From Anaerolineae bacterium (GTDB lineage: Bacteria > Chloroflexota > Anaerolineae > DRVO01), in contig JABLXR010000008.1 in assembly GCA_013178015.1 (NCBI GenBank), forward strand, positions 62,001 through 126,000: DNA of 64,000 bases, written 5' to 3'. Shown here piece after piece: positions 1-64,000 of the stretch. A program made the position numbers and the translations under genes. Each line of letters begins with the position of its first letter. Within the stretch, counting starts at the first letter, position 1. The notes beneath the pieces were generated by a model. The model did not search any database. It saw only the letters and a program-made list of their open reading frames with translations, and was not told the origin of the DNA.

Positions 1-2
1 GC

Positions 3-1469
3 TTCGGGGTGATGCTGGGCCTGTCGCTGGCTGTTCTCGGGGGTATGGGCGTGGCCCACCTGATGCGGCGGTTACCTCGCCGGCAGTGGTGGCTGCTGGG
101 CGGGCTGACGCTGCTGTTTCTGGGAGAGAACCTGTCGGCGCCGCTGCCTTTGTCCGACATGAGAGTGCCTTCGCTGTACAGGTTGATCCGAGAGGAGCCG
201 GGCGATTTCGCCGTGCTCGAGTTGCCGCTGGGATGGCGGAACGGCTTCCGAGTGACCGGGGCGCAGCACGTCGGCATCATGTTCAGCCAGTTCTACCAGA
301 CGGCGCACGGCAAGAGGCTGCTGGGCGGCAACACCTCCCGCAATCCGGAGCTCAAGTTCCAGTACTTCGCCGAGATGCCCGTGCTCGAGTCCCTGGTGGC
401 CCTGCAGACAGGGCGGGGCCTGCCGACGGACGCGTGGGAGCACGACCGTGCCCTGGCCGGAAGGGTGCTGGCGGCGCTGGGCGTCCGCTACGTGGTGACC
501 CACACGCCCCCCGTGGACGGGCCTTTGCGGCAATACGTTGAGGAAGTGCTGCCCACCCGATTGGTGGCGGAGCAGGAGGGGATGCGCGTCTACGCGGTCC
601 AGTCCGACAGTGGCCTGGGGCCGCTGGACCTGCGGGTTGCCCTGGCGGAGGGCTGGGGAAGCAGGAGGGCGCCGGCCCCGGCGGTGCGGTCTCGGGCTCG
701 GCTGCTGGTGCCCGGGGGCGACGTGCGCCACCTGACGCTCGAGGTGAGAGGCTTGGGCACGGGCGATGCGGTGGCGGTGGAGGCCGGCGGACGCCTGGTG
801 GGGGAGTGCCAGCTCACGGATGAGTGGTCGAAGTGCCAGGTATCCCTGCCCCCCGAATCTGCCCCTGTGCAGCAGGTCTTGTTGCTGGGAGCCCGGCGGC
901 GAGACCCCCGATCGCTGCCAGCTGTTCGCGCCATCGGGAACACTGGCGTGCAGGCGCCGGTGGACCTGTACGTGCGGAGCGCAGGGGAGGAGTTCGGCGA
1001 CTTCGGCCGGGTGTACGTTGGTGGGCGAGAGGCAAGCCCGAATGGCCGGGGCTACAATCTGGTGGCTCTCGATGCCGTCTCAGGTGAGATCATCTCGAGA
1101 CGGTCGTTCGACACCCATGCCGACCCCCAGGCATCGTCGGAGATGTCCGCCTACCTGGAATCGCTTCCGTGGGGCACCATCGTGGCCGGCGCCGTCGCCG
1201 ATGAGGCGTCGCTCAACCTGAGCCAGGAGGCAGTAGGGGCTCTGGGGCGGCTGGGCCTGGAAGCCGACCTGCGGGGGTGCTTCCGCTGCGCCCATGCTTT
1301 CGTGGGCGTGGTCGGTGCCGAGACGGGAACGGCTGAGGAATCCTGGGGTGACATCGGGGTGCAGGAGGTGATAGTGGGACGCGGCGTCAGCGAGCCGGCT
1401 GTCTACTTCGAGCTGCGCTCCCTGGCGGTAGACCCGGGAGGTCAATCGTCCGGGGCGCGCAGGCGATAG
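3..1469 (+). CDS. C-terminal part of a large membrane protein (YfhO/glycosyltransferase-like), truncated by the window edge
   Basis: The frame is open to the window edge, so this is the C-terminal end of a longer gene. The visible part opens with a hydrophobic stretch, a short basic loop (MRRLPRRQWW) and a second hydrophobic stretch, then about 440 mostly extracytoplasmic residues. The soluble part contains LEYPLG-like (here LELPLGW), RLLGGNTSR and LGVRYVVTH segments. Such segments recur in the C-terminal domains of polytopic YfhO-like or GT39-like proteins that act on cell-surface polysaccharide; this family link is from memory of motif style. The 3' end overlaps the convergent response regulator by 28 bases. 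Exact family and substrate are not known. Confidence 0.6.
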   Translation, partial: FGVMLGLSLAVLGGMGVAHLMRRLPRRQWWLLGGLTLLFLGENLSAPLPLSDMRVPSLYRLIREEPGDFAVLELPLGWRNGFRVTGAQHVGIMFSQFYQTAHGKRLLGGNTSRNPELKFQYFAEMPVLESLVALQTGRGLPTDAWEHDRALAGRVLAALGVRYVVTHTPPVDGPLRQYVEEVLPTRLVAEQEGMRVYAVQSDSGLGPLDLRVALAEGWGSRRAPAPAVRSRARLLVPGGDVRHLTLEVRGLGTGDAVAVEAGGRLVGECQLTDEWSKCQVSLPPESAPVQQVLLLGARRRDPRSLPAVRAIGNTGVQAPVDLYVRSAGEEFGDFGRVYVGGREASPNGRGYNLVALDAVSGEIISRRSFDTHADPQASSEMSAYLESLPWGTIVAGAVADEASLNLSQEAVGALGRLGLEADLRGCFRCAHAFVGVVGAETGTAEESWGDIGVQEVIVGRGVSEPAVYFELRSLAVDPGGQSSGARRR

Positions 1470-2140
1470 CCGATGCCCCACTCGGTTATGATGAGCTTGG
1501 GGTTGGTGGGATCGTCTTCGAGCTTCTCTCGCAGGTACCGCACGTAGAGCCGAAGGTACTGGAGCTGGTCGGCGTAGTCGGAACCCCAGATCTCGGTCAG
1601 CAGATACCGATGTGGGAGGACGCGCCCGGCGGCTCGCACCAGGGTAGAGAGCAGCCGGAACTCAGTGGGCGTGAGCCCTACCTCCTGGCCGTTCTTGCTT
1701 ACCCGGTGCCGCTTGAGGTCCACCACCACGTTGCCGAAGGTGAGCGGCCTGGCGACCGCCGATTGGCGGAAGCCCGTGCGGCGCATAAGGGCGTACACCC
1801 GTGCTATCAGCTCGGTGGCTCCGAACGGTTTGACCAGGTAGTCGTCGGCACCCAGCTCGAGGGCGCGCACGATGTCGGCCTCTCGTCCGCGGGCGCTGAT
1901 AACTATGATGGGCACCTCGCTCACGTCCCTCAGCCGACGACAGAGCTCCCATCCGTCCATGCGGGGCATCATGATATCGAGCAGGATGATATCCGGCTTG
2001 CGGTCGAAGGCCTTCCGCAGGCCGTCCAGCCCGTCATGGGCCAGGTCAACGTCGAAGCCCTCCTGGCGCAGCATCAGCTCGATCACCCCCGCGAACTGAG
2101 GCTCGTCGTCTACCACCAGGATGCAGCCTTTGCCTTCCAT
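1442..2140 (-). CDS. OmpR/PhoB-family two-component response regulator
   Basis: 232-residue DNA-binding response regulator. The receiver domain (about 1-120) has the acidic pair D11-D12, phosphoacceptor D55 in IILLD, S82 and K104 in YLVKPF. A winged-helix output domain (about 130-228) ends with the expected WGIGYR motif. I chose the ATG at 2140 because it is preceded by GGAGGG at a workable distance and starts directly at the receiver fold; a longer frame adds 15 residues of no family character. No histidine kinase lies beside it in this window, so its partner is unknown. The gene is convergent with the upstream membrane protein. Confidence 0.93.
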   Translation of the reverse strand: MEGKGCILVVDDEPQFAGVIELMLRQEGFDVDLAHDGLDGLRKAFDRKPDIILLDIMMPRMDGWELCRRLRDVSEVPIIVISARGREADIVRALELGADDYLVKPFGATELIARVYALMRRTGFRQSAVARPLTFGNVVVDLKRHRVSKNGQEVGLTPTEFRLLSTLVRAAGRVLPHRYLLTEIWGSDYADQLQYLRLYVRYLREKLEDDPTNPKLIITEWGIGYRLRAPDD

Positions 2141-2172
2141 ACCCCGCGCACCCTCCGCAGACTGCCGGGCGC

Positions 2173-2201
2173 AGTATAGCAGCATTGGCGGTCCGCACCA
2201 A
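2173..2201 (-). promoter_or_regulatory. Sigma-70-type promoter of the response regulator
   Basis: On the minus strand TTGGTG (2196-2201) and TATACT (2173-2178) are separated by 17 bases. The predicted start lies about 25 bases ahead of the ATG at 2140. Seen in sequence; activity is inferred. Confidence 0.6.
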
Positions 2202-2369
2202 GGCTGCTAGACTCACGCCATGAGAACTACTGTTACTATGGTCGGTGTTGCGGCAAGCCCCCTGCCAAGCATCGCCGCACCTCTTGGCGACTCTGAGGCA
2301 GGTGATAGCAGCGAGCGTGCCAGCGGACCGCTCAAGGAGACCAGTACTGCTGTTGGGGGCGATGGGCCG

Positions 2370-3221
2370 ATGATCGTAGACGCTCACGTTCATGTGTTTC
2401 CTCCGGACTGGGTGGCGGCGAAGGAGCACCTGCTGGCGCGGGACTCCTATTTCGAGACGTTGTACCGGGGGCCCAGGGGGCACATGGCTAGTGCGGATGA
2501 CCTGCTGCGGTCCATGGACGAGGCTGGGGTGCGGCTCTCAGTGGCGGCGGGTTTTGGCTGGGAAGACGGCGGACTCTGCCGAGAGCAGAACGACTACTTA
2601 TTGGAGTGCGTGCGGCGGCACCCTGAGCGGATTGTGGGGCTGGCGACGGTCAATCCAGCGCGTGTGCGGGAGGCGGAAGGCGAGGCGGTTCGGGCGATAG
2701 AGGCGGGCCTAAGTGGGATCGGCGAGTTGATGCCCGACGGACCCGGATACAGCCTGGACGACCGGAAGGTGATGGAGCCGTTGGCGCGAGTGGCCGAGAG
2801 TCTGCAGGTCCCGGTGCTGGTGCACGTGTCCGAGCCGGTGGGGCACTCCTATCCGGGCAAGGGCACGGTTGCGCCGGCCCAGGTGGTTGCCACGGCGCAG
2901 GCCTTTCCCTCTCTCACCCTTGTGTGCGCCCACTGGGGCGGTGGTCTGCCCTTCTACGAGCTTATGCCCGAGGTGGCCCGGGCGCTGGCGCGGGTGTACT
3001 ACGATACGGCGGCGTGGCCGCTCCTCTACCGGGACGAGGTGTTCGCCTCGATGGCTGGCGTGGCGCCCCATAAGGTTCTGTTTGCCACGGACTACCCGCT
3101 CATCTCTCAGCGACAGGCGCTGCAGCGGCTGGACGGGGTGCGGTGGGACGGCGCTGTGCGGGAAGCCGTCCTGGGAGGTAACGCACTGCGCGTGTATAGG
3201 GGGAGGAAGGGACATTGCTGA
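2370..3221 (+). CDS. Amidohydrolase-family (TIM-barrel) metal-dependent hydrolase
   Basis: About 283 residues starting MIVDAHVHVF, the classic HxH metal-binding first strand of the amidohydrolase-2 family. Further ligand-like positions follow: LVHVSEP in the middle, CAHWGGGLPF, and the catalytic-type Asp in LFATDYPL near the C-terminus. The upstream-extended frame from 2220 was not used, because family members begin at the MIVDAHVH segment. The 3' end overlaps thpR by 7 bases, so the two are probably translated together. Substrate cannot be told; relatives include decarboxylases and uronate-type hydrolases. Confidence 0.85.
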   Translation: MIVDAHVHVFPPDWVAAKEHLLARDSYFETLYRGPRGHMASADDLLRSMDEAGVRLSVAAGFGWEDGGLCREQNDYLLECVRRHPERIVGLATVNPARVREAEGEAVRAIEAGLSGIGELMPDGPGYSLDDRKVMEPLARVAESLQVPVLVHVSEPVGHSYPGKGTVAPAQVVATAQAFPSLTLVCAHWGGGLPFYELMPEVARALARVYYDTAAWPLLYRDEVFASMAGVAPHKVLFATDYPLISQRQALQRLDGVRWDGAVREAVLGGNALRVYRGRKGHC

Positions 3222-3802
3222 GGCTGTTCATCGCTGTGGAGCTACCCCGCTCGGTGCGCGAGGCGCTGGCCGAGGTGCAGAGAGGGCTTAGGGCCCACCC
3301 GGGAAGTCGCCACGTGCGCTGGACCGATCCGGAGGGGACTCACCTGACCCTGAGGTTCCTGGGAGAGACCCAGGAGCAGACGGTGCCGGCGGTGGAGCGC
3401 TGCCTGGTGGAGGCCTGCCTGACCTGTCCGCCGCTTAAGCTGAAGCTAGACGGGATAGGCGCCTTTCCCAGCCGTAAGCGCCCTCGGGTGGTCTGGGTGG
3501 GGCTGGACGCGGGCGACGATGCAGAACGGTTGGCGGCTCTGCAGGGAGCCCTGGAGCGGGGAGTGGTGCGGCTGGGATACCCTCCGGAGGAGCGGGCCTT
3601 CTCTGCCCATCTTACCCTGGGCCGAGTCCGTCGCGGCGCTGGGCCGCGGGAGTTGGGAGAGGTAACCGAGATGCTGGACGTCGGCGTGACAGTCCCAGCG
3701 CTCAGTTTCGAGGTGCCGAGCGTAAGCCTCATGTGCAGCACCCTCCGACCGGAAGGGGCGGTGTACTCCCGCGTGTCCGAGGGGGTCCTGGTCGGCCGAT
3801 GA
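3215..3802 (+). CDS. thpR: RNA 2',3'-cyclic 3'-phosphodiesterase (LigT/ThpR)
   Basis: 195-residue 2H-phosphoesterase. Both catalytic HxTx motifs are present (HLTL at residues 43-46 and 132-135), with the conserved FIAVELP start and the FLG stretch after the first motif. The family hydrolyses RNA 2',3'-cyclic phosphates, and some members act as tRNA-half ligases in vitro. The TTG start at 3215 sits inside the end of the preceding amidohydrolase, and the stop overlaps the start of the following nuclease (ATGA). That gives a three-gene, tightly coupled unit. Confidence 0.9.
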   Translation: MLRLFIAVELPRSVREALAEVQRGLRAHPGSRHVRWTDPEGTHLTLRFLGETQEQTVPAVERCLVEACLTCPPLKLKLDGIGAFPSRKRPRVVWVGLDAGDDAERLAALQGALERGVVRLGYPPEERAFSAHLTLGRVRRGAGPRELGEVTEMLDVGVTVPALSFEVPSVSLMCSTLRPEGAVYSRVSEGVLVGR

Positions 3803-4275
3803 CCTGTACGCCTCCGAGATTCATTGCTGATGCCATGCTGGGTCGCTTGGCGCGGTGGCTGCGCTTCGCCGGCTACGACACCGTGTACGACACCTCGCTG
3901 GATGACGGGGAGTTGGCGCGTTTGGCACGCGAGACCGGTCGGGTGTTGCTCACCCGCGATCGCGAACTGGCGGGGCGCCGTGGCATAACGGCATACCTGG
4001 TGAGTTCGGAGCAGATTCAGGAGCAGGTGGCCGAGGTGTTGCGCGCCTTCGGGAAGACAGGGCCAGTCTCGCCGCCGCGGTGCGCCGTGTGCAACGGCCT
4101 ACTGGCGGACGCCGAGCGCGAGTCGGTGCAGGGGAAGGTACCTCCACATGTATGGTCCGATCAGGCAGCGTTCCGGGTCTGCCGGGGCTGCGGCCGCGTG
4201 TACTGGGGTGGGACTCACTGGGAAGGCATTCGTCGGGGCCTGGAAGAAGCGCGGGGGACGCCACGTGACAGGTGA
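3799..4275 (+). CDS. Mut7-C family PIN-like RNase with zinc ribbon
   Basis: 158 residues. The N-terminal half carries the PIN-like Mut7-C fold with acidic residues D11 (FIADAMLGRLARWLR), D35 and D54 (LLTRDREL). The C-terminal half has a zinc ribbon with CxxC pairs at C95/C98 and C128/C131. This arrangement is the standard Mut7-C protein, predicted to be an RNase. The ATG overlaps the thpR stop. Pairing with ThpR, another RNA-end enzyme, fits a role in RNA processing; the precise substrate is unknown. Confidence 0.85.
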   Translation: MTCTPPRFIADAMLGRLARWLRFAGYDTVYDTSLDDGELARLARETGRVLLTRDRELAGRRGITAYLVSSEQIQEQVAEVLRAFGKTGPVSPPRCAVCNGLLADAERESVQGKVPPHVWSDQAAFRVCRGCGRVYWGGTHWEGIRRGLEEARGTPRDR

Positions 4276-4278
4276 CGC

Positions 4279-4369
4279 GTGATGCGTGACCCTTGGCGGA
4301 TGAGACACAATGCGCATAAGCAGGGTTCCTGCACTCACCACTCCCCACTAGCCACTGGTCACGCATCAC
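4279..4369. repeat. Intergenic inverted repeat
   Basis: A perfect 13-bp inverted repeat, GTGATGCGTGACC at 4279-4291 and GGTCACGCATCAC at 4357-4369, is separated by 65 bases between the nuclease and MFS genes. Imperfect extension on both sides (GTGACGC... and ...GTAGCACGT) suggests a degenerate repeated unit. It may act as a bidirectional hairpin or be a non-autonomous dispersed repeat. Confidence 0.65.
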
Positions 4370-4388
4370 GTAGCACGTAGGGGTTGCC

Positions 4389-5693
4389 ATGCGCAGTACT
4401 TCGCGCTTGCTTCTAAACCGGTTGGTTGGCCTGTACGAGGTGGCCCGAGGCCGGGGGCCATACGATGTGCAGGAGCGCAACGTCGCTCTGCTCTACCTAG
4501 ACATCGCGGCGGCCTCGGTGATGGCGGCGGCGGCCAACTTCAATGGGGCGCTGGCCCTGCGGCTGGGGGCGAGCAACGCCCTCATTGGGCTCATGACCTC
4601 GCTCCCAGCCCTGATCACTATGATTGGCATGATCCCGGCCTCGGTGATCGTGGAACGGCAGACGCGGCGCTGGCCCATGATGCTCCGGAGCCTGCTCATC
4701 ACCCGGGTGCTGTTCTTCCTCATCGTGCTGATCCCGCTGGTGGTACCGGCGCCGTACCAGGCAGCGGCGTTCGTAGCGCTGCTTACCATACGCTTCGTGC
4801 CGGTTCTGATCTTCTCTGCTGGTTTCGACTCGGCGCTGGCGGACATGATAGCGCCCCGCTTGCGGGCCCAGGTGTTCTCCTGGCGGAATATCCTGGCTAC
4901 GGCGGCCACCATCCTGGCGCTGCTTCTGATCCGGCCCTGGCTCGAGCTGGCTCCCTTTCCCCTGAACTACCAGGTCGTCTACATGATGGGCGGCCTGGCC
5001 GGCCTGGTGAGTTACTGGTTCTTGATCCGGATGCAGGTGCCAGACTCGGTTCCCCACCTGCCCGCGGAACGAGGGCGGCGGCTGAATCTGGAGATGGTGC
5101 GGGAGACCCTGGCGGGCAACCGGGCGTACGTGCGCTTCCTGGTGAACTCCCTGGCTGGCAACGCTGGCGCCTATCTCGCCAGCCCGCTCTACATAATCTA
5201 CTACGTACGCACGCTGAACGCGTCGGACGGGTGGATTGCCAGTGCCACGCTGGCCGCGAACCTTGCGGCCATGGTGGGGTTCTTCGTCTGGAGGCGGCTC
5301 CTGCCCCGGCTGGGTGAGGACAAGACTCTGAGGGCCACCTGGCCCATCACCGGGCTCTACCCTCTGCTCATCGGGATATCCGGGTCGCTCAACACCGTCA
5401 TCCTGGTGATCCTCTGGTACGGCGTGATCTCACCCGGGCTCAACCTGAGCCACTACAACACGTTGCTGGAGGTCTGCCCCCAGGCCCGCCGTCCGACGTA
5501 CATCTCGGTGTACAGCGCCCTCAACAATGCCCTCGCCTTTGCGCTTCCCATGCTAGCGGTGGCACTGGCGAACCGGTTCGGGCTAACGCCCGTGCTGGCT
5601 CTTGCCAGCTTGCTTTGGATCGCTGGAGGGGTGCTGTTCAGCGTCAACCCGGTGGGGGTGCCCGACGTCAGCCGCCAAGGGGCAGAACGCTGA
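4389..5693 (+). CDS. Major facilitator superfamily transporter
   Basis: 434 residues with about 12 hydrophobic segments spread over the length. An MFS-like short loop after the third helix reads VERQTRRWPMM, and a long central loop near residues 215-240 separates two six-helix halves. It lies 113 bases after the nuclease gene. Substrate is not evident. The start is the ATG at 4389, directly upstream of an SRLLLNRLVGLYEVARG leader that is hydrophilic and plausibly cytoplasmic. Confidence 0.85.
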   Translation: MRSTSRLLLNRLVGLYEVARGRGPYDVQERNVALLYLDIAAASVMAAAANFNGALALRLGASNALIGLMTSLPALITMIGMIPASVIVERQTRRWPMMLRSLLITRVLFFLIVLIPLVVPAPYQAAAFVALLTIRFVPVLIFSAGFDSALADMIAPRLRAQVFSWRNILATAATILALLLIRPWLELAPFPLNYQVVYMMGGLAGLVSYWFLIRMQVPDSVPHLPAERGRRLNLEMVRETLAGNRAYVRFLVNSLAGNAGAYLASPLYIIYYVRTLNASDGWIASATLAANLAAMVGFFVWRRLLPRLGEDKTLRATWPITGLYPLLIGISGSLNTVILVILWYGVISPGLNLSHYNTLLEVCPQARRPTYISVYSALNNALAFALPMLAVALANRFGLTPVLALASLLWIAGGVLFSVNPVGVPDVSRQGAER

Positions 5694-5905
5694 TGGCCCC
5701 GATGAAACGCTGATCTGCGCTGCTCCTAAGCGAACCTCAGCTCTGGCCCATCTCCTGAGAGGAGACGGGCATTTGGCTCGCCCTTCGTTCTTGGGGCAAG
5801 GGGCAGAGGATCAGGTTGGCTCTCTTGATCCGACTAGGTGTCTCCACCAAGACATATGCCACTGGGCTCATCAGCGCCGACGCCAGTCGGCGCCGTTCCA
5901 CATCC

Positions 5906-6934
5906 TCAGGCGGACTGCTTCAGTGGGCGTCTGAGCCCGACGCTCAGCTCGCCCAGATCGGTCATCAGGCGGGCGAAGTCGCTGAAGGTAAGGCTCTGAA
6001 GCCCATCGGAAAGAGCTTCCACCGGGTTCGGGTGCACCTCGATTATGAGTCCGTCGGCCCCTGCGGCTAGGGCTGCCTTGGCCAGTGAGGGCACGAGTTC
6101 GTAATGGCCGGCGGCGTGGCTGGGATCCACCAGGATGGGCAGGTGGCTGTAGCGCTTGACCACGCCGATGGCGCTGATGTCGAGGGTGAAGCGGGTGGCA
6201 GTCTCGAAGGTCCGGATGCCCCGCTCGCAGAGGATTACCTGCTCGTTTCCCTCGGCCAGCAGGTAGTCGGCCGTTTCCAGCCACTCCTCGATGGTGGCTG
6301 ACAGCCCTCGTTTGAGGACGACTGGGTGACGCGAGCGGCCCAGCTCTCGCAGAAGGGCGAAATTCTGCATGTTACGGGCGCCTACCTGGAGAATATCTGC
6401 TACCTCGGCCACTTCCTCGATCTGTCGGGGGTCCATGACCTCGGTGACCACGGGCATTCCCGTGCGCTCTTTCACTTGGCGCAGGATCTCGAGCCCACCT
6501 GCGCCCAGGCCCTGGAAGCTAAAGGGGGAGGAGCGCGGCTTGTAGGCTCCTCCACGGAGAACCGTGGCGCCAGACGCCTTCACCGACTCCGCCGTGGCCA
6601 GCATCTGCTCCAGGCTCTCCACCGAGCAGGGGCCCGCCATCACCACGGGAGTGTCGCCGCCAATGGAGATGCTGCCCACGTGCACTACGGTACGCTCGGA
6701 GCGAAACTCGCGGGAGGCAAGCTTGTAGGGCCGCATGATCCGGGTGACGCTTTCCACTCCCGGGATTACGGCGAAGCTGTCGGTAGGAACACGGCCAGTG
6801 TTGCTGCCCAGGATGGCCACCACTACCTTGTCTGTGCCGATGTTCAGCTGCACGTCGAAGCCTAGCGACCGAGCCCGGCCGATGACGGCGTCCAACTGCG
6901 CCTGGGATGCTCCCGCTTTCATCTCAACGATCAT
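5906..6934 (-). CDS. aroF: 3-deoxy-7-phosphoheptulonate (DAHP) synthase
   Basis: 342-residue DAHP synthase of the short, KDO8P-synthase-related type. It catalyses the first step of the shikimate pathway from phosphoenolpyruvate and erythrose 4-phosphate. An N-terminal ferredoxin-like domain (about 1-70) precedes the barrel. Barrel motifs visible are MAGPCSVES, LRGGAYKPRSSPFSFQG, VGARNMQNF, LKRG and LVDPSHAAG. The N-terminal domain is the one that binds aromatic amino acids in regulated members. No other shikimate gene is adjacent. The ATG lacks a strong Shine-Dalgarno sequence. Confidence 0.95.
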   Translation of the reverse strand: MIVEMKAGASQAQLDAVIGRARSLGFDVQLNIGTDKVVVAILGSNTGRVPTDSFAVIPGVESVTRIMRPYKLASREFRSERTVVHVGSISIGGDTPVVMAGPCSVESLEQMLATAESVKASGATVLRGGAYKPRSSPFSFQGLGAGGLEILRQVKERTGMPVVTEVMDPRQIEEVAEVADILQVGARNMQNFALLRELGRSRHPVVLKRGLSATIEEWLETADYLLAEGNEQVILCERGIRTFETATRFTLDISAIGVVKRYSHLPILVDPSHAAGHYELVPSLAKAALAAGADGLIIEVHPNPVEALSDGLQSLTFSDFARLMTDLGELSVGLRRPLKQSA

Positions 6935-6961
6935 GGCTCGCCCCCAAGGGGAACAGAATGA

Positions 6962-6978
6962 GGCCGCTCTCGGCGGCC
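6962..6978 (-). other. Hairpin just upstream of aroF
   Basis: On the minus strand GGCCGC and GCGGCC flank a five-base loop, followed by TCATTCTGTT. It lies about 28 bases before the aroF start. It could be an attenuator or simply a GC-rich hairpin; no T-box or tryptophan-rich leader peptide was seen. The rest of 6935-7223 shows nothing I can name. Confidence 0.3.
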
Positions 6979-7223
6979 CCAGCGCCCCACATATCAGCTC
7001 GCTCTCAGTCTATGGCGCCTGCGTAGTGTCGGCAAGAAGCGACCGCTGGAGGTGCGTCTCGGATGGGGCAAGTGTGGGACACAGGTAGCCTGCAGGAGTG
7101 GAGCGCAGGCCCGCTCACTCCCCGAGCTGACTCCGACTCTGGAATCGCGGACCCCTCGGATGGGAGCTGGGCGCGACATCGTCGTCCCCAGCGCCGAGGC
7201 TGAAAGGCACCTCCTGCGACGAT

Positions 7224-8858
7224 TCAGGACCTCCTGCGATCGAGGCGGAAGCCGAGGGCGCGGAGGCGGGCGGCGGCGGCCGCCCAGCGCTCTCGGCGGA
7301 ACAGCAGCCGCCCGCGCGGCAGCTCGGCCTCCAGGCAGAGCTTGATACCGGGATCCTGGAGAAGATCTTCGAGGGCGTCCTCATCCTCGGGCTCGAGCAC
7401 TACGGCGGCCTCGGCCCAAGCGGTAGGCGGACCCATGAGGGCCGCCAGTGCTCTCCGCGAGCCGTCGTCGAACCCGGATGCATTTGCCTCCAGGAAGCGC
7501 TCCAGCCGCGCCGAGTCGATGCCGCGCCGGTGGGCGCGTCGCACCGACGCCCGGGTGAGCCGGTATGCGCCCGGCACGGGGCCGCGATCTGCCACCGCTT
7601 CTACCTGGTAGCGAAGGAGCAGAGGCGCCTCGCGAGCCAGGGTCAAGGTCAGCCCGGGGCCCAGGGAAAGCGGACTAGCGATCGCTTCTGCGACCGGCTC
7701 CTGCGATGCCCACCAGGCCGTCGCTTCCACCCGCAGGCAGCGCATCGGGCCCGCGGCCCCGAGGGAGACCGCCGCCAGCGCGTTCAGCGCCACCAGCACC
7801 TCTTCCAGGAAGCGCCCTTCCACTCGCATCCAGGCCGCGAGCCCATCCAGGGGCGCGCCACCGGGGCCGTCGCGGAGGTAGAGGCTGTCGAAGTCGGAGT
7901 CGGAGCGCAGGAAGTCGGGGCACATTCGCTGCATCCAATCCTGGAGATCGGCCACCGCGTACCACCGGGCTGGTTCCAGGCGCTCAAGGGCGTCGACGAT
8001 GGCCTGACGGGCCGGCGCGGCGGCCGGCACCTGACCGCCCTCGAACACCAGGCCCGGGGCGCGGAGCAGCTCGTGCCACGAGGTGCTGGCCAGCCAGGCG
8101 TGGGCAACTGCAGCCAGGGCGTCGGAACGAGGCGACGCAAGCCAGGTTCGGATCCTCCCCGCGTCTCTCTGGTTGATAGCAGCGTCCCTCAGGAACCTCA
8201 TCTCGTGAGCCAGGGCCTGCGCCAGGGCCGCGAAATACTCGATGCGAGCCTCATCGGGGGCGTCGGGCTCGGAAGCCAGCCGGGATCGCACCGCGGAATG
8301 CAGCGGCCGCTCACCAAGACGGGCGGCCCCCACCACATGGTAGAGGGCACGAACCAGGAAGTCGTCGGCGGGCCGAGCGATACGCACGTCGCCTTCGACA
8401 GGAGTCGGTTCGGCTGGCGGCCGGGCGTCCTCTTCCCGGACGGGTATGAGGGGGGCGGCGTCGGTGGGTAAGTACCACACGGCGGTCTCTTTGCCTGGGC
8501 TGAATCCGCGGAAAATGAGCCCACGGAAGAGCAGCGACTCCGTGACGCTCTGTGGGTGCTCCCATAGCCGCTCGCGCACCAGGCGGGCGGGCCCGAATCG
8601 GCGGACGCCACCGAATTCGTGTTCGAAGTAGACAGCTGGCATCCACCCACCTTTGGCTGCCAGCCGCGCCACCGCCCGGCGCTCCTCCTCGGACAGCTCC
8701 TCCCAGAGCAGACGAACGGAGAGTGGTCGGGAGTTGGCCTCGCTCAGGGCAGCCAGCAGCTGGGGACGACTGGCGGAGGCGTCCAGCCCTCGGGTGAGGG
8801 CGATGGCCCGAAGCAGCTCGGTGTCGTAGTCGAGCAGGCTCTGGGGGGTGTTCAGCAC
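7224..8858 (-). CDS. Helicase-associated-domain protein (XPB/Ssl2 N-terminal-like)
   Basis: About 544 residues. A C-terminal segment (GAYRLTRASVRRAHRRGID followed by a leucine-rich helix) matches the style of the helicase C3-type domain found alone or fused to XPB-like helicases. No helicase motifs (Walker A, DEAD/H) are present, so this is not itself an ATPase. I chose the GTG at 8858 (VLNTPQSLLDY) because the longer frame from 8957 would overlap the promoter and start of the divergent gene. An XPB-type helicase is often encoded nearby in other genomes but is not in this window. Confidence 0.55.
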   Translation of the reverse strand: MLNTPQSLLDYDTELLRAIALTRGLDASASRPQLLAALSEANSRPLSVRLLWEELSEEERRAVARLAAKGGWMPAVYFEHEFGGVRRFGPARLVRERLWEHPQSVTESLLFRGLIFRGFSPGKETAVWYLPTDAAPLIPVREEDARPPAEPTPVEGDVRIARPADDFLVRALYHVVGAARLGERPLHSAVRSRLASEPDAPDEARIEYFAALAQALAHEMRFLRDAAINQRDAGRIRTWLASPRSDALAAVAHAWLASTSWHELLRAPGLVFEGGQVPAAAPARQAIVDALERLEPARWYAVADLQDWMQRMCPDFLRSDSDFDSLYLRDGPGGAPLDGLAAWMRVEGRFLEEVLVALNALAAVSLGAAGPMRCLRVEATAWWASQEPVAEAIASPLSLGPGLTLTLAREAPLLLRYQVEAVADRGPVPGAYRLTRASVRRAHRRGIDSARLERFLEANASGFDDGSRRALAALMGPPTAWAEAAVVLEPEDEDALEDLLQDPGIKLCLEAELPRGRLLFRRERWAAAAARLRALGFRLDRRRS

Positions 8859-8879
8859 GGGGGTCCTCGCACGGATGCT

Positions 8880-8909
8880 TTGCCGGTCTTGCTGCCACAA
8901 CTCTATAAT
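8880..8909 (+). promoter_or_regulatory. Sigma-70-type promoter of the membrane/spermidine-synthase-like gene
   Basis: TTGCCG at 8880-8885 and a perfect TATAAT at 8904-8909 are separated by 18 bases, about 25 bases before the start codon at 8934. It lies in the gap between two divergent genes. Confidence 0.65.
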
Positions 8910-8933
8910 CGCCGATTGCCGGGGAGGCAAGTG

Positions 8934-10472
8934 ATGCAGCGCTCGACCGAGGTCCACCTAGCGGTCTTCGCGGGGGGATTCTGCAGCCTGGGGTTGGAGA
9001 TGGCGGCCTCGCGGTTGCTCAACAGCTACTTCGGCTCCTCCCAGATCGTGTGGGCCGTCCTGATCGGCATGGTGCTGCTGTATCTCACGGCAGGATACTA
9101 CCTCGGTGGCCGCCTGGCCGACCGATCGCCCAGGCCGCGCACTCTCTTTCTGTTGGTCGCCTGGGCCGGTGCACCGGTGGGACTCATCCCCTTCGTGGCC
9201 CAACCGATCCTCCGCTATGGACAGGAGGCGCTGGATCGCTATCTCGCCAGCCTGCTGGTGCTCTCGCTGTTTGGTGTGGTCACCCTTCTGTCCGTGCCCA
9301 CCGTGATGCTGGGCTGCGTGAGCCCCTTTGCCACGCGCTTGGTGGTGAGGCAGGTGGGATCGTCGGGCAGATCGTCGGGGGCCGTCTACGCCGTGTCTAC
9401 AGTGGGCAGCCTGCTGGGCACTTTCGCTGTCAGCCTGGTCCTTATCCCAACTGCAGGGACCAGGAGCGCCTTTCTGGTGCAGGCCGCGCTACTGGTCGTA
9501 GTGGGGTTGATCGGACTGGCTCGGACGGGCGGCCTGCAAGCCTCCCAGCTCGCCATGCTGGCGGTTCTGGTGGTGGCGGCGGTGCTATTGCCCGGAGGGG
9601 CGCTGAGGGCGGTGCCCGACATGATCCACGAGCAGGAATCGCCCTATAACTACATTCAGGTAGTGGAGCGGCGTGGCGGACGGTTGCTGTACCTCAACGA
9701 GGGACAGGGCATCCACTCAGTGTACCGTCCGGACATGGTGCTAACGGGGAGCGTGTGGGACCTGTTCCTTCTCGCTCCCTACTTCAACCCCGCGCCCTAC
9801 GGGCCGGAGGATGTGGGGAGCCTGTGCTTGATCGGGCTCGCCGGAGGCACCATCGCCAAGCAGTACACGCAGGTGTACGGTCCCATACCCATAGACGGGG
9901 CCGAGCTAGATCCGGACATCATCGAGGTGGGGCGCAGGTTCTTCGACATGAACGAGCCCAACCTGAACGCCGTAGCCGCGGACGGGAGGTACTTCCTGGC
10001 CCACTCGCCCAGGGAGTACGACGTCATCATCATTGACGCCTACCGCCCGCCGTACATCCCGCCTCACCTAACCACGGTGGAGTTCTTCCAGGAGGCAGAT
10101 CGCCACCTGACGGAGCTAGGGGTGGTGGCCATTAACGTAGGGCGATCCACTACGGATGACAGCCTAGTGAGGGCACTTGCCAGCACCATGGCAGTGGTGT
10201 TTCCGGATGTCTACGTGGTAGACCTGCCACTGTCCCTGGCGGGGCTGAGTAACAGCATGGTGGTGGGTACCAGGCAGGATACAGACATTCAGCAGTTTCA
10301 GGTCAACCTGGCGGCCCTGACCGATCCTCGCCTGGTCGAGGTGGCTAGACGGGTGCAGGGGAGGGTGCGAGCCACCCCAGGCGAGGGACAGGTGTTCACT
10401 GACGACCATGCACCGGTGGAGCAAGTGGTGCACCGCCTGATCCTGGACTACCTCCGGTCGCCTTCGCAGTGA
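8934..10472 (+). CDS. Fused membrane transporter-like / spermidine synthase-like protein
   Basis: About 512 residues. The N-terminal half (about 1-220) contains seven or eight hydrophobic helices starting with GGFCSLGLEMAASRLL, typical of the fused MFS/spermidine-synthase family. The C-terminal half has a Rossmann methyltransferase-like fold: GLAGGTIAKQY, GAELDPDIIEVGRRFF and DAYRPPYIPPHLTTVEFF. The catalytic DSSDP-type segment of true SpeE is replaced by DAYRPP, so aminopropyl transfer is doubtful. The ATG at 8934 follows GGGGAGGCAA; a longer frame runs into the divergent gene and was rejected. Its stop is 2 bases from that of the convergent deacetylase. Confidence 0.8.
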   Translation: MQRSTEVHLAVFAGGFCSLGLEMAASRLLNSYFGSSQIVWAVLIGMVLLYLTAGYYLGGRLADRSPRPRTLFLLVAWAGAPVGLIPFVAQPILRYGQEALDRYLASLLVLSLFGVVTLLSVPTVMLGCVSPFATRLVVRQVGSSGRSSGAVYAVSTVGSLLGTFAVSLVLIPTAGTRSAFLVQAALLVVVGLIGLARTGGLQASQLAMLAVLVVAAVLLPGGALRAVPDMIHEQESPYNYIQVVERRGGRLLYLNEGQGIHSVYRPDMVLTGSVWDLFLLAPYFNPAPYGPEDVGSLCLIGLAGGTIAKQYTQVYGPIPIDGAELDPDIIEVGRRFFDMNEPNLNAVAADGRYFLAHSPREYDVIIIDAYRPPYIPPHLTTVEFFQEADRHLTELGVVAINVGRSTTDDSLVRALASTMAVVFPDVYVVDLPLSLAGLSNSMVVGTRQDTDIQQFQVNLAALTDPRLVEVARRVQGRVRATPGEGQVFTDDHAPVEQVVHRLILDYLRSPSQ

Positions 10473-10474
10473 CC

Positions 10475-11533
10475 TCAGCCCAGCAGGCCGTGCCGCAACG
10501 ACTCCAGGTGCCGGAGGTCGTCTGCAGCAGGTAGAGGGGCCGGGCCTATAGGGTCTAGGCAGTTGCCAGGCGTGCCCAGGAGGATCTCGGCCGCGTTGGC
10601 CACGCAAGTGCCGAGGACCTGCTCGTCGTAGCCGCCCTCAAGCACCAGGACCAGGTGGCCCTCGCAGTGCTCCTCAGCCAGGGCCAGGATCCGGGTGGTC
10701 AGGCGATCGAACCCAGACACGTCGGCGCGTAGGTTGGCCAGGGGCTCTCGCCAGTGGGCGTCGTACCCGGCTGAGACCAGGACCAACTGAGGCCGGAACG
10801 ACCGCGCGAGCGGATCGATGATGGCGTCGGTGAGGAAACTGTAGGACTCATCGCCGCTACCCGGCGGTAGGGGAAGGTTCACCGTATAGCCCAGGCCCGG
10901 ACCGGAGCCCCGCTCGGCGGCGGAGCCGGAACCGGGGAAGAGGGGACGCTGGTGAATGGATACGTAGAGCACCTGGGGGTCTTCCCAGAAAGCCTGCTGG
11001 GTGCCGTTGCCGTGGTGGGCATCGTAATCGAGGATGAGCACGCGCTCCAACCCCATCTCCTCCATTGCGTAGGCAGCGGCACAGGCGACGTTGTTGAGCA
11101 GGCAGAAGCCCATCATCTGCTCGGGCAGAGCATGGTGGCCCGGCGGTCGAACCAGAGCCAGCGCCGAGCGAGAGACACCTTCGAGGACGGCACGCACGCA
11201 CTCCACAGTAGCTCCGACGGCGGCTACTGCGGCCTGGTAGGAACCGGGGCCAATGTAGTTGTCCTGGTCCACATGGCGGACCGGTGGCCGCGACGCCTCC
11301 CGGAGCCAGACGAGGTAGGCGGGGTCGTGCACCCGGGTGATCCAGCTCTCCCGGGCCGGCCGCACCGGGATGGAGAGGAGACGCTCCTGCAAGCCGCGCT
11401 CTTGCAGCGTGGACAGTATGGCCCGTAGCCTGCCGGCGTTCTCTGGGTGGGTGGGAAGGTCGTGGCTTAGGAATATCGGGTCGTAGGCACAGCCCACGAC
11501 CGCATCGGAGGAGGTGACCGGCGATGACATCAT
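10475..11533 (-). CDS. Histone deacetylase / acetylpolyamine amidohydrolase family protein
   Basis: About 352 residues with all family signatures: RPPGHHALP (catalytic His pair), GFCLLNN, the zinc ligands in DYDAHHGNGT and SAGYDAHWREP, and the catalytic Tyr in LEGGYD. Bacterial members deacetylate acetylpolyamines, acetoin-enzyme lysines or other small amides; which applies here is unknown. The ATG pair at 11530-11533 overlaps, in antiparallel, the first bases of the divergent amidase gene, so starts are partly shared. A start further inside (GTG in VVGCAYDP) is also possible. Confidence 0.88.
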   Translation of the reverse strand: MMSSPVTSSDAVVGCAYDPIFLSHDLPTHPENAGRLRAILSTLQERGLQERLLSIPVRPARESWITRVHDPAYLVWLREASRPPVRHVDQDNYIGPGSYQAAVAAVGATVECVRAVLEGVSRSALALVRPPGHHALPEQMMGFCLLNNVACAAAYAMEEMGLERVLILDYDAHHGNGTQQAFWEDPQVLYVSIHQRPLFPGSGSAAERGSGPGLGYTVNLPLPPGSGDESYSFLTDAIIDPLARSFRPQLVLVSAGYDAHWREPLANLRADVSGFDRLTTRILALAEEHCEGHLVLVLEGGYDEQVLGTCVANAAEILLGTPGNCLDPIGPAPLPAADDLRHLESLRHGLLG

Positions 11534-12315
11534 GCCACTCTCATCAGGCGGAGCCCCACCCGGCAGGGGCTGTCCGGCCTCTGATTGGCGTGGGGTGCGT
11601 CCGTCTTCCGGGACAGAAGGGCGGGCATGGCGCACAGGGCGTTTCCGATCCGTACCTGAGGGCGATCTCTGTCGCGGGAGCGGACGCGGTACTGATCCCG
11701 GTCGGGTTGACCGCGTCCTCCCTGGCGCGGGCGGTCGCCGGGGTGGATGCGGTGCTGCTTGTGGGCGGTGGCGACGTGGAGCCTTCCTGGTACGGGGAGG
11801 AGCGCCGGGCCCAATGCGGCACGGCCGACAGCGAGCGCGATCACAGTGAGATCGCGTTGGTCAGGGTGGCTGTGGCACAGAAGAAGCCCCTTCTGGCCAT
11901 CTGTCGTGGGATACAAGTACTCAACGTAGCCCTGGGCGGCACTCTCTACCAGGACATCCCCACCGACCGGCCCGATTCGACCCTGCTCCACCGCTCGCCG
12001 GAGCGGCAGGCGCTCGTGCACTCGGTCCAGCTGGAGGCCGACAGCCACCTGGCGGCTGTGGTAGGCCGCCGCGAGATACGGGTGAACAGCATGCACCATC
12101 AGGCGGTCAGGGACGTAGCCAGTGCCCTGAGGGCAGTGGGGTGGTCGCCCGATGGCCTGGTGGAGGCGGTGGAGATGCCGGGGGAAGTGCTGGTAATGGG
12201 GGTGCAGTGGCATCCGGAAGAGCTGATCGCCCTGCAGGAGCACTCCCGCCGGCTTTTCGGCGCCCTGGCGGCGGCTGCCAGTCACCAATCTGCGGCCTTT
12301 CCCAGAGGCGCGTAA
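11524..12315 (+). CDS. Class I glutamine amidotransferase-like hydrolase (gamma-glutamyl-GABA hydrolase type, peptidase C26)
   Basis: 263 residues. The nucleophilic Cys lies in LLAICRGIQVLNVALGG, the oxyanion loop in LLVGGGDVEPSWYGEE, and the His-Glu pair in MGVQWHPEE. The GGGDVxPxxY signature and the GGTLYQDI stretch point to the PuuD/C26 group, which cleaves gamma-glutamyl-GABA in putrescine catabolism. The ATG at 11524 has an exceptionally good GGAGGAGGTGA six bases upstream. Its 3' end overlaps the convergent nitrilase gene by 34 bases. Confidence 0.88.
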   Translation: MTSCHSHQAEPHPAGAVRPLIGVGCVRLPGQKGGHGAQGVSDPYLRAISVAGADAVLIPVGLTASSLARAVAGVDAVLLVGGGDVEPSWYGEERRAQCGTADSERDHSEIALVRVAVAQKKPLLAICRGIQVLNVALGGTLYQDIPTDRPDSTLLHRSPERQALVHSVQLEADSHLAAVVGRREIRVNSMHHQAVRDVASALRAVGWSPDGLVEAVEMPGEVLVMGVQWHPEELIALQEHSRRLFGALAAAASHQSAAFPRGA

Positions 12316-13088
12316 GCGTCCAGACGGCGATGAGCGAGCAGGGGCAGCCGTGCTCGGAAGCCCTGGACTACCGCCGGGTCGTATCCGGCGGTGACAATCG
12401 CCTGCCGACCCTCGGGGATACGGCCCAACACGTTGCCATGAGGGTCCACGATCAGGCTAGAGCCGTTGAACCGGTAGGATGCGTGCTGGCCCTGAAGGGC
12501 GCTAGCTACGACGTAGAGGCCATTGTCCAGGGCCCGAGCCCGCACCGCCAGCTCCCACTCGTCTGCCGGCCCCAGCCAGGCGGTGGCTACCAGGGCCAGC
12601 GTTCCCCCGTTCACGGCCACCAGCCGCCCGACCTCGGGGAAGCGGGTGTCGTAGCAGATCCACATCCCGGCCCGTACACCGGCGGCTTCGAACGTGCCAA
12701 CTGTGCTCCCCGGAGTTGCCCACTGCTTCTCTGTGTCCCACAGATGGGTCTTCCGATAGACATAAGCAACGTCGCCCGAGCCCGAGATGTAAGCCATGCT
12801 ATTGTATCGGATGCCGTCAGGGGCGAGTTCAGGAAAGCCCAAAGCGACTGCCACTCCGAGGCGCTCGGCCGCCTGCCTCAAAGGTGCCATCTCTGGCCCC
12901 ACAGGTGCCACCGCCAGGGGGGTCACCTCCTCCGGCGGCAGATAGCCGGTGAGGGCCAGCTCGGGGAAGACTATGAGAGCAGCGCCGCTTCCGGCTGCCT
13001 GCTGCATTTGATCGAGCATGGTGGCCACATTAGCGGCTATGTCGCCCGCCGAGGGCGAGAACTGCCCGCACGCCAGCACCAATGACAT
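12282..13088 (-). CDS. Nitrilase-superfamily carbon-nitrogen hydrolase
   Basis: 268 residues with the complete catalytic triad: E43 (VFPELALTGY), K113 (YRKTHLW) and C145 (WICYDTRFPE). A second structural Glu lies in EWELAVRARALDN. The family hydrolyses amides, nitriles or N-carbamoyl groups. Substrate is unknown; the neighbouring deacetylase and C26 hydrolase make a small amide or polyamine-derived substrate possible. ATG with AGGTGAGCG upstream, and a good promoter at 13113-13141. Confidence 0.88.
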   Translation of the reverse strand: MSLVLACGQFSPSAGDIAANVATMLDQMQQAAGSGAALIVFPELALTGYLPPEEVTPLAVAPVGPEMAPLRQAAERLGVAVALGFPELAPDGIRYNSMAYISGSGDVAYVYRKTHLWDTEKQWATPGSTVGTFEAAGVRAGMWICYDTRFPEVGRLVAVNGGTLALVATAWLGPADEWELAVRARALDNGLYVVASALQGQHASYRFNGSSLIVDPHGNVLGRIPEGRQAIVTAGYDPAVVQGFRARLPLLAHRRLDAYAPLGKAADW

Positions 13089-13112
13089 CGCTCACCTCCA
13101 TACTGGGGTTGG

Positions 13113-13141
13113 ATTCTAGAGTGGCGCTTGGCCCGGGTCAA
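13113..13141 (-). promoter_or_regulatory. Sigma-70-type promoter of the nitrilase gene
   Basis: On the minus strand TTGACC (13136-13141) and TAGAAT (13113-13118) are separated by exactly 17 bases, ending 24 bases before the ATG at 13088. Confidence 0.7.
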
Positions 13142-13157
13142 CGCCTAGGACGGGCCA

Positions 13158-13187
13158 TTTCCGCCCCTGGCAAGCGGGTGCTATACT
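13158..13187 (+). promoter_or_regulatory. Possible promoter of the aconitase gene
   Basis: TATACT at 13182-13187 is a good -10, but the best -35 (TTTCCG, 18 bases upstream) is weak. It lies 39 bases before the TTG start. Confidence 0.4.
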
Positions 13188-13226
13188 CGGAATCGCTCCC
13201 CTACCTCTGGCATTGGAGGGACTCAG

Positions 13227-15155
13227 TTGTCGCGTACGTTGGCGCACAAGGTCATCGCCGAACACTTGGTCGAAGGCTCGATGGAGCCAGGGCAGGAGAT
13301 CGCTCTGCGGATGGACCAGACGCTCACCCAAGACGCTACCGGTACCATGACCTACCTGGAACTGGAGGCCATGGGCGTGGACCGGGTGAAGACCGAGCTA
13401 TCGGTGTCTTACGTGGACCACAACATGCTGCAGAGCGACTTCCGCAATGCTGATGACCACCGCTATCTGCAGAGCGTGGCGGCCCGCTACGGGGTAGTGT
13501 TCTCCCGGCCGGGAAACGGCATCTGCCATCAGGTACACCTGGAGCGCTTCGCCCGCCCTGGGCGCACCCTCCTCGGTGCGGACTCGCACACTCCCACGGC
13601 CGGCGGCATCGGCTCCCTGGCCATTGGGGCCGGTGGCCTGGACGTGGCAATGGCTATGGCCGGGGAGCCTTTCCGGTTGGAGATGCCTCGGGTGCTGGGG
13701 GTCAAGTTGGTGGGCGAGTTGCCGCCGTGGGTGAGCGCCAAGGATATCATCATTGAGCTCCAGCGCCGACTCACGGTCAAGGGGGGAGTGGGACGGATCC
13801 TGGAGTACTTTGGTCCCGGCGTGGCGACGTTGTCCGTGCCCCAGCGTGCGACCATCACCAATATGGGCGCGGAGCTGGGGGCCACCAGTAGCCTGTTCCC
13901 CAGCGACGAGCGGACGCGGGAGTTCCTACGCGCTCAGGCCCGCGAGGAGCAGTGGGTGCCCCTCGCGGCCGACGAGGGAGCGCAGTATGATGAGGTAGTG
14001 GAGGTAGACCTTAGTGCCCTGGTGCCACAGGTCTCCTGCCCGTCGAGCCCCGACAAGGTGCAACCGGTCACGGCCTTGACGGGGGTGAAGCTGGCCCAGG
14101 TCTGTATTGGCAGCTGTACCAACAGCTCCCTGCGCGATCTCATGACGGTGGCCGCCATCCTCAAGGGGCGCACTGTGCACCCCGAGGTCAGCCTGACCAT
14201 TAGCCCGGGATCGCGCCAGGTGCTCACCCTGCTGGCGCGCAACGGCGCCCTGGCGGACATGGTGGCGGCGGGCGCGCGGGTGCTGGAATCGGGGTGCGGC
14301 CCCTGCATCGGGATGGGCCAGGCTCCTCCGACGGGAGGGGCGTCGCTCAGAAGCTTCAACCGCAACTTCCCCGGCCGCTCGGGGACTCCCGATGACCAGG
14401 TGTACCTGGCCAGCCCGGAAGTCTGCGCCGCTTCCGCCCTGGTCGGCCACATCGCCGACCCCCGCGAGTTGGGCAGACCCCCTGAAGTCCGGGAGCCGGA
14501 TCTGTATTTCACCGATGATGCCCTCATCGTGTTTCCTCCCGAGCGGGGCGAAGGGATAGAGATCATCCGTGGCCCCAACATCCGTCCGTTGCCGGAGATG
14601 CAACCGCTGCCGGACACTATCGAGGGGCCGGTGCTGCTCAAGGTGGGGGACAACATCACCACCGACCACATCATGCCCGCGGGAGCACAGGTGTTGCCTC
14701 TGCGGTCGAATGTTCCGGCGATAAGCGAGTTCACCTTCACTCGGGTGGACCCAAACTTCCCGGCGCGGGCGCGCCAGGCGGGGAGCGGGTTTGTAATTGG
14801 AGGGGCCAACTACGGCCAGGGGTCGAGCCGAGAGCACGCCGCCATCGCTCCGCGCTACCTGGGGGTGCAGGCGGTCATCGCCTCGTCGTTCGCTCGCATT
14901 CACGCGGCCAACCTGGTTAACTTCGGCGTACTTCCGCTGGAGTTCGTCAACGCCGAGGACTGGCGATACGTGGCACAGGGCGACGTTCTCAGGCTGGCCG
15001 GGTTGAGGACGTCCCTGGCGCAGGGAGAAGAGCTGACGTTGGAGAACCTGAGCCAGGACCGCCGGATCCAAGTGCGGCATCACCTGTCACCGCGGCAGGT
15101 GGAGGTGGTTCTGGCCGGCGGGCTCCTCAACTACTCCCGGGAGGCGCGCAACTAG
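13227..15155 (+). CDS. acn: Aconitate hydratase (aconitase), one-polypeptide mitochondrial-like type
   Basis: 642 residues; interconverts citrate and isocitrate in the TCA cycle. The [4Fe-4S] ligands appear as IGSCTNS and, later, GCGPCIG. Substrate-binding segments LLGADSHTPTAGGIG and the swivel-domain signature GANYGQGSSREHAAIAPRYLG are present. All four domains are in one chain with the swivel domain last. At about 640 residues it is shorter than bacterial AcnA (about 890) and resembles the compact clostridial/thermophile form. Homoaconitase or isopropylmalate isomerase is less likely because those are usually two subunits. TTG start at 13227 with GGAGGG six bases upstream. Confidence 0.9.
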   Translation: MSRTLAHKVIAEHLVEGSMEPGQEIALRMDQTLTQDATGTMTYLELEAMGVDRVKTELSVSYVDHNMLQSDFRNADDHRYLQSVAARYGVVFSRPGNGICHQVHLERFARPGRTLLGADSHTPTAGGIGSLAIGAGGLDVAMAMAGEPFRLEMPRVLGVKLVGELPPWVSAKDIIIELQRRLTVKGGVGRILEYFGPGVATLSVPQRATITNMGAELGATSSLFPSDERTREFLRAQAREEQWVPLAADEGAQYDEVVEVDLSALVPQVSCPSSPDKVQPVTALTGVKLAQVCIGSCTNSSLRDLMTVAAILKGRTVHPEVSLTISPGSRQVLTLLARNGALADMVAAGARVLESGCGPCIGMGQAPPTGGASLRSFNRNFPGRSGTPDDQVYLASPEVCAASALVGHIADPRELGRPPEVREPDLYFTDDALIVFPPERGEGIEIIRGPNIRPLPEMQPLPDTIEGPVLLKVGDNITTDHIMPAGAQVLPLRSNVPAISEFTFTRVDPNFPARARQAGSGFVIGGANYGQGSSREHAAIAPRYLGVQAVIASSFARIHAANLVNFGVLPLEFVNAEDWRYVAQGDVLRLAGLRTSLAQGEELTLENLSQDRRIQVRHHLSPRQVEVVLAGGLLNYSREARN

Positions 15156-15161
15156 GGTCCT

Positions 15162-15185
15162 AGGGCGACCAGGCCCGGTCGCCCT
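15162..15185. terminator. Hairpin terminator between convergent aconitase and isomerase genes
   Basis: AGGGCGACC (15162-15170) and GGTCGCCCT (15177-15185) form a perfect 9-bp stem with a six-base loop just after the aconitase stop. No T-tract follows, so termination strength is uncertain. The next 115 bases to the isomerase stop are pyrimidine-rich with no other feature. Confidence 0.65.
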
Positions 15186-15300
15186 ACTCCTGCATTCCTG
15201 CCGCCACCCGATTCCGCGCCCCCTGGGCCTTGGTCCTGCGAGTGTCCGACTCCAGGTCCCCCGCTCTCCGCGTCCCCGCGTCTTCCCCCTTCTCCCTCTC

Positions 15301-16155
15301 TCACTCCTGGTGGAACGTGTCTGCTATCACTTGTTTGATGAAGGCCAGGTCCTCCTTCGTCTGGGCCAGTAGCTCTTCCAGCGAAAGGTCGCGCCAGGAA
15401 TGGGGGCCCTGGTACTCGCTGTGGAGGGAAATGGTCCCGTCGTAGCCGATGTCGTGCAGGTAGCCGAAGAACTCGCGCCAGGGGACGAGGCCCTCAGGAA
15501 GCGGCACCAGCTTGGTTTGCCACTTCTCTTGTCCCATCTCCTCGTCATACTGGTGCACCCAGGCCATGCTCTTGATGGCCACGAGGTTGATCCAGGGAGT
15601 GAGCAGGTCCATCCCCATCTTCCAGCCGGCTACTCCGCCCTCCACGGTCATGTGTCCGGGGTCTATGTACGCACCCACTACGTCGGGGTCGCGCCCGAGG
15701 AGGAGCTGCCAGACCACGGCGGCATCGGCCGTAAGGAAGTTGCCAGAGTGCGAGTGCAGGTTGGCCCGCACTCCGTGCTTCTCAGCCAGAGGGGCGATGC
15801 CGTCGAGCAACTCGCGGGCCTCCTCGATCTGGCGGCGCATGTTGCCGAAGCCCCGGTAGGGCCAGTACCCCAGCTTCAGGTCTCGTATCCCCGACTCCCC
15901 GGCGGCCTGGAAGATGTCGTCGGCATGGGGATCGTCGGCGCTAGTGATGCCGGTGGTGATCATGGGTATGTCGTAGCCCATTCCCCGGACTAGGTCCACT
16001 GCCCGGGGCAGGGCCTCCAGGGCGTCGGGAGGCTCGATGTGGCCGCCGGGACGCACGGTCAGATCCAGGCCGTCGAACCCCAGCTCGCCCGCCCGTCTGG
16101 CCGCTTCCTCGATGGAGAGAGGCGCGAGGTGCTTCGAGAACATCACTAGTTTCAT
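15301..16155 (-). CDS. Sugar phosphate isomerase/epimerase (xylose isomerase-like TIM barrel)
   Basis: 284 residues. AP-endonuclease-2/xylose-isomerase-like barrel with the first-strand LGFDGLDLTVRPGGH segment, metal-ligand-type positions in HSHSGNF, YIDPGHM, and SLHSEYQGP near the end. The start was placed at MKLVMFSKHL, preceded by GGAGGG eight bases upstream, rather than eight residues earlier. It follows the kdgK-eda-selenoprotein group on the same strand after 151 bases, which suggests a related carbohydrate role. Substrate is unknown. Confidence 0.85.
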   Translation of the reverse strand: MKLVMFSKHLAPLSIEEAARRAGELGFDGLDLTVRPGGHIEPPDALEALPRAVDLVRGMGYDIPMITTGITSADDPHADDIFQAAGESGIRDLKLGYWPYRGFGNMRRQIEEARELLDGIAPLAEKHGVRANLHSHSGNFLTADAAVVWQLLLGRDPDVVGAYIDPGHMTVEGGVAGWKMGMDLLTPWINLVAIKSMAWVHQYDEEMGQEKWQTKLVPLPEGLVPWREFFGYLHDIGYDGTISLHSEYQGPHSWRDLSLEELLAQTKEDLAFIKQVIADTFHQE

Positions 16156-16306
16156 ATCTGATTCCCTCCAGGCTTCCAAGGCTGGAGCCCGACCGTGGTG
16201 CCGATGGATAACGGCACCCCCGGCCGACGCTCCGCCGATTGTAGATCCCCTTCCGGCGTTGCCGCGCCCGACGTCAGGCCCGCGGCCTAAGGGCAGGGGC
16301 GCTGCG

Positions 16307-16774
16307 TCATATCATGCTGGCAGACTCGCCCTCGATCAGCCGGACCAGGAGCCCGGCAGCCTCGCCCGCGACGACGGCGCAGGTTCCCGGACCCGCCGGT
16401 TCACGCACCAGACGGTAGATGGGCTCGCACTGGGTGTAGCGGAAGTGGGCTAGGAACGTCTCCCGCCACCGCCGAACTACCTCGGCCGCGGCTTGATCGT
16501 CCTGGGCGGCACTCTCCCGACCGTGCATCAGGCCCAGTACCATCACCCCGCCGGAGAGCGCGCCGCACATCTCCTGGCGAGAGGACCCCACGCCGCCGCG
16601 GAAGCCGTTGGCCGCCCGGAGTACCGCCCCGGGGACCTCGCCGAAGACGTGCTCGCCGACCGCGAGCAGAACCGCCTCCGATCAGTGGAGCCCGCTGCGC
16701 ATCAAAGCTTCGGCCCGGCGCGAGACGCGCTCGGCGTCTGACTCGGTGTCGCTACGGCCCCTTTCGCGTGTCAC
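16307..16774 (-). CDS. C_GCAxxG_C_C family redox protein, probable selenoprotein (in-frame UGA at 16682-16684)
   Basis: Reading through one UGA gives a 155-residue protein matching the C_GCAxxG_C_C family of putative redox proteins with four invariant Cys. The UGA codes position 31 in SGLH-U-SEAVLLAVGEH, exactly where the first family Cys lies. The others are present: C70 in EMCGALSGG (CGAxxG motif), C116 and C132. Upstream of the UGA the frame is open and reads as a helix (AERVSRRAEALMR). A SECIS-like hairpin follows the UGA. The GTG start at 16774 lies 5 bases after the eda stop; its Shine-Dalgarno is weak. Without recoding, only 94 residues from a GTG at 16591 would be called, losing the first redox site. 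A true nonsense mutation is the alternative. Confidence 0.82.
16643..16679 (-). promoter_or_regulatory. Bacterial SECIS-like hairpin for selenocysteine insertion
   Basis: On the minus strand, two bases after the UGA, GGAGGCG (16679-16673) pairs with CGTCTTC (16649-16643), counting two G-U pairs. A four-base bulge, GTTC, sits on the 5' side. Above it is a perfect 7-bp stem TGCTCGC/GCGAGCA closed by the loop GGTCG. The loop starts 20 bases after the UGA. The GGUC apical loop and U-bearing bulge parallel the E. coli fdhF SECIS recognised by SelB. Confidence 0.78.
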
Positions 16775-16779
16775 AGGGC

Positions 16780-17427
16780 TCAACCGGACCGTGCCGCTCG
16801 GACCGCCTCGGTCAGGGCGCGAGCGTTGGCAGTGAGCTGGGCGAAGTCGCCCGCGGCCACCAGTTTGTTGTTGACCAGATCGCTGCCGACGGCCAAAGCG
16901 GCCGCGCCGGCCCGGATGTAGTCGGCGGCGTTAGCCTTTCCCACTCCGCCGGTCGGCACCAGCCTCACCTGAGGCAGAGGCGCCAGCACGTCCCTCAGGT
17001 AACCGGGCCCCAAGACGCCGGCCGGGAAGACCTTGACGAAGTCGGCGCCGGCCTGCCAGGCGGCCAGTATCTCCGTGGGGCTGAACGCCCCTGGTATGAC
17101 CACCTTGCCGTACCGGTGGCAGAGCTCGATGGTGCGGAAATCAGTCGTGGGTGAGACCACGAACTGGGCCCCCGCCAGTATGGCTGATCTGGCCGTCTCT
17201 GGGTCCAGAACCGTTCCTGCGCCCAGCAGCACCTCATCGCCAAACCGTGAGGCGGACTGCTCGATGATCTGCAGGGCCCCGGGGGTGGTGAAGGTAAACT
17301 CGATGATGTCAACCCCGCCGGCGCGGATGGCATCGGCTACCTGGGCCAGTTCGCGGGCCTGAGATAGGCGCACCACGGCGACGACGCCGGCATCCTCGAT
17401 GCGCCGGGCAATGCTACGCTTGTCCAT
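16780..17427 (-). CDS. eda: 2-dehydro-3-deoxyphosphogluconate (KDPG) aldolase
   Basis: 215 residues; cleaves KDPG to pyruvate and glyceraldehyde 3-phosphate. The Schiff-base lysine is K132 in DFVKVFPAG, the catalytic Glu is E43 in IIEFTFTTPG, and GAGTVLD and PTGGVG are in place. The ATG at 17427 follows GAGGAGGT. It starts 10 bases after the kdgK stop, so the two form an operon converting 2-keto-3-deoxygluconate to central metabolites. The selenoprotein follows immediately. Confidence 0.94.
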   Translation of the reverse strand: MDKRSIARRIEDAGVVAVVRLSQARELAQVADAIRAGGVDIIEFTFTTPGALQIIEQSASRFGDEVLLGAGTVLDPETARSAILAGAQFVVSPTTDFRTIELCHRYGKVVIPGAFSPTEILAAWQAGADFVKVFPAGVLGPGYLRDVLAPLPQVRLVPTGGVGKANAADYIRAGAAALAVGSDLVNNKLVAAGDFAQLTANARALTEAVRAARSG

Positions 17428-17437
17428 TCGGACCTCC

Positions 17438-18424
17438 TCAGCGAGAGATGCGCAGGCCGCCGCCGGCGAGGAGGCGGTTGGCCTCTTCCTCGGAGGCGAG
17501 GTTGAAGTCGCCCGGGATGCTGTGCTTGAGGGCGGAGAAGGCGACGGCGAAGTTGATGGCTTCCTGAGGGCCGGCGCCCGAGAGAGACTTGTAGATGAAG
17601 CCGGCGCTGCACGAGTCGCCCCCGCCGACACGGTCCACGATTTCGAGTTCGTAGGTGGGGCCGAGGTAGTGCTGGCCTTCCTGGTAGACGAAGGCCGACC
17701 AGCGATTGCGCCAGACGGAGATGTCCTCGCGAAGGGTGATGACCACCGCCTGGAAGCCGAACTGCTCGGACAGAAGCTCAGCCACCTTCTGGTAGTTCTC
17801 CGCCTTGATGCCGAAGACGCGTTCGGTGTCTTCCTCCGTGGTGAACAGGACGTCCACATTCTGCATGAGGGGCGACTGCACCTGGCGCGCCTTCTCCTGC
17901 GACCAAAGGCGGGCCCTGTAGTTGAGGTCGTAGGACACGGTGCAGCTCGCCTGCTTGGCGGCCATGATGGCCTCCTGAGCGACCTGAGCAGCCCCGTCCG
18001 ACAGGGCAGGAGTGATGCCACTGGTATGGAACCAGCGGGCGCCGTCGAGCACGCTGGCCCAATCCACTTCGCTGGGCGAGATGCGGCTGATCGCCGACCC
18101 GGCCCGGTCGTAGAGCACGGAACTAGCGCGCGGAGCGGCACCGAACTCCACGAAATACAGCCCCATGCGGTCGTCCTTGGACCATAGGATGTGGGAGGTG
18201 TCGACTCCCAGTTCCCGAGCTCGGTTGCGACAGAGCCGCCCCAGGGCGTTGTCGGGCAGCCGGCTGACCCAAGCGGAATCTACGCCGAGCCGGGCCAGGC
18301 CCACGGCCACGTTGAGCTCAGCGCCTCCGGCGGTGAGGTCGAACGAGGTGGCCTGCTCGATGCGGCGAAAGTCGGGCGGGGAGAGACGGATCATCGCTTC
18401 ACCGAATGTAACGACCGTTGGCAT
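17438..18424 (-). CDS. kdgK: 2-dehydro-3-deoxygluconokinase (PfkB family sugar kinase)
   Basis: 328 residues, PfkB/ribokinase fold. Substrate-side motif GGAELNVAVGLARLG is near residue 33, SYDLNYRARLW near 164 is typical of KDG kinases, and the anion hole with catalytic base D270 lies in RVGGGDSCSAGF. Usual members read GAGDAFAAG here; the Cys after Ser is a mild variation. Phosphorylates 2-keto-3-deoxygluconate for the aldolase encoded next. ATG at 18424 with GAGGAG six bases upstream. Confidence 0.92.
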   Translation of the reverse strand: MPTVVTFGEAMIRLSPPDFRRIEQATSFDLTAGGAELNVAVGLARLGVDSAWVSRLPDNALGRLCRNRARELGVDTSHILWSKDDRMGLYFVEFGAAPRASSVLYDRAGSAISRISPSEVDWASVLDGARWFHTSGITPALSDGAAQVAQEAIMAAKQASCTVSYDLNYRARLWSQEKARQVQSPLMQNVDVLFTTEEDTERVFGIKAENYQKVAELLSEQFGFQAVVITLREDISVWRNRWSAFVYQEGQHYLGPTYELEIVDRVGGGDSCSAGFIYKSLSGAGPQEAINFAVAFSALKHSIPGDFNLASEEEANRLLAGGGLRISR

Positions 18425-18544
18425 GGCGGCTCCTCACGTGGCACAGAGTGGTGGGCTGCCCAGCAGCGAACGGGCGAAGGTTAGCCGTCCGGGGCGGGCG
18501 ATGTCAAGCACTCGGCCCGGCCCTGTGAGGCAATCCCTTCTCGC

Positions 18545-18573
18545 TTCATTGCGCCACCCGGCGGCTGTATACT
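18545..18573 (+). promoter_or_regulatory. Possible promoter of the small hypothetical gene
   Basis: TTCATT (18545-18550) and TATACT (18568-18573) are 17 bases apart, about 30 bases before the ATG at 18603. Confidence 0.5.
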
Positions 18574-18602
18574 AGCGGCATACGTTAGCTGGAGACGCAG
18601 AC

Positions 18603-18953
18603 ATGGCGTATGCAGTGCTGTTGACGAATGACGTTGCCTTCGAGGACCAGGAAGTGCGCGAGTTCTTCCTGGACCGGGGCGGGTGGGTGGACGGCAATGC
18701 CTTCCTGGCCAACGACGTGCCGGAGGAGCTGGAGGAGCTGATCTTGGAGCGAGGCTGGGGCGAACTGGTGCCGGTGGAAGTGCTCTCCGACCAGGAAGTG
18801 GTGGACTACGCCGGCGTGGACGCCAACTTCGACTCGGATCCGGAGGGGGCTGAACACCTCGTGGGGACCGCCCTCGATGCCCAGGGTCGAGACTGGGTCC
18901 ACTACGGCCAGTATGGCACTGCCGAGAGCACCTGGGTGGTAGTGACCCGCTAG
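18603..18953 (+). CDS. Small acidic protein of unknown function
   Basis: 116 residues, strongly acidic, no transmembrane segment and no Cys. It is a compact soluble protein with alternating predicted strands (AVLLTN, TWVVVT) and an acidic helix (PEELEELILERG). I do not recognise a family. It has its own promoter-like sequence and a GGAG upstream of the ATG, and is flanked by minus-strand genes, so it is monocistronic. Codon use matches the neighbours, which supports a real gene. Confidence 0.7.
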   Translation: MAYAVLLTNDVAFEDQEVREFFLDRGGWVDGNAFLANDVPEELEELILERGWGELVPVEVLSDQEVVDYAGVDANFDSDPEGAEHLVGTALDAQGRDWVHYGQYGTAESTWVVVTR

Positions 18954-18996
18954 CGCGCTCAGGACGAGGGCGGCCGCCAGCCTTAGCTGCCTCGGA

Positions 18997-19908
18997 TCAC
19001 CTCCGCCGGAGAGCCTCTTCCCGGGCGCAGAGGGCGCGCAGGAAGTAGTGCTCCTGCTCCTCGAGCTCGAACTCGCGGATCAGGTCGTCCACCGTCTTGT
19101 CCTCCATCTCGGAGGCGACGGTGTACTTGGCCTCACGAGTGTAGTACTGGAAGGCGACGCCGGGCCCGTACTTCTCTAGCATGGCGTCCATCTTGTCCCA
19201 GTTGTAGTCCATGTGCAGCAACCGCCGGTCGAGGTTGATGCGGGCCAGACAGACTGCCTCGTAAGTAGCCTCGGCGAGCACTGCCCCGCCCATGTCCACT
19301 ATCTGACCCAACTCGCCGGCCACGGCGGAAACCAGATACGTCCCCAGCTCCAGAGCCCAGGATCGCAACTGCAGCCCGCCTCGGTACATGGAGCAGAAGA
19401 AGATGACCTCCGCCCCGGCCCGGGCCAGGCCCTCCATTATCGGGCGAAAGTTGAGGTCGAAGCAGATGGCCATCCCGATCCGGCCGAAGTCGGTCTGGAA
19501 CACCGGGGCTGAGATTCCGGGGGCGATCCCGGCTTCGATCTCGCCGATAGTGGGAAACATCTTGTGGTAGATGCCAGCCACTTCGCCCTGTCGGTCCAGA
19601 AGGACGGCCGAATTGTACACGCGTCCGTCCTCCTTCTGGACTAGGGGCCAGATGAGGTAGACGCCGTGGTGACGGGCAAGCTCGGCCATGTGGGAGGTTG
19701 TGGGACCAGGGACGGTCTCGGCCAGCTCCGGCCAGGCATCCGCAGGGGCGCCGAGGTGAGGGTAGATCTCGGGGAAGGCAATGATGTCGGCGCCCATGCG
19801 CGCGGCTCGGGTAGCCAGAGCGGCTGCCTGCTCCAGGCGGGCCTCCATGTCCTCGACGGCAGGCACGGGGCGATGGGAGACACTGCTGACGGTCACGTAG
19901 CGGGCCAT
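18997..19908 (-). CDS. Nitrilase-superfamily carbon-nitrogen hydrolase (second copy)
   Basis: 303 residues with the complete triad E47 (AFPEIYPHL), K116 (YHKMFPT) and C149 (MAICFDLNF). It has a C-terminal extension of about 50 residues ending in a charged helix. Different subfamily from the nitrilase at 12282-13088, judged by the flanking motifs. The start at 19908 (MARYVTVSSV) has GGAGGAG upstream; the longer frame is low-complexity Pro/Ser-rich and was rejected. Lies 67 bases after the DUF58 gene on the same strand. Substrate unknown. Confidence 0.87.
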   Translation of the reverse strand: MARYVTVSSVSHRPVPAVEDMEARLEQAAALATRAARMGADIIAFPEIYPHLGAPADAWPELAETVPGPTTSHMAELARHHGVYLIWPLVQKEDGRVYNSAVLLDRQGEVAGIYHKMFPTIGEIEAGIAPGISAPVFQTDFGRIGMAICFDLNFRPIMEGLARAGAEVIFFCSMYRGGLQLRSWALELGTYLVSAVAGELGQIVDMGGAVLAEATYEAVCLARINLDRRLLHMDYNWDKMDAMLEKYGPGVAFQYYTREAKYTVASEMEDKTVDDLIREFELEEQEHYFLRALCAREEALRRR

Positions 19909-19975
19909 GGGCTCCTCCGGCGTGGAAGGTCGGGGCCGATTCTGGCCCGGGGCCCGGCCGAGGTCAAGCGCTGGG

Positions 19976-21280
19976 CTAGGGCCGGCGGACGACGACGGTG
20001 GTGCGGACGGGGACGGTGGCTGCCACGCAGACGGCCTCGTCTGGCCGCTGTCCGTTCTCGACCGCGCAGAAGGGTATGCGTCTTGCCGCCAGGAGGCCAC
20101 GAATGTCCGCTTTGGCCGCCACGCCGAAGCTGGCGCGGTCTACCACGAGGGCCAGCACCCGAGTGCCCCTGAGGGAAAGCGCGTGAGCAGCCCCCACCCA
20201 TTCCGGGCGGTCCGACGGGGTGATCACGATGACGGTGTCGTACCGGCGGAAGAGGGCAGCTTCCTGCTCCAGCAGCCGGTCCAAAGGCAGACGGCCACTG
20301 GCCTGGACCACCGCCAAGAGGTCCAGAATGCGACCGAGCTGTCGCTCGCCCCGGTCCGGCTGCACCAGGAGGCGACCGCTGGAATGACCCACCAGCCCCA
20401 CGGCTCGGTCCGCGCGGATGAAGTGGGTGGCAACCGAAGCCGCCAGGCTAACCACATACTCTTCTGTGGCGGGCTCGAGCAATGGCCAGTCATCGGCATC
20501 CAGCTCCACGTCGCTGCCCACATCTAGAAGGGCCCCGGCTTGTACTGCCTGGTGTAGGTCGAGCACCACCCAGATGTCGCCGCCCGGGTTATCCTCGAAC
20601 TCCTTAGACATGAGCCTGCCCTGGCGGGCGCTGGAGAGCCAATGAATGCGGGCGAACTCATCACCGGGCTGATAGTCGCGGATGGTAGACACATCGGTGG
20701 TGGGGTCGGCCGATCGCTGGGAGCGACGCCCATCGGCCTGGAGTACGCCGGTGAGCTGATCGAGAGCGGGCAGGGCGAACACGCGGGGGTAGACGACCAC
20801 GCTGCCGCCTGTGGCCAGATGCCGGCGAGTGCGGAAGATGCCGAAAGGATCCCCCCCGGTGAGGGCGAAGGGGCCTAGCTGAAACCGGCCGCGACGGACA
20901 CAGCGAGTGCGTACCAGGAACTCGCGCTCGGCGCGGGGCGAGATGTAGCTCAGCACCTGGCGCATACGATGGAAGGGCAGACGGGACAGGTCTTCGATGA
21001 CTACCCAGAGCTGGGGGAGGTGAGAGCGATTGCGGACCCACACCCTCTCGATCAAAGTCTCACCTACGTACACCGCCCGCGACAGGGGTTCGCGCTGCAC
21101 GCTGAGAGACCAGACTGCTCCGCCGCTCCAGAAAAGCCCTAGCAGGATAAGCAGGCTAAAGAGGTAGAGAAGGCGGTAAGCCACCACCCATCCGGAGTTG
21201 AGCGCCACAGCGAGCGAGGCGAGCCAGATGATGAAGGGTAGGGCGTTCCTTAGCTCCAGCAGCCGCTCACGGGAGCGCAC
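19976..21280 (-). CDS. DUF58 domain-containing membrane-anchored protein
   Basis: 434 residues. Two N-terminal hydrophobic helices (about 13-31 and 35-52) precede a beta-rich region with GGDPFGIF (about 140). Then comes the DUF58 core RDYQPGDEFARIHWLSSARQG, and a von Willebrand-like stretch (IWVVLDLHQ, TVIVITPS). DUF58 proteins typically pair with MoxR ATPases, here encoded two genes upstream on the same strand. GTG start at 21280, overlapping the end of the radical SAM gene by 14 bases, so they are probably co-translated. Role in the cell surface or complex maturation is inferred from family context. Confidence 0.88.
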   Translation of the reverse strand: MRSRERLLELRNALPFIIWLASLAVALNSGWVVAYRLLYLFSLLILLGLFWSGGAVWSLSVQREPLSRAVYVGETLIERVWVRNRSHLPQLWVVIEDLSRLPFHRMRQVLSYISPRAEREFLVRTRCVRRGRFQLGPFALTGGDPFGIFRTRRHLATGGSVVVYPRVFALPALDQLTGVLQADGRRSQRSADPTTDVSTIRDYQPGDEFARIHWLSSARQGRLMSKEFEDNPGGDIWVVLDLHQAVQAGALLDVGSDVELDADDWPLLEPATEEYVVSLAASVATHFIRADRAVGLVGHSSGRLLVQPDRGERQLGRILDLLAVVQASGRLPLDRLLEQEAALFRRYDTVIVITPSDRPEWVGAAHALSLRGTRVLALVVDRASFGVAAKADIRGLLAARRIPFCAVENGQRPDEAVCVAATVPVRTTVVVRRP

Positions 21281-23006
21281 GCTGCCACTCCCCGACCATG
21301 CGCTGCAGCACCGTCCGGACGGCGCCCGGCCAGCGTATCTTGAGCATGCCCATGGGCAGGTTGAGCTCGCCTTTCTCGCACACGGTGGATACGTTGGCTG
21401 TGTCGACCTGGGGCTTGAGCGCGGTCAGCAGGCGCTGCCGACGCCGCTCGTCGCCGATGGACATGACGTCGTCTATCTGTCTGATGAGTCGGCGGGCTTT
21501 GTGGATGCGGGCCTCCACTGCGTCCGCGACGGAGTCCTCAACCAGGCCGAACCGCTGCTTGATCCGGTTCAGTCTGAGCCCGGCCTCGTACGTGGTGTCT
21601 ACGATCTCATCGCGCGTCATCCAGCGAGTCTCGTAGTTGAGTACGTACTTCCAGGACGGGCTCAGCAGCGCCTGCCGGTGCTCCTCCAGGGTCCGGTGGA
21701 AGAGCCGGTAGCCAAAGCGCTCGGGATCCTCGAAGGCAGGGCTTCCCGGGTCCAGGAAGGGAGCCAGGGGGGACAAGAAGGGAAGCACTCGCGGCCGCCC
21801 GCCGGCCGAGAAGCGCTCCAGAAGCTCCTCGCAGTAATCCACTGTGTCCAGAACGGAAACGGGCGTCTGCTCGGGCAGGCCGATCATGAAGAACACGTCG
21901 AAGCGGGCGCACCCCGACCCGAGCGCCGCGGCGATGCTGGCCTCGGCGTCCTGGGTGGTGTACGCGCGTCCAAAGGCGCGCCGCACGCGATCGTCGTGGG
22001 ATTCGAGAGAGATCTCTACAGTGAAGTCGGGAGCAGCATGGGATAGCCTCTGGTAGAAAGATGGTGGAGCGGGCTCAAAGAGCTCAACCATCAGCCGTGA
22101 ACGGCATCGCCCGAGGGCATCGAAGAAGGCGTTGGCGTACTCGTCGCCGGTCTGCCGCAGGTCACCCAAGATGAACACCGGGCCATTGCTGAACTCGGAT
22201 ATGCGCCGCACGTCCGCCGCCAGGTCGACCGGATCGCGGTAAGCGGGCCGTTGGCGCCCGAAGAAGCGGCGCGAGGTGAAGGCAGAGCCACCGCAAGTGT
22301 TGCAGGTATTGCTGCAACCCTTGCACGTGAGAGCGGTGGTGATGGGGTAGTCCAGCCAGCCCAGGAACGGGATCACCCCTTCCAGGTCCAGGTACCGCAC
22401 CGCCGAGTACATGACGTAGCCGTAGTCGAGGGAGAACGATCCCAGGTCCTCGGGCACGTAGGAGAGGGGATTAGCATGGACCCCGTGACGGTCCTTCCAC
22501 GTGAGGTTGGGTATGTCGTGCAGCGGCAGGCCGCGGCGGATGGCATTCATCAGCTGTAGAAGAGGCTGCTCGGTGGAGTCGCCCCGGAGCACGAAGTCCG
22601 CCTCGTCTCGGGCGGCGAGTTCTTCGTGGTAGTAGGTGGCGGAGAAGCCGCCGAAGATCACCGGGATGTCGGGATGGATCCGTTTGCAGAGCTGAGCCAC
22701 GGCCAGGGCACCCTGGGCGTGGGGCAGCCAGTGCAGGTCTACCCCAAACGCGAGCGGTCTCTGGCGGGCGATGGCCTTCTCGACATCGAACTTCCGGCTC
22801 CGGAGCATCCGGTGAGCCAGGTTCATGATGCGAACCCGGTAGCCGTTACGCTCCAAGTAGGAGGCCATACTGGCGAATCCCACCGGGTACATCTCGAAGA
22901 TGGGCATGGAAGGCACGACGTCGCTGATGGGCCCGTAGAGTATGGACTGGCGCCGGAAGTCATAGACGCTGGGCGCGTGCAGTAGAACCAGGTCGGCCTG
23001 TGTCAC
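21267..23006 (-). CDS. B12-binding-domain radical SAM protein
   Basis: 579 residues. The N-terminal half is cobalamin-binding-like (PVGFASMASYLERNG, VIFGGFSATYYHEE). The radical SAM [4Fe-4S] motif is C231-x3-C235-x2-C238 within CKGCSNTCNTCGGS. LESHDDRVRRAFGR and FMIGLPEQT are further barrel elements. It looks like a B12-binding radical SAM subgroup of unknown reaction. The start is set at the GTG at 23006, 34 bases after the moxR stop; a longer frame overlapping moxR was not used. Its position between moxR and DUF58 is unusual. Confidence 0.82.
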   Translation of the reverse strand: MTQADLVLLHAPSVYDFRRQSILYGPISDVVPSMPIFEMYPVGFASMASYLERNGYRVRIMNLAHRMLRSRKFDVEKAIARQRPLAFGVDLHWLPHAQGALAVAQLCKRIHPDIPVIFGGFSATYYHEELAARDEADFVLRGDSTEQPLLQLMNAIRRGLPLHDIPNLTWKDRHGVHANPLSYVPEDLGSFSLDYGYVMYSAVRYLDLEGVIPFLGWLDYPITTALTCKGCSNTCNTCGGSAFTSRRFFGRQRPAYRDPVDLAADVRRISEFSNGPVFILGDLRQTGDEYANAFFDALGRCRSRLMVELFEPAPPSFYQRLSHAAPDFTVEISLESHDDRVRRAFGRAYTTQDAEASIAAALGSGCARFDVFFMIGLPEQTPVSVLDTVDYCEELLERFSAGGRPRVLPFLSPLAPFLDPGSPAFEDPERFGYRLFHRTLEEHRQALLSPSWKYVLNYETRWMTRDEIVDTTYEAGLRLNRIKQRFGLVEDSVADAVEARIHKARRLIRQIDDVMSIGDERRRQRLLTALKPQVDTANVSTVCEKGELNLPMGMLKIRWPGAVRTVLQRMVGEWQRALP

Positions 23007-23040
23007 GAGGTGCTTCTCTTCGATCCCCGAGATCGCAGCA

Positions 23041-24006
23041 TCAAGCCGGGCGGCGGGCTGGGCGCAGCCGGGCCCCAGGAACGGGAACGGTGTCCAGCAG
23101 TTCGTCAATGACGGCGGTGGCGTCCACGTTCTTGATGCGCGCCGACGGGCTGATGATGAGCCGATGCGCCAGCATAGGGCGAGCCAATGCCTTCACGTCA
23201 TCTGGTATCACGTAGTCTCTGCCCTCGAGCGCGGCTCGTGCCTGCCCCCCTCTATGGAGGGCCAGTGATCCCCGGGGGCTAGCGCCGAGGTAGATGTCCG
23301 GGTGGGTGCGGGTGGCGTTGACCAGGGAGACGATGTACTCCTTGACGAGGTCGTCCACGTAGACGTCGCGGATGGCGACCTGGGCTTGCTGGAGCTCCTC
23401 GAGCTCCACCACCCTCTCCAGAGTTTCGATAGGGTGTTGGTGCTGCTGGGAACTGAGGATGGCCATCTCCTCGCGGGGGGCAGGGTAGCCGAGGCGGATG
23501 CGCAGCAGGAAACGGTCCAACTGGGCCTCGGGCAGGGGGAACGTCCCCTCGTACTCGATGGGGTTCTGGGTGGCGAGCACGAGAAACGGCTCAGGCATGG
23601 CATGGGTGATGCCGTCCACTGTGACCTGTCGTTCCTCCATCGCTTCCAGAAGGGCGGACTGCGTCTTGGGAGTGGCCCGGTTGATCTCGTCGGTGAGCAG
23701 TATCTGGGTCATCACCGGCCCGGGGCGGAACTCGAACTCCTGGGTCTTCTGGTTGTACACCGACACGCCCGTGATGTCGCTAGGGAGCATGTCGGGCGTG
23801 AACTGGATGCGGCGGAAGGTGCACCCGATGGAACGGGCGAGTGCTTTGGCAAGCATGGTCTTGCCCACGCCAGGGACGTCTTCGATGAGAACATGACCCT
23901 GACACAATAGGGCTATGACGCAAAGCCTAACCTCGGTGCTCTTGCCGATTATGACTCGTTCTACGTTGTCGACAGCGCGGTTGCCGAGCTCTCTGACATC
24001 TAGCAT
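23041..24006 (-). CDS. MoxR-family AAA+ ATPase
   Basis: 321 residues. Walker A is at 43-50 (DVPGVGKT), Walker B at 103-107 (LLTDE), then [18 protein letters not shown], sensor-1 ATQNP and a C-terminal lid. MoxR ATPases act as chaperones for metal-cofactor or surface-complex assembly with DUF58/VWA partners. The ATG at 24006 was chosen because family members begin near this point; an ATG at 24018 is an alternative. It heads a four-gene minus-strand run: moxR, radical SAM, DUF58, nitrilase. Confidence 0.9.
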
Positions 24007-24053
24007 GTGAACCTGCATCTCCTGGAAGGGTTGGCACCCAACTGACTGTGAAA

Positions 24054-24072
24054 ACCAATTGTAACAAATGGT
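24054..24072. promoter_or_regulatory. AT-rich palindrome upstream of moxR (possible operator)
   Basis: ACCAATTGT and ACAAATGGT are arranged around one central A, matching at 8 of 9 positions when inverted. It is markedly AT-rich for this genome and lies 48 bases upstream of the moxR start. A TTGACC overlaps its outer edge on the minus strand, so it could overlap a promoter. Apart from this, 24007-24197 shows nothing I can name. Confidence 0.4.
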
Positions 24073-24197
24073 CAACCTCTCCACCAGTATGGGGAAAGAT
24101 CGGACACCGGAGGGTCGGCCGGGGAGGGCACTCGGACCTAGATGGGAGCAGGCGGCTGGCTCTGCTGCCCAGTGGGCCGGACCGCGTCGGAGTGCTG

Positions 24198-24905
24198 TCA
24201 GAGGCGGCCGCCTCCCAGCAGGTCGGACAGGCCGCGGCCTAGCTGGCTCAGGCGCCAGGAGAACCGGCGCCGGTCCAGGACAAGCAAGGCCAAGGCCCAG
24301 AGCACCAGTACGGCAAGCAAGCGTCGGTCATGCACGAAGGTGACCACGGCTGGCAGGACCGCGGTAGGCATCTGAAGCAGGATGGCGGTGACCCGGGCGG
24401 GGCGCACGAGGAAGGCAATGGCGGCCACGAGGACGTACACCAGAGCCAACCACCGGGAAAGGTATCCGGAGAGGGCGAAGTAGGCCAGCCCGCCCAAGGA
24501 GAAGGCCACGTCTATGGTGACGTCGTGGCGACCGATCAAGGTCTGCCCCTCGCCGCCGGCAAGGTGGGCGAGGTGCCCATCCACGGTATCGGCTGTCCAG
24601 CCAGCGATGATGATAGCGACGGCCAGCGGCAGTGCTTCCTGACCCTGGCGCAGGCCCAGGAAGACAAGGAGGCCGGCCATGCCCACTCTGGAGAGAGTGA
24701 GGCCATCGGCCAGGGCGCGCAGCAAGAGGCGGCTTAGAGCCGTTGGGACTGGCGGTCGAAGGCCACCTGTGTTGCGAGTTGAGTCAGTGTGGTTACGCTG
24801 ATCGTCCAAGACGATACTCCCATCCTCGACCCTTGCCGCCCCGGACGGGTCCGGGATGGTGCGGGCCGGGCCGGGCATAGCCCGGCCATCGCGATCATCG
24901 ATCAT
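24198..24905 (-). CDS. CDP-alcohol phosphatidyltransferase-like membrane protein
   Basis: 235 residues with several hydrophobic helices in the last 150. The CDP-alcohol phosphotransferase signature is present in approximate form: DTVDGHLAH followed by GRHDVTID, giving the four Asp. The usual Arg of the DGxxAR segment is His, and the glycine spacing is one residue short, so activity is uncertain. The ATG at 24905 overlaps the mutL stop (TGATG), implying translational coupling. An N-terminal hydrophilic region of about 55 residues precedes the domain; a later start is possible. Confidence 0.7.
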
Positions 24906-26614
24906 CAGTGTCGGCGGAACTCCCGCTCCACTTGGGCCGCACTGAGGTAGAGCATGGTTGGCCGTCCATGTGGGCAGGTGCGGGGGGTGCTGGTGGCCTC
25001 CAGATCCCGCAACAACTGCCGCATCTCGGCATAGTCCAGCGCCTCGCCGGCGCGCAGGGCTGAGTGACACACCAACCTCACTAGACTGTGCTCCAGCCAG
25101 CGCTCTTCTTCGCCGAGGGCGAGCGAGTCCACCACATCCGTTAGGGCATCTTCCACCGAGGTGCCGCGCTGGGCGAGCATAGCGGGCACGCTCCGCAGAA
25201 TGACAGTGCCGGGGCCGAAGGCCTCGGCGTCAAAGCCCATCTCCCTGAGCCGGGGCAGCACCGAGTCAAGTCGCGAGGCGCGTTCTGCTCCCAGGTCCAC
25301 CGTGGTGGGCGAGATCAACGCCTGCGACTCAGGGCGGCCGGCCGATCTCTGGGACATGAACTTCTCGTACAGGACACGCTCGTGGGCAGCGTGCTGGTCC
25401 ACGAGGTAGAGCCCGTCTGGGCCCTCGGCCACGATGTAGGTGAGCTGCACCTGACCCACGGGGCGCAATGGGGGGAGAGACGAAAGCGAAGCCGGCGGCA
25501 TCTGGCCGGGCTCCTGCCTGTCCCAGCCGTCCTCATCACCCCGCCCCCCGGCCGGGACCAACCGCAGGAGAGCCTGCCTGCTGTCCGGGTCGGGGTCATC
25601 GCGGGCAGGAAAGCCAAACGAGGGGACGATGGCAGGATCAGCTACCGCTTCCCGTAGGGCACGATAGGACGCCTGGAAGACGCGGTCGGGGTCGGCGAAG
25701 CGTACCTCGGCCTTGGCGGGGTGGACATTCACGTCCACCTCAGCGGGGTCACACTCCAGCAGCAGGATGACCAAGGGGTAGCGGCGGGTGGGGAGTAGCT
25801 CGCGGTAAGCTTCCATGGTGGCCCGGGTCAGGAGCCGGTCCTGTACCAGGCGGCCGTTGACAAACGTGTCCATGTGCCGGGATGAGGAGCGGTGAAGGTG
25901 GGGAGGCCCGGCATAGCCGTAAGCCCGGAGGCCCTCCTCCCTTCGATCGAAGGGGATGAGTGCATCTCCCACCTCGGGCCCGTGCACGCGTCGGATGGCA
26001 TCGAGAAGGCCGCCTCCGACCGTGCGGAGGACTGGGCGCCCGTCCACCGTGAGAGCGAACGATACCTCTGGGTGAGCCACAGCGTAGCGAGACACCAGAG
26101 ACACGACCTGCTGGGTCTCGGTGGAGGGACGGCGGAGGAAACGGCGGCGAGCGGGAACGTTGGCGAAGAGGTCGCGTACGGTGACCATGGTGCCCCGACC
26201 GTGGGCCTCGGGCTGGCTCTCAGGCTTCTGGCCGAAGCGCACCCGCACTCGCGATCCCACCGGCTCACCGCGGTGCCGAGTGGAAAGGGTCACGTCGGAG
26301 ACGGCAGCGATACTAGCGAGCGCTTCGCCCCGGAATCCCAGGGTACGCAGCCGGTCCAGATCGTCGAGCGAGAGCAGCTTGCTGGTGGCGTGGCGGCGGA
26401 AGGCCACTTCGACCTCGGCGGCGGGAATGCCGCAGCCATCGTCCTGCACCGTGATCTCGGTCAGGCCCGCATCGGCCACGTGCACCTCGATCCGCGATGC
26501 ACCCGAGTCCAGCGAGTTCTCCACCAGTTCCTTGACGACGGACGCGGGCCGTTCGATCACCTCACCGGCGGCGATCTTCTCTACTACTTCGGGCGGCAGC
26601 ACGCTGATAGGCAT
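24905..26614 (-). CDS. mutL: DNA mismatch repair protein MutL
   Basis: 569 residues. GHKL ATPase motifs are in order: VVKELVENSLDSGA, DDGCGIP, RHATSKL, TLGFRGEALASI. The C-terminal endonuclease-type domain has DQHAAHERVLYEKF near residue 400 and CPHGRP near 545, as in MutL homologues that nick DNA. No mutS is adjacent. The ATG has no Shine-Dalgarno and sits 8 bases after a TATAAT, so translation is probably leaderless. Codon use matches its neighbours. Confidence 0.95.
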   Translation of the reverse strand: MPISVLPPEVVEKIAAGEVIERPASVVKELVENSLDSGASRIEVHVADAGLTEITVQDDGCGIPAAEVEVAFRRHATSKLLSLDDLDRLRTLGFRGEALASIAAVSDVTLSTRHRGEPVGSRVRVRFGQKPESQPEAHGRGTMVTVRDLFANVPARRRFLRRPSTETQQVVSLVSRYAVAHPEVSFALTVDGRPVLRTVGGGLLDAIRRVHGPEVGDALIPFDRREEGLRAYGYAGPPHLHRSSSRHMDTFVNGRLVQDRLLTRATMEAYRELLPTRRYPLVILLLECDPAEVDVNVHPAKAEVRFADPDRVFQASYRALREAVADPAIVPSFGFPARDDPDPDSRQALLRLVPAGGRGDEDGWDRQEPGQMPPASLSSLPPLRPVGQVQLTYIVAEGPDGLYLVDQHAAHERVLYEKFMSQRSAGRPESQALISPTTVDLGAERASRLDSVLPRLREMGFDAEAFGPGTVILRSVPAMLAQRGTSVEDALTDVVDSLALGEEERWLEHSLVRLVCHSALRAGEALDYAEMRQLLRDLEATSTPRTCPHGRPTMLYLSAAQVEREFRRH

Positions 26615-26622
26615 GGCAGTGG

Positions 26623-26628
26623 ATTATA
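26623..26628 (-). promoter_or_regulatory. -10 element of a leaderless mutL promoter
   Basis: On the minus strand a perfect TATAAT ends 8 bases before the mutL ATG. The -35 is poor (TAACCT, inside the inverted repeat). Transcription would begin at or almost at the start codon. Confidence 0.5.
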
Positions 26629-26639
26629 CCCCAGGAGCG

Positions 26640-26808
26640 GGGAATAGGTTACAGGGCACAGGGGATAGGGGACAGTGGGCAGGGGCGTCACGCGGTCGAA
26701 CCTCACGGGATGGGCACGTCCAGGCACCCCGCTCTCGCCGGCATTGGCCCCTGTCCCCCAGTTCCCCGCAACCTGTAACCTATCCCCTATCCCCTGTAAC
26801 CTATTCCC
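26640..26808. repeat. Large intergenic inverted repeat
   Basis: GGGAATAGGTTACAGGG at 26640-26656 is perfectly inverted at 26792-26808 (17 bp). Inside the arms are degenerate copies of a GGGATAGG/ACAGGGG unit, including GGGGATAGGGGACAG on the left and CTGTAACCTATCCCC on the right. The element fills most of the space between mutL and the divergent gene and encodes no protein. It resembles a non-autonomous palindromic repeat. Confidence 0.75.
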
Positions 26809-26818
26809 TTGCCCGTGT

Positions 26819-26847
26819 TTGTCTGTGGGCTGAGCTAGTGGTAGACT
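26819..26847 (+). promoter_or_regulatory. Sigma-70-type promoter of the hypothetical gene pair
   Basis: TTGTCT (26819-26824) and TAGACT (26842-26847) are 17 bases apart, directly after the inverted repeat and about 40 bases before the GTG start at 26887. Confidence 0.6.
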
Positions 26848-26886
26848 GCTTTGTTGGCTGTGAATCAAGACGTCGGAGGATTGTGA

Positions 26887-28512
26887 GTGCAGGTTCGTCG
26901 CACCCAGGACCCGGAGTACTGGCGTAAGTTCAGGCCCGACGCCGAAGACCTGGAAGCCCTGCGCGAGCTCATCGTGGACGCGAGGCGGCCCGTGGCAACC
27001 GACGAGTTGGCGCGGGCGGTCGTTTTTCGGCGCGTGCACCAGGAACGTGACCGCGTCCGAAGGCTGATGGAGCAGGGCCGGTTCTACCGCCCTGCCGACG
27101 CGTATGAGGAAGGCGAGGAGCTGATCTTCCCGGCGCTCGAGTTCGCGACTGGTGTGGTGACGGCCAAGCGCGAGGGTCATTGGCCAGGACATGCTCCGTT
27201 CAAGGTGATCGCCGTTCAGCTGGGCGAGCAGGTTCGCGAGTTTGCCTCCGAGTACCAGGAGGACCATCCCCTGAACGAGCTCATACGCGGGCCGGGCGAG
27301 CTCGAGAGTGCACCTTCGCCGGAGGAGATATACCGGGCGCACCGCGGGAGTGTCATGGCAGTGCTGGCCGAGGCAATGGCCGAGAGCGAGATCGGGTTTG
27401 TGACCAACGACGGGCTCTGGCTGGTGCGGGAGCTCATGCCCGAGGTGCATGTCGGCTATCTCAACCTGGCGGAGGCGGTAATCGAGGTCACCTGGGAGCA
27501 AGCCCGTGGCACTGATGGAGTCCAGGGGCCTCTGAGCACGGCCGAGATACTGGAGCAGATCGAGCTGGAAGCGGGTACGCCCGAGATCGCCACCTTTGCT
27601 TTGGAGCTGGCTCTGAGTCAGGACGAGCGGTTTGTGGATGTGGGGAGCGAGGGGGAGCACCTGTGGCTCCTCCACCGGCTGGTGCCGCAGTCCGTGTTGG
27701 AGACGCCGGAGCGCCTGCGGTACGAGCCCGTTTCCTTCAGCATGGAGGCCATACCCACCGAGGCGCTAGGCCTGATCTGGGGTATCCCCGACGAGCTCAG
27801 CTCGGTCGGTTCATCGGCTCCGGCTCCTGCCGCAGGGGAGACAGAGGTGGAGTTTGCCCTTCCCTATCCCCACTGGAGGGCAGGCACGTTGCCTCTGGCC
27901 AGTCCGATCACCTCGGTGCTGCCGCGCCGAGAAGAGGGGATGAGCATCGTCACTTTGGTGGACGAGCAGAACCACGAACGCTTGACTGTGTGGGTCTCCC
28001 ACAAGGGCGGCTATGCCTCTGGTCTGGCAGAATGGTACCAGCGCCACGAGATTCCTTCGGGCGGCTACCTCTCTCTCTCTCGCACGGAAGAGCCCGACGT
28101 GCTGCGAGTGGCCTATCGGGCCAAGAGGAGAACTCAGCGGGAGTACGTGCGGGTGGCCGTTGTTGCTGACGATCGGCTGGGCTTCGAGATAAGGCGGCAG
28201 CCCATGGGCGTGGAATTCGACGAGACCTTGATCATGTTGGACGACTCTCGTGAGGCGTCGGACCGGCTATGGCGTCGGACGATGGCGGCGCGTCGCCCGG
28301 TGGCGGAGCTGCTTCGGGAGGTCTTCGGCGAGTTGGCCAAGCTCAGTCCTCAGGGCACAGTGCACTTCAACACTCTGTACTCGGCCGTCAATGTCCTCCG
28401 CCGGTGTCCCCCGGAGCCTATCCTGGCGGAGCTGTCGCTGGACTGGCGCTACGTCGCGGTAGGCAGTGGCTACTTCGCTATGGACGAGCGAGCGGCTTCT
28501 CAGGAGCGGTGA
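26887..28512 (+). CDS. Large protein of unknown function with winged-helix-like segments
   Basis: 541 residues, soluble. Three stretches read like winged helix-turn-helix units: about 20-75 (RPVATDELARAVV), about 215-270 (GPLSTAEILEQIELEAGTPE) and a C-terminal region (about 465-515, GTVHFNTLYSAVNVLRRCP). The middle third is beta-rich. No catalytic motif was seen. GTG start with GGAGGA eight bases upstream. It is followed after 4 bases by a small Cys-rich protein, so the two probably work together. I do not recognise the family; a regulatory or nucleic-acid role is only a guess. Confidence 0.65.
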   Translation: MQVRRTQDPEYWRKFRPDAEDLEALRELIVDARRPVATDELARAVVFRRVHQERDRVRRLMEQGRFYRPADAYEEGEELIFPALEFATGVVTAKREGHWPGHAPFKVIAVQLGEQVREFASEYQEDHPLNELIRGPGELESAPSPEEIYRAHRGSVMAVLAEAMAESEIGFVTNDGLWLVRELMPEVHVGYLNLAEAVIEVTWEQARGTDGVQGPLSTAEILEQIELEAGTPEIATFALELALSQDERFVDVGSEGEHLWLLHRLVPQSVLETPERLRYEPVSFSMEAIPTEALGLIWGIPDELSSVGSSAPAPAAGETEVEFALPYPHWRAGTLPLASPITSVLPRREEGMSIVTLVDEQNHERLTVWVSHKGGYASGLAEWYQRHEIPSGGYLSLSRTEEPDVLRVAYRAKRRTQREYVRVAVVADDRLGFEIRRQPMGVEFDETLIMLDDSREASDRLWRRTMAARRPVAELLREVFGELAKLSPQGTVHFNTLYSAVNVLRRCPPEPILAELSLDWRYVAVGSGYFAMDERAASQER

Positions 28513-28516
28513 GCTA

Positions 28517-28939
28517 ATGCAGGTTAAACCCACGGTGCAGACTCGTTTCCAGATAGACCTGGACTGGTGGGAACAGCAGGGGCGCAACTTCCGGGTCGAG
28601 CTGTGGCACCATCTCTGCCCCGGCTGTCGCCTCAGCCTCGCCACTCATAGAGGGACTGAGACCATAGACTGGGTAGACCCGGAGACGGCGGAGGTGCATC
28701 GGGTGGATGGCCTCTGGCACAGCCTTCGGACTTGCTGCGCCGAGCGGCCCGAGTTCGTCGCCAGCGACACGAGCTTGATGACGGCAGTCTTCCGGCTGTT
28801 TCTCGCCAACGGTAACAGTCCCCTGTCCCCGCTCGAGATCTGGCAGCGATTGGCGCGGAGGGATCCAGAGACGATTCTGCGGTTGCTGGTGCGCGGCCGT
28901 TCGTATTACGGTATCCGCGCCACCGATGCCGATAACTGA
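28517..28939 (+). CDS. Small protein of unknown function with CxxC motif, partner of the preceding gene
   Basis: 140 residues. Contains CPGC (about 34-37) and a later TCC pair, so metal binding is possible. The C-terminal part (SPLEIWQRLARRDPETILRLL) looks helical. The ATG at 28517 is preceded by CAGGAGCGGTGAGCTA at the end of the upstream gene. Family not recognised. Confidence 0.7.
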   Translation: MQVKPTVQTRFQIDLDWWEQQGRNFRVELWHHLCPGCRLSLATHRGTETIDWVDPETAEVHRVDGLWHSLRTCCAERPEFVASDTSLMTAVFRLFLANGNSPLSPLEIWQRLARRDPETILRLLVRGRSYYGIRATDADN

Positions 28940-28947
28940 GTGTGTAG

Positions 28948-29178
28948 ATGCCTCTGTATGAGTATGCTTGCCAGACGTGCGGCGCCCGGTTCGAGCGCGT
29001 CTGCAGCGCTGCCCGGGCGGATGAGCCGGCAGCGTGTCAGAGCTGTGGCGGGACCGAGGTCCGACGGCTCTTGTCACGCTTCGCGGCCTTCAGCAAAGGT
29101 TCTGCAGGGAGCCACGCCGTCGGGGGCGGGTGTGGGTCCTGTGCCGGGGGCAATTGCGCCACCTGTAGAACCAGCTGA
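28948..29178 (+). CDS. FmdB-family putative regulatory zinc-ribbon protein
   Basis: 76 residues. MPLYEYACQTCGARFE followed by ACQSCGG gives the canonical FmdB zinc ribbon; the C-terminal tail is Gly/Cys-rich (GGGCGSCAGGNCATC). FmdB-type proteins are small, often Cys-rich and of uncertain role. It follows the preceding gene after 8 bases. Confidence 0.88.
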   Translation: MPLYEYACQTCGARFERVCSAARADEPAACQSCGGTEVRRLLSRFAAFSKGSAGSHAVGGGCGSCAGGNCATCRTS

Positions 29179-29298
29179 GACTTCACGCGGACGTGAGCCC
29201 CGTCAGAGCGGGCCCTGACCGAAGGTGCGGAGGCCAGTTCTGACCCAGGGGAGCGCCCACCAGGGTGGTCCCGTCGCTTTCCCGGGAGGCAAGAGGCG

Positions 29299-29916
29299 AT
29301 GGCCGTGGTGACCATTTCCCGAGAGACCGGTAGCGAGGGCGATGCCATTGGTGAGGAGGTAGCGCGGGAGCTGGGAGTCAGGTACGTCGGCAGGGAGATC
29401 ATCGAGGAAGCTGCCCGGCAGGGCGGGCTGCCACAGGAAGTGCTTGATGCCAAGGAGAGGGAGGCGGCTCAGGAGAGGACCTTCTCCTCGAGCGACATGG
29501 TAGGGCTGGTGCGGCGTAGCCAAGCGGGGAGGCGACAGCAATTGGCGGACTCCCTCTACTTGGAGTATGTGAGCCAGGCGATCCGGGAGCTGGCGAGCCA
29601 GCCTTGCGTGATCGCTGGCCGAGGCTCTCAATTTGTGCTCCAGGACCGCCCGGACGCGCTGCATGTGCACATCTACGCCCCGGAGGCAGTGCGCGTTGCC
29701 CGAGTGATGCAGAGCCAGCAAGTCTCCAGGGAGGCCGCTCAACGTGTCGTGCGCTCAGGAGACGCGGAACGGGCCGGGTACATCAAGCGCTACTACAACA
29801 ACGCTAATTGGCGGAATCCCGATTACTACAACCTGATGGTGGATACTGGAAGGATCGCGCCCGCGGTAGCGGTTCAGATCATCTTGGCCGCGGCTAGATC
29901 GCTCGACTCAGCCTGA
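29299..29916 (+). CDS. Cytidylate kinase-like family protein
   Basis: 205 residues. The N-terminal VVTISRETGSEGDAIGEEVA is the P-loop-like segment of the cytidylate-kinase-like family (AAK6), followed by IEEAARQGG and CVIAGRGSQFVL. The last third contains YIKRYYNNANWRNPDYYNLMVDT, characteristic of the family. The nucleotide specificity is untested, and it is not the housekeeping Cmk, which is usually next to rpsA. 120 bases of untranslated sequence precede it. Confidence 0.85.
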   Translation: MAVVTISRETGSEGDAIGEEVARELGVRYVGREIIEEAARQGGLPQEVLDAKEREAAQERTFSSSDMVGLVRRSQAGRRQQLADSLYLEYVSQAIRELASQPCVIAGRGSQFVLQDRPDALHVHIYAPEAVRVARVMQSQQVSREAAQRVVRSGDAERAGYIKRYYNNANWRNPDYYNLMVDTGRIAPAVAVQIILAAARSLDSA

Positions 29917-29967
29917 TGGGATTGCGGGCGCGGACGACGAGGGGCAGAGCCGCACCTGCTGCTGGTT

Positions 29968-29996
29968 TTGACAACCGTCTGGCCCTATGGTAGACT
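29968..29996 (+). promoter_or_regulatory. Sigma-70-type promoter of rpoBC
   Basis: TTGACA (perfect -35, 29968-29973) and TAGACT (29991-29996) are 17 bases apart. It is the strongest promoter match in the window and lies about 370 bases before rpoB. Confidence 0.75.
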
Positions 29997-30370
29997 AACA
30001 ACTTGGTATCGGAGCGGTCTAAGCACGGTGGGCTGGGCCAGGCTGGGTCTCGCGGGCGACTCATACACAAGCAGTGCCTACAGGTGGTGTGGCACGACAC
30101 TCCTATTGTATCCCCTTTCCAGTGGTGCCATCAAGTAGAAACGGAATCCAACTTCGCGCGGCGCTCGCAGTCGAGCGCTGCTTGACGTTGCCCTGACGCT
30201 TTGGCGCAGGGCCGCGCGTGTCTGCTCAGGCCGCGTGGGATGGCTTGGGCACCTTCGCTTCGGAGGTAGCTCGCTCGTTCTTTGCCGGAGCGTGCGACCG
30301 GAGAACACCCGGCCGGACCGGGTCCATGTGGGACCAGCTGCGTTCCCTTCTGGAAGGAGAATTGGCGACT
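29997..30370 (+). other. Long untranslated leader of rpoB
   Basis: About 370 bases lie between the predicted promoter and the rpoB ATG. A 9-bp hairpin is centred at 30159-30180 (core GCGCTCG / CGAGCGC, four-base loop). A second pairing, TGGCAC with GTGCCA, brackets about 30090-30127. No tRNA or known riboswitch was recognised. An in-frame extension of rpoB from 30218 exists but is low-quality sequence. Confidence 0.4.
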
Positions 30371-33300
30371 ATGTTTGACTCTCGCAACGGCAATCGCAAG
30401 TCCTACAGCAAGATCCACGAAGCCCTGGCGCTTCCTCCTTTGATTGAGGTGCAGAGGGAGTCGTTCGACTGGCTGGCTAGGGAAGGGCTGCGAGATCTGT
30501 TTGATGAGGTCTCTCCCATAGTAAGCTTCAATAAGCAACTTGAGCTGCATTTCGGTGACTATCGCTTCGGCGAGCCGACCTACGATGAAGCCCAGTGTCG
30601 CGAGCGAGACATGACCTATGCGGCCCCGCTCTGGGTGCGGACCCGGTTGGTGAACCGGGAGACGGGTGAGATCTCGGAACAGGAAGTCTTCATGGGCGAC
30701 TTCCCGCTCATGACCGAGAACGGCACCTTCATCGTCAACGGTGCCGAGCGGGTGGTGGTATCTCAGCTAATTCGCTCTCCGGGGTGCTACTTCACCATAG
30801 AGGAGGATCGCACCACGGGCCGCAACCTGTGCATGGCCAAGCTAATCCCTGACCGGGGGGCCTGGCTGGAGTTTGAGACCAGTCGCCGTGACATCCTTTC
30901 GGTCAAGGTGGACCGAAAGCGCAAGCTCCCGGTAACCCTGCTCCTGCGGGCCTTGGGCGTGGTGGAAGACGGTCTGCTGGATAGCCCGATCAAGGAAGGC
31001 ACGGACGAGGAGCTTCTGGCTCTCTTCGAGGATGCCAACGTGTCGGAGGAGCACGACTACGTCGTAGCTACCATCGAGCGCGATCCCACTAAGTCGGCCT
31101 CCGAAGCGGTGATGGAGTTCTACCGTCGTCTGCGCCCGGGTGACCCGGTTACGGCGGACAACGCGCGCAGCTTTCTGCAGGGCCTGCTGTTCGACCCGCG
31201 GCGCTACGATCTGAGCCGAGTGGGCCGCTATATGCTCAACCGACGCCTCCGGCCGAGCAGCTCTGAGGCTCGTCGCACGTTGATCAAGGACGACTTGGTG
31301 GCCATCGTGCGCCGCATGATCCAGCTCAATAACGGAGACGGCCAGGCGGACGACATAGACCATTTGGGCAATCGCCGGGTGAAGACAGTAGGGGAGCTGA
31401 TCCAGAACCACCTCCGCATCGGGCTGCTGCGCATGGAGCGCGTCGTCCGGGAGCGAATGAGCATTCGCGACCCCGAGCGACTGACGCCGGTGTCGCTGGT
31501 CAATATCCGGCCTGTCGTAGCCGCCATGCGCGAGTTCTTCGGGGGCAGCCAGCTCTCCCAGTTCATGGACCAGACCAACCCCCTGGCGGAGCTCAACAAC
31601 AAGCGCCGGTTGTCGGCATTGGGGCCGGGCGGGCTGCACCGTGATCGGGCCGGGTTCGACGTCCGCGACGTGCATCACAGCCACTACGGTCGCATCTGTC
31701 CCATCGAGACCCCCGAGGGCCCGAACATTGGGCTCATCGGGTCATTGGCAACTTTCGGGCGGGTGAACGAGTACGGGTTCGTGGAGACTCCGTACCGCAA
31801 GGTCGTGAACCGCGTCGCCAACTCGCTCGACCTGATGGTGGGCGAGATCCTACGGGAGGACGTCGTTCACGAAGGCGAGACCATTGCCCGGGCTGGGCAG
31901 GAGATAGACGAGGACTTGGCGCTCCGTCTGGCGCAGCTGCCGCGGGAGGAGTTCCTCATCCGGCCACGGGTGACCGATCAGATAGAGTACTTGAGCGCCG
32001 ACGATGAGGAGAAGTACGTCATCGCCCAGGCGAACGCTCCCCTGGATGAGCATGGGCGGTTCGTGGAAGACCGCGTGGACACTCGTCAGGGTGCCAACTA
32101 TGCCATGCAGCCCATAGAGCGGGTGGCGTACATGGACGTATCCCCCAAGCAGGTGGTGGGGGTATCGGCGGCACTGATCCCGTTTCTAGAGCACGATGAC
32201 GCCAACCGCGCCCTAATGGGCTCTAACATGCAGCGCCAGGCAGTGCCGCTTCTGCAGCCTGACGCGCCCCTGGTAGGCACAGGTGTGGAGACGCGCGCGG
32301 CCCAGGACTCGGGGCAGGTACTGCTGGCCCAGGAGGACGGAGAGGTAATCTCGGTCACTGGCGAGCGGATAGTAGTCCTGTCGGGTTCGGGCCAGGAGAT
32401 CGAGTACCCGCTGCGCCGGTTCCGCCGCAGTAACCAGAGCACCTGCATCGACCAGCGCCCCATTGTGGAGAAGGGCCAGCGAGTCTCTCGTGGCCAGCCT
32501 CTCGCTGACAGCTCCTCCACCTGCAGGGGCGAACTGGCTCTGGGGCAGAACGTGCTGGTGGCCTTCATCTCGTGGGAGGGCGGCAACTACGAGGACGCCA
32601 TACTGATCTCGGAGGAGCTCGTACGCCAGGATAAGTACACCTCCATCCACATAGAGAAGCACGAGATCGAAGCGCGAGACACGAAGCTCGGGCCGGAGGA
32701 GATCACTCGCGACATCCCCAACGTGGGCGAGGAAGCCCTGAAGGACCTGGACGAAGAGGGCATTGTGCGCATCGGCGCCGAAGTGGGCCCGGGCGACATC
32801 CTCGTGGGCAAGATCACCCCTAAGGGCGAGACGGAGCTGACCCCGGAGGAGAAGCTTCTGCGCGCCATCTTCGGCGAGAAGGCGCGAGAGGTGAAGGACT
32901 CTTCCCTCAGGCTGCCCCACGGCGAGAAGGGGAAGGTAGTGGACGTCAAGGTCTTCACCCGCGAGGAGCACCGTGACCTCCCCGCAGGGGTGGACAAGAT
33001 GGTGCGGGTGAGCGTGGCCCAGCGGCGGAAGCTCACCGAGGGCGACAAGATGTCCGGTCGTCACGGTAACAAGGGAGTGGTATCGCGCATCGTGCCCATC
33101 GCGGACATGCCGTTTCTCGAGGACGGGACGGCCGTTCAGATCATCCTGAATCCCCTGGGCGTACCCGGGCGCATGAACATTGGGCAGATCATGGAGACGC
33201 ACCTGGGCTGGGCTGCGAACCGCCTGGGCTTCCAGGCCATCACCCCGGTATTCGACGGGGCGAGCGAACGCGAGATAGCGGCCGAGCTGGCTCGCGCTTA

Positions 33301-34219
33301 CCTGGTTGACCGGGCCTGGCGCGATGTGGGTGAGCCAGCCTGGGAATGGGCCCGGGCGCAGGGCTACGCCGAAAGCGATTTCGAAGACGATAGTGAGGTA
33401 CGCCAGGTCTATGCCGCGGCCAACTACCACGGTTACGACTGGGAGCGGATCCTGCGCGACCCGGCCTACAGTCGTGACGCCATCCTGAGGGAGTGGTTGC
33501 GGGCCAGGGGATACGAGCCGGATTCGGTGCTCATCAGCTCGGAAGAGACAGATCAGGCCCGTCGGGCCGCGGCCGACGAGCTGGCCCGCACGATCTGCTG
33601 GCGAACATGGATCGAGGAACGCGGGTACGATGCGGCAGACATCCCCGACGACCAGCTGGAGGAGCGGGCGCGCGAGGTGCAGGCGGAGACGGGGTGGCCG
33701 GTGCCTACTACGGGCAAGATGAGGCTCTATGACGGCAAGACTGGTGAGCCCTTCGACCAGCCGGTGACCGTGGGCTACATCAACATGATGAAGCTGGTGC
33801 ACTTGGTGGAGGACAAGGTGCATGCCCGTTCGACGGGGCCCTACTCGCTAGTGACCCAGCAGCCCCTCGGGGGCAAGGCCCAATTCGGTGGGCAGCGATT
33901 CGGAGAGATGGAGGTCTGGGCCCTGGAGGCTTACGGCGCGGCCTACACCTTACAGGAGATGCTGACCATCAAGTCCGATGACGTGACCGGCCGCGTCAAG
34001 ACTTACGAGGCCATCGTGAAGGGCGAGCCCATCGAGCCGCCGGGAGTGCCGGAGTCGTTTCGAGTGCTGGTGAAGGAGATGCAGAGTCTGGGGCTGTCCA
34101 TCCAGGTGTTCGACGAGAAGGGGCAGACCATCGAGTTCGGCAAGGAGCAGCCGGAAGAACGCGTGCCGCGTCTGCCGGGTGGCCTCACCGGGCTGCCGGG
34201 GCTAATGAGGGGAGGATAG
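30371..34219 (+). CDS. rpoB: DNA-directed RNA polymerase subunit beta
   Basis: About 1282 residues. Catalytic and rifampicin-region motifs are present: [59 protein letters not shown], and [24 protein letters not shown]. Residues about 970-1113 are an insertion absent from typical RpoB at this place (see findings). The ATG at 30371 has AAGGAG 11 bases upstream. rpoC follows after 2 bases. rplK-rplA-rplJ-rplL are not upstream in this window. Confidence 0.96.
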
Positions 34220-34221
34220 CT

Positions 34222-37200
34222 TTGGAAGTTAATGACTTCAACAGAATCAGGATCAGTCTGGCCTCGCCGGAGGAGATTCTCTCCTGGTCCTACGGAGAGG
34301 TGACCAAGCCTGAGACCATAAACTACCGGACGCTGCGCCCGGAGCGTGACGGCCTTTTCTGCGAGCGCATCTTCGGCCCTACGCGGGACTTCGAGTGCTA
34401 CTGCGGCAAGTACAAGCGCGTCCGGTATCGGGGTGTGGTGTGCGACAAGTGCGGCGTCGAGGTGACACGCAAGGAAGTGCGCCGAGAGCGGATGGGTCAT
34501 ATCAAACTGGCCGCTCCGGTGGCCCACATCTGGTATGTCAAGGGCGTTCCCAGCAGGCTGGGGCTGCTGCTCAACATCTCGCCTCGCAACCTGGAGCGCA
34601 TTCTCTACTTCGCTCAGTACATCGTCTATGACGTGAATGAGGACCTGCGCAATCGCACCATGCAGAGGCTTCAGAAGGAGGCAGCGGCCGAGATCCAGGC
34701 CTTGGAGCAGGCAGCGGAGAGCCGCGTCGAGGAGCTGAGAGCCGAGTTCGACGAGCGCATGGGCACAGTGAACGACGAGATCGAGCAGAGCTTCGCCCGC
34801 ATCGAAGAGGAGCTGTCCACCCGGGCGGACGAGCTCATGACCGAGACTCGCTCACTACAGGAATGGCTGGAGGACCGGATCGGACGGTCTTCCCCAGGGC
34901 AGGTGCGCGTCGCCAGTCTGGACCGCGACTTGGTTGGCGAAGGGGAGACCATCACCCGAGAACACCTGCAGCACCTGACCGAATGGGCCGAGGAGCGGCT
35001 GAACACGCTGCAGACCGAGGCCAACAACCGGCGGGAGGAGATCCGGCGGACACTTGGAGCCCGCCGCGACAAGGCTCAGTTCGAGCTGGATCAGGAGAGC
35101 GAGGCCATCCGAGCGGAAGCGCAGCGGGAGGCGGACAAGATCGCCGCCCGGGTGCAAGAGGAGATCGAGGAGCTCAAGTCCATCCGCGAGCGCGAGCTCA
35201 TCTCCGAGAGTCGCTACTACGACCTGGCGAGCAGGTGGGGCAACATCTTCTCCGCCGGCATGGGGGCCGAGGCAATCTATGAGATCGTTCGCAAGATAGA
35301 TCTAGATAAGCTGGCCGAGGAACTGCGATATGAGTTGCGCACCACGCACTCCAAGCAGCGAAGGCAGAAGGCGGCCAAGCGCCTGCGGGTGGTGGAGGCC
35401 TTCCGCAAGTCGGGTAGTCGCCCCGAGTGGATGATCCTGACCATCCTGCCCGTGATCCCTCCTGACCTGCGGCCCATGGTGCAGCTGGATGGCGGCCGGT
35501 TCGCTACCAGTGACCTGAACGACCTCTATCGTCGAGTTATCAACCGCAACAACCGACTGAAGAGGCTTCTGGAGCTGGGAGCGCCCGACGTGATCGTCCG
35601 CAATGAGAAGCGCATGCTTCAGGAAGCGGTGGACTCGCTGATAGACAATGGTCGGCGGGGCCGTATGGTCTCACGCTCGGGGCGCCGGAAGCTCAAGTCG
35701 CTTTCGGATATGCTGAAGGGCAAGCAAGGTCGCTTCCGCCGGAACCTGCTGGGCAAGCGAGTGGATTACTCCGGTCGCTCGGTGATCGTGATCGGGCCAG
35801 AGCTCGAGCTGCACCAATGCGGCCTGCCCAAGACGATGGCGCTAGAGCTGTTCAAGCCCTTCGTCATGCGCCGGTTGGTGGAGAGAGAAGTAGCGCACAA
35901 CATCAAGAGTGCCAAGCGCATGGTGGAGCGGATGGCACCCGAAGTGTGGGACATCCTGGCCGAAGTGGTGAAGGAGCGTCCGGTTCTGCTGAATCGTGCG
36001 CCGACGTTGCACCGGCTGGGCATACAGGCTTTCGAAGTGGTGCTCATCGAGGGTAATGCCATCCAGATACATCCTCTGGTGTGTGCTGCCTTCAACGCAG
36101 ACTTCGACGGGGACCAGATGGCGGTGCACGTGCCGCTGTCGGATCGGGCGGTTAGCGAGGCGCGCCACATCATGCTCTCGTCCGTCAACCTGCTTAAGCC
36201 CGCTAGCGGCGAGCCGGTGGTGGGCCCCACCAAGGACATGGTACTTGGTTGCCATTACCTCACCACGGAGAAGCCGGGCGCCAAAGGCGAGGGAAAGGTC
36301 TTCGGCAGCATGGAAGAGGTGGAGATGGCCTGCACCGTGGGCCTGGTGCACCCCAGGGCCCGGGTGAAGGTGCGGTACCAGCGTCCGGATGGCTCCGTCG
36401 AGTTGCTGGAGACCACGGCCGGTCGGGTGCTGTTCAACATGGTTCTTCCGGAGGAGTTGCGCTTCGTCAACCGGGTCATGGACAAGTCGGCCCTTAACGA
36501 ACTGGTCGGCGAGTGCTTCACCCGACTAGGCCACAAGGCTACTGCCCAGATGGTGGACCGGATGAAGGAGCTGGGCTTCCGCTACGCGACCCGGTCGGGT
36601 GCCACTATCGCGGTGAGTGACATAGTGGTCCCCGAGACGAAGGCGGCCATCATCGCTGAGGCGACCGATCGAGTGGAGGAACTGGAGCGGCTCTATCGCC
36701 GGGGCCTCATCACCGAGATGGAGCAGTATCAGCGCACGGTGGCCATCTGGAGCAAGGCTAAGGATGACCTGACCGACGCGGTACAGATGCAGTTGAGCCC
36801 TACGGAGTCGCTGGGAGCTATGACGGCGTCCGGCGCTACCAAGGGTGGTATTGGACCGATCTCGCAGTTGGCTGGCATGCGGGGCCTGATGGGTGACCCC
36901 TCTGGCCGCATTATCCCGCTGCCCATTCGATCGAGCTTCCGCGAAGGTCTGACGGCGCTGGAGTACTTCTTGTCCACTCACGGGGCCCGCAAGGGGCAGG
37001 CTGACACCGCCCTGCGTACCGCAGACGCGGGCTACCTGACCAGGCGTCTGGTGGACGTGGCTCAGGACGTCATCATTGAGATGGAGGACTGCGGCACCGA
37101 GAGCGGGATCTGGGTGGACCGCGAGTCGTCGGAGCGGCTCGGGGAAAGCTTCATCGAGCGGCTCACCAACCGAGTGGCTGGAGCTGCCGTCGTTGACGAG

Positions 37201-38484
37201 CAGACGGGCGAGATCATCGTGGACCGCAACGAGCTCATCACCGAGGGGATCGCGCGCCAGATCTCCATGATGGGCGTGGACCAGGTGTTCGTTCGCTCTC
37301 CGCTCACTTGCGAGGCCCGGCATGGGCTATGCCAGCTATGCTACGGTGGGGATCTGGCCCGGGGTGGGATGATCGCCATGGGCGAGGCGGTGGGGATCAT
37401 CGCGGCTCAGAGCATCGGTGAGCCCGGCACGCAGCTCACCCTGCGGACCTTCCACACTGGTGGCGTAGCGGACCGGGAGGACATCACCCGTGGCCTGCCC
37501 CGGGTGGAGGAGTTGTTCGAGGCCCGCATACCTAAGGGCGAAGCCATCATCGCCGACATTGACGGCGTGGTGGACGTCTACTGGGAAGGTGAGGTACGCA
37601 AGCTGAAGATAACCTCCTCAGCGGTGCGGAGCGAGGAGCACGTGATCCCGGAGGGCCACGAGTTGCTGATCAGCGACGGCGATCACGTGCCCAGCGGCAC
37701 GGCCATCGCGCGGGACAGCCAGGACGGTGGCAGCGCCATCGTGGCCGAGCATGCAGGCGAAGTGTTCTTCGAAGGGGACCGGGCGCTGGTCCGGTATGAG
37801 GAGACCATCGAGCAGGAGTACGAGATACCGGCCTCCGCTCGGCTCCGAGTGGAAAAGGGGCAGACGGTCAAGGCCGGCGAGCAGCTCACTGAAGGCTCCA
37901 AGAACCCGCGAGAGTTACTGCGGGTGCTGGGGCGTGAGGCGGTGCAGACCTACCTGCTGGAGGAGGTCCAATCGGTGTACCGCGCCCAGGGCGTGGTCAT
38001 CCACGACAAGCACATTGAGCTCATCGTGCGCAAGATGCTGCAGAAGGTGCGCGTGCGCACCACCGGTGATACGGACTTCTTGCCGGGCGAGCTGGTGGAC
38101 CGATTCCGGTTCGAGGAAGTGAACAGCGAGGTCATCGAGCAGGGCGGGGAGCCGGCCACGGCCCAGGACGTGCTGCTCGGGATCACGAAGGGTGCTCTGA
38201 GCACGGACAGTTTCCTGGCGGCAGCCTCATTCCAGGAGACCACTCGGGTTCTGGCAGATGCGGCCGTGCGCGGGGCCGTGGACGAGCTCCGCGGCCTGAA
38301 GGAGAGCGTCATCATCGGCAAGCTCATCCCGGTGGGCACGGGGCTAGCCGCCAAGGCTGGGCTGCCCAGCGGCCAGGACGCGGCGCTGGAGTTGGCTGAG
38401 CCTAACTTGACGGCTGAGCTGGAGCCCGGTGCGGCGGGTGAGGGGGAGGCCTCGCCTGCGTCGAAGCCGGACGCGGCCGGATAG
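34222..38484 (+). CDS. rpoC: DNA-directed RNA polymerase subunit beta'
   Basis: 1420 residues. The N-terminal zinc site is C59/C61/C74/C77; the catalytic NADFDGD Mg site is at 625-631; a second zinc site is in [13 protein letters not shown] near 1030. Residues about 145-325 form a long charged coiled coil inserted before the [14 protein letters not shown] segment; E. coli has only a few residues there. TTG start, two bases after rpoB. A strong hairpin follows the stop. Confidence 0.96.
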
Positions 38485-38507
38485 CCTGGCTGGCACACAG
38501 GGAACTG

Positions 38508-38538
38508 CCGGGGGGCGGTCCAGCGGGCCGCCCCCCGG
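38508..38538 (+). terminator. Terminator hairpin after rpoC
   Basis: CCGGGGGGCGG (38508-38518) and CCGCCCCCCGG (38528-38538) form a perfect 11-bp stem with a nine-base loop, 24 bases after the rpoC stop. No T-run follows. Also serves the convergent amidohydrolase gene. Confidence 0.75.
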
Positions 38539-38560
38539 TACTGCGAAGCGCGGGTAACAG

Positions 38561-39622
38561 TCAGTCGGCGACGAGCCCCGGGTAGAGGCGCAGGGCGTTG
38601 CGACGATAGAGCTTGTCCAGCACCGAGTCGGGCAGGCCCACGCCGTGGATGTTCCACCGCCCCTGCCGCGGTGGCACCTCGGGCCCGTGGGGGAAGTAAT
38701 CGTCGAAGGTCTCCAGGAAGCGGAAGTAGTAGGGATACCAGGGGCCCAGAGGTGGCCGATCGGTGCCGAAGAGCACTCGGTCCTCGAACTCGATGAGGAA
38801 CCTGCGGGCGGTGTGAGGCTGGCGGCCTAGTTCGGCGATACGCTCGGAGATGTCGCAATACACGTTGGGATGCGGCCGGAGGAGCGCATCGGCTACCCAA
38901 CTCAGGTTTTCGGCGTAGGAGCCGACGTGAGCCACCTGGAACAAGGTACCAGGATGTTTGCCTACCAACCCCAGGAGCTGGTCCATGAGGGCCTCGAACG
39001 AGGGGAACTCGGGCCCATACCAGCTCCAATCGGGGCGGAGGTGTAGTTCGTCCCAGCGCTCGTTGCGTCCGTCCAGGGGGCGGAAGAAGGCGACTGGGTC
39101 GGCCACATGGATGAGGACGCAGACGCCCGCGTCGGCCACGGCGCCCCACAGATCGGACAGGCGCGAGTCATCCACCGGGATCAGGCGGTTGGCCTCGTCG
39201 CGGTATCTGAGCCCAAGGCTCTTGGAAACCTTGAGTCCGTCGGCGCCGCGGGCCACGGCCTGAGTGAACTGCTCTACCAGGGCGGTTGGCCAACCGGGGT
39301 CGGAGCAGACCGACCAGTCAAGCGCCGCCAGCACCGCGACCCTCTCCGGGTACTGAGCCTTGATGACGTCCAGAGCGTAATCTAGCCGGCCGCCGACGAA
39401 ACCGTCGAGGTCTACGATGCCGCGCACGTTGTGGCGGTCGAGAGCCTCGATGAGGAGGTGAGGCGGCAGTTCCGACCGCTCACCGGGTTCGCCATCGCGG
39501 CTGAGCCACCGGAGGTGATTGTGCGCGTCTATGGCGGGGAAACGCGCCCTGTCCACTTGATGCTGCGGCACCACCAGCTGGGAATCGGGCAGAAAGTCCT
39601 CGAGGAGCAGTCGCTCTGTCAT
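38561..39622 (-). CDS. Amidohydrolase-family metal-dependent hydrolase (second copy)
   Basis: 353 residues. HxN/H first-strand motif AIDAHNHL near residue 32, KVSKSLGL (possible barrel Lys), LIHVADP, QVAHVGSYAENL and LFGTDRPP near the end. It belongs to the amidohydrolase-2 group but is distinct from the copy at 2370-3221. It lies on the opposite strand between rpoC and rpsL, interrupting an arrangement usually contiguous in many bacteria. Substrate unknown; in other genomes such proteins often take part in sugar or aromatic acid breakdown. Confidence 0.85.
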   Translation of the reverse strand: MTERLLLEDFLPDSQLVVPQHQVDRARFPAIDAHNHLRWLSRDGEPGERSELPPHLLIEALDRHNVRGIVDLDGFVGGRLDYALDVIKAQYPERVAVLAALDWSVCSDPGWPTALVEQFTQAVARGADGLKVSKSLGLRYRDEANRLIPVDDSRLSDLWGAVADAGVCVLIHVADPVAFFRPLDGRNERWDELHLRPDWSWYGPEFPSFEALMDQLLGLVGKHPGTLFQVAHVGSYAENLSWVADALLRPHPNVYCDISERIAELGRQPHTARRFLIEFEDRVLFGTDRPPLGPWYPYYFRFLETFDDYFPHGPEVPPRQGRWNIHGVGLPDSVLDKLYRRNALRLYPGLVAD

Positions 39623-40366
39623 GCCCTCTCCTTAAGCCTGACGCGTGAGGCACAAGCCGGGAACGGTCTCTAGTTCTTCCCGTAGATACAGGGCAAGCAG
39701 AAGCGAGTCAAGCGCAGGCGCAGCTCCTCCTTGCCCCGGGGGCGGCTACGCCTTGGTTGAGGGCCAGCCGCGGAGGCTGCCGACCATGGGCGTTGGCCAC
39801 GAGCAGCCAAAGGGCCCGATTGGCCTGGTTGAGGGGAGGCATCTGGCTGGCTGGAGGTCCGTCCTGGCCGCCGGGTGGGCCTCGTTCATTTGCGGTGGCG
39901 CGGCTCTCGTGAGCCGCGGTGGCGATCCGAGTCTGTCCAGCGGTTGACGGCTGCCACGCTCGGCGGCGGCGCCTTTTGGCAGCCTAGTATCGGACCACGG
40001 ATTCCGACCTACACTGTCTTTCCGCTCCTCGAGGGCACCCAGATCGGGGGCGCAATCCGCGACTGCGCTGCAGGTGCTCCGTACCCTGAGGGCCGCGTCC
40101 CGTGTCTCCATGCGTCCACTGCGTCGGTGCACCTCCGCTCGAAGGGGGTATGCGCCCCCACGCAACCTACCTCGGGGTGCTTCTGTCTACAGGAGGCACA
40201 GGGACGCATCAGGAGAGACCGAAAGTGCCTGGATGCCATCGCTTGGGCCTGGCGGCCGAGGGGATAGCCCACGTTCGAAGCCTATTGAAGAAGCGGGAGG
40301 CGCGGTTCTGCTCCGCAGGGCTGCTCCCTGAACGCACTAGTCGTGTAGCCCCCGGCTGCAGGGGTT
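39623..40366 (+). other. Long non-coding region upstream of rpsL
   Basis: About 740 bases with no reading frame showing family character or a ribosome-binding site in good position. Pairings exist (for example AGGCAC near 40194 with GTGCCT near 40227). I checked by eye for tmRNA, RNase P RNA, SRP RNA and tRNA hallmarks and saw none. Its composition is like the rest of the genome. Confidence 0.45.
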
Positions 40367-40395
40367 TTGCGCTGGAAGGAGGGGCGTGATAGAAT
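40367..40395 (+). promoter_or_regulatory. Sigma-70-type promoter of the str (rpsL) operon
   Basis: TTGCGC (40367-40372) and TAGAAT (40390-40395) are 17 bases apart, about 75 bases before the rpsL start. Confidence 0.6.
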
Positions 40396-40473
40396 GCGTC
40401 TTTGGCAATCGAAGCGCCGGTGCCGCTCTGCAGCGCAGTCGCGGCGGGAGGATAGTCTCGAGAGGAGGAAGGA

Positions 40474-40893
40474 TTGCCGACAGTCAATCAGTTGGTGCGT
40501 AGAGGGCGCAAGCCGTCGGCCAGGAAGTCCAAGGCGCCGGCTCTGCAGTACAACTACAACAGCCAGGAGCGGCGTACGAAGCGGATGCCCAAGGGTAATC
40601 CGCAGAAGCGTGGCGTCTGCACCCAGGTTCGCACCACGACGCCCAAGAAGCCGAACTCGGCTCTCCGCAAGGTGGCGAGGGTCAGGCTCAGCAACGGCGT
40701 TGAGGTCACCGCGTACATCCCGGGGGAGGGACACAGCCTCCAGGAGCACAACGTGGTTTTGGTGCGGGGCGGTCGCGTCAAAGACCTCCCTGGTGTTCGC
40801 TATCACATAGTTCGTGGTGCGCTCGACTCCACCGGTGTGGAAGGGCGCAGCAAGGGACGTTCGAAGTACGGTTCGAAGAGGCCGAAGCGGTAG
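40474..40893 (+). CDS. rpsL: 30S ribosomal protein S12
   Basis: 139 residues, near-identical in layout to Gram-positive-type S12. [15 protein letters not shown] includes the streptomycin-site Lys in its wild-type form, and the [10 protein letters not shown] loop carries the later Lys region. TTG start with AGGAGGAAGGA directly upstream. First gene of the str operon. 209 bases follow before rpsG, unusually long. Confidence 0.96.
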
Positions 40894-41102
40894 GGCTTCG
40901 CGAGCGCGAGACGCCTCCGCTCCCCTATCCGGGCGGTAGGCGGGTAGCCCGGGCATCGCGGGCCCCCGAGTCTGCTAGCACGGGAATTCGCGCTAGGGCA
41001 TCTGCTGAAGCCTCTGCTGGTCGTTCATCTGGTCCGGTCAATCTACAAGTCATCGGGCCCTGGGGCCCCGGCATTTGTCGTGCCGTTCGCAGGAGGGAAG
41101 GC

Positions 41103-41573
41103 ATGCCTAGACGGTATAGGCCGCCTCGCCGTGAGGTGGAGCCCGATCCGCGCTATCAGAGTGAGCTGCTGATGCGGTTTGTCAACAAGCTCATGCGTGG
41201 GGGGAAGAAGAGCGTCGCGTTGGGACTGGTGTACGACGCCTTCGAGTTGATAGAACAGCGCGCCCGCCGGAACCCCTTGGAGGTATTCGAGCAAGCGGTG
41301 CGCAACGTCACCCCGGTGATTGAAGTGAAGCCACGCCGGGTGGGTGGGGCCACATATCAGGTCCCGATGGAAGTAGCGCCCCACCGGCGGACTTCGCTGG
41401 CCTTGCGGTGGCTGATGATGGCTGCCCGGCAGCGGCCCGGCCACTCCATGGCCGAGAAGCTGGCAGCGGAGCTGATAGACGCCGCGAACGGAGAGGGATC
41501 GGCCATTCGGCGCAAGGAAGAGACTCATCGCATGGCTGAGGCCAACCGAGCCTTTGCCCATTATCGCTGGTGA
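41103..41573 (+). CDS. rpsG: 30S ribosomal protein S7
   Basis: 156 residues, the usual length. [20 protein letters not shown] at the start, [15 protein letters not shown], and the C-terminal [18 protein letters not shown] are diagnostic. Binds the 3' domain of 16S rRNA. Located 28 bases before fusA. Confidence 0.96.
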
Positions 41574-41601
41574 GCTGAGCTACCTGAGAGTCTGAGGGAC
41601 A

Positions 41602-43665
41602 GTGCGTAGCTACCCGATCGAGAGGACCCGCAACATAGGCATCATCGCTCACATAGACGCGGGCAAGACCACCACCACCGAGCGCATCCTCTTCTACACC
41701 GGCCGCACTCACCAACTGGGGAACGTTGATGAGGGCACCACGGTGACGGATTGGATGGAGCAGGAGCGAGAGCGGGGGATCACCATAACCTCCGCGGCCG
41801 TGACCTGCTTCTGGCGCGATTATGAGATCAACATCATTGACACCCCAGGCCACATTGATTTCACGGCTGAGGTGCAGCGCGCCTTGCGGGTGCTGGATGG
41901 GGGCGTGGTGGTCTTCGATGCCGTGGCCGGGGTGGAGCCCCAGTCGGAGACGGTGTGGCGGCAGGCCGATCGGTTCCGGGTTCCGCGGGTGTGCTTCGTC
42001 AACAAGATGGATCGAGAGGGGGCGGACTTCTGGCGCACCATTGGCATGATCCGCGATCGCCTAGGGGCGTCGCCGGTCGCGATCCAGGTGCCCATCGGGG
42101 TGGGGGCATCGTTCGCCGGCGCCGTGGACCTCATCCCGATGACGGCGTTGGTCTATCCGGACGAGTTGGGGACGCGACCGGAGAGCGTGCCCATTCCCGC
42201 CGGACTGGAATCAGAGGTAGCCCAGCGACGCGAGGAACTAGTGGAGGCCATCGCCAGCCACGATGATGCCATCCTGCACCAGTACCTAGAGGGTGAGGAG
42301 ATCGCGCCGAGGGAGCTGGTTCAGGGCCTGAGGCGGTGCACCATTGCCGGTCAGCTGGTGCCAGTGCTGTGCGGCTCCTCGCTTCGCAACAAGGGCGTCC
42401 AACGACTCCTGGATGCGGTGGTTGACTACCTGCCCTCGGCGGCAGACATTCCGCCTATACAGGGGGTGCGACCCGATAGCGGCGAGCCGACGGTGCGGCA
42501 TGCCTCGGTGGACGAGCCCTTCAGTGCCCTGGTGTTCAAGATCGTGTCGGATCCGTATGCCGGTCGGTTGGCCTACTTGCGGGTCTACTCCGGACGGGCT
42601 GCCACGGGCGATACGGTCCTGAATGCGAGCAGGGGCCAGCGGCAGAGGCTGCCCAGACTGCTGCGGATGTACGCTAACCGACGGGAGGAAGTGCAAGAGA
42701 TCTTCGCCAGCGACATCGTGGCCACGGTTGGGGTTCGGGACGTTGGCACGGGGGACACCCTATGCGATGTGGATCACCCGATCTTGCTCGAATCCATCAC
42801 GTTTCCCGAGCCAGTCATTTCGGTGGCGATTGAGCCGCGGACCAAGGCGGATCAGGACCGGATGTCTGATGCCCTGCGGAAACTGGCCGAGGAGGATCCC
42901 ACTTTCCGCATAGACTACGACGACACCACCGGGCAGACGCTGATCTCGGGGATGGGTGAGCTGCACCTCGAGGTTCTCATTGACCGTATGCGGAGGGAGT
43001 TCGGAGTTGGTGCCCATGTGGGCACGCCCCAGGTGGCCTATCGAGAGACGATCACCGCAGCCGTCGAGGTCGAGGGACGCTTCGTCCGGCAGACGGGCGG
43101 CCGGGGCCAGTACGGTCACGTCAAGCTGCAGATTGAGCCTCTAGGCAAGGGGAGCGGCCTCGAGTTCGAGAATGCCATCGTCGGTGGGGCAATTCCTCAG
43201 GAGTACATCCCTGCTGTGCGCCAGGGGATCGAGGAAGCAGCCAGTGCCGGTGTCCTAGCGGGTTACCCGGTGACGGACGTGAAAGTGAGGCTGGTGGACG
43301 GCTCCTACCATCCGGTGGATTCGTCGGAGTTGGCGTTCCGCATCGCCGGCAGTATGGCCTTCCGCGATGGCGTGATGAAGGCGGGGCCAATTCTGCTGGA
43401 GCCGATCATGAAGGTGGAGGCAGTGGTGCCGGAGGCGGCCACGGGAGACGTCATCGGCAGCCTGAGCCAGCGCCGCGCCGACATCCAGGGGATGGAGGAG
43501 CGGCCCGGCGAGTTCAAAGCCATTGTGGCGCTGGTGCCGTTGGCGGAGATGTTCGGCTATGCCACCGAGATCCGCTCCATGACCCAAGGCCGCGGCACCT
43601 TCACCATGGAGTTCCATCACTACGGCCCCGTGCCGCAAGAGGTAGCCAGACGCCTTACCGGCTGA
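41602..43665 (+). CDS. fusA: Elongation factor G
   Basis: 687 residues. GTPase motifs: [39 protein letters not shown]. Domain IV includes [10 protein letters not shown], and the C-terminus shows [21 protein letters not shown]. Drives translocation. GTG start at 41602 with GAGGGA upstream. Codon choice is host-like, unlike the next gene. Confidence 0.96.
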
Positions 43666-43683
43666 ACGCCCCAGGACGCCGGG

Positions 43684-43711
43684 TTGCGGAGCCGGTCTAG
43701 GCAGCTATAAT
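43684..43711 (+). promoter_or_regulatory. Promoter of tuf
   Basis: TTGCGG (43684-43689) and a perfect TATAAT (43706-43711) are 16 bases apart, 60 bases before the tuf ATG. This suggests tuf, and perhaps the following S10 operon, can be transcribed separately from fusA. Confidence 0.65.
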
Positions 43712-43771
43712 AGTAGAGTTTGCCCCCAGTCCGTGGAGTGGTGGGCGGAGTGCCTCAGGAGGTACCGAGAG

Positions 43772-44970
43772 ATGGCGAGGGAGCGGTTTGTACGGACGAA
43801 GCCGCACGTAAACGTGGGGACGATAGGGCACATAGACCATGGCAAGACGACGCTGACGGCAGCGATCACGAAGGTACTAGCGTTGAAGGGGTTAGCGAGT
43901 TACCGGCCGTTTGAGTCGATAGACAATGCGCCGGAGGAGAAAGAGCGGGGCATCACGATAGCGATAGCGCATGTAGAGTATGAGACTGAGAAGCGGCACT
44001 ATGCGCACATAGACTGTCCTGGTCATGCTGACTACATCAAGAACATGATCACTGGTGCGGCGCAGATGGATGGGGCGATACTAGTAGTAGCGGCGCCGGA
44101 TGGTCCCATGCCGCAGACGCGGGAGCACGTACTATTAGCGCGGCAGGTTGAGGTACCGGCGATGGTAGTATTTTTGAACAAAGTCGACATGATGGAGGAC
44201 GAGGAGTTATTGGAGTTAGTAGAGTTAGAGTTACGGGAGTTATTGGATGGGCATGGTTTTCCTGGGGACGAGGTACCGGTAGTACGTGGGAGTGCGTTGA
44301 AGGTAATTGAGAGTGACAGTACGGACCCTGAGGCGCCGGAGTACAGGTGCATATGGGAGTTATTGCGGGCGATAGACGATTATGTACCCACGCCGCAGCG
44401 GGAGGTAGACCGGCCGTTTTTGATGGCGATAGAGGATGTATTTGGGATCAAGGGACGTGGGACGGTAGTGACGGGTCGGATAGAGCGTGGGCGGTGAAGG
44501 TAGGGGACGAGGTAGAGATAGTAGGGTTACGGGAGACGCGGCGGACGGTAGTGACTGGGGTAGAGATGTTTCGCAAGACTCTAGATGAGGGGATAGCGGG
44601 GGACAATGTAGGGTGTTTGTTGCGGGGGATAGAGCGGGATGAGGTAGAGCGGGGGCAGGTACTGGCGCAGCCTGGGAGCATACGGGCGCACGATCGTTTC
44701 CGGGCGCAGGTATATGTACTACGGGCGGAGGAAGGTGGGCGGCACACGCCGTTTTTGCCTGGGTATCGGCCGCAGTTTTACATGCGGACGTTGGACGTGA
44801 CGGGGACCATCTTGCTGCCTGAGGGGGTAGAGATGGTGATGCCTGGGGACAACATAGAGATGACGGTGGAGCTGATCACGCCGGTAGCGCTGGAGGCGGG
44901 GAGCCGGTTTGCCATCCGCGAGGGTGGACGCACCGTGGGTGCCGGCGCCATCACCGAAGTGCTCGATTAG
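43772..44970 (+). pseudogene. tuf: Elongation factor Tu, interrupted by a single-base frameshift
   Basis: The 5' frame (43772-44497) encodes domain 1 with [24 protein letters not shown] and NKVD, and runs into TGA directly after RIERG. The normal continuation, [12 protein letters not shown], is in the next frame from 44491 and continues to a proper C-terminus at 44970. Restoring one G in the GGG run at 44489-44491 would give a complete protein of 399 residues. AGGAGGT lies 8 bases before the ATG. This could be a sequencing or assembly error, a decayed copy or a recoding event. Codon use from the start to about 44800 is strikingly different from neighbours. Confidence 0.9.
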
Positions 44971-44995
44971 GGGGTAGGGGCGCCGGGGAAGCGAT

Positions 44996-45304
44996 ATGGC
45001 AAGGGAAAGGATCAGGATCCGACTGAAGGCCTACGACCACAGACTGATCGACCAGTCCGCACAGCAGATCGTCGAGGCAGCGGAGCGGACGGGTGCGGCG
45101 GTAGCCGGGCCGGTGCCGCTACCCACCAAGACCGAGCGCTTCGTGGTGATGCGGTCGCCATTCATTGACAAGGACTCGAGAGAGCAGTTCGAGATCCGGA
45201 CTCACAAGAGGCTCATTGACGTGCTCAGGCCGACCTCGAAGACCATAGACACGCTTATGCGTCTCAATCTGCCCGCCGGTGTGGACATCGAGATCAAGGT
45301 CTAG
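44996..45304 (+). CDS. rpsJ: 30S ribosomal protein S10
   Basis: 102 residues: [36 protein letters not shown] and the C-terminal [11 protein letters not shown]. First gene of the S10 cluster, 25 bases after tuf. Also acts in antitermination as NusE. Confidence 0.96.
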
Positions 45305-45349
45305 CGCCTTTCGGCTACTCTTAGGCCTGGGCAGCTCTCTCCGAGGTGT

Positions 45350-45982
45350 ATGATGAAAGGTCTCATAGGAAGAAAGCTCGGCATGACCCAGATGTTCACC
45401 GAACAAGGTGAGCTCATACCGGTGACACTCATCCAGGCCGGGCCCTGCTATGTCACGCAGCGCAAGACCACCGAGAAGGATGGCTACTCGGCCATCCAGG
45501 TGGGGTTCGAGGCCGTGCCTGGCCGGAAGATCACCAAGGGGGAGCGGCTTCACCTCCAGAAGGCGGGTGCGCCTCCCCTGCGTCACGTGCGGGAGTTCCG
45601 GGTCAAGCCCGATGAGCAGTACGAGTTGGGGCAAGTGCTCGACGTAGGCCAGTTTGGCCTAGGCGAGAGAGTGGATGTGGTGGGAACCAGCAAGGGACGC
45701 GGCTTCGCCGGTGCGGTGAAGCGCCACGGGTTCGCCGGTGGCCCTAAGACCCACGGCCAGTCGGACCGGCATCGGGCAGTGGGCAGCATAGGATCAGGGA
45801 CGACTCCGGGGCGAGTACTCAAGGGGATGCGGATGCCGGGCCACATGGGCAACGCCAGGCGCACCGCGTCTGGGCTGGAGGTGGTCTTCGTCGATCCTGA
45901 GCGACATATCATAGGTGTCCGGGGCGGCGTGCCTGGGGCCGTCAACGGCCTGGTGGTCATCAAAGAGGCCCGTAAGCAGTAG
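45350..45982 (+). CDS. rplC: 50S ribosomal protein L3
   Basis: 210 residues: LIGRKLGMTQMF at the start, SKGRGFAGAVKRHGF and GSIGSGTTPGRVLKGMRMPGHMG in the loop that reaches the peptidyl transferase centre. Two ATGs in a row (45350, 45353); GAGGTGT upstream fits either. Confidence 0.96.
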   Translation: MMKGLIGRKLGMTQMFTEQGELIPVTLIQAGPCYVTQRKTTEKDGYSAIQVGFEAVPGRKITKGERLHLQKAGAPPLRHVREFRVKPDEQYELGQVLDVGQFGLGERVDVVGTSKGRGFAGAVKRHGFAGGPKTHGQSDRHRAVGSIGSGTTPGRVLKGMRMPGHMGNARRTASGLEVVFVDPERHIIGVRGGVPGAVNGLVVIKEARKQ

Positions 45983-46007
45983 CCGCAGTCAGCCAGAGGA
46001 GCTAGAC

Positions 46008-46661
46008 ATGTTGGTTCCGGTGCACAACATAGAAGGCGAGATCGTGTCGGAGAGGGAGCTGCCGGACGCGATCTTCGGCGTGGAGCCGAACGAAGATCTG
46101 ATGCATCAGGCTTTGGTCCGGCAGTTGGCCAACGCTCGCCTGGGGACCCACTCGACCAAGACGAGGGGCGAGGTAAGCGGCGGTGGGCGCAAGCCGTGGC
46201 GGCAGAAGGGCTTGGGCCGCGCTCGACATGGCAGCATTCGGTCCCCGATCTGGCGAGGGGGTGGAATCGCGTTCGGGCCTCGGCCACGCAGCTATCGCCA
46301 GGACCTGACCAAGAAGATGCGCCGTGCGGCCGTCCGGTCGGCACTGAGCGTGAAGGCACGGGCGGGATTGATCACCCTGGTAGACGAGCTGAGTCCGGAT
46401 AGCCCCCGAACTAGGGAGTTCGTGGCGACCCTGGACCGGTTGCAGGCGGGAGATAGCGTGTTGGTGGCTGTGCACAAGCCTGATCGCAACCTGGAGCTGG
46501 CCGCGCGCAACCTCTCCGACGTCAAAGTAATTCGAGCCACCTACCTGAACATCCGTGATCTCCTTGGCCACGAACGTCTGCTCCTGACGCTGGGGGCATT
46601 GGACGAGGTGGAGGAGTGGCTCGACCCGGCGCGGGCGCGAAGGGCGGAGGTCGAGGCGTGA
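46008..46661 (+). CDS. rplD: 50S ribosomal protein L4
   Basis: 217 residues. The extended loop near the exit tunnel reads [28 protein letters not shown] in two adjoining parts. The ATG at 46008 follows AGAGGAG; the longer frame overlaps rplC and was rejected. Its last codons overlap the rplW start. Confidence 0.95.
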
Positions 46662-46945
46662 ACATATACGAAGTGATCAGAAGGCCGCTAACGACGGAGA
46701 AGACGTACGGCCTCCGCGGGGAGAACAAGTACGTATTCGAGGTGCATCCAGCCGCCAGCAAGATTGAGGTGAAGCAGGCGGTGGAGACCTTGTTCGAGGT
46801 GGACGTGGCGGCAGTGAATGTCGTCAACGTGCCGGAGAAGAGGCGAAGAGCGGGGCGACGATGGATCGTCAGCCGGCCGGCCAGGAGGAAGGCGATGGTG
46901 CGGTTGGCCGAGGGGCAGTCCATTCGTGCGCTCGAGTCTGCCTAG
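46658..46945 (+). CDS. rplW: 50S ribosomal protein L23
   Basis: 95 residues: [15 protein letters not shown] at the start, [19 protein letters not shown] and a basic C-terminal stretch. GTG start overlapping the rplD stop by 4 bases. L23 forms the docking site for trigger factor and SRP at the tunnel exit. Confidence 0.94.
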
Positions 46946-46985
46946 CCGGCGACGCAGCGTAAGAGGAGACCAGAGGAGTCCATAG

Positions 46986-47816
46986 ATGCCAGTGAAGGTA
47001 TACAGGCCTACGTCCCCCGGACGACGGGACATGAGCGTGCCTACCTTCGAGGAGATCACGACCACGGAAGCCGAGCGCTCCCTGGTCAGGCCTCTGAGGA
47101 GGACGGGCGGGCGCAGCCGTGGCCGCATATCGGTGCGGCACCGGGGCGGTGGCCACAAGCGCCGGTACCGGGTTATTGACTTCAGGCGTGATAAGCAGGG
47201 CGTGCCGGCGCGGGTGGCCAGTATCGAGTACGACCCCAACCGGTCAGCGCGCATCGCGCTCCTGGTCTACGCCGACGGCGAGAAGCGGTACATAGTGGCC
47301 CCGCTCGGCCTCAAGGTGGATGCTACGGTTATGTCGGGGCCAGGGTCCGAGATAAGAGTGGGCAACTCCCTGCCTATAGCTAACATCCCTCTGGGAACGA
47401 TGGTCCATAACATAGAGTTGGAGCCCGGGAGAGGAGGGCAGCTGGTGCGCGCGGCGGGCACCGGGGCGCAGGTCTTGGCGAAGGAGGGCGATTACGCCCA
47501 GATCCGGTTGCCGAGCGGCGAGGTCCGCCGGGTGAGGATGGAGTGCATGGCCACCATCGGACAGGTGGGCAACGAGGACCACGCCAACATCCGCCTGGGC
47601 AAGGCAGGGCGCAAGCGCTGGCTGGGCCGACGCCCGGAGGTACGCGGGTCGGCCATGACACCGCGGGATCATCCACACGGTGGTGGCGAGGGTCGGGCGC
47701 CCATCGGGATGCCCAGCCCCAAGACTCCCTGGGGCAAGCCGACTCTGGGGCAGCGTACCCGCAAACAGAAGCGAACGGACAAGTACATCGTTCGCAGGCG
47801 CGGCCGGCGCCGGTGA
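46986..47816 (+). CDS. rplB: 50S ribosomal protein L2
   Basis: 276 residues. [32 protein letters not shown]-type central motifs (in parts) and the functional [13 protein letters not shown] with its conserved His are present. The basic C-terminal [14 protein letters not shown] is also present. Confidence 0.96.
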
Positions 47817-47837
47817 GGGAAGGACAGGAGGACATGA

Positions 47838-48116
47838 GTGACTAGATCTCTCAAGAAGGGGCCCTACATAGAGAGCAAGCTTCTGGAGAAGGTCGAGGAA
47901 ATGAACCGGACGGGCGAGCGCCGAGTGATACGCACCTGGTCGCGGGCCTCGACTGTGTTTCCCCAGATGGTGGGGCATACGATCGCGGTCCATGATGGGC
48001 GCCGGCACGTCCCGGTCTACATAACTGAGAACATGGTGGGCCACAAGCTGGGCGAGTTCGCGCCCACGAGGCTCTTCCGCGGTCACGTAAGTCGCGGGCG
48101 CGCCGCGCGGCGCTGA
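47838..48116 (+). CDS. rpsS: 30S ribosomal protein S19
   Basis: 92 residues: [39 protein letters not shown]. The GTG at 47838 is used; the ATG four bases earlier is out of frame and stops at once. AGGAGG lies just upstream. Confidence 0.95.
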
Positions 48117-48129
48117 GCAGGGAACAGAG

Positions 48130-48477
48130 ATGTACGAAGAAGGTTACCAGGCCGTACAGAAGTACGTGGGTATCTCGCCTCAGAAAGTGAGGCTGGTTAT
48201 TGACCAGGTTCGCGGCCTTCCGGCGCAGGAGGCGCTGGCTGTGCTGCAGTTCATGCCCCAGAGCGCGGCTCTGCCCGTATCCAAGGCGATCAAGAGCGCT
48301 ATGGCTAACGCCGAGAACAACTTCGGGGCGGAGCCGGACGAGCTGGTGGTAGCAGAGATTGCGGCGGACCCTGGTCCTACCCGACGGTGGCGGCGGTTTG
48401 GAGCTCGCGGGCGGTGGAAGCCCATTCGCAGAAGGTCGAGCCACATCAGGGTAGTGCTGTCGCAGCGCTCGATCTAG
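48130..48477 (+). CDS. rplV: 50S ribosomal protein L22
   Basis: 115 residues: YVGISPQKVRLVIDQVRG at the start and the tunnel-lining loop near GPTRRWRRFGARGRWKPI. Follows rpsS after 13 bases. Confidence 0.95.
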   Translation: MYEEGYQAVQKYVGISPQKVRLVIDQVRGLPAQEALAVLQFMPQSAALPVSKAIKSAMANAENNFGAEPDELVVAEIAADPGPTRRWRRFGARGRWKPIRRRSSHIRVVLSQRSI

Positions 48478-48529
48478 GAGATGCCTGGGACGATCTGGCT
48501 TGGTGAGATAGGACGGGGAGGCAGAGAAC

Positions 48530-49213
48530 TTGGGTAGGAAAGTTCATCCCTACGGCTTCCGGATCGGGATAGTGAACGACTGGCGAGCGCGTTGGTTTGC
48601 CGACAAGGACAAGAGCTACCGGGAGCAGTTGCTCGAGGACATAGAGATACGGGAACTCATCTACGAGCAGATGAGAAACGCTGCCATCGCTGCGGTGGAC
48701 ATCGAGCGGTTCCCGAACCAGATTTCGGTGACGATCCACACCGCTCGGCCCGGCATTGTGATCGGGCGCAAGGGTGCCATCGTGAACGCCTTGCGCCAGC
48801 GCCTGGAGGATCGGACCGGGAAGCACGTGCGGCTAGATGTCCAGGAGATCCGCGACCCGGATCTTCAGGCCAAGCTGGTGGCAGAGAGCATCGCCGAGCA
48901 GTTGGAGCGGCGGGTGAGCTTCCGGCGTGCTGTACGTCAGGGCATGCAGCGTGCTATGCGGGCTGGGGCCGAAGGGGTGATGGTACGGGTCTCGGGTCGT
49001 CTGTCGGGTGCTGACATGGGGCGCACGGAGACCATGCGCGAGGGGCGCATACCCAGGAACACTCTGCGGGCTGAGATAGACTTCGGCCAGGCGGAGGCAC
49101 TGACCACCTTCGGACTCATAGGGGTGAAGGTCTGGATCTACCGAGGTGAGGTCATGCCCGAGGGCGTCGGCCCCAGGCGGGTCGAGGCAGAGACGGAGCC
49201 AGCTCAGGCCTAG
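48530..49213 (+). CDS. rpsC: 30S ribosomal protein S3
   Basis: 227 residues. [17 protein letters not shown] start, KH-type [12 protein letters not shown], and C-terminal [20 protein letters not shown] start at 48530 with GGGAGGCAG upstream. Confidence 0.95.
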
Positions 49214-49254
49214 GCCGAGGTGGGCCACACCGGGCTCAGGGGAGATGTAACGCG

Positions 49255-49695
49255 ATGTTGATGCCGAAACGGGTCAAGTATAGGAAGCAACAGCGTGGCC
49301 GAAGGCGAGGGGTGGCCTCGCGAGGGAACACGATTGCTTTTGGGGAGTATGGTCTCCAGGCGATGGAGGCTTGCTGGATGACGAACCGCCAATTGGAGGC
49401 GGCGCGACGCGCCATCGTGCGCTACATTCGCCGGGGCGGACGCATGTGGACGCGCGTCTTCCCGGACAAGCCGGTCACCAAGAAGGCCGCGGAGACGCGG
49501 ATGGGTGGCGGCAAGGGCTCGGTGGAGGAGTGGGTGGCGGTGGTGCAGCCCGGGCGGATTCTGTTCGAGTTGAGCGGCATAGATGAGGAGTTGGCGCGGG
49601 AGGCATTCCGGCTGGCCTCTTCCAAGCTTCCCATCGCCACTCAGTTCGTGGTCAAGACGGACCCCATCACTGGCTCTAGGGTGGCTGGATCATGA
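49255..49695 (+). CDS. rplP: 50S ribosomal protein L16
   Basis: 146 residues: [43 protein letters not shown] and the [17 protein letters not shown] loop. The stop overlaps the rpmC start. Confidence 0.95.
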
Positions 49696-49904
49696 GGGCG
49701 AGCGAGCTGCGCGAGAGCAACAATGAGGAGCTGGGGCGTCTTCTGGACGAGGCGAACCGAGAGCTCTTCAACTTACGGTTTCAGGCTGCTTCCGGGCAGT
49801 TGGCCGACCGGCAACGGATGCGCGAGGTGCGCAAGAACATCGCGCGCATCAAGACCGTTCTGAGGGACCGGCAGTTGGCTGCCGAAGTGGCGGAGGAAGA
49901 ATGA
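49692..49904 (+). CDS. rpmC: 50S ribosomal protein L29
   Basis: 70 residues: [30 protein letters not shown] in two parts, then a helical hairpin ending in an acidic tail. ATGA overlaps on both sides, with rplP before and rpsQ after. Confidence 0.94.
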
Positions 49905-50164
49905 ACGGGCAGCGTCGGGTTCTTACCGGGACGGTTACCAGCGACAAGATGGACAAGACGGTCGTCGTCCAAGTGGAGCGTTCTTACCGTCATCCGTTGT
50001 ACGGGAAGGTGGTACGCAGCCACAGGAAGTACGTGGCTCACGACGAGGACAATCAGTGTCGCCTGGGAGACACGGTGAGCATTAGGGAGAGCCGGCCGCT
50101 CAGCAAGACGAAGCGCTGGGTGGTGGAGCAGATCCTGAGTCGTGAGGCACTGCCCGAGGAGTAG
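49901..50164 (+). CDS. rpsQ: 30S ribosomal protein S17
   Basis: 87 residues: [32 protein letters not shown] (in parts), YVAHDEDN and [14 protein letters not shown]. Start overlaps the rpmC stop (ATGA). Confidence 0.95.
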
Positions 50165-50212
50165 GCAGCAGCAATCCGTGCCTGTGGGCGCGTTATTCGA
50201 GGGAGATAGGCG

Positions 50213-50581
50213 ATGATCCAGCAGCAGTCCACTCTTCGAGTGGCAGATAACACAGGCGCGCGTGAACTCATGTGTATCCGCGTTCTCGGCGGCACCAAGC
50301 GCAAGTACGCCAGCGTGGGCGACATCATCATCGCCTCCGTGAAGCAGGCCGCTCCCAACAGCGCCGTGCGCAAGGGCGATGTGGTGCGGGCGGTGGTCGT
50401 GCGCACCAGCAAGGAGTACGGACGGCCCGATGGGAGCTCCATTCGCTTCGACGACAACGCGGCCGTCCTGATAGATGATGGGCGCAGCCCTCGGGGTACC
50501 CGGATCTTCGGCCCTGTGGCTCGAGAGCTCCGAGACAAGGGGTTCATGCGCATAGTCTCGCTGGCCCCGGAAGCCTTGTAG
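50213..50581 (+). CDS. rplN: 50S ribosomal protein L14
   Basis: 122 residues, standard length: [21 protein letters not shown] at the start and [25 protein letters not shown] at the end (in parts). Confidence 0.96.
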
Positions 50582-50600
50582 AGCTACGAGGGAGGTACCG

Positions 50601-50912
50601 GTGAGGAAGATACGACGAGACGACACGGTCGAGGTCATAAGTGGCGAGCATCGAGGGATGCGCGGCCAGGTGCTGCGAGTAGATCCTAAGAGCGAGCGAG
50701 CCGTGGTGCAGGGCCTGAACCTGGTGAAGGTGCATGAGAGGCGGACGCGAGAGCGCGACGGAGGGATCATCCAGCGCGAGGCACCGCTGCACCTGTCGAA
50801 CCTGGCTCTAGTATGTCCGACGTGTGACGCGCCCAGTAGGGTCGGGATAAGGGTGACAGCGGACGGGCGCATGGTGCGCTTCTGCAAGAGATGCAACGAG
50901 ACTATCGAGTAG
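50601..50912 (+). CDS. rplX: 50S ribosomal protein L24
   Basis: 103 residues. KOW-type N-terminus (DDTVEVISGEHRGMRGQVLRV). The C-terminal CPTC and CKRC pairs suggest a zinc-binding form. GTG start after GGGAGGTACCG. Confidence 0.94.
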   Translation: MRKIRRDDTVEVISGEHRGMRGQVLRVDPKSERAVVQGLNLVKVHERRTRERDGGIIQREAPLHLSNLALVCPTCDAPSRVGIRVTADGRMVRFCKRCNETIE

Positions 50913-50927
50913 GCGGGAGACAGTTAG

Positions 50928-51473
50928 ATGCCAAGGGTCAAAGACCTGTATGAGTCGGAGATCGTCCCCCGCATGATGGAGGAGTTCGGCTACACCAACG
51001 TCATGCAGGTGCCGCGCGTGGAGAAGGTGGTGGTGAACGTCGGCGTGGGCGAAGCGCTGACCAACGCCAATGCCCTGGACGCGGCTTCGCGGGACGTAGC
51101 GGCCATCACCGGGCAGAAGCCGGCCGTGCGGCGGGCGCGGAAGTCCATTGCGTCGTTCAGGCTGCGCGAGGGTGCTCCGGTGGGAGTGAAAGTGACGTTG
51201 AGAGGGAGCCGCATGTATGACTTCCTCGATCGCCTCATCAATGTGGCCCTTCCCCGGCAGCGTGACTTTCGCGGCATCTCGCCGGACTCGTTTGATGGGC
51301 GAGGCAACTACACCCTGGGCCTGCGGGAACAGCTCGTCTGGCCCGAGATAGACTACGACCAGATAGACCAGGTGCGCGGCATGGAGATTACCATCGTGAC
51401 CACGGCCAGGACGGACGAAGAAGGCCGTCGGCTGCTGCAACTGATGGGCATGCCGTTCGCTATGGCCGCTTGA
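50928..51473 (+). CDS. rplE: 50S ribosomal protein L5
   Basis: 181 residues: [46 protein letters not shown] and [19 protein letters not shown]. Binds 5S rRNA. Confidence 0.96.
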
Positions 51474-51504
51474 GCGGGCAGCGTCTGAGTTTGGCGGAGG
51501 GAAT

Positions 51505-51687
51505 GTGGCGAAGAAATCGATGATTGCCAGGGAGAAGAGGCGCAAGTACCCCACGCGGGTGGTGAATCGCTGTGCCATGTGTGGCCGGCCACGGGCGTAC
51601 ATGCGGCGCTTCGGTCTCTGCCGTATATGTTTCCGGCGCGAGGCGCTCGAGGGCAGGGTCCCGGGCGTGCGTAAGTCGAGCTGGTGA
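51505..51687 (+). CDS. rpsN: 30S ribosomal protein S14, zinc-dependent (type Z)
   Basis: 60 residues, the short zinc form: CAMC and CRIC supply four ligands, between [10 protein letters not shown] and [21 protein letters not shown] start; an overlapping ATG is out of frame. Confidence 0.95.
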
Positions 51688-51720
51688 CATGGGGTGGAAT
51701 GGGGAAGGTGGAGTAGGTTG

Positions 51721-52119
51721 ATGACCACGAGCGACCCGATTGCTGACATGCTCGCCCGCATACGGAATGCCCTCATGGTGAATCAGAGCCATGTGGTCAT
51801 GCCCGGATCCAGGATGAAGGCGGAGATCGCCCGGGTTTTGAAGGAAGAGGGCTATATCCGCAACTACGAGATCATCCGGGACGGGGCCCGATCCACTCTG
51901 CGGATCTGGCTCAAGTACACAGAAGACAAGGAACCGGTGATCACGGGGATGAAGCGGGTGAGCCGACCGGGCAGAAGGGCCTATTGCGGGCGGCACGAGA
52001 TACCCTGGGTGATGAGTGGCCTGGGCATCGCCATACTGACTACGCCCTTGGGCGTGATGACGGACGAGCAGGCTCGGCGCAGTCGGGTCGGCGGTGAAGT
52101 CCTCTGCCAGGTCTGGTAG
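51721..52119 (+). CDS. rpsH: 30S ribosomal protein S8
   Basis: 132 residues: [26 protein letters not shown] and the C-terminal [21 protein letters not shown]. The ATG at 51721 was chosen over an upstream in-frame start as it begins at the family N-terminus. Confidence 0.95.
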
Positions 52120-52152
52120 GGCGCGGTCGTTCGTACCCGAGGGGAGTGAGAG

Positions 52153-52707
52153 ATGTCTCGCATAGGCAAGAAACCGATTGACATACCGGCCGGCGTCCAA
52201 GTGAAGGTCGACGGGCCGCACGTTGAGGTACGCGGTCCCAGGGGCGAGTTGGCTCGTACATTCAGCTCTGAGATGTCCATCGTTGTGGAGCAGAGCGATG
52301 GCCGGAGCCAACTGAGGGTCGAGCGGCCCAGCGATCAGCCCCGCCACCGGGCTTTGCACGGGCTCACACGGGCCCTGCTCGCCAATATGGTCACCGGGGT
52401 GGTGGAGGGTTTTCGAAAGGACCTTCAGATCGAGGGCACCGGTTACCGCGCCGAGCTGCAGGGGACTGACCTGGTGCTGTTAGTAGGCTACTCGCACCCG
52501 GTGAGGTTTAGGCCTCCGGCCGGGATCACCTTCTCCGTGGACCGCTCTGGGCGTCAGGTAAGCGTTGAGGGGCTGGACAAGGAGCAGGTGGGTGAGATGG
52601 CGGCCAAGATTCGCGACGCGCGCCCACCCGAACCCTATCTGGGCAAGGGCATCCGCTACGTGGGCGAGCAGGTGCGCCGCAAGGCCGGGAAAGCCGGTGC
52701 CTCGTAG
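52153..52707 (+). CDS. rplF: 50S ribosomal protein L6
   Basis: 184 residues: MSRIGKKPIDIPAGVQV, two homologous beta domains, and LGKGIRYVGEQVRRKAGKAG at the end. Confidence 0.96.
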   Translation: MSRIGKKPIDIPAGVQVKVDGPHVEVRGPRGELARTFSSEMSIVVEQSDGRSQLRVERPSDQPRHRALHGLTRALLANMVTGVVEGFRKDLQIEGTGYRAELQGTDLVLLVGYSHPVRFRPPAGITFSVDRSGRQVSVEGLDKEQVGEMAAKIRDARPPEPYLGKGIRYVGEQVRRKAGKAGAS

Positions 52708-52767
52708 TTATCAGGAGAACGTGCCGGCTGTTCATTTTGCGAAGCCAGGCAGCCGAGGAGTTGGGTC

Positions 52768-53136
52768 ATGGCGAATGTGCGGAAGAAGAATCTGGCGCGT
52801 CAGCGTCGCCACGCTCGGGTGAGGCAGAAGGTGATGGGTACCCCGGAGCGGCCGAGGCTGAACGTGTTCCGCAGCTTGAAGCACATATACGTGCAGTTGG
52901 TGGACGACACCCAGGGCAATACCTTGGCTTCGGCGTCCACTCTGGATCCGGAGATCAGAGCCAGGCTGGCGGAGCTGCCCAAGATGCAGCAGGCCGAGTT
53001 GGTGGGCGAGACGGTAGCGCAGCGGGCTCGCGAGAAAGGGATCACCAAGGTGGTCTTTGATCGGGGCGGGTATGCTTACCACGGCCGCATCGAGAGGCTG
53101 GCGGAGGCTGCCAGAAAGGGTGGACTGGAGTTCTGA
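52768..53136 (+). CDS. rplR: 50S ribosomal protein L18
   Basis: 122 residues: [34 protein letters not shown] (in parts) and [26 protein letters not shown]. Binds 5S rRNA. Confidence 0.95.
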
Positions 53137-53171
53137 CGCGCGAGCGTCGGTGAGACTTGCCAGGAGGTATG

Positions 53172-53699
53172 ATGGCCGCTAGGGGGTATCCCGAGGCTGA
53201 GGAGTTCGACGAGCGCGTGGTCGAGATCAACCGCGTGGCCAAGGTGCTGCAGGGAGGCCGGCGTTTCGGCTTCCGCACTGTGGTGGTCGTCGGTGACAAT
53301 AGAGGCCGCGTAGGCATGGGCGTGGGAAAGGCGCGGGAAGTCCCTTCGGCAGTCCGCAAGGGCATGGACCGGGCCCGGCGTTCGATGGTGGACGTGCCTC
53401 TCCGGGGCAGGACGATACCGCATCCGGTGACGGGGAGGCATGGTTCCACCAAGGTGCTACTGCGTCCGGCTGCACCGGGAACGGGCGTGATCGCCGGAGG
53501 CCCGGTGCGGGCGGTGGTGGAGGCTGCCGGAGTGCACGACCTCCTGTCCAAGGCCATGGGCAGCCGCAACCCTCTGAACGTGGTTCTAGCGACCATGGAC
53601 GCTCTGAGCCAGCTCCGTGATCCCGAGGAGTACGCGCGGATGCGGGGCAAGAACGAGGCCGAAGTGCGCCCCTTCTGGGAGAGAAAGAACGATGAATGA
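53172..53699 (+). CDS. rpsE: 30S ribosomal protein S5
   Basis: 175 residues: [44 protein letters not shown] and [16 protein letters not shown]. Of two adjacent ATGs (53169, 53172) the second keeps a workable distance from AGGAGGT at 53162-53168. The 3' end overlaps rpmD by 8 bases. Confidence 0.94.
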
Positions 53700-53886
53700 T
53701 AGTGGGCGGATCGTGATACGCCTGGTCAAGAGCCCTATTGGGGCGAAGGAGGAGCACAAGCGGACGCTTCGGGCGCTAGGCTTGCGCAAGCTGGGCCAGG
53801 AAGTGACCAAGACGGACGGTCCGGTGGTGAGGGGCATGGCGTCTGCGGTGACGCACCTGGTCGAGATTGTGGAACAAGGGAGCTGA
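53692..53886 (+). CDS. rpmD: 50S ribosomal protein L30
   Basis: 64 residues: [32 protein letters not shown] (in parts) and [12 protein letters not shown]. Start ATG overlaps the end of rpsE; a longer frame inside rpsE was rejected. Confidence 0.94.
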
Positions 53887-53893
53887 GGGCCAC

Positions 53894-54343
53894 ATGAGGC
53901 TGCACGACTTGGGTCCCCGAGAGGGGTCTCGCAAACGAAGAAAGCGAGTGGGGCGAGGCATCGCTGCTGGGCAGGGCAAGACGGCGGGACGAGGCACGAA
54001 AGGTCAGAAGTCGCGCTCGGGCGGGGCCAAGCCACCCTATTTCGAGGGTGGGCAGTTGCCCCTGGTCCGACGTCTCCCCTGGCGCCGCGGGTTCACGCCT
54101 CTCAGCAGAGTCTCTTACACCCCGGTGAATCTGGCCCGCTTGGCGGAGTTCGAGCCGCAGTCAGTGATCACCCCGCAGGACATGGCTCGCGCTGGCATCA
54201 TCAAGGAGGCTGAGGCACGGGTCAAGGTTCTGGGCGAGGGCGAGCTGGATCGCCCGCTCACTGTCTGGGCGCACGGCTTTTCCGCCAGCGCTCGGGAGAA
54301 GATCGAAGCGGCGGGCGGCCGGGCCGAGTTACTGGAGAGCTGA
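53894..54343 (+). CDS. rplO: 50S ribosomal protein L15
   Basis: 149 residues: MRLHDLGPREGSRKRRKRVGRG, GKTAGRGTKGQKSRSGG and FEGGQLPLVRRLPWRRGF. Follows rpmD after 7 bases. Confidence 0.95.
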   Translation: MRLHDLGPREGSRKRRKRVGRGIAAGQGKTAGRGTKGQKSRSGGAKPPYFEGGQLPLVRRLPWRRGFTPLSRVSYTPVNLARLAEFEPQSVITPQDMARAGIIKEAEARVKVLGEGELDRPLTVWAHGFSASAREKIEAAGGRAELLES

Positions 54344-54386
54344 TCCAGTGCTGGGGCTGGGGCCGCGAGGGTAGAGGCAGGAAGAG

Positions 54387-55694
54387 ATGATTGAGGCGCT
54401 TCGCAATGCGTTGCGCATGCCGGACCTGCGCAAGAAGATCCTGTTCACACTGGGCATCCTGGTGGTATACCGGTTTGCGGCCCATGTGCCGGTGCCGGGG
54501 GTGGACCGGGAGGCTTTGCGCTTTGCCTTCAGCGGGGTCTCGGGGGCGGGTCAGGTACTGAACTTCCTGAACCTGCTCTCGGGCGGGGCGCTGTCTCAGT
54601 TCTCGGTGATGGCGCTAGGGGTGTACCCCTACATCACGGCCCAGATCGTGATCCAGTTGCTGACCCCTCTGATCCCTCGGCTTCAGGCTCTCGCTCGCGA
54701 GGGAGAGGCAGGGCGGCACAAGACCACGCTGTACACCTACCTGCTGACCATTCCGCTCGCCCTGCTTCAAGGCGTGGCCCAGGCTGCCCTGATGATGCAG
54801 TACGGGGTGCTGAACCAGTTTGGGCTGGGGGCATCTACTCTGGTGTCCCTCTCCATTCTGGCTAGCCTGGTTGCTGGCACCATGTTAGCCATCTGGCTGG
54901 GGGAGCTGATATCCCAGGAAGGCATTGGGAACGGCATCTCGATCATAATCCTGGGCGGTATCGTGGCCCAAGTGCCCGCGAACGTGGCTCGGCTGGTGTT
55001 GGGCGATGTCTCTGGTCTGATCATGTTCTTGATAGTCACCATCATCACCGTAGGCGTCATCGTGGTGGTGCAGGAAGGCGAGCGACGCATCCCGGTGCAG
55101 TACGGGCGTCGGGTGGTGGCCATGAGGGGGAACCGGCTCCGCGTGGCGGGAGGGCAGGCGACACACGTACCGCTGAAGGTGAACTCGGCCGGGATGATCC
55201 CGCTCATATTCGCGCAGGCCATACTGATCTTCCCCAGCGCCATCGCCAGCTACCTGGCGGTATCGGGGTCCAAGTTCGTGAGCGATCTGGGCACCTTCGT
55301 GTCCCAGAACCTGGGCCCTAATGGCAACATGTACTGGATCACGTACTTTCTGATGGTGGTGGCTTTCACCTACTTCTACACCGATGTCATGTTCCGGCAG
55401 CAGAACCTGGCGGAGATGCTACAGCGCCAAGGCGGGTTCATTCCCGGCATCAGGCCGGGCCGGCGGACTGAGGAGTACCTGAACGGCGTGGTGCAGCGGA
55501 TCACGCTGGTGGGAGCGCTCTTTCTGGGGACGGTGGCCGTGCTGCCGTGGCTGGTGCGAGGCATAGCCGAGACTAACACCATGCTGATCACTAGTGCCGG
55601 CCTGCTGATCGTGGTAGGTGTGGTGCTGGATACGATGCGGCAGCTAGAGGCTCAGCTGCTTATGCGGCGATACGAAGGATTCTTGCGTCGGTAG
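54387..55694 (+). CDS. secY: Protein translocase subunit SecY
   Basis: 435 residues with about ten hydrophobic helices. LFTLGILVVYRFAAHVPVPGVD opens the first; QFSVMALGVYPYITAQIVIQLLTP covers the second-third region. The cytoplasmic loops VQEGERRIPVQYGRR and QRQGGFIPGIRPGRRTEEYL are the ribosome/SecA contact loops. Forms the protein-conducting channel. Confidence 0.96.
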   Translation: MIEALRNALRMPDLRKKILFTLGILVVYRFAAHVPVPGVDREALRFAFSGVSGAGQVLNFLNLLSGGALSQFSVMALGVYPYITAQIVIQLLTPLIPRLQALAREGEAGRHKTTLYTYLLTIPLALLQGVAQAALMMQYGVLNQFGLGASTLVSLSILASLVAGTMLAIWLGELISQEGIGNGISIIILGGIVAQVPANVARLVLGDVSGLIMFLIVTIITVGVIVVVQEGERRIPVQYGRRVVAMRGNRLRVAGGQATHVPLKVNSAGMIPLIFAQAILIFPSAIASYLAVSGSKFVSDLGTFVSQNLGPNGNMYWITYFLMVVAFTYFYTDVMFRQQNLAEMLQRQGGFIPGIRPGRRTEEYLNGVVQRITLVGALFLGTVAVLPWLVRGIAETNTMLITSAGLLIVVGVVLDTMRQLEAQLLMRRYEGFLRR

Positions 55695-55709
55695 CAAGGT
55701 GAACCCATA

Positions 55710-56390
55710 ATGTATACTTTGGCACGTGGTTACATCGTGCTCCTGGGCGCCCCGGGAGCGGGTAAAGGCACCCAAGCGGAGAGGCTACAAGAAGAGTTGG
55801 GCCTCCCGCACATTGCCACCGGCGACCTGTTCCGCGCTGCCCTCAGGCAGCAGACCCCTTTGGGCAAGCTGGCGCAGTCCTACATGGACAAGGGGCAGTT
55901 GGTGCCGGACGACGTTACCATCCGGATGGTGCAGGAGCGTCTGGAGCAGCCGGATGCGCGGGACGGTGCCATCCTGGACGGGTTCCCTCGCACTGTGGAG
56001 CAGGCCAGGGCCCTGGATGCTCTGCTGGCTGAGCGGGGCCAGCAGGTGATGGTGGCGCTCTACATCAAGGTCAGCACGGAGCAGCTGCTGGCGCGGCTGG
56101 CTGGCCGATGGGTGTGCCGGAGGTGTGGCGACGTCTACCACATGCTGTACAACCCTCCCGCCCAAGAGGGCGTGTGCGATGAGTGTGGCGGCGAGTTATA
56201 CCAGCGCAGTGACGACACTCCCGAGACACAGCAGCGAAGGATTGATGTCTACCTAGAAGAGACGGCGCCTTTGATCGAGTACTACCGGGAGAGAGGGCTG
56301 CTGGCTGAGGTGGACGGCGAGCAGGGCATCGAGCAGGTGTACGCCCAGTTGCTGGAGAGGATCCGTGATGCGGCGGGCGAGCATACGTAG
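55710..56390 (+). CDS. adk: Adenylate kinase
   Basis: 226 residues. P-loop GAPGAGKGT near residue 14, ATGDLFRAAL, DGFPRTVEQA, and a zinc-type LID with CRRCGDVYH and CDECGG. Interconverts AMP and ATP with ADP. The ATG at 55710 has only AAGGTG upstream; an inner GTG is possible. The 3' end overlaps map by 23 bases. Confidence 0.94.
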   Translation: MYTLARGYIVLLGAPGAGKGTQAERLQEELGLPHIATGDLFRAALRQQTPLGKLAQSYMDKGQLVPDDVTIRMVQERLEQPDARDGAILDGFPRTVEQARALDALLAERGQQVMVALYIKVSTEQLLARLAGRWVCRRCGDVYHMLYNPPAQEGVCDECGGELYQRSDDTPETQQRRIDVYLEETAPLIEYYRERGLLAEVDGEQGIEQVYAQLLERIRDAAGEHT

Positions 56391-57168
56391 TCGCCGGCCG
56401 CCAGTTCGGCTCAAGAGCGCCAGCGAGGTCGAGGCCATGCGTCGGGCTGGGCGGGTAGTTGCCAAGGCGCTGCGCCAAGTGGCGTCTGCACTGGAGCCCG
56501 GGATAAGCACCGGTGAGCTGAACGCCGTGGTGGAACAGGTCATCACCGGTGCGGGTGGTATCCCTTCGTTCAAGGGGGTGCCGGCTTTGGTGCCTGGGGC
56601 GCCGGACTACCCGGCGGCCAGCTGCATATCGGTCAACGAGGAAGTAGTCCACGGGCTTCCCGGGTCGCGGGTGCTGCGCGAGGGCGACATCGTCAGCGTT
56701 GATGTTGGGGTCATCCTGGAAGGATGGCATGGGGACGCCGCAGTCACTCTGGGCGTGGGGCAGATCAGCGAGGAGGCGGAGCGGCTGCTTACCGTCACTC
56801 GCCAGGCGCTGGAGGCAGGCATTGCTCGGGCGCGCGCTGGTGGGTGGCTGGGAGATATCTCCGCTGCCATCCAGAGCTGCGGGGAGCAGCACGGCTACTC
56901 GGTGGTCAGAGACTTCACCGGCCACGCCATCGGGCGTGAGATGCACGAGGGGTTCCAGGTGCCGAACTTCGGTGTCCCGAAGACGGGGCTCAGGCTACGC
57001 CCGGGGATGACCATGGCGCTCGAGCCCATGCTCACGGCTGGTGGTCCCGGTGTAAGCATCAAGAGCGACGGGTGGACGGTGGTCACGCAAGATGGCAGCC
57101 TGTCGGCCCACTTCGAGCACACGGTGGCAGTCACTGACGGTGAGCCCATCGTGTTGACGGCAGAGTAG
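56368..57168 (+). CDS. map: Methionine aminopeptidase, type I
   Basis: 266 residues. Dimetal ligands: VDVG, GDAA, FTGHAIG, ALEPML and FEHTV in order. VNEEVVHGLPG is the family substrate-site segment. Start ATG at 56368 lies inside adk with GGAGAGGATCC upstream. Directly followed by rpmJ; infA, often found here, is absent. Confidence 0.94.
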   Translation: MRRASIRSRRPPVRLKSASEVEAMRRAGRVVAKALRQVASALEPGISTGELNAVVEQVITGAGGIPSFKGVPALVPGAPDYPAASCISVNEEVVHGLPGSRVLREGDIVSVDVGVILEGWHGDAAVTLGVGQISEEAERLLTVTRQALEAGIARARAGGWLGDISAAIQSCGEQHGYSVVRDFTGHAIGREMHEGFQVPNFGVPKTGLRLRPGMTMALEPMLTAGGPGVSIKSDGWTVVTQDGSLSAHFEHTVAVTDGEPIVLTAE

Positions 57169-57183
57169 GAAGGTGTGAGTCAG

Positions 57184-57297
57184 ATGAAAGTATCGCCATC
57201 GGTCAAGAAACGATGCGACAAGTGCAAGATCATCAGGCGGCGTGGCGTGGTGCGAGTGATCTGCACCAATCCAAGGCACAAGCAACGCCAGGGCTAG
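57184..57297 (+). CDS. rpmJ: 50S ribosomal protein L36
   Basis: 37 residues, too short for usual ORF cut-offs. [20 protein letters not shown] then [14 protein letters not shown]; the Cys-Cys-Cys-His zinc set (C11, C14, C27, H32) is complete. Fifteen bases after map. Confidence 0.93.
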
Positions 57298-57330
57298 TCG
57301 CTGCACGATTAGGGAAGAGGGAGAGGAAGC

Positions 57331-57714
57331 ATGCCTCGTATAGCCGGAGTGGACCTGCCGCGGGACAAGCGAGTCGAGGTAGGGCTGACGTACATATACG
57401 GTATTGGGCGCTCGAGCAGCCGTCGGGTCCTGGCGCAGGCGGGAGTAGATCCCGACACGCGAGTGCGTGAGCTGACCGAGAGCGAGAGCAATCGGCTCCG
57501 CGAGCTCATCGAGCGCAACTATCGCGTGGAGGGAGACCTGCGTCGCCAGGTGGCCATGGATATTCAGCGGTTGGTGGAGATCGGCAGCTACCGGGGGCTG
57601 CGGCACCGCCGGAACCTACCGGTTCGCGGCCAGCGCACGCGGACGAACGCGCGCACGCGGCGTGGTCGTCCCAAGACGGTGGCCGGTCGTCGGCGCGCTC
57701 GGGCCAAGAAGTAG
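57331..57714 (+). CDS. rpsM: 30S ribosomal protein S13
   Basis: 127 residues: [24 protein letters not shown], and C-terminal [17 protein letters not shown]. First ribosomal gene of the alpha operon after rpmJ. Confidence 0.95.
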
Positions 57715-57759
57715 GGCTTGGTCCGTCGGCGGTTGATAGAGGCTACTAGGAGAGACTAG

Positions 57760-58161
57760 ATGGGTCGAAGAAGAGGAGCTGCGGCGCGAGGCCGGCCTCG
57801 CCGTGAGCGCAGAACGGTGCCGGTGGCGCAGGCGCACATCACCGCTACCTTCAATAACACCATCATTACCATGACTGATCCGGACGGCAACGTGCTGGCT
57901 TGGTCCAGCGCTGGAGCGGTGGGGTTCAAGGGCTCGCGCAAGAGCACTCCCTACGCGGCCCAGCTGGCAGCGCAGGCGGTCCTGCGTGCTGCCAGTGACT
58001 TTGGGGTGCGCGAGATAGACGTCATGGTCAAGGGCCCCGGACCCGGTCGCGAGGCGGCGGTGCGCAGCTTCCAGGGTTCGGACATCACTGTGCGCTCCCT
58101 GTCGGACGTGACCCCGATCCCGCACAACGGATGCCGGCCGCCCAAGAAGCGGCGCATCTAG
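57760..58161 (+). CDS. rpsK: 30S ribosomal protein S11
   Basis: 133 residues: [28 protein letters not shown] (in parts), [12 protein letters not shown] and [17 protein letters not shown]. Confidence 0.96.
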
Positions 58162-58199
58162 TGGTCGGTCGCGGCATGGGCACGAGATAGGGAGGGAGA

Positions 58200-58838
58200 A
58201 TGGGTAGGTATACGGATTCAGTGTGCAAGTTGTGCCGCCGCGAGGGACAAAAGCTGTTCCTCAAGGGTGAACGCTGCTACAGCAACAAGTGCGCCGTGGA
58301 GAGACGTTCGTATCCGCCGGGAGAGCACGGGCGAGCGAGCCAGTTCCGCAGGCGGTCCGAGTCTGAGTACTCGCTGCAGATGCGGGAGAAGCAGAAGGCG
58401 CGTCGGCTATATGGTGTGATGGAGCGGCAGTTTAGACGCTACTTCGCCGAGGCGTCCCGCTCGCCAGGGCAGACCGGTCAGGCGTTGCTGGTCTTGTTGG
58501 AACGCCGCCTTGACAACGTTGTCTACCGGGCTGGGCTGGCGCGCTCGCGCGCCGAGGCCCGCCAGTTGGTGCGCCACGGCCACTTCGAGGTCGATGGGCG
58601 CAAGGTTGATATCCCCTCATACCTGGTCAACGCTGGGGAAGTCATACGTGTGCGGGATGGCAGCCGCGATTCCGCCATCTTCGACTTCGTTCGCGAGAGC
58701 GGTGGTCTGGTTCAGGTGCCGGACTGGCTGGACGCCGACCCGGAGTCGCTCTCGGTGGTAGTCAGGGCAGTGCCGGAGAGGGAGAACATCGAGGTCCCGC
58801 TCGACGAGCAGCTTATTGTTGAGTACTACAGCCGATGA
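58200..58838 (+). CDS. rpsD: 30S ribosomal protein S4 (zinc-finger form)
   Basis: 212 residues. CKLC and CYSNKC near the N-terminus give the C+ zinc-binding form. [34 protein letters not shown] (in parts) is the S4 RNA-binding domain. Confidence 0.95.
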
Positions 58839-58885
58839 GGCGGGATCGCTTGGTCTGTTCGGACTAGCCCAGGAGGGTATTTCAC

Positions 58886-59899
58886 TTGGTGGACAAAGTA
58901 TTCCCGAAGATAGAGGCCACTGCCGTATCCAAGCAGTACGGTCGTTTCGTCATCAGTCCTCTGGAGTCGGGCTATGGGCTGACCCTGGGCAATGCACTGC
59001 GTCGCGTGTTGCTCTCTTCGCTATCTGGTGCCGCGGCTACCTCGGTGAGGGTGATGGGCGTCCAGCACGAGTTTTCTCCCATCCCCAACGCTCGCGAGGA
59101 TATGACGACGCTGATGCTGAACCTGAAGCAGGTTCGATTCCGGCTGGAGGGGACAGATTCGGGCCGGGCCCGCTTGCGCGTCCGGGGGCCGGCCGAGGTG
59201 ACAGCAGGGGACCTGGAAGCGCCGGCGGGGATTGACGTCCTCAACCCGGAGCAGCATCTGTTGACGCTGGATTCGGGTGGCTCCGAGTTCGAAATGGAAG
59301 TCACCGTGTCTACCGGGAAGGGCTACTCGCCTTCGGAAGAGAGAGGTAGCCTTCCCATCGGGGAGATCCCGCTAGACGCCATCTTCAGCCCCATTCGGCG
59401 CGCTACCTACAGCGTAGAGCGGGAGCGAGTGGGCCCCACCACCGACTTCGACCGGCTGGTGATAGAAGTATGGACGGATGGCACGGTTAGCCCGGAGAAG
59501 GCGTTGAGCGAAGCGGCCCAGATGCTGGTGGAGCACTTCCAGCTGGTGACCATGGCCGAGTCGGTGGAGGTGCGTGCCGAGGAGGAGCCCGAGACGGAGG
59601 CTGAGGCGCTGGAAGCGTCGCTGGACACTCCCATAGAGGCGCTGGACCTGAATGTGCGGGCCTACAACTGCCTCAAGAGGGCCGGCATATCCACGGTGGG
59701 CCAGGTCCTCTCCAAACTGGTCGTCAATGAGAACGAGCTCCTCGAGATCCGCAACTTCGGGCGCAAGTCTCTGGAGGAACTGAAGGAGAAGTTGACGGAT
59801 CGCGGCCTGTACCCACCACCGGAAGGTTTCCAGCCCACGGAGGTCGACGGTGAGGGCCAGGAGATGCAGGGCGAGCCCGCCGGCGAAGGCACATCGTGA
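58886..59899 (+). CDS. rpoA: DNA-directed RNA polymerase subunit alpha
   Basis: 337 residues. The N-terminal dimerisation domain has YGLTLGNALRRVLLSSLSGAA. The C-terminal domain has LDLNVRAYNCLKRAGISTVGQVL and NFGRKSLEELKEKL, the part that binds UP elements and activators. TTG at 58886 with AGGAGGG 8 bases upstream; the GTG next to it is an alternative. Confidence 0.95.
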   Translation: MVDKVFPKIEATAVSKQYGRFVISPLESGYGLTLGNALRRVLLSSLSGAAATSVRVMGVQHEFSPIPNAREDMTTLMLNLKQVRFRLEGTDSGRARLRVRGPAEVTAGDLEAPAGIDVLNPEQHLLTLDSGGSEFEMEVTVSTGKGYSPSEERGSLPIGEIPLDAIFSPIRRATYSVERERVGPTTDFDRLVIEVWTDGTVSPEKALSEAAQMLVEHFQLVTMAESVEVRAEEEPETEAEALEASLDTPIEALDLNVRAYNCLKRAGISTVGQVLSKLVVNENELLEIRNFGRKSLEELKEKLTDRGLYPPPEGFQPTEVDGEGQEMQGEPAGEGTS

Positions 59900-59914
59900 T
59901 TCGGAGTTGCTGAG

Positions 59915-60274
59915 ATGAGGCACAGGGTAAGCGGCCGGCGGCTGGACCGAAGCAGAGATCAGCGCAAGGCGCTCTTTCGCATTCTGCTGACGGAGCTGTT
60001 CCGCCACGAGCGCATACGTACTACGGAAGCCAAGGCTAAGGCCATTCGGTCGGAGGCGGAGCGTTTGGTGACGCTGGCCAAACGGGGCGATCTGAGCGCC
60101 CGCCGCCAAGTGGCGGCCACTCTCACCGATGAGACTGTGGCGCGCAAGCTGTTTCAGGACGGCGAGTTCGGGCGACGGTTCGCGAACCGGCAGGGCGGTT
60201 ATACGCGTCTGCTGAGATTGGGCCGGCGGCAAGGCGACGGAGCCGAGATGGTCTTCCTGGAGCTAGTGGACTAG
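59915..60274 (+). CDS. rplQ: 50S ribosomal protein L17
   Basis: 119 residues: [40 protein letters not shown] and [20 protein letters not shown]. Last ribosomal gene of the alpha operon. Confidence 0.95.
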
Positions 60275-60294
60275 CCGGTGCGAGTGTCCGGATC

Positions 60295-61095
60295 GTGCAA
60301 CGGTTCCTGGCGGTACTGGAGTACGACGGTACCGCTTTCCACGGTTCCCAGGTGCAGGGGCGCGGCAGGACAGTCCAGGGTGAACTGGAGTCGGCTCTGG
60401 CGCGGCTGGACGGGCGCCCAGTTAGGGCGATCCTGGCGGGACGCACTGACCGCGGCGTACATGCCAGCGGGCAAGTGGCCGCTTTCGACTTGCGACGAAC
60501 CATGTCCGGCCAGGAGGTTGCCAACGCCCTGTGTGCCCTGCTGCCCGGAGACGTTTCGGTTCGGGAGGCAGCGCCAGCACCGGATGGGTTCCACCCGCGG
60601 TTCTGGGCCGAAGCTCGCCGGTATCGCTACCGAATACTGCAGCGACCGCGGAGGTCGGCCATCTGGGAGAGGTTTAGCCATCAGGTTCCCTACCGGCTGG
60701 ACGTCAGCGGCATGCGGGCAGCGGCGCGGAACCTTGTGGGGCGCCACGATTTCCGTTGCTTTGGGCGAGCTCCGCAGGGTAACCACACCGTGCGCACCGT
60801 GACCAGGCTGGAGCTCGAGTGTTGCGGCGAGCACCTGGCCATAGTGGTGGAGGCGGACGCGTTCTTGCGGCGGATGGTCCGTCGGTTGGTGGGGACTCTA
60901 CTGGATGTCGGGCGTGGCCGGACATCCGTGGAGCAGGCCGGCTTGCTGGTAGACGGCGGGCCGGAGTGCGCGGGCATCGGGCCGGCAGTTCCGGCCAAGG
61001 GGCTCACGTTCGAGGGCGTGGCCTACGACAGGGGCCGACTGGGGCTGGGTACGGGGTGCTGGTGGAGCTGCGATCCGTTGGTTCCGGCCCACTAA
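60295..61095 (+). CDS. truA: tRNA pseudouridine(38-40) synthase
   Basis: 266 residues. Catalytic Asp in AGRTDRGVHASGQVA; VLEYDGTAFHGSQ at the start; YRYRI, HDFRCF and FLRRMVRRLVGTLLDVGRGR further on. Modifies the tRNA anticodon stem-loop. GTG start 20 bases after rplQ. Confidence 0.94.
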   Translation: MQRFLAVLEYDGTAFHGSQVQGRGRTVQGELESALARLDGRPVRAILAGRTDRGVHASGQVAAFDLRRTMSGQEVANALCALLPGDVSVREAAPAPDGFHPRFWAEARRYRYRILQRPRRSAIWERFSHQVPYRLDVSGMRAAARNLVGRHDFRCFGRAPQGNHTVRTVTRLELECCGEHLAIVVEADAFLRRMVRRLVGTLLDVGRGRTSVEQAGLLVDGGPECAGIGPAVPAKGLTFEGVAYDRGRLGLGTGCWWSCDPLVPAH

Positions 61096-61122
61096 CGCCA
61101 CATCGGGATGAGGAGTTCGGCA

Positions 61123-61551
61123 GTGAGGACGTTTACACCTACCCCTAATGACATAGAGCGACGGTGGTACGTGGTGGATGCTGAGGGCAAGACCCTCGGA
61201 CGGCTTGCGAGTGAAGTGGCCAAGGTGCTCTCGGGGAAGACGAAGCCCACGTACTCGCCGCACATGGACGTGGGTGACTTCGTCATAGTCGTGAACGCGG
61301 AGAAGGTGCGCGTTACGGGGCGCAAGCTCGAGCAGAAGACGTACTACCGGCATTCTCAGTACCCCGGCGGCTTGCGCAGCATCAGCTTGCGTGATCAGCT
61401 GCGGCGCTACCCCGAAAGGGTGATCCAGACGGCGGTGAAAGGGATGTTGCCCAAGAACAGGGTAGGGCGACACCAGCTGGGCAAGCTCAAGGTCTATGCC
61501 GGTGAGTCCCATCCGCACGAGGCGCAGAAGCCGGAGCCTTTGGAGATTTAG
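61123..61551 (+). CDS. rplM: 50S ribosomal protein L13
   Basis: 142 residues: [35 protein letters not shown] and [26 protein letters not shown] at 61123 preferred over the ATG at 61108 because AGGAG lies 7 bases upstream of it and it matches the family start. Confidence 0.93.
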
Positions 61552-61583
61552 AGCCCAGCACGCGAAGAGTGGGAGGGAAGTGA

Positions 61584-61979
61584 ATGGCGGAACAAGCATA
61601 CCATTATGGAACCGGCCGCAGGAAGACCTCCAGCGCTCGGGTCAGGCTATACCCGGGTCAAGGCACGGTGGTGGTGAACGGCCGAGCGGCACAGGAGTAC
61701 TTTCCGCGCGAGGGCGATATGGATTCCCTGCTGGAACCGTTGATCGCTGCCAACTTGCGCGATAGTTTTGACGTGGTGGTGAAGGTTGAGGGCGGTGGCA
61801 TCTCCGGGCAGGTGGGGGCCGTACGGCACGGTATCGCTCGAGCGCTGCTGGCGTTCGATCCCGAGTTGCGGCCCACCCTCAAGCGCGGAGGCTTTCTGAC
61901 CCGCGATCCGCGCATGAAAGAGCGCAAGAAGCCGGGCCTGAAGCGCGCCCGCAAAGCGCCTCAGTATACCAAGCGCTAG
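61584..61979 (+). CDS. rpsI: 30S ribosomal protein S9
   Basis: 131 residues: [20 protein letters not shown], and C-terminal [27 protein letters not shown] with the terminal Lys-Arg that touches P-site tRNA. Confidence 0.95.
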
Positions 61980-62006
61980 AAGCAAGGCGAACGCGGCGGC
62001 AGAGAC

Positions 62007-62039
62007 AACGGCGGTGGGCCAGGGCGGCCTACCGCCGTT
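62007..62039 (+). terminator. Terminator hairpin after rpsI
   Basis: AACGGCGGT (62007-62015) and ACCGCCGTT (62031-62039) form a perfect 9-bp stem with a 15-base loop, 28 bases after the rpsI stop. TTCTGG follows, only weakly T-rich. It ends the long ribosomal block. Confidence 0.65.
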
Positions 62040-62132
62040 CTGGCCCTCGGGATGGTACGGCGGCGTGGCACCGAGGGCCGACCGTGGTATAGTGGCTCCA
62101 GCAGGCGACGCGGCACTGGGAGGATGTGAGCA

Positions 62133-64000
62133 ATGAGACTGAGGTCAAGGCGACCGAGGATGGCTCTGAGCTGGATCTGGGTCGTCCTGCTGGCGCTGGG
62201 GCTGCTCCTGGCGCGCGGCACGCTTGCGGCATCCGCGCAGACGGGCAAGTCCTTCCACTGGAACCGTTACGACTACACCGTGGACATCCTCGAGAACGGT
62301 GACATGCTTTTCGAGGTGACCATGGCCTTCTCGTTCGACTCCGGAAGCTTCAGCCAGGGCTACTTCTCCTTCGACATGGATCGCCTGGAGGACGTCCGCG
62401 ACGTCTCTGTGTTCGAGGGGGAGCGGGCGTACACGCCGGTGTCATCGGAGCGGGAGCACGGCTACCTGGCCACCGTGGATGACCAATTTGAGGTGCTCTG
62501 GTGGTTCCCACCCACGGCCAACGCCGAACGCACCTTCACTCTGCGATATCGCGTGATCGGGGGGCTTCGCATCTACGAAGAGGGGGACCAGTTCTGGTGG
62601 TTCTTCTACGCCGGTGACCGGCCCGGTCGCATAGACCAGGGCACCATCACGGTGCGCCTGCCGGGTAGCGTGGCTCCTGAGGAGTTGCGGCTTGCCTCCA
62701 ATCCGGCCACCGTGCCCATCGAGCAGGTGGACTCGCGCACCGTCCAGGCTCGGGTGCAGGGACTGCCAGCCAACCAGTCGGTGGAGCTGCGCGTCCAGTT
62801 CCCCCATGGGCTGGTGCAGGCCCGTCCCCCGTCCTGGCAGGCAGCTGCCGATCGGCTGGTTGACTACAACGAGCGATGGCGCCCGGTGGTGGAGCTTGGG
62901 CTTCTGGCCCTGTCCATCCTGACGCTGGTGGGCGGCATCGGCGGGGTGGTGGCCCTCTGGTATAGCCGGGGTCGAGACAAGCCAGTCGGCGTGGTAGCCG
63001 AGTACCTGTCAGAGCCGCCCTCGGACCTCAGGCCCGGGCTGGCCGGCGCGCTGGTGGACGAGAAGGTGGACATCCAGGACATCCTGGCCACCATCGTGGA
63101 TCTGGGCCGTCGGGGAGTTCTGGAGATCGAGGAGACCCAGCAACCCGGCTTCCTCGGTATCGGCGAGCGGCGCGACTTCGTCTATCGCCGGCTTGGTGGT
63201 GGAGCAGACCTGAGCCAGTACGAATCCACCCTTGTCTCTCAGCTGTTTGGGCAGAAGACCGAAGTCAGGCTATCCGAGCTGAAGAACCGGTTTTACCAGG
63301 CGATCCCTCGCATCGCCCGGGACATGTACGAGGAGCTGACGCAGCAGGGCTTCTTCCACGGCAACCCCGAGAAAGTCCGGGCCCGGTGGCAAGGCTTCGG
63401 CATAGCGGGCATCGTGCTGAGCTTCGTAGCCTTCCTCTGCCTCTCCGTGTTTATCTCCCAGTACGCGGGTACCTTCTTCTGCCTCCCTCTGGCTTCGGGA
63501 ATTGGCTTTCTGCTGCTCACCATCGTCGGGTCGGCCATGCCTCGGAAATCGGAGGCGGGGGCTGAGGAAGCCGCTCGGTGGCAGGCGTTCAAGCGGTACC
63601 TGGAGGACATCGAGCGCTACGACGACCTGGGAGAGAAGAAGTCCATCTTCGAGCGCTTCCTCCCCTATGCCATCGCCTTCGGCATGGAGAAGGAGTACAT
63701 CAGGAAGTTCAGTCGGGTGGAGGCGCCGGCGCCCACCTGGTACCACCCTTATCCTCCCGTCATCTACGGGGGTGGACGGCCCTATCCCAGGGAGACTGCG
63801 GCTGGTCCCACTCCGGTCTCGCAGACGGGCGGTGCAATGCCCTCTCTGCAGGGGATGAGCAACAGCATGTCGGCTTCGCTGCAGAGCATGAGCGACGGGC
63901 TGCAGAGCATGCTGAACTCGGCCTCCAGCACCCTCACCAGCCAGCCCCGCAGCAGCGGGTCCGGGGGCGGGGGCTGGAGTGGTGGAGGCGGCGGATTTGG
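62133..64000 (+). CDS. DUF2207 domain-containing membrane protein, truncated by the window edge
   Basis: About 622 residues are visible and the frame is open at the right edge. A signal-anchor helix lies at about 10-34, then an extracytoplasmic beta-rich domain (FHWNRYDYTVDILENGD onwards, YAGDRPGRI). A membrane helix follows near 250-277, a cytoplasmic domain, two more helices near 420-470, and a Gly/Ser-rich tail (GGGGWSGGGGG) typical of DUF2207 proteins. GGGAGGA lies 8 bases before the ATG. A weak TATAGT at 62088-62093 may be its promoter. Function unknown. Confidence 0.85.
   Translation, partial: MRLRSRRPRMALSWIWVVLLALGLLLARGTLAASAQTGKSFHWNRYDYTVDILENGDMLFEVTMAFSFDSGSFSQGYFSFDMDRLEDVRDVSVFEGERAYTPVSSEREHGYLATVDDQFEVLWWFPPTANAERTFTLRYRVIGGLRIYEEGDQFWWFFYAGDRPGRIDQGTITVRLPGSVAPEELRLASNPATVPIEQVDSRTVQARVQGLPANQSVELRVQFPHGLVQARPPSWQAAADRLVDYNERWRPVVELGLLALSILTLVGGIGGVVALWYSRGRDKPVGVVAEYLSEPPSDLRPGLAGALVDEKVDIQDILATIVDLGRRGVLEIEETQQPGFLGIGERRDFVYRRLGGGADLSQYESTLVSQLFGQKTEVRLSELKNRFYQAIPRIARDMYEELTQQGFFHGNPEKVRARWQGFGIAGIVLSFVAFLCLSVFISQYAGTFFCLPLASGIGFLLLTIVGSAMPRKSEAGAEEAARWQAFKRYLEDIERYDDLGEKKSIFERFLPYAIAFGMEKEYIRKFSRVEAPAPTWYHPYPPVIYGGGRPYPRETAAGPTPVSQTGGAMPSLQGMSNSMSASLQSMSDGLQSMLNSASSTLTSQPRSSGSGGGGWSGGGGGF

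Follow-up and report, generated by a model that had tools for sequence, protein, structure and literature searches.

Analysis of the window, by which we mean the whole 64,000-nt stretch of DNA, revealed what is very probably an intact gene for a selenoprotein in the C_GCAxxG_C_C family (PF09719) at 16307-16774 on the minus strand, in which an in-frame UGA would be decoded as selenocysteine (Sec) at residue 31. In the mechanism that we propose, SelB carrying Sec-tRNA(UCA) would bind a hairpin starting 13 nt after the UGA (16684-16682), and insertion of Sec at residue 31 would yield an all-helical protein of 155 aa. Comparison of related sequences supports UGA-to-Sec decoding well, and the SelB-hairpin interaction is inferred.

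The minus-strand frame running from 16774 to 16307 contains a single internal stop, the TGA at 16684-16682, and closes with a terminal TGA at 16309-16307. Gene calling with translation table 11 returned the 94-aa fragment at 16307-16591 alone. The read-through protein (VTRERG...LMRSGLH-U-SEAVLLAVGEHV...QEMCGALSGG...TQCEP...GTCAVV...), in which the peptide spanning Sec31 would be SGLH-U-SEAVLLAVGEHVFGEVPGAVLR, matched PF09719 over residues 30-144 (E 2.5e-19, 70 bits, cut-off 27) and TIGR01909 at 58.3 bits (cut-off 47.4). The 94-aa fragment by itself scored 45.6 bits, and this difference from the full read-through indicates that the stretch across the UGA contributes real signal. The four conserved Cys residues of the family, one of which may be replaced by Sec, correspond to U31, C70, C116, and C132, with the UGA occupying the column of the first invariant Cys; invariance was assessed in 52 members, counting U as C. 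These results bear out the initial annotation, which had placed the UGA at the family's first invariant Cys, described the other three Cys residues as intact and the reading on either side of the UGA as protein-like, and anticipated that standard gene finding would report only a 94-residue piece. Translation would begin at the GTG at 16774-16772, the only alternatives being the TTG and ATG at residues 24-25, and would continue through the UGA to the end of the gene at 16307. Coordinates are collected in Table 1.

Table 1. Features of the predicted selenoprotein locus, with positions counted from the first letter of the window.
Feature	Position	Strand	Basis
Predicted C_GCAxxG_C_C family selenoprotein gene, 155 codons plus stop	16307..16774	-	PF09719 70 bits; 52 class relatives aligning across the UGA; GTG start proposed
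In-frame UGA, predicted Sec codon, residue 31	16682..16684	-	Same column TGA in 42/52 and Cys in 10/52 relatives
Conserved Cys70 (CGA motif)	16565..16567	-	Invariant in 52 members
Conserved Cys116	16427..16429	-	Invariant in 52 members
Conserved Cys132	16379..16381	-	Invariant in 52 members
Upper SECIS hairpin (putative), 7 bp, loop GGUCG (16657-16661)	16650..16668	-	Six or more pairs in 40/42 Sec and 1/10 Cys genes
Longer predicted stem carrying a GUUC bulge, specific to this gene	16642..16680	-	Folds here; lower pairs not conserved
eda-like KDPG/KHG aldolase, directly upstream, start approximate	16780..17430	-	PF01081 148.5 bits; kept in same-genus genome G001
kdgK-like pfkB sugar kinase	17438..18424	-	PF00294 148.7 bits; kept in G001
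Xylose-isomerase-like TIM barrel protein, downstream	15301..16179	-	PF01261 66 bits; homologue downstream in G001

The source genome, an assembly of 97 contigs that is approximately 95% complete, was searched for the Sec machinery. A tRNA-Sec with a UCA anticodon was detected at 76.7 bits, above the gathering score and in agreement with ARAGORN, together with SelA (536 bits), SelB (336 bits), and SelD (342 bits). The SelD gene (L017, G000:C50:15894-16829) carries an in-frame UGA within MTRAAGUAAKRP, at the usual active-site position of SelD, and a GGCGCAG-GUU-CUGCGCC hairpin lies downstream of this codon. Judged by its sequence, SelD is a selenoprotein itself, and the cell must therefore decode UGA as Sec to make full-length selenophosphate synthetase.

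To place the codon among relatives, we drew on 396 genomes of the same class (presumably Chloroflexota), 89 of which gave family matches, and compared 52 of the best subfamily members; all 52 aligned with the read-through protein across the UGA. A scan of genome contigs queried with the single protein had yielded one relative. At the column of Sec31 the codon was TGA in 42 members and TGC or TGT in ten, with nothing else observed, so that the UGA is aligned with Cys in homologues, the Sec/Cys pairing by which bacterial selenoproteins are recognised. The ortholog from a genome of the same genus (G001) is 57% identical and has the same in-frame TGA with intact flanks. On the maximum-likelihood tree, supported branches forced at least three Sec/Cys exchanges, and groups of Cys members were nested in families f36, f42, and f50. 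Two findings named beforehand as fatal to a selenoprotein, namely the absence of selB and tRNA-Sec from the source genome and decay of the frame in close relatives, were thus sought and the opposite was seen in both cases. Standard gene calling would hide this Sec-dominated clade, reducing the gene to a 94-aa fragment here and probably likewise in many relatives. Repeated exchange of Sec and Cys at one site, accompanied by hairpin loss, makes the clade a clean natural experiment on the contribution of Sec in a family without an assigned function.

No selA match was found in four of the ten genomes with the Cys form (G173, G258, G204, and G291). G173 and G258 are the two Cys genomes of f50 and are 95-97% complete. 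Every Sec genome had a selA match except G224, which is 82% complete. As selA was also present in 21 of 23 control genomes lacking a subfamily member, its co-occurrence with the Sec form is supportive and not strong. Two distant members outside the clade, L037 and L039 (genomes G040 and G049), likewise have a UGA at the first Cys (GFA-U-SQAV and DYN-U-AESV), showing that Sec at this site would not be restricted to one clade.

The UGA is followed by an upper hairpin, UGCUCGC-GGUCG-GCGAGCA, whose 7 bp start 13 nt after the codon (13-31 nt) and whose loop lies 20 nt from it. The 39-nt element at 16642-16680 has a folding energy of -20 kcal/mol and a z-score of -3.0. In the window gene alone, all seven pairs form in 9% of synonymous recodings, making the hairpin weak evidence when taken from this gene by itself; it is the comparison across relatives that makes the hairpin evidence strong. 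Minimum-energy scoring of 45 nt gave mixed z-scores and is a blunt test, and pairs were instead counted in a fixed register (nt 17-23 with 29-35, the UGA being 1-3). Sec genes formed on average 6.6 of the 7 pairs, and synonymous recoding based on local codon usage predicts 5.0; the corresponding values for Cys genes were 3.6 and 3.7. Six or more pairs were kept in 40 of the 42 Sec genes and in one of the ten Cys genes. With one Sec gene taken per family, 114 of 119 pairs formed, whereas synonymous shuffling gave 86 ± 3.6 and never reached 114 in 20,000 recodings. Compensatory changes included those at pair 19-33 (C-G to A-U) and, in L096, at pair 20-32 (U-A to G-C), the latter with Leu replaced by Arg on one side of the stem and Glu by Ala on the other. 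At nt 19-21, 27 Sec genes use CTC or CTT, and a single one uses CTG. For a test of the link between Sec and the hairpin by independent pairs, only three such pairs were available on the tree, all in the same direction or tied, which is too few for significance.

This element had been likened in the initial annotation to the SECIS of fdhF. The 7-bp upper stem and GGUCG loop exist as described and the upper hairpin is conserved, but the likeness in the lower stem and U-bulge (GUUC) is confined to the window gene and unconserved in relatives, where, for example, pair 11-37 forms in only 10 of 42 Sec genes. The locus shares with fdhF, whose SECIS is a hairpin directly 3' of the UGA with a small apical loop, and with the general bacterial model a hairpin right after the UGA, a small G-bearing loop, and a spacing within 16-37 nt. 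Unlike fdhF, this clade conserves the upper hairpin only, so that a conserved lower stem with a bulged U, the mark of an fdhF-type SECIS, was not found. Most members have C(GUN)G as their apical loop; the genus of the window has GGUCG and has lost the closing C-G pair. Both loop types agree with the published bacterial SECIS model, which describes an upper stem of 4-16 bp, a loop of 3-9 nt with G in its first two positions, and a spacing of 16-37 nt (PMC13188914); the window hairpin, with its 7 bp, GGUCG loop, and 20-nt spacing, falls within these limits. An Rfam search returned no SECIS at the hairpin, and the weak plus-strand match to SECIS_2 that it gave (16734-16820; 19.8 bits, gathering score 70) was set aside as a chance hit. 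Two long-branch Sec members of family f44, L133 and L134 (genomes G119 and G138), have the UGA in the same column and a UCUCG loop but form no hairpin in the register shared by the others; any SECIS that they possess must be differently built.

We favour decoding as Sec because the machinery is complete, the UGA stands at an invariant Cys column, and Sec and Cys have been exchanged at least three times; because the hairpin that follows the UGA is missing in Cys members and has changed in a compensatory manner; and because Cys members occur in four genomes without detectable selA. The agreement of loop and spacing with the published model and a confident helical model, with the four key residues at helix starts, point in the same direction. 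Counted against this reading were the share of recodings that reproduce the hairpin, the closing pair lost in the window genus, the Sec genome lacking a selA match, and the two distant Sec members without a hairpin in register.

The AlphaFold model is all-helical (pLDDT 94, pTM 0.88), with helices starting at residues 31, 71, 116, and 133, which would place Sec31, C70, C116, and C132 at or beside helix N-termini. Thiolates and selenolates are typically stabilised at such positions. By analogy with what is known of the family and with the general use of Sec, Sec31 may serve as a redox selenol acting with the conserved Cys residues. General Sec usage likewise makes thiol/selenol redox catalysis or relay more likely than a set of iron-centre ligands.

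That second role, in which the same selenoprotein would use its Sec/Cys set to ligate or neighbour an iron or iron-sulphur centre and not for thiol/selenol catalysis, is possible but unlikely. It arises from a profile of 26 divergent members, which picked split-Soret cytochrome c (1h21) from the PDB at E 2.8e-4, with the next match at 0.57. A 65-aa stretch of 1h21 in turn passes the PF09719 cut-off (28.4 vs 27 bits), and the CGAL, GR, and later Cys residues correspond in order, suggesting remote homology to the N-terminal domain of the cytochrome over CGAxxG...GR and the later Cys. Split-Soret cytochrome c is credited with 'a novel iron centre' in the title of Abreu et al. 2003, as cited in PMC5701242. 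The cytochrome differs, however, in being larger and haem-bearing, and the Sec31 column aligns to Ala in 1h21, where a Cys occurs four residues earlier. Moreover, a Foldseek search with the model gave no significant match in the PDB, and most prokaryotic selenoproteins are thought to be redox-acting (PMC9312934). With the protein sequence alone as query, phmmer returned nothing meaningful from the PDB. It is quite improbable that Sec31 itself is a selenolate ligand of, or directly beside, an Fe or Fe-S centre held by the conserved Cys residues; if true, this would make the protein a Sec version of the split-Soret domain and imply an unusual Sec-ligated metal centre across the Chloroflexota class. 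The occurrence of a PF09719 domain in an iron-centre protein is a new lead on mechanism, and the link to the cytochrome is a testable biochemical entry point.

Two further explanations would deny Sec31 its place in the product. UGA is generally a competing stop in selenoprotein genes, and the downstream frame does have a GTG start, so the codon could be a true stop at low selenium, followed by a restart at 16591 that makes the 94-aa fragment a product of its own; this is very improbable, as the fragment would be without Sec31 and the helices at the start of the protein, and conservation in the family covers the full length across the UGA. That a nonsense mutation or a sequencing error turned a Cys codon (TGC/TGT) into TGA is scarcely credible: the TGA is indeed one base away from either codon, and the assembly is fragmentary and shows one or more apparent frameshifts in the window, tuf being one such case, but the same TGA recurs in the same-genus ortholog and in 40 other members from many families with frames intact, and the hairpin is kept beside TGA and lost beside Cys.

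The apparent frameshift in tuf (EF-Tu), a gene which lies at 43733-44970 on the plus strand between fusA and rpsJ, was located near 44490. Coding sequence for the GTPase domain stops at 44497; that for domains 2-3 lies in a different frame and extends to 44970. As EF-Tu is essential, this is probably an assembly error.

The gene encoding the predicted selenoprotein is an additional member of an already known selenoprotein family; the Sec-dominated clade is new. That Sec-containing members might exist elsewhere in the family, as had been supposed, is established in reviews, which list them (PMC9312934, PMC13188914) and distinguish a Sec 'form 1' and 'form 2' (PMC13188914). The NCBI title for TIGR01909 is 'C-GCAxxG-C-C family (seleno)protein', and the window protein exceeds the curated cut-offs of both this model and PF09719. 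Our literature search found no earlier report of the Chloroflexota Sec clade or of its operon context. The HUGP/GUXX-star fusion selenoprotein (NF045501) resembles the window protein in its N-terminal part, which matches residues 18-108, and its name, HUGP, suggests that Sec occupies the equivalent position. Its second domain is absent from the window protein, and membership was rejected (41.3 vs 325 bits), as was membership of the DVU_1555 family (NF045669; 49.7 vs 103 bits).

The proposed GTG start sits 5 nt past the stop codon of eda, and the selenoprotein gene is probably translationally coupled to it. In G001 the kdgK-eda pair is also upstream, and the TIM-barrel homologue follows downstream after one inserted ADP-ribosylglycohydrolase-like gene (read by eye). 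The initial annotation had pointed to this sugar-acid operon as an unexpected partner for a redox selenoprotein. The arrangement was confined to the window's genus: galK was found in 10 loci, all of family f36, where it stood directly upstream in most loci, and elsewhere the neighbours were MobB-like, NAD(P)-disulphide-oxidoreductase-like, or unrelated genes, names outside the window having been assigned by eye from sequence. As partners differ in this way across families, kdgK-eda is a local arrangement that reveals little about function, and we rejected it as functional evidence. In nine f36 loci (L116, L118, L119, L122, L124, L125, L126, L129, and L130), the Sec/Cys gene lies approximately 65-116 nt downstream of the galactokinase-like gene and, in f36 loci, is often followed by a Xaa-Pro-aminopeptidase-like gene. 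The galactokinase-like neighbour ties the gene to a sugar kinase for a second time, separately from kdgK.
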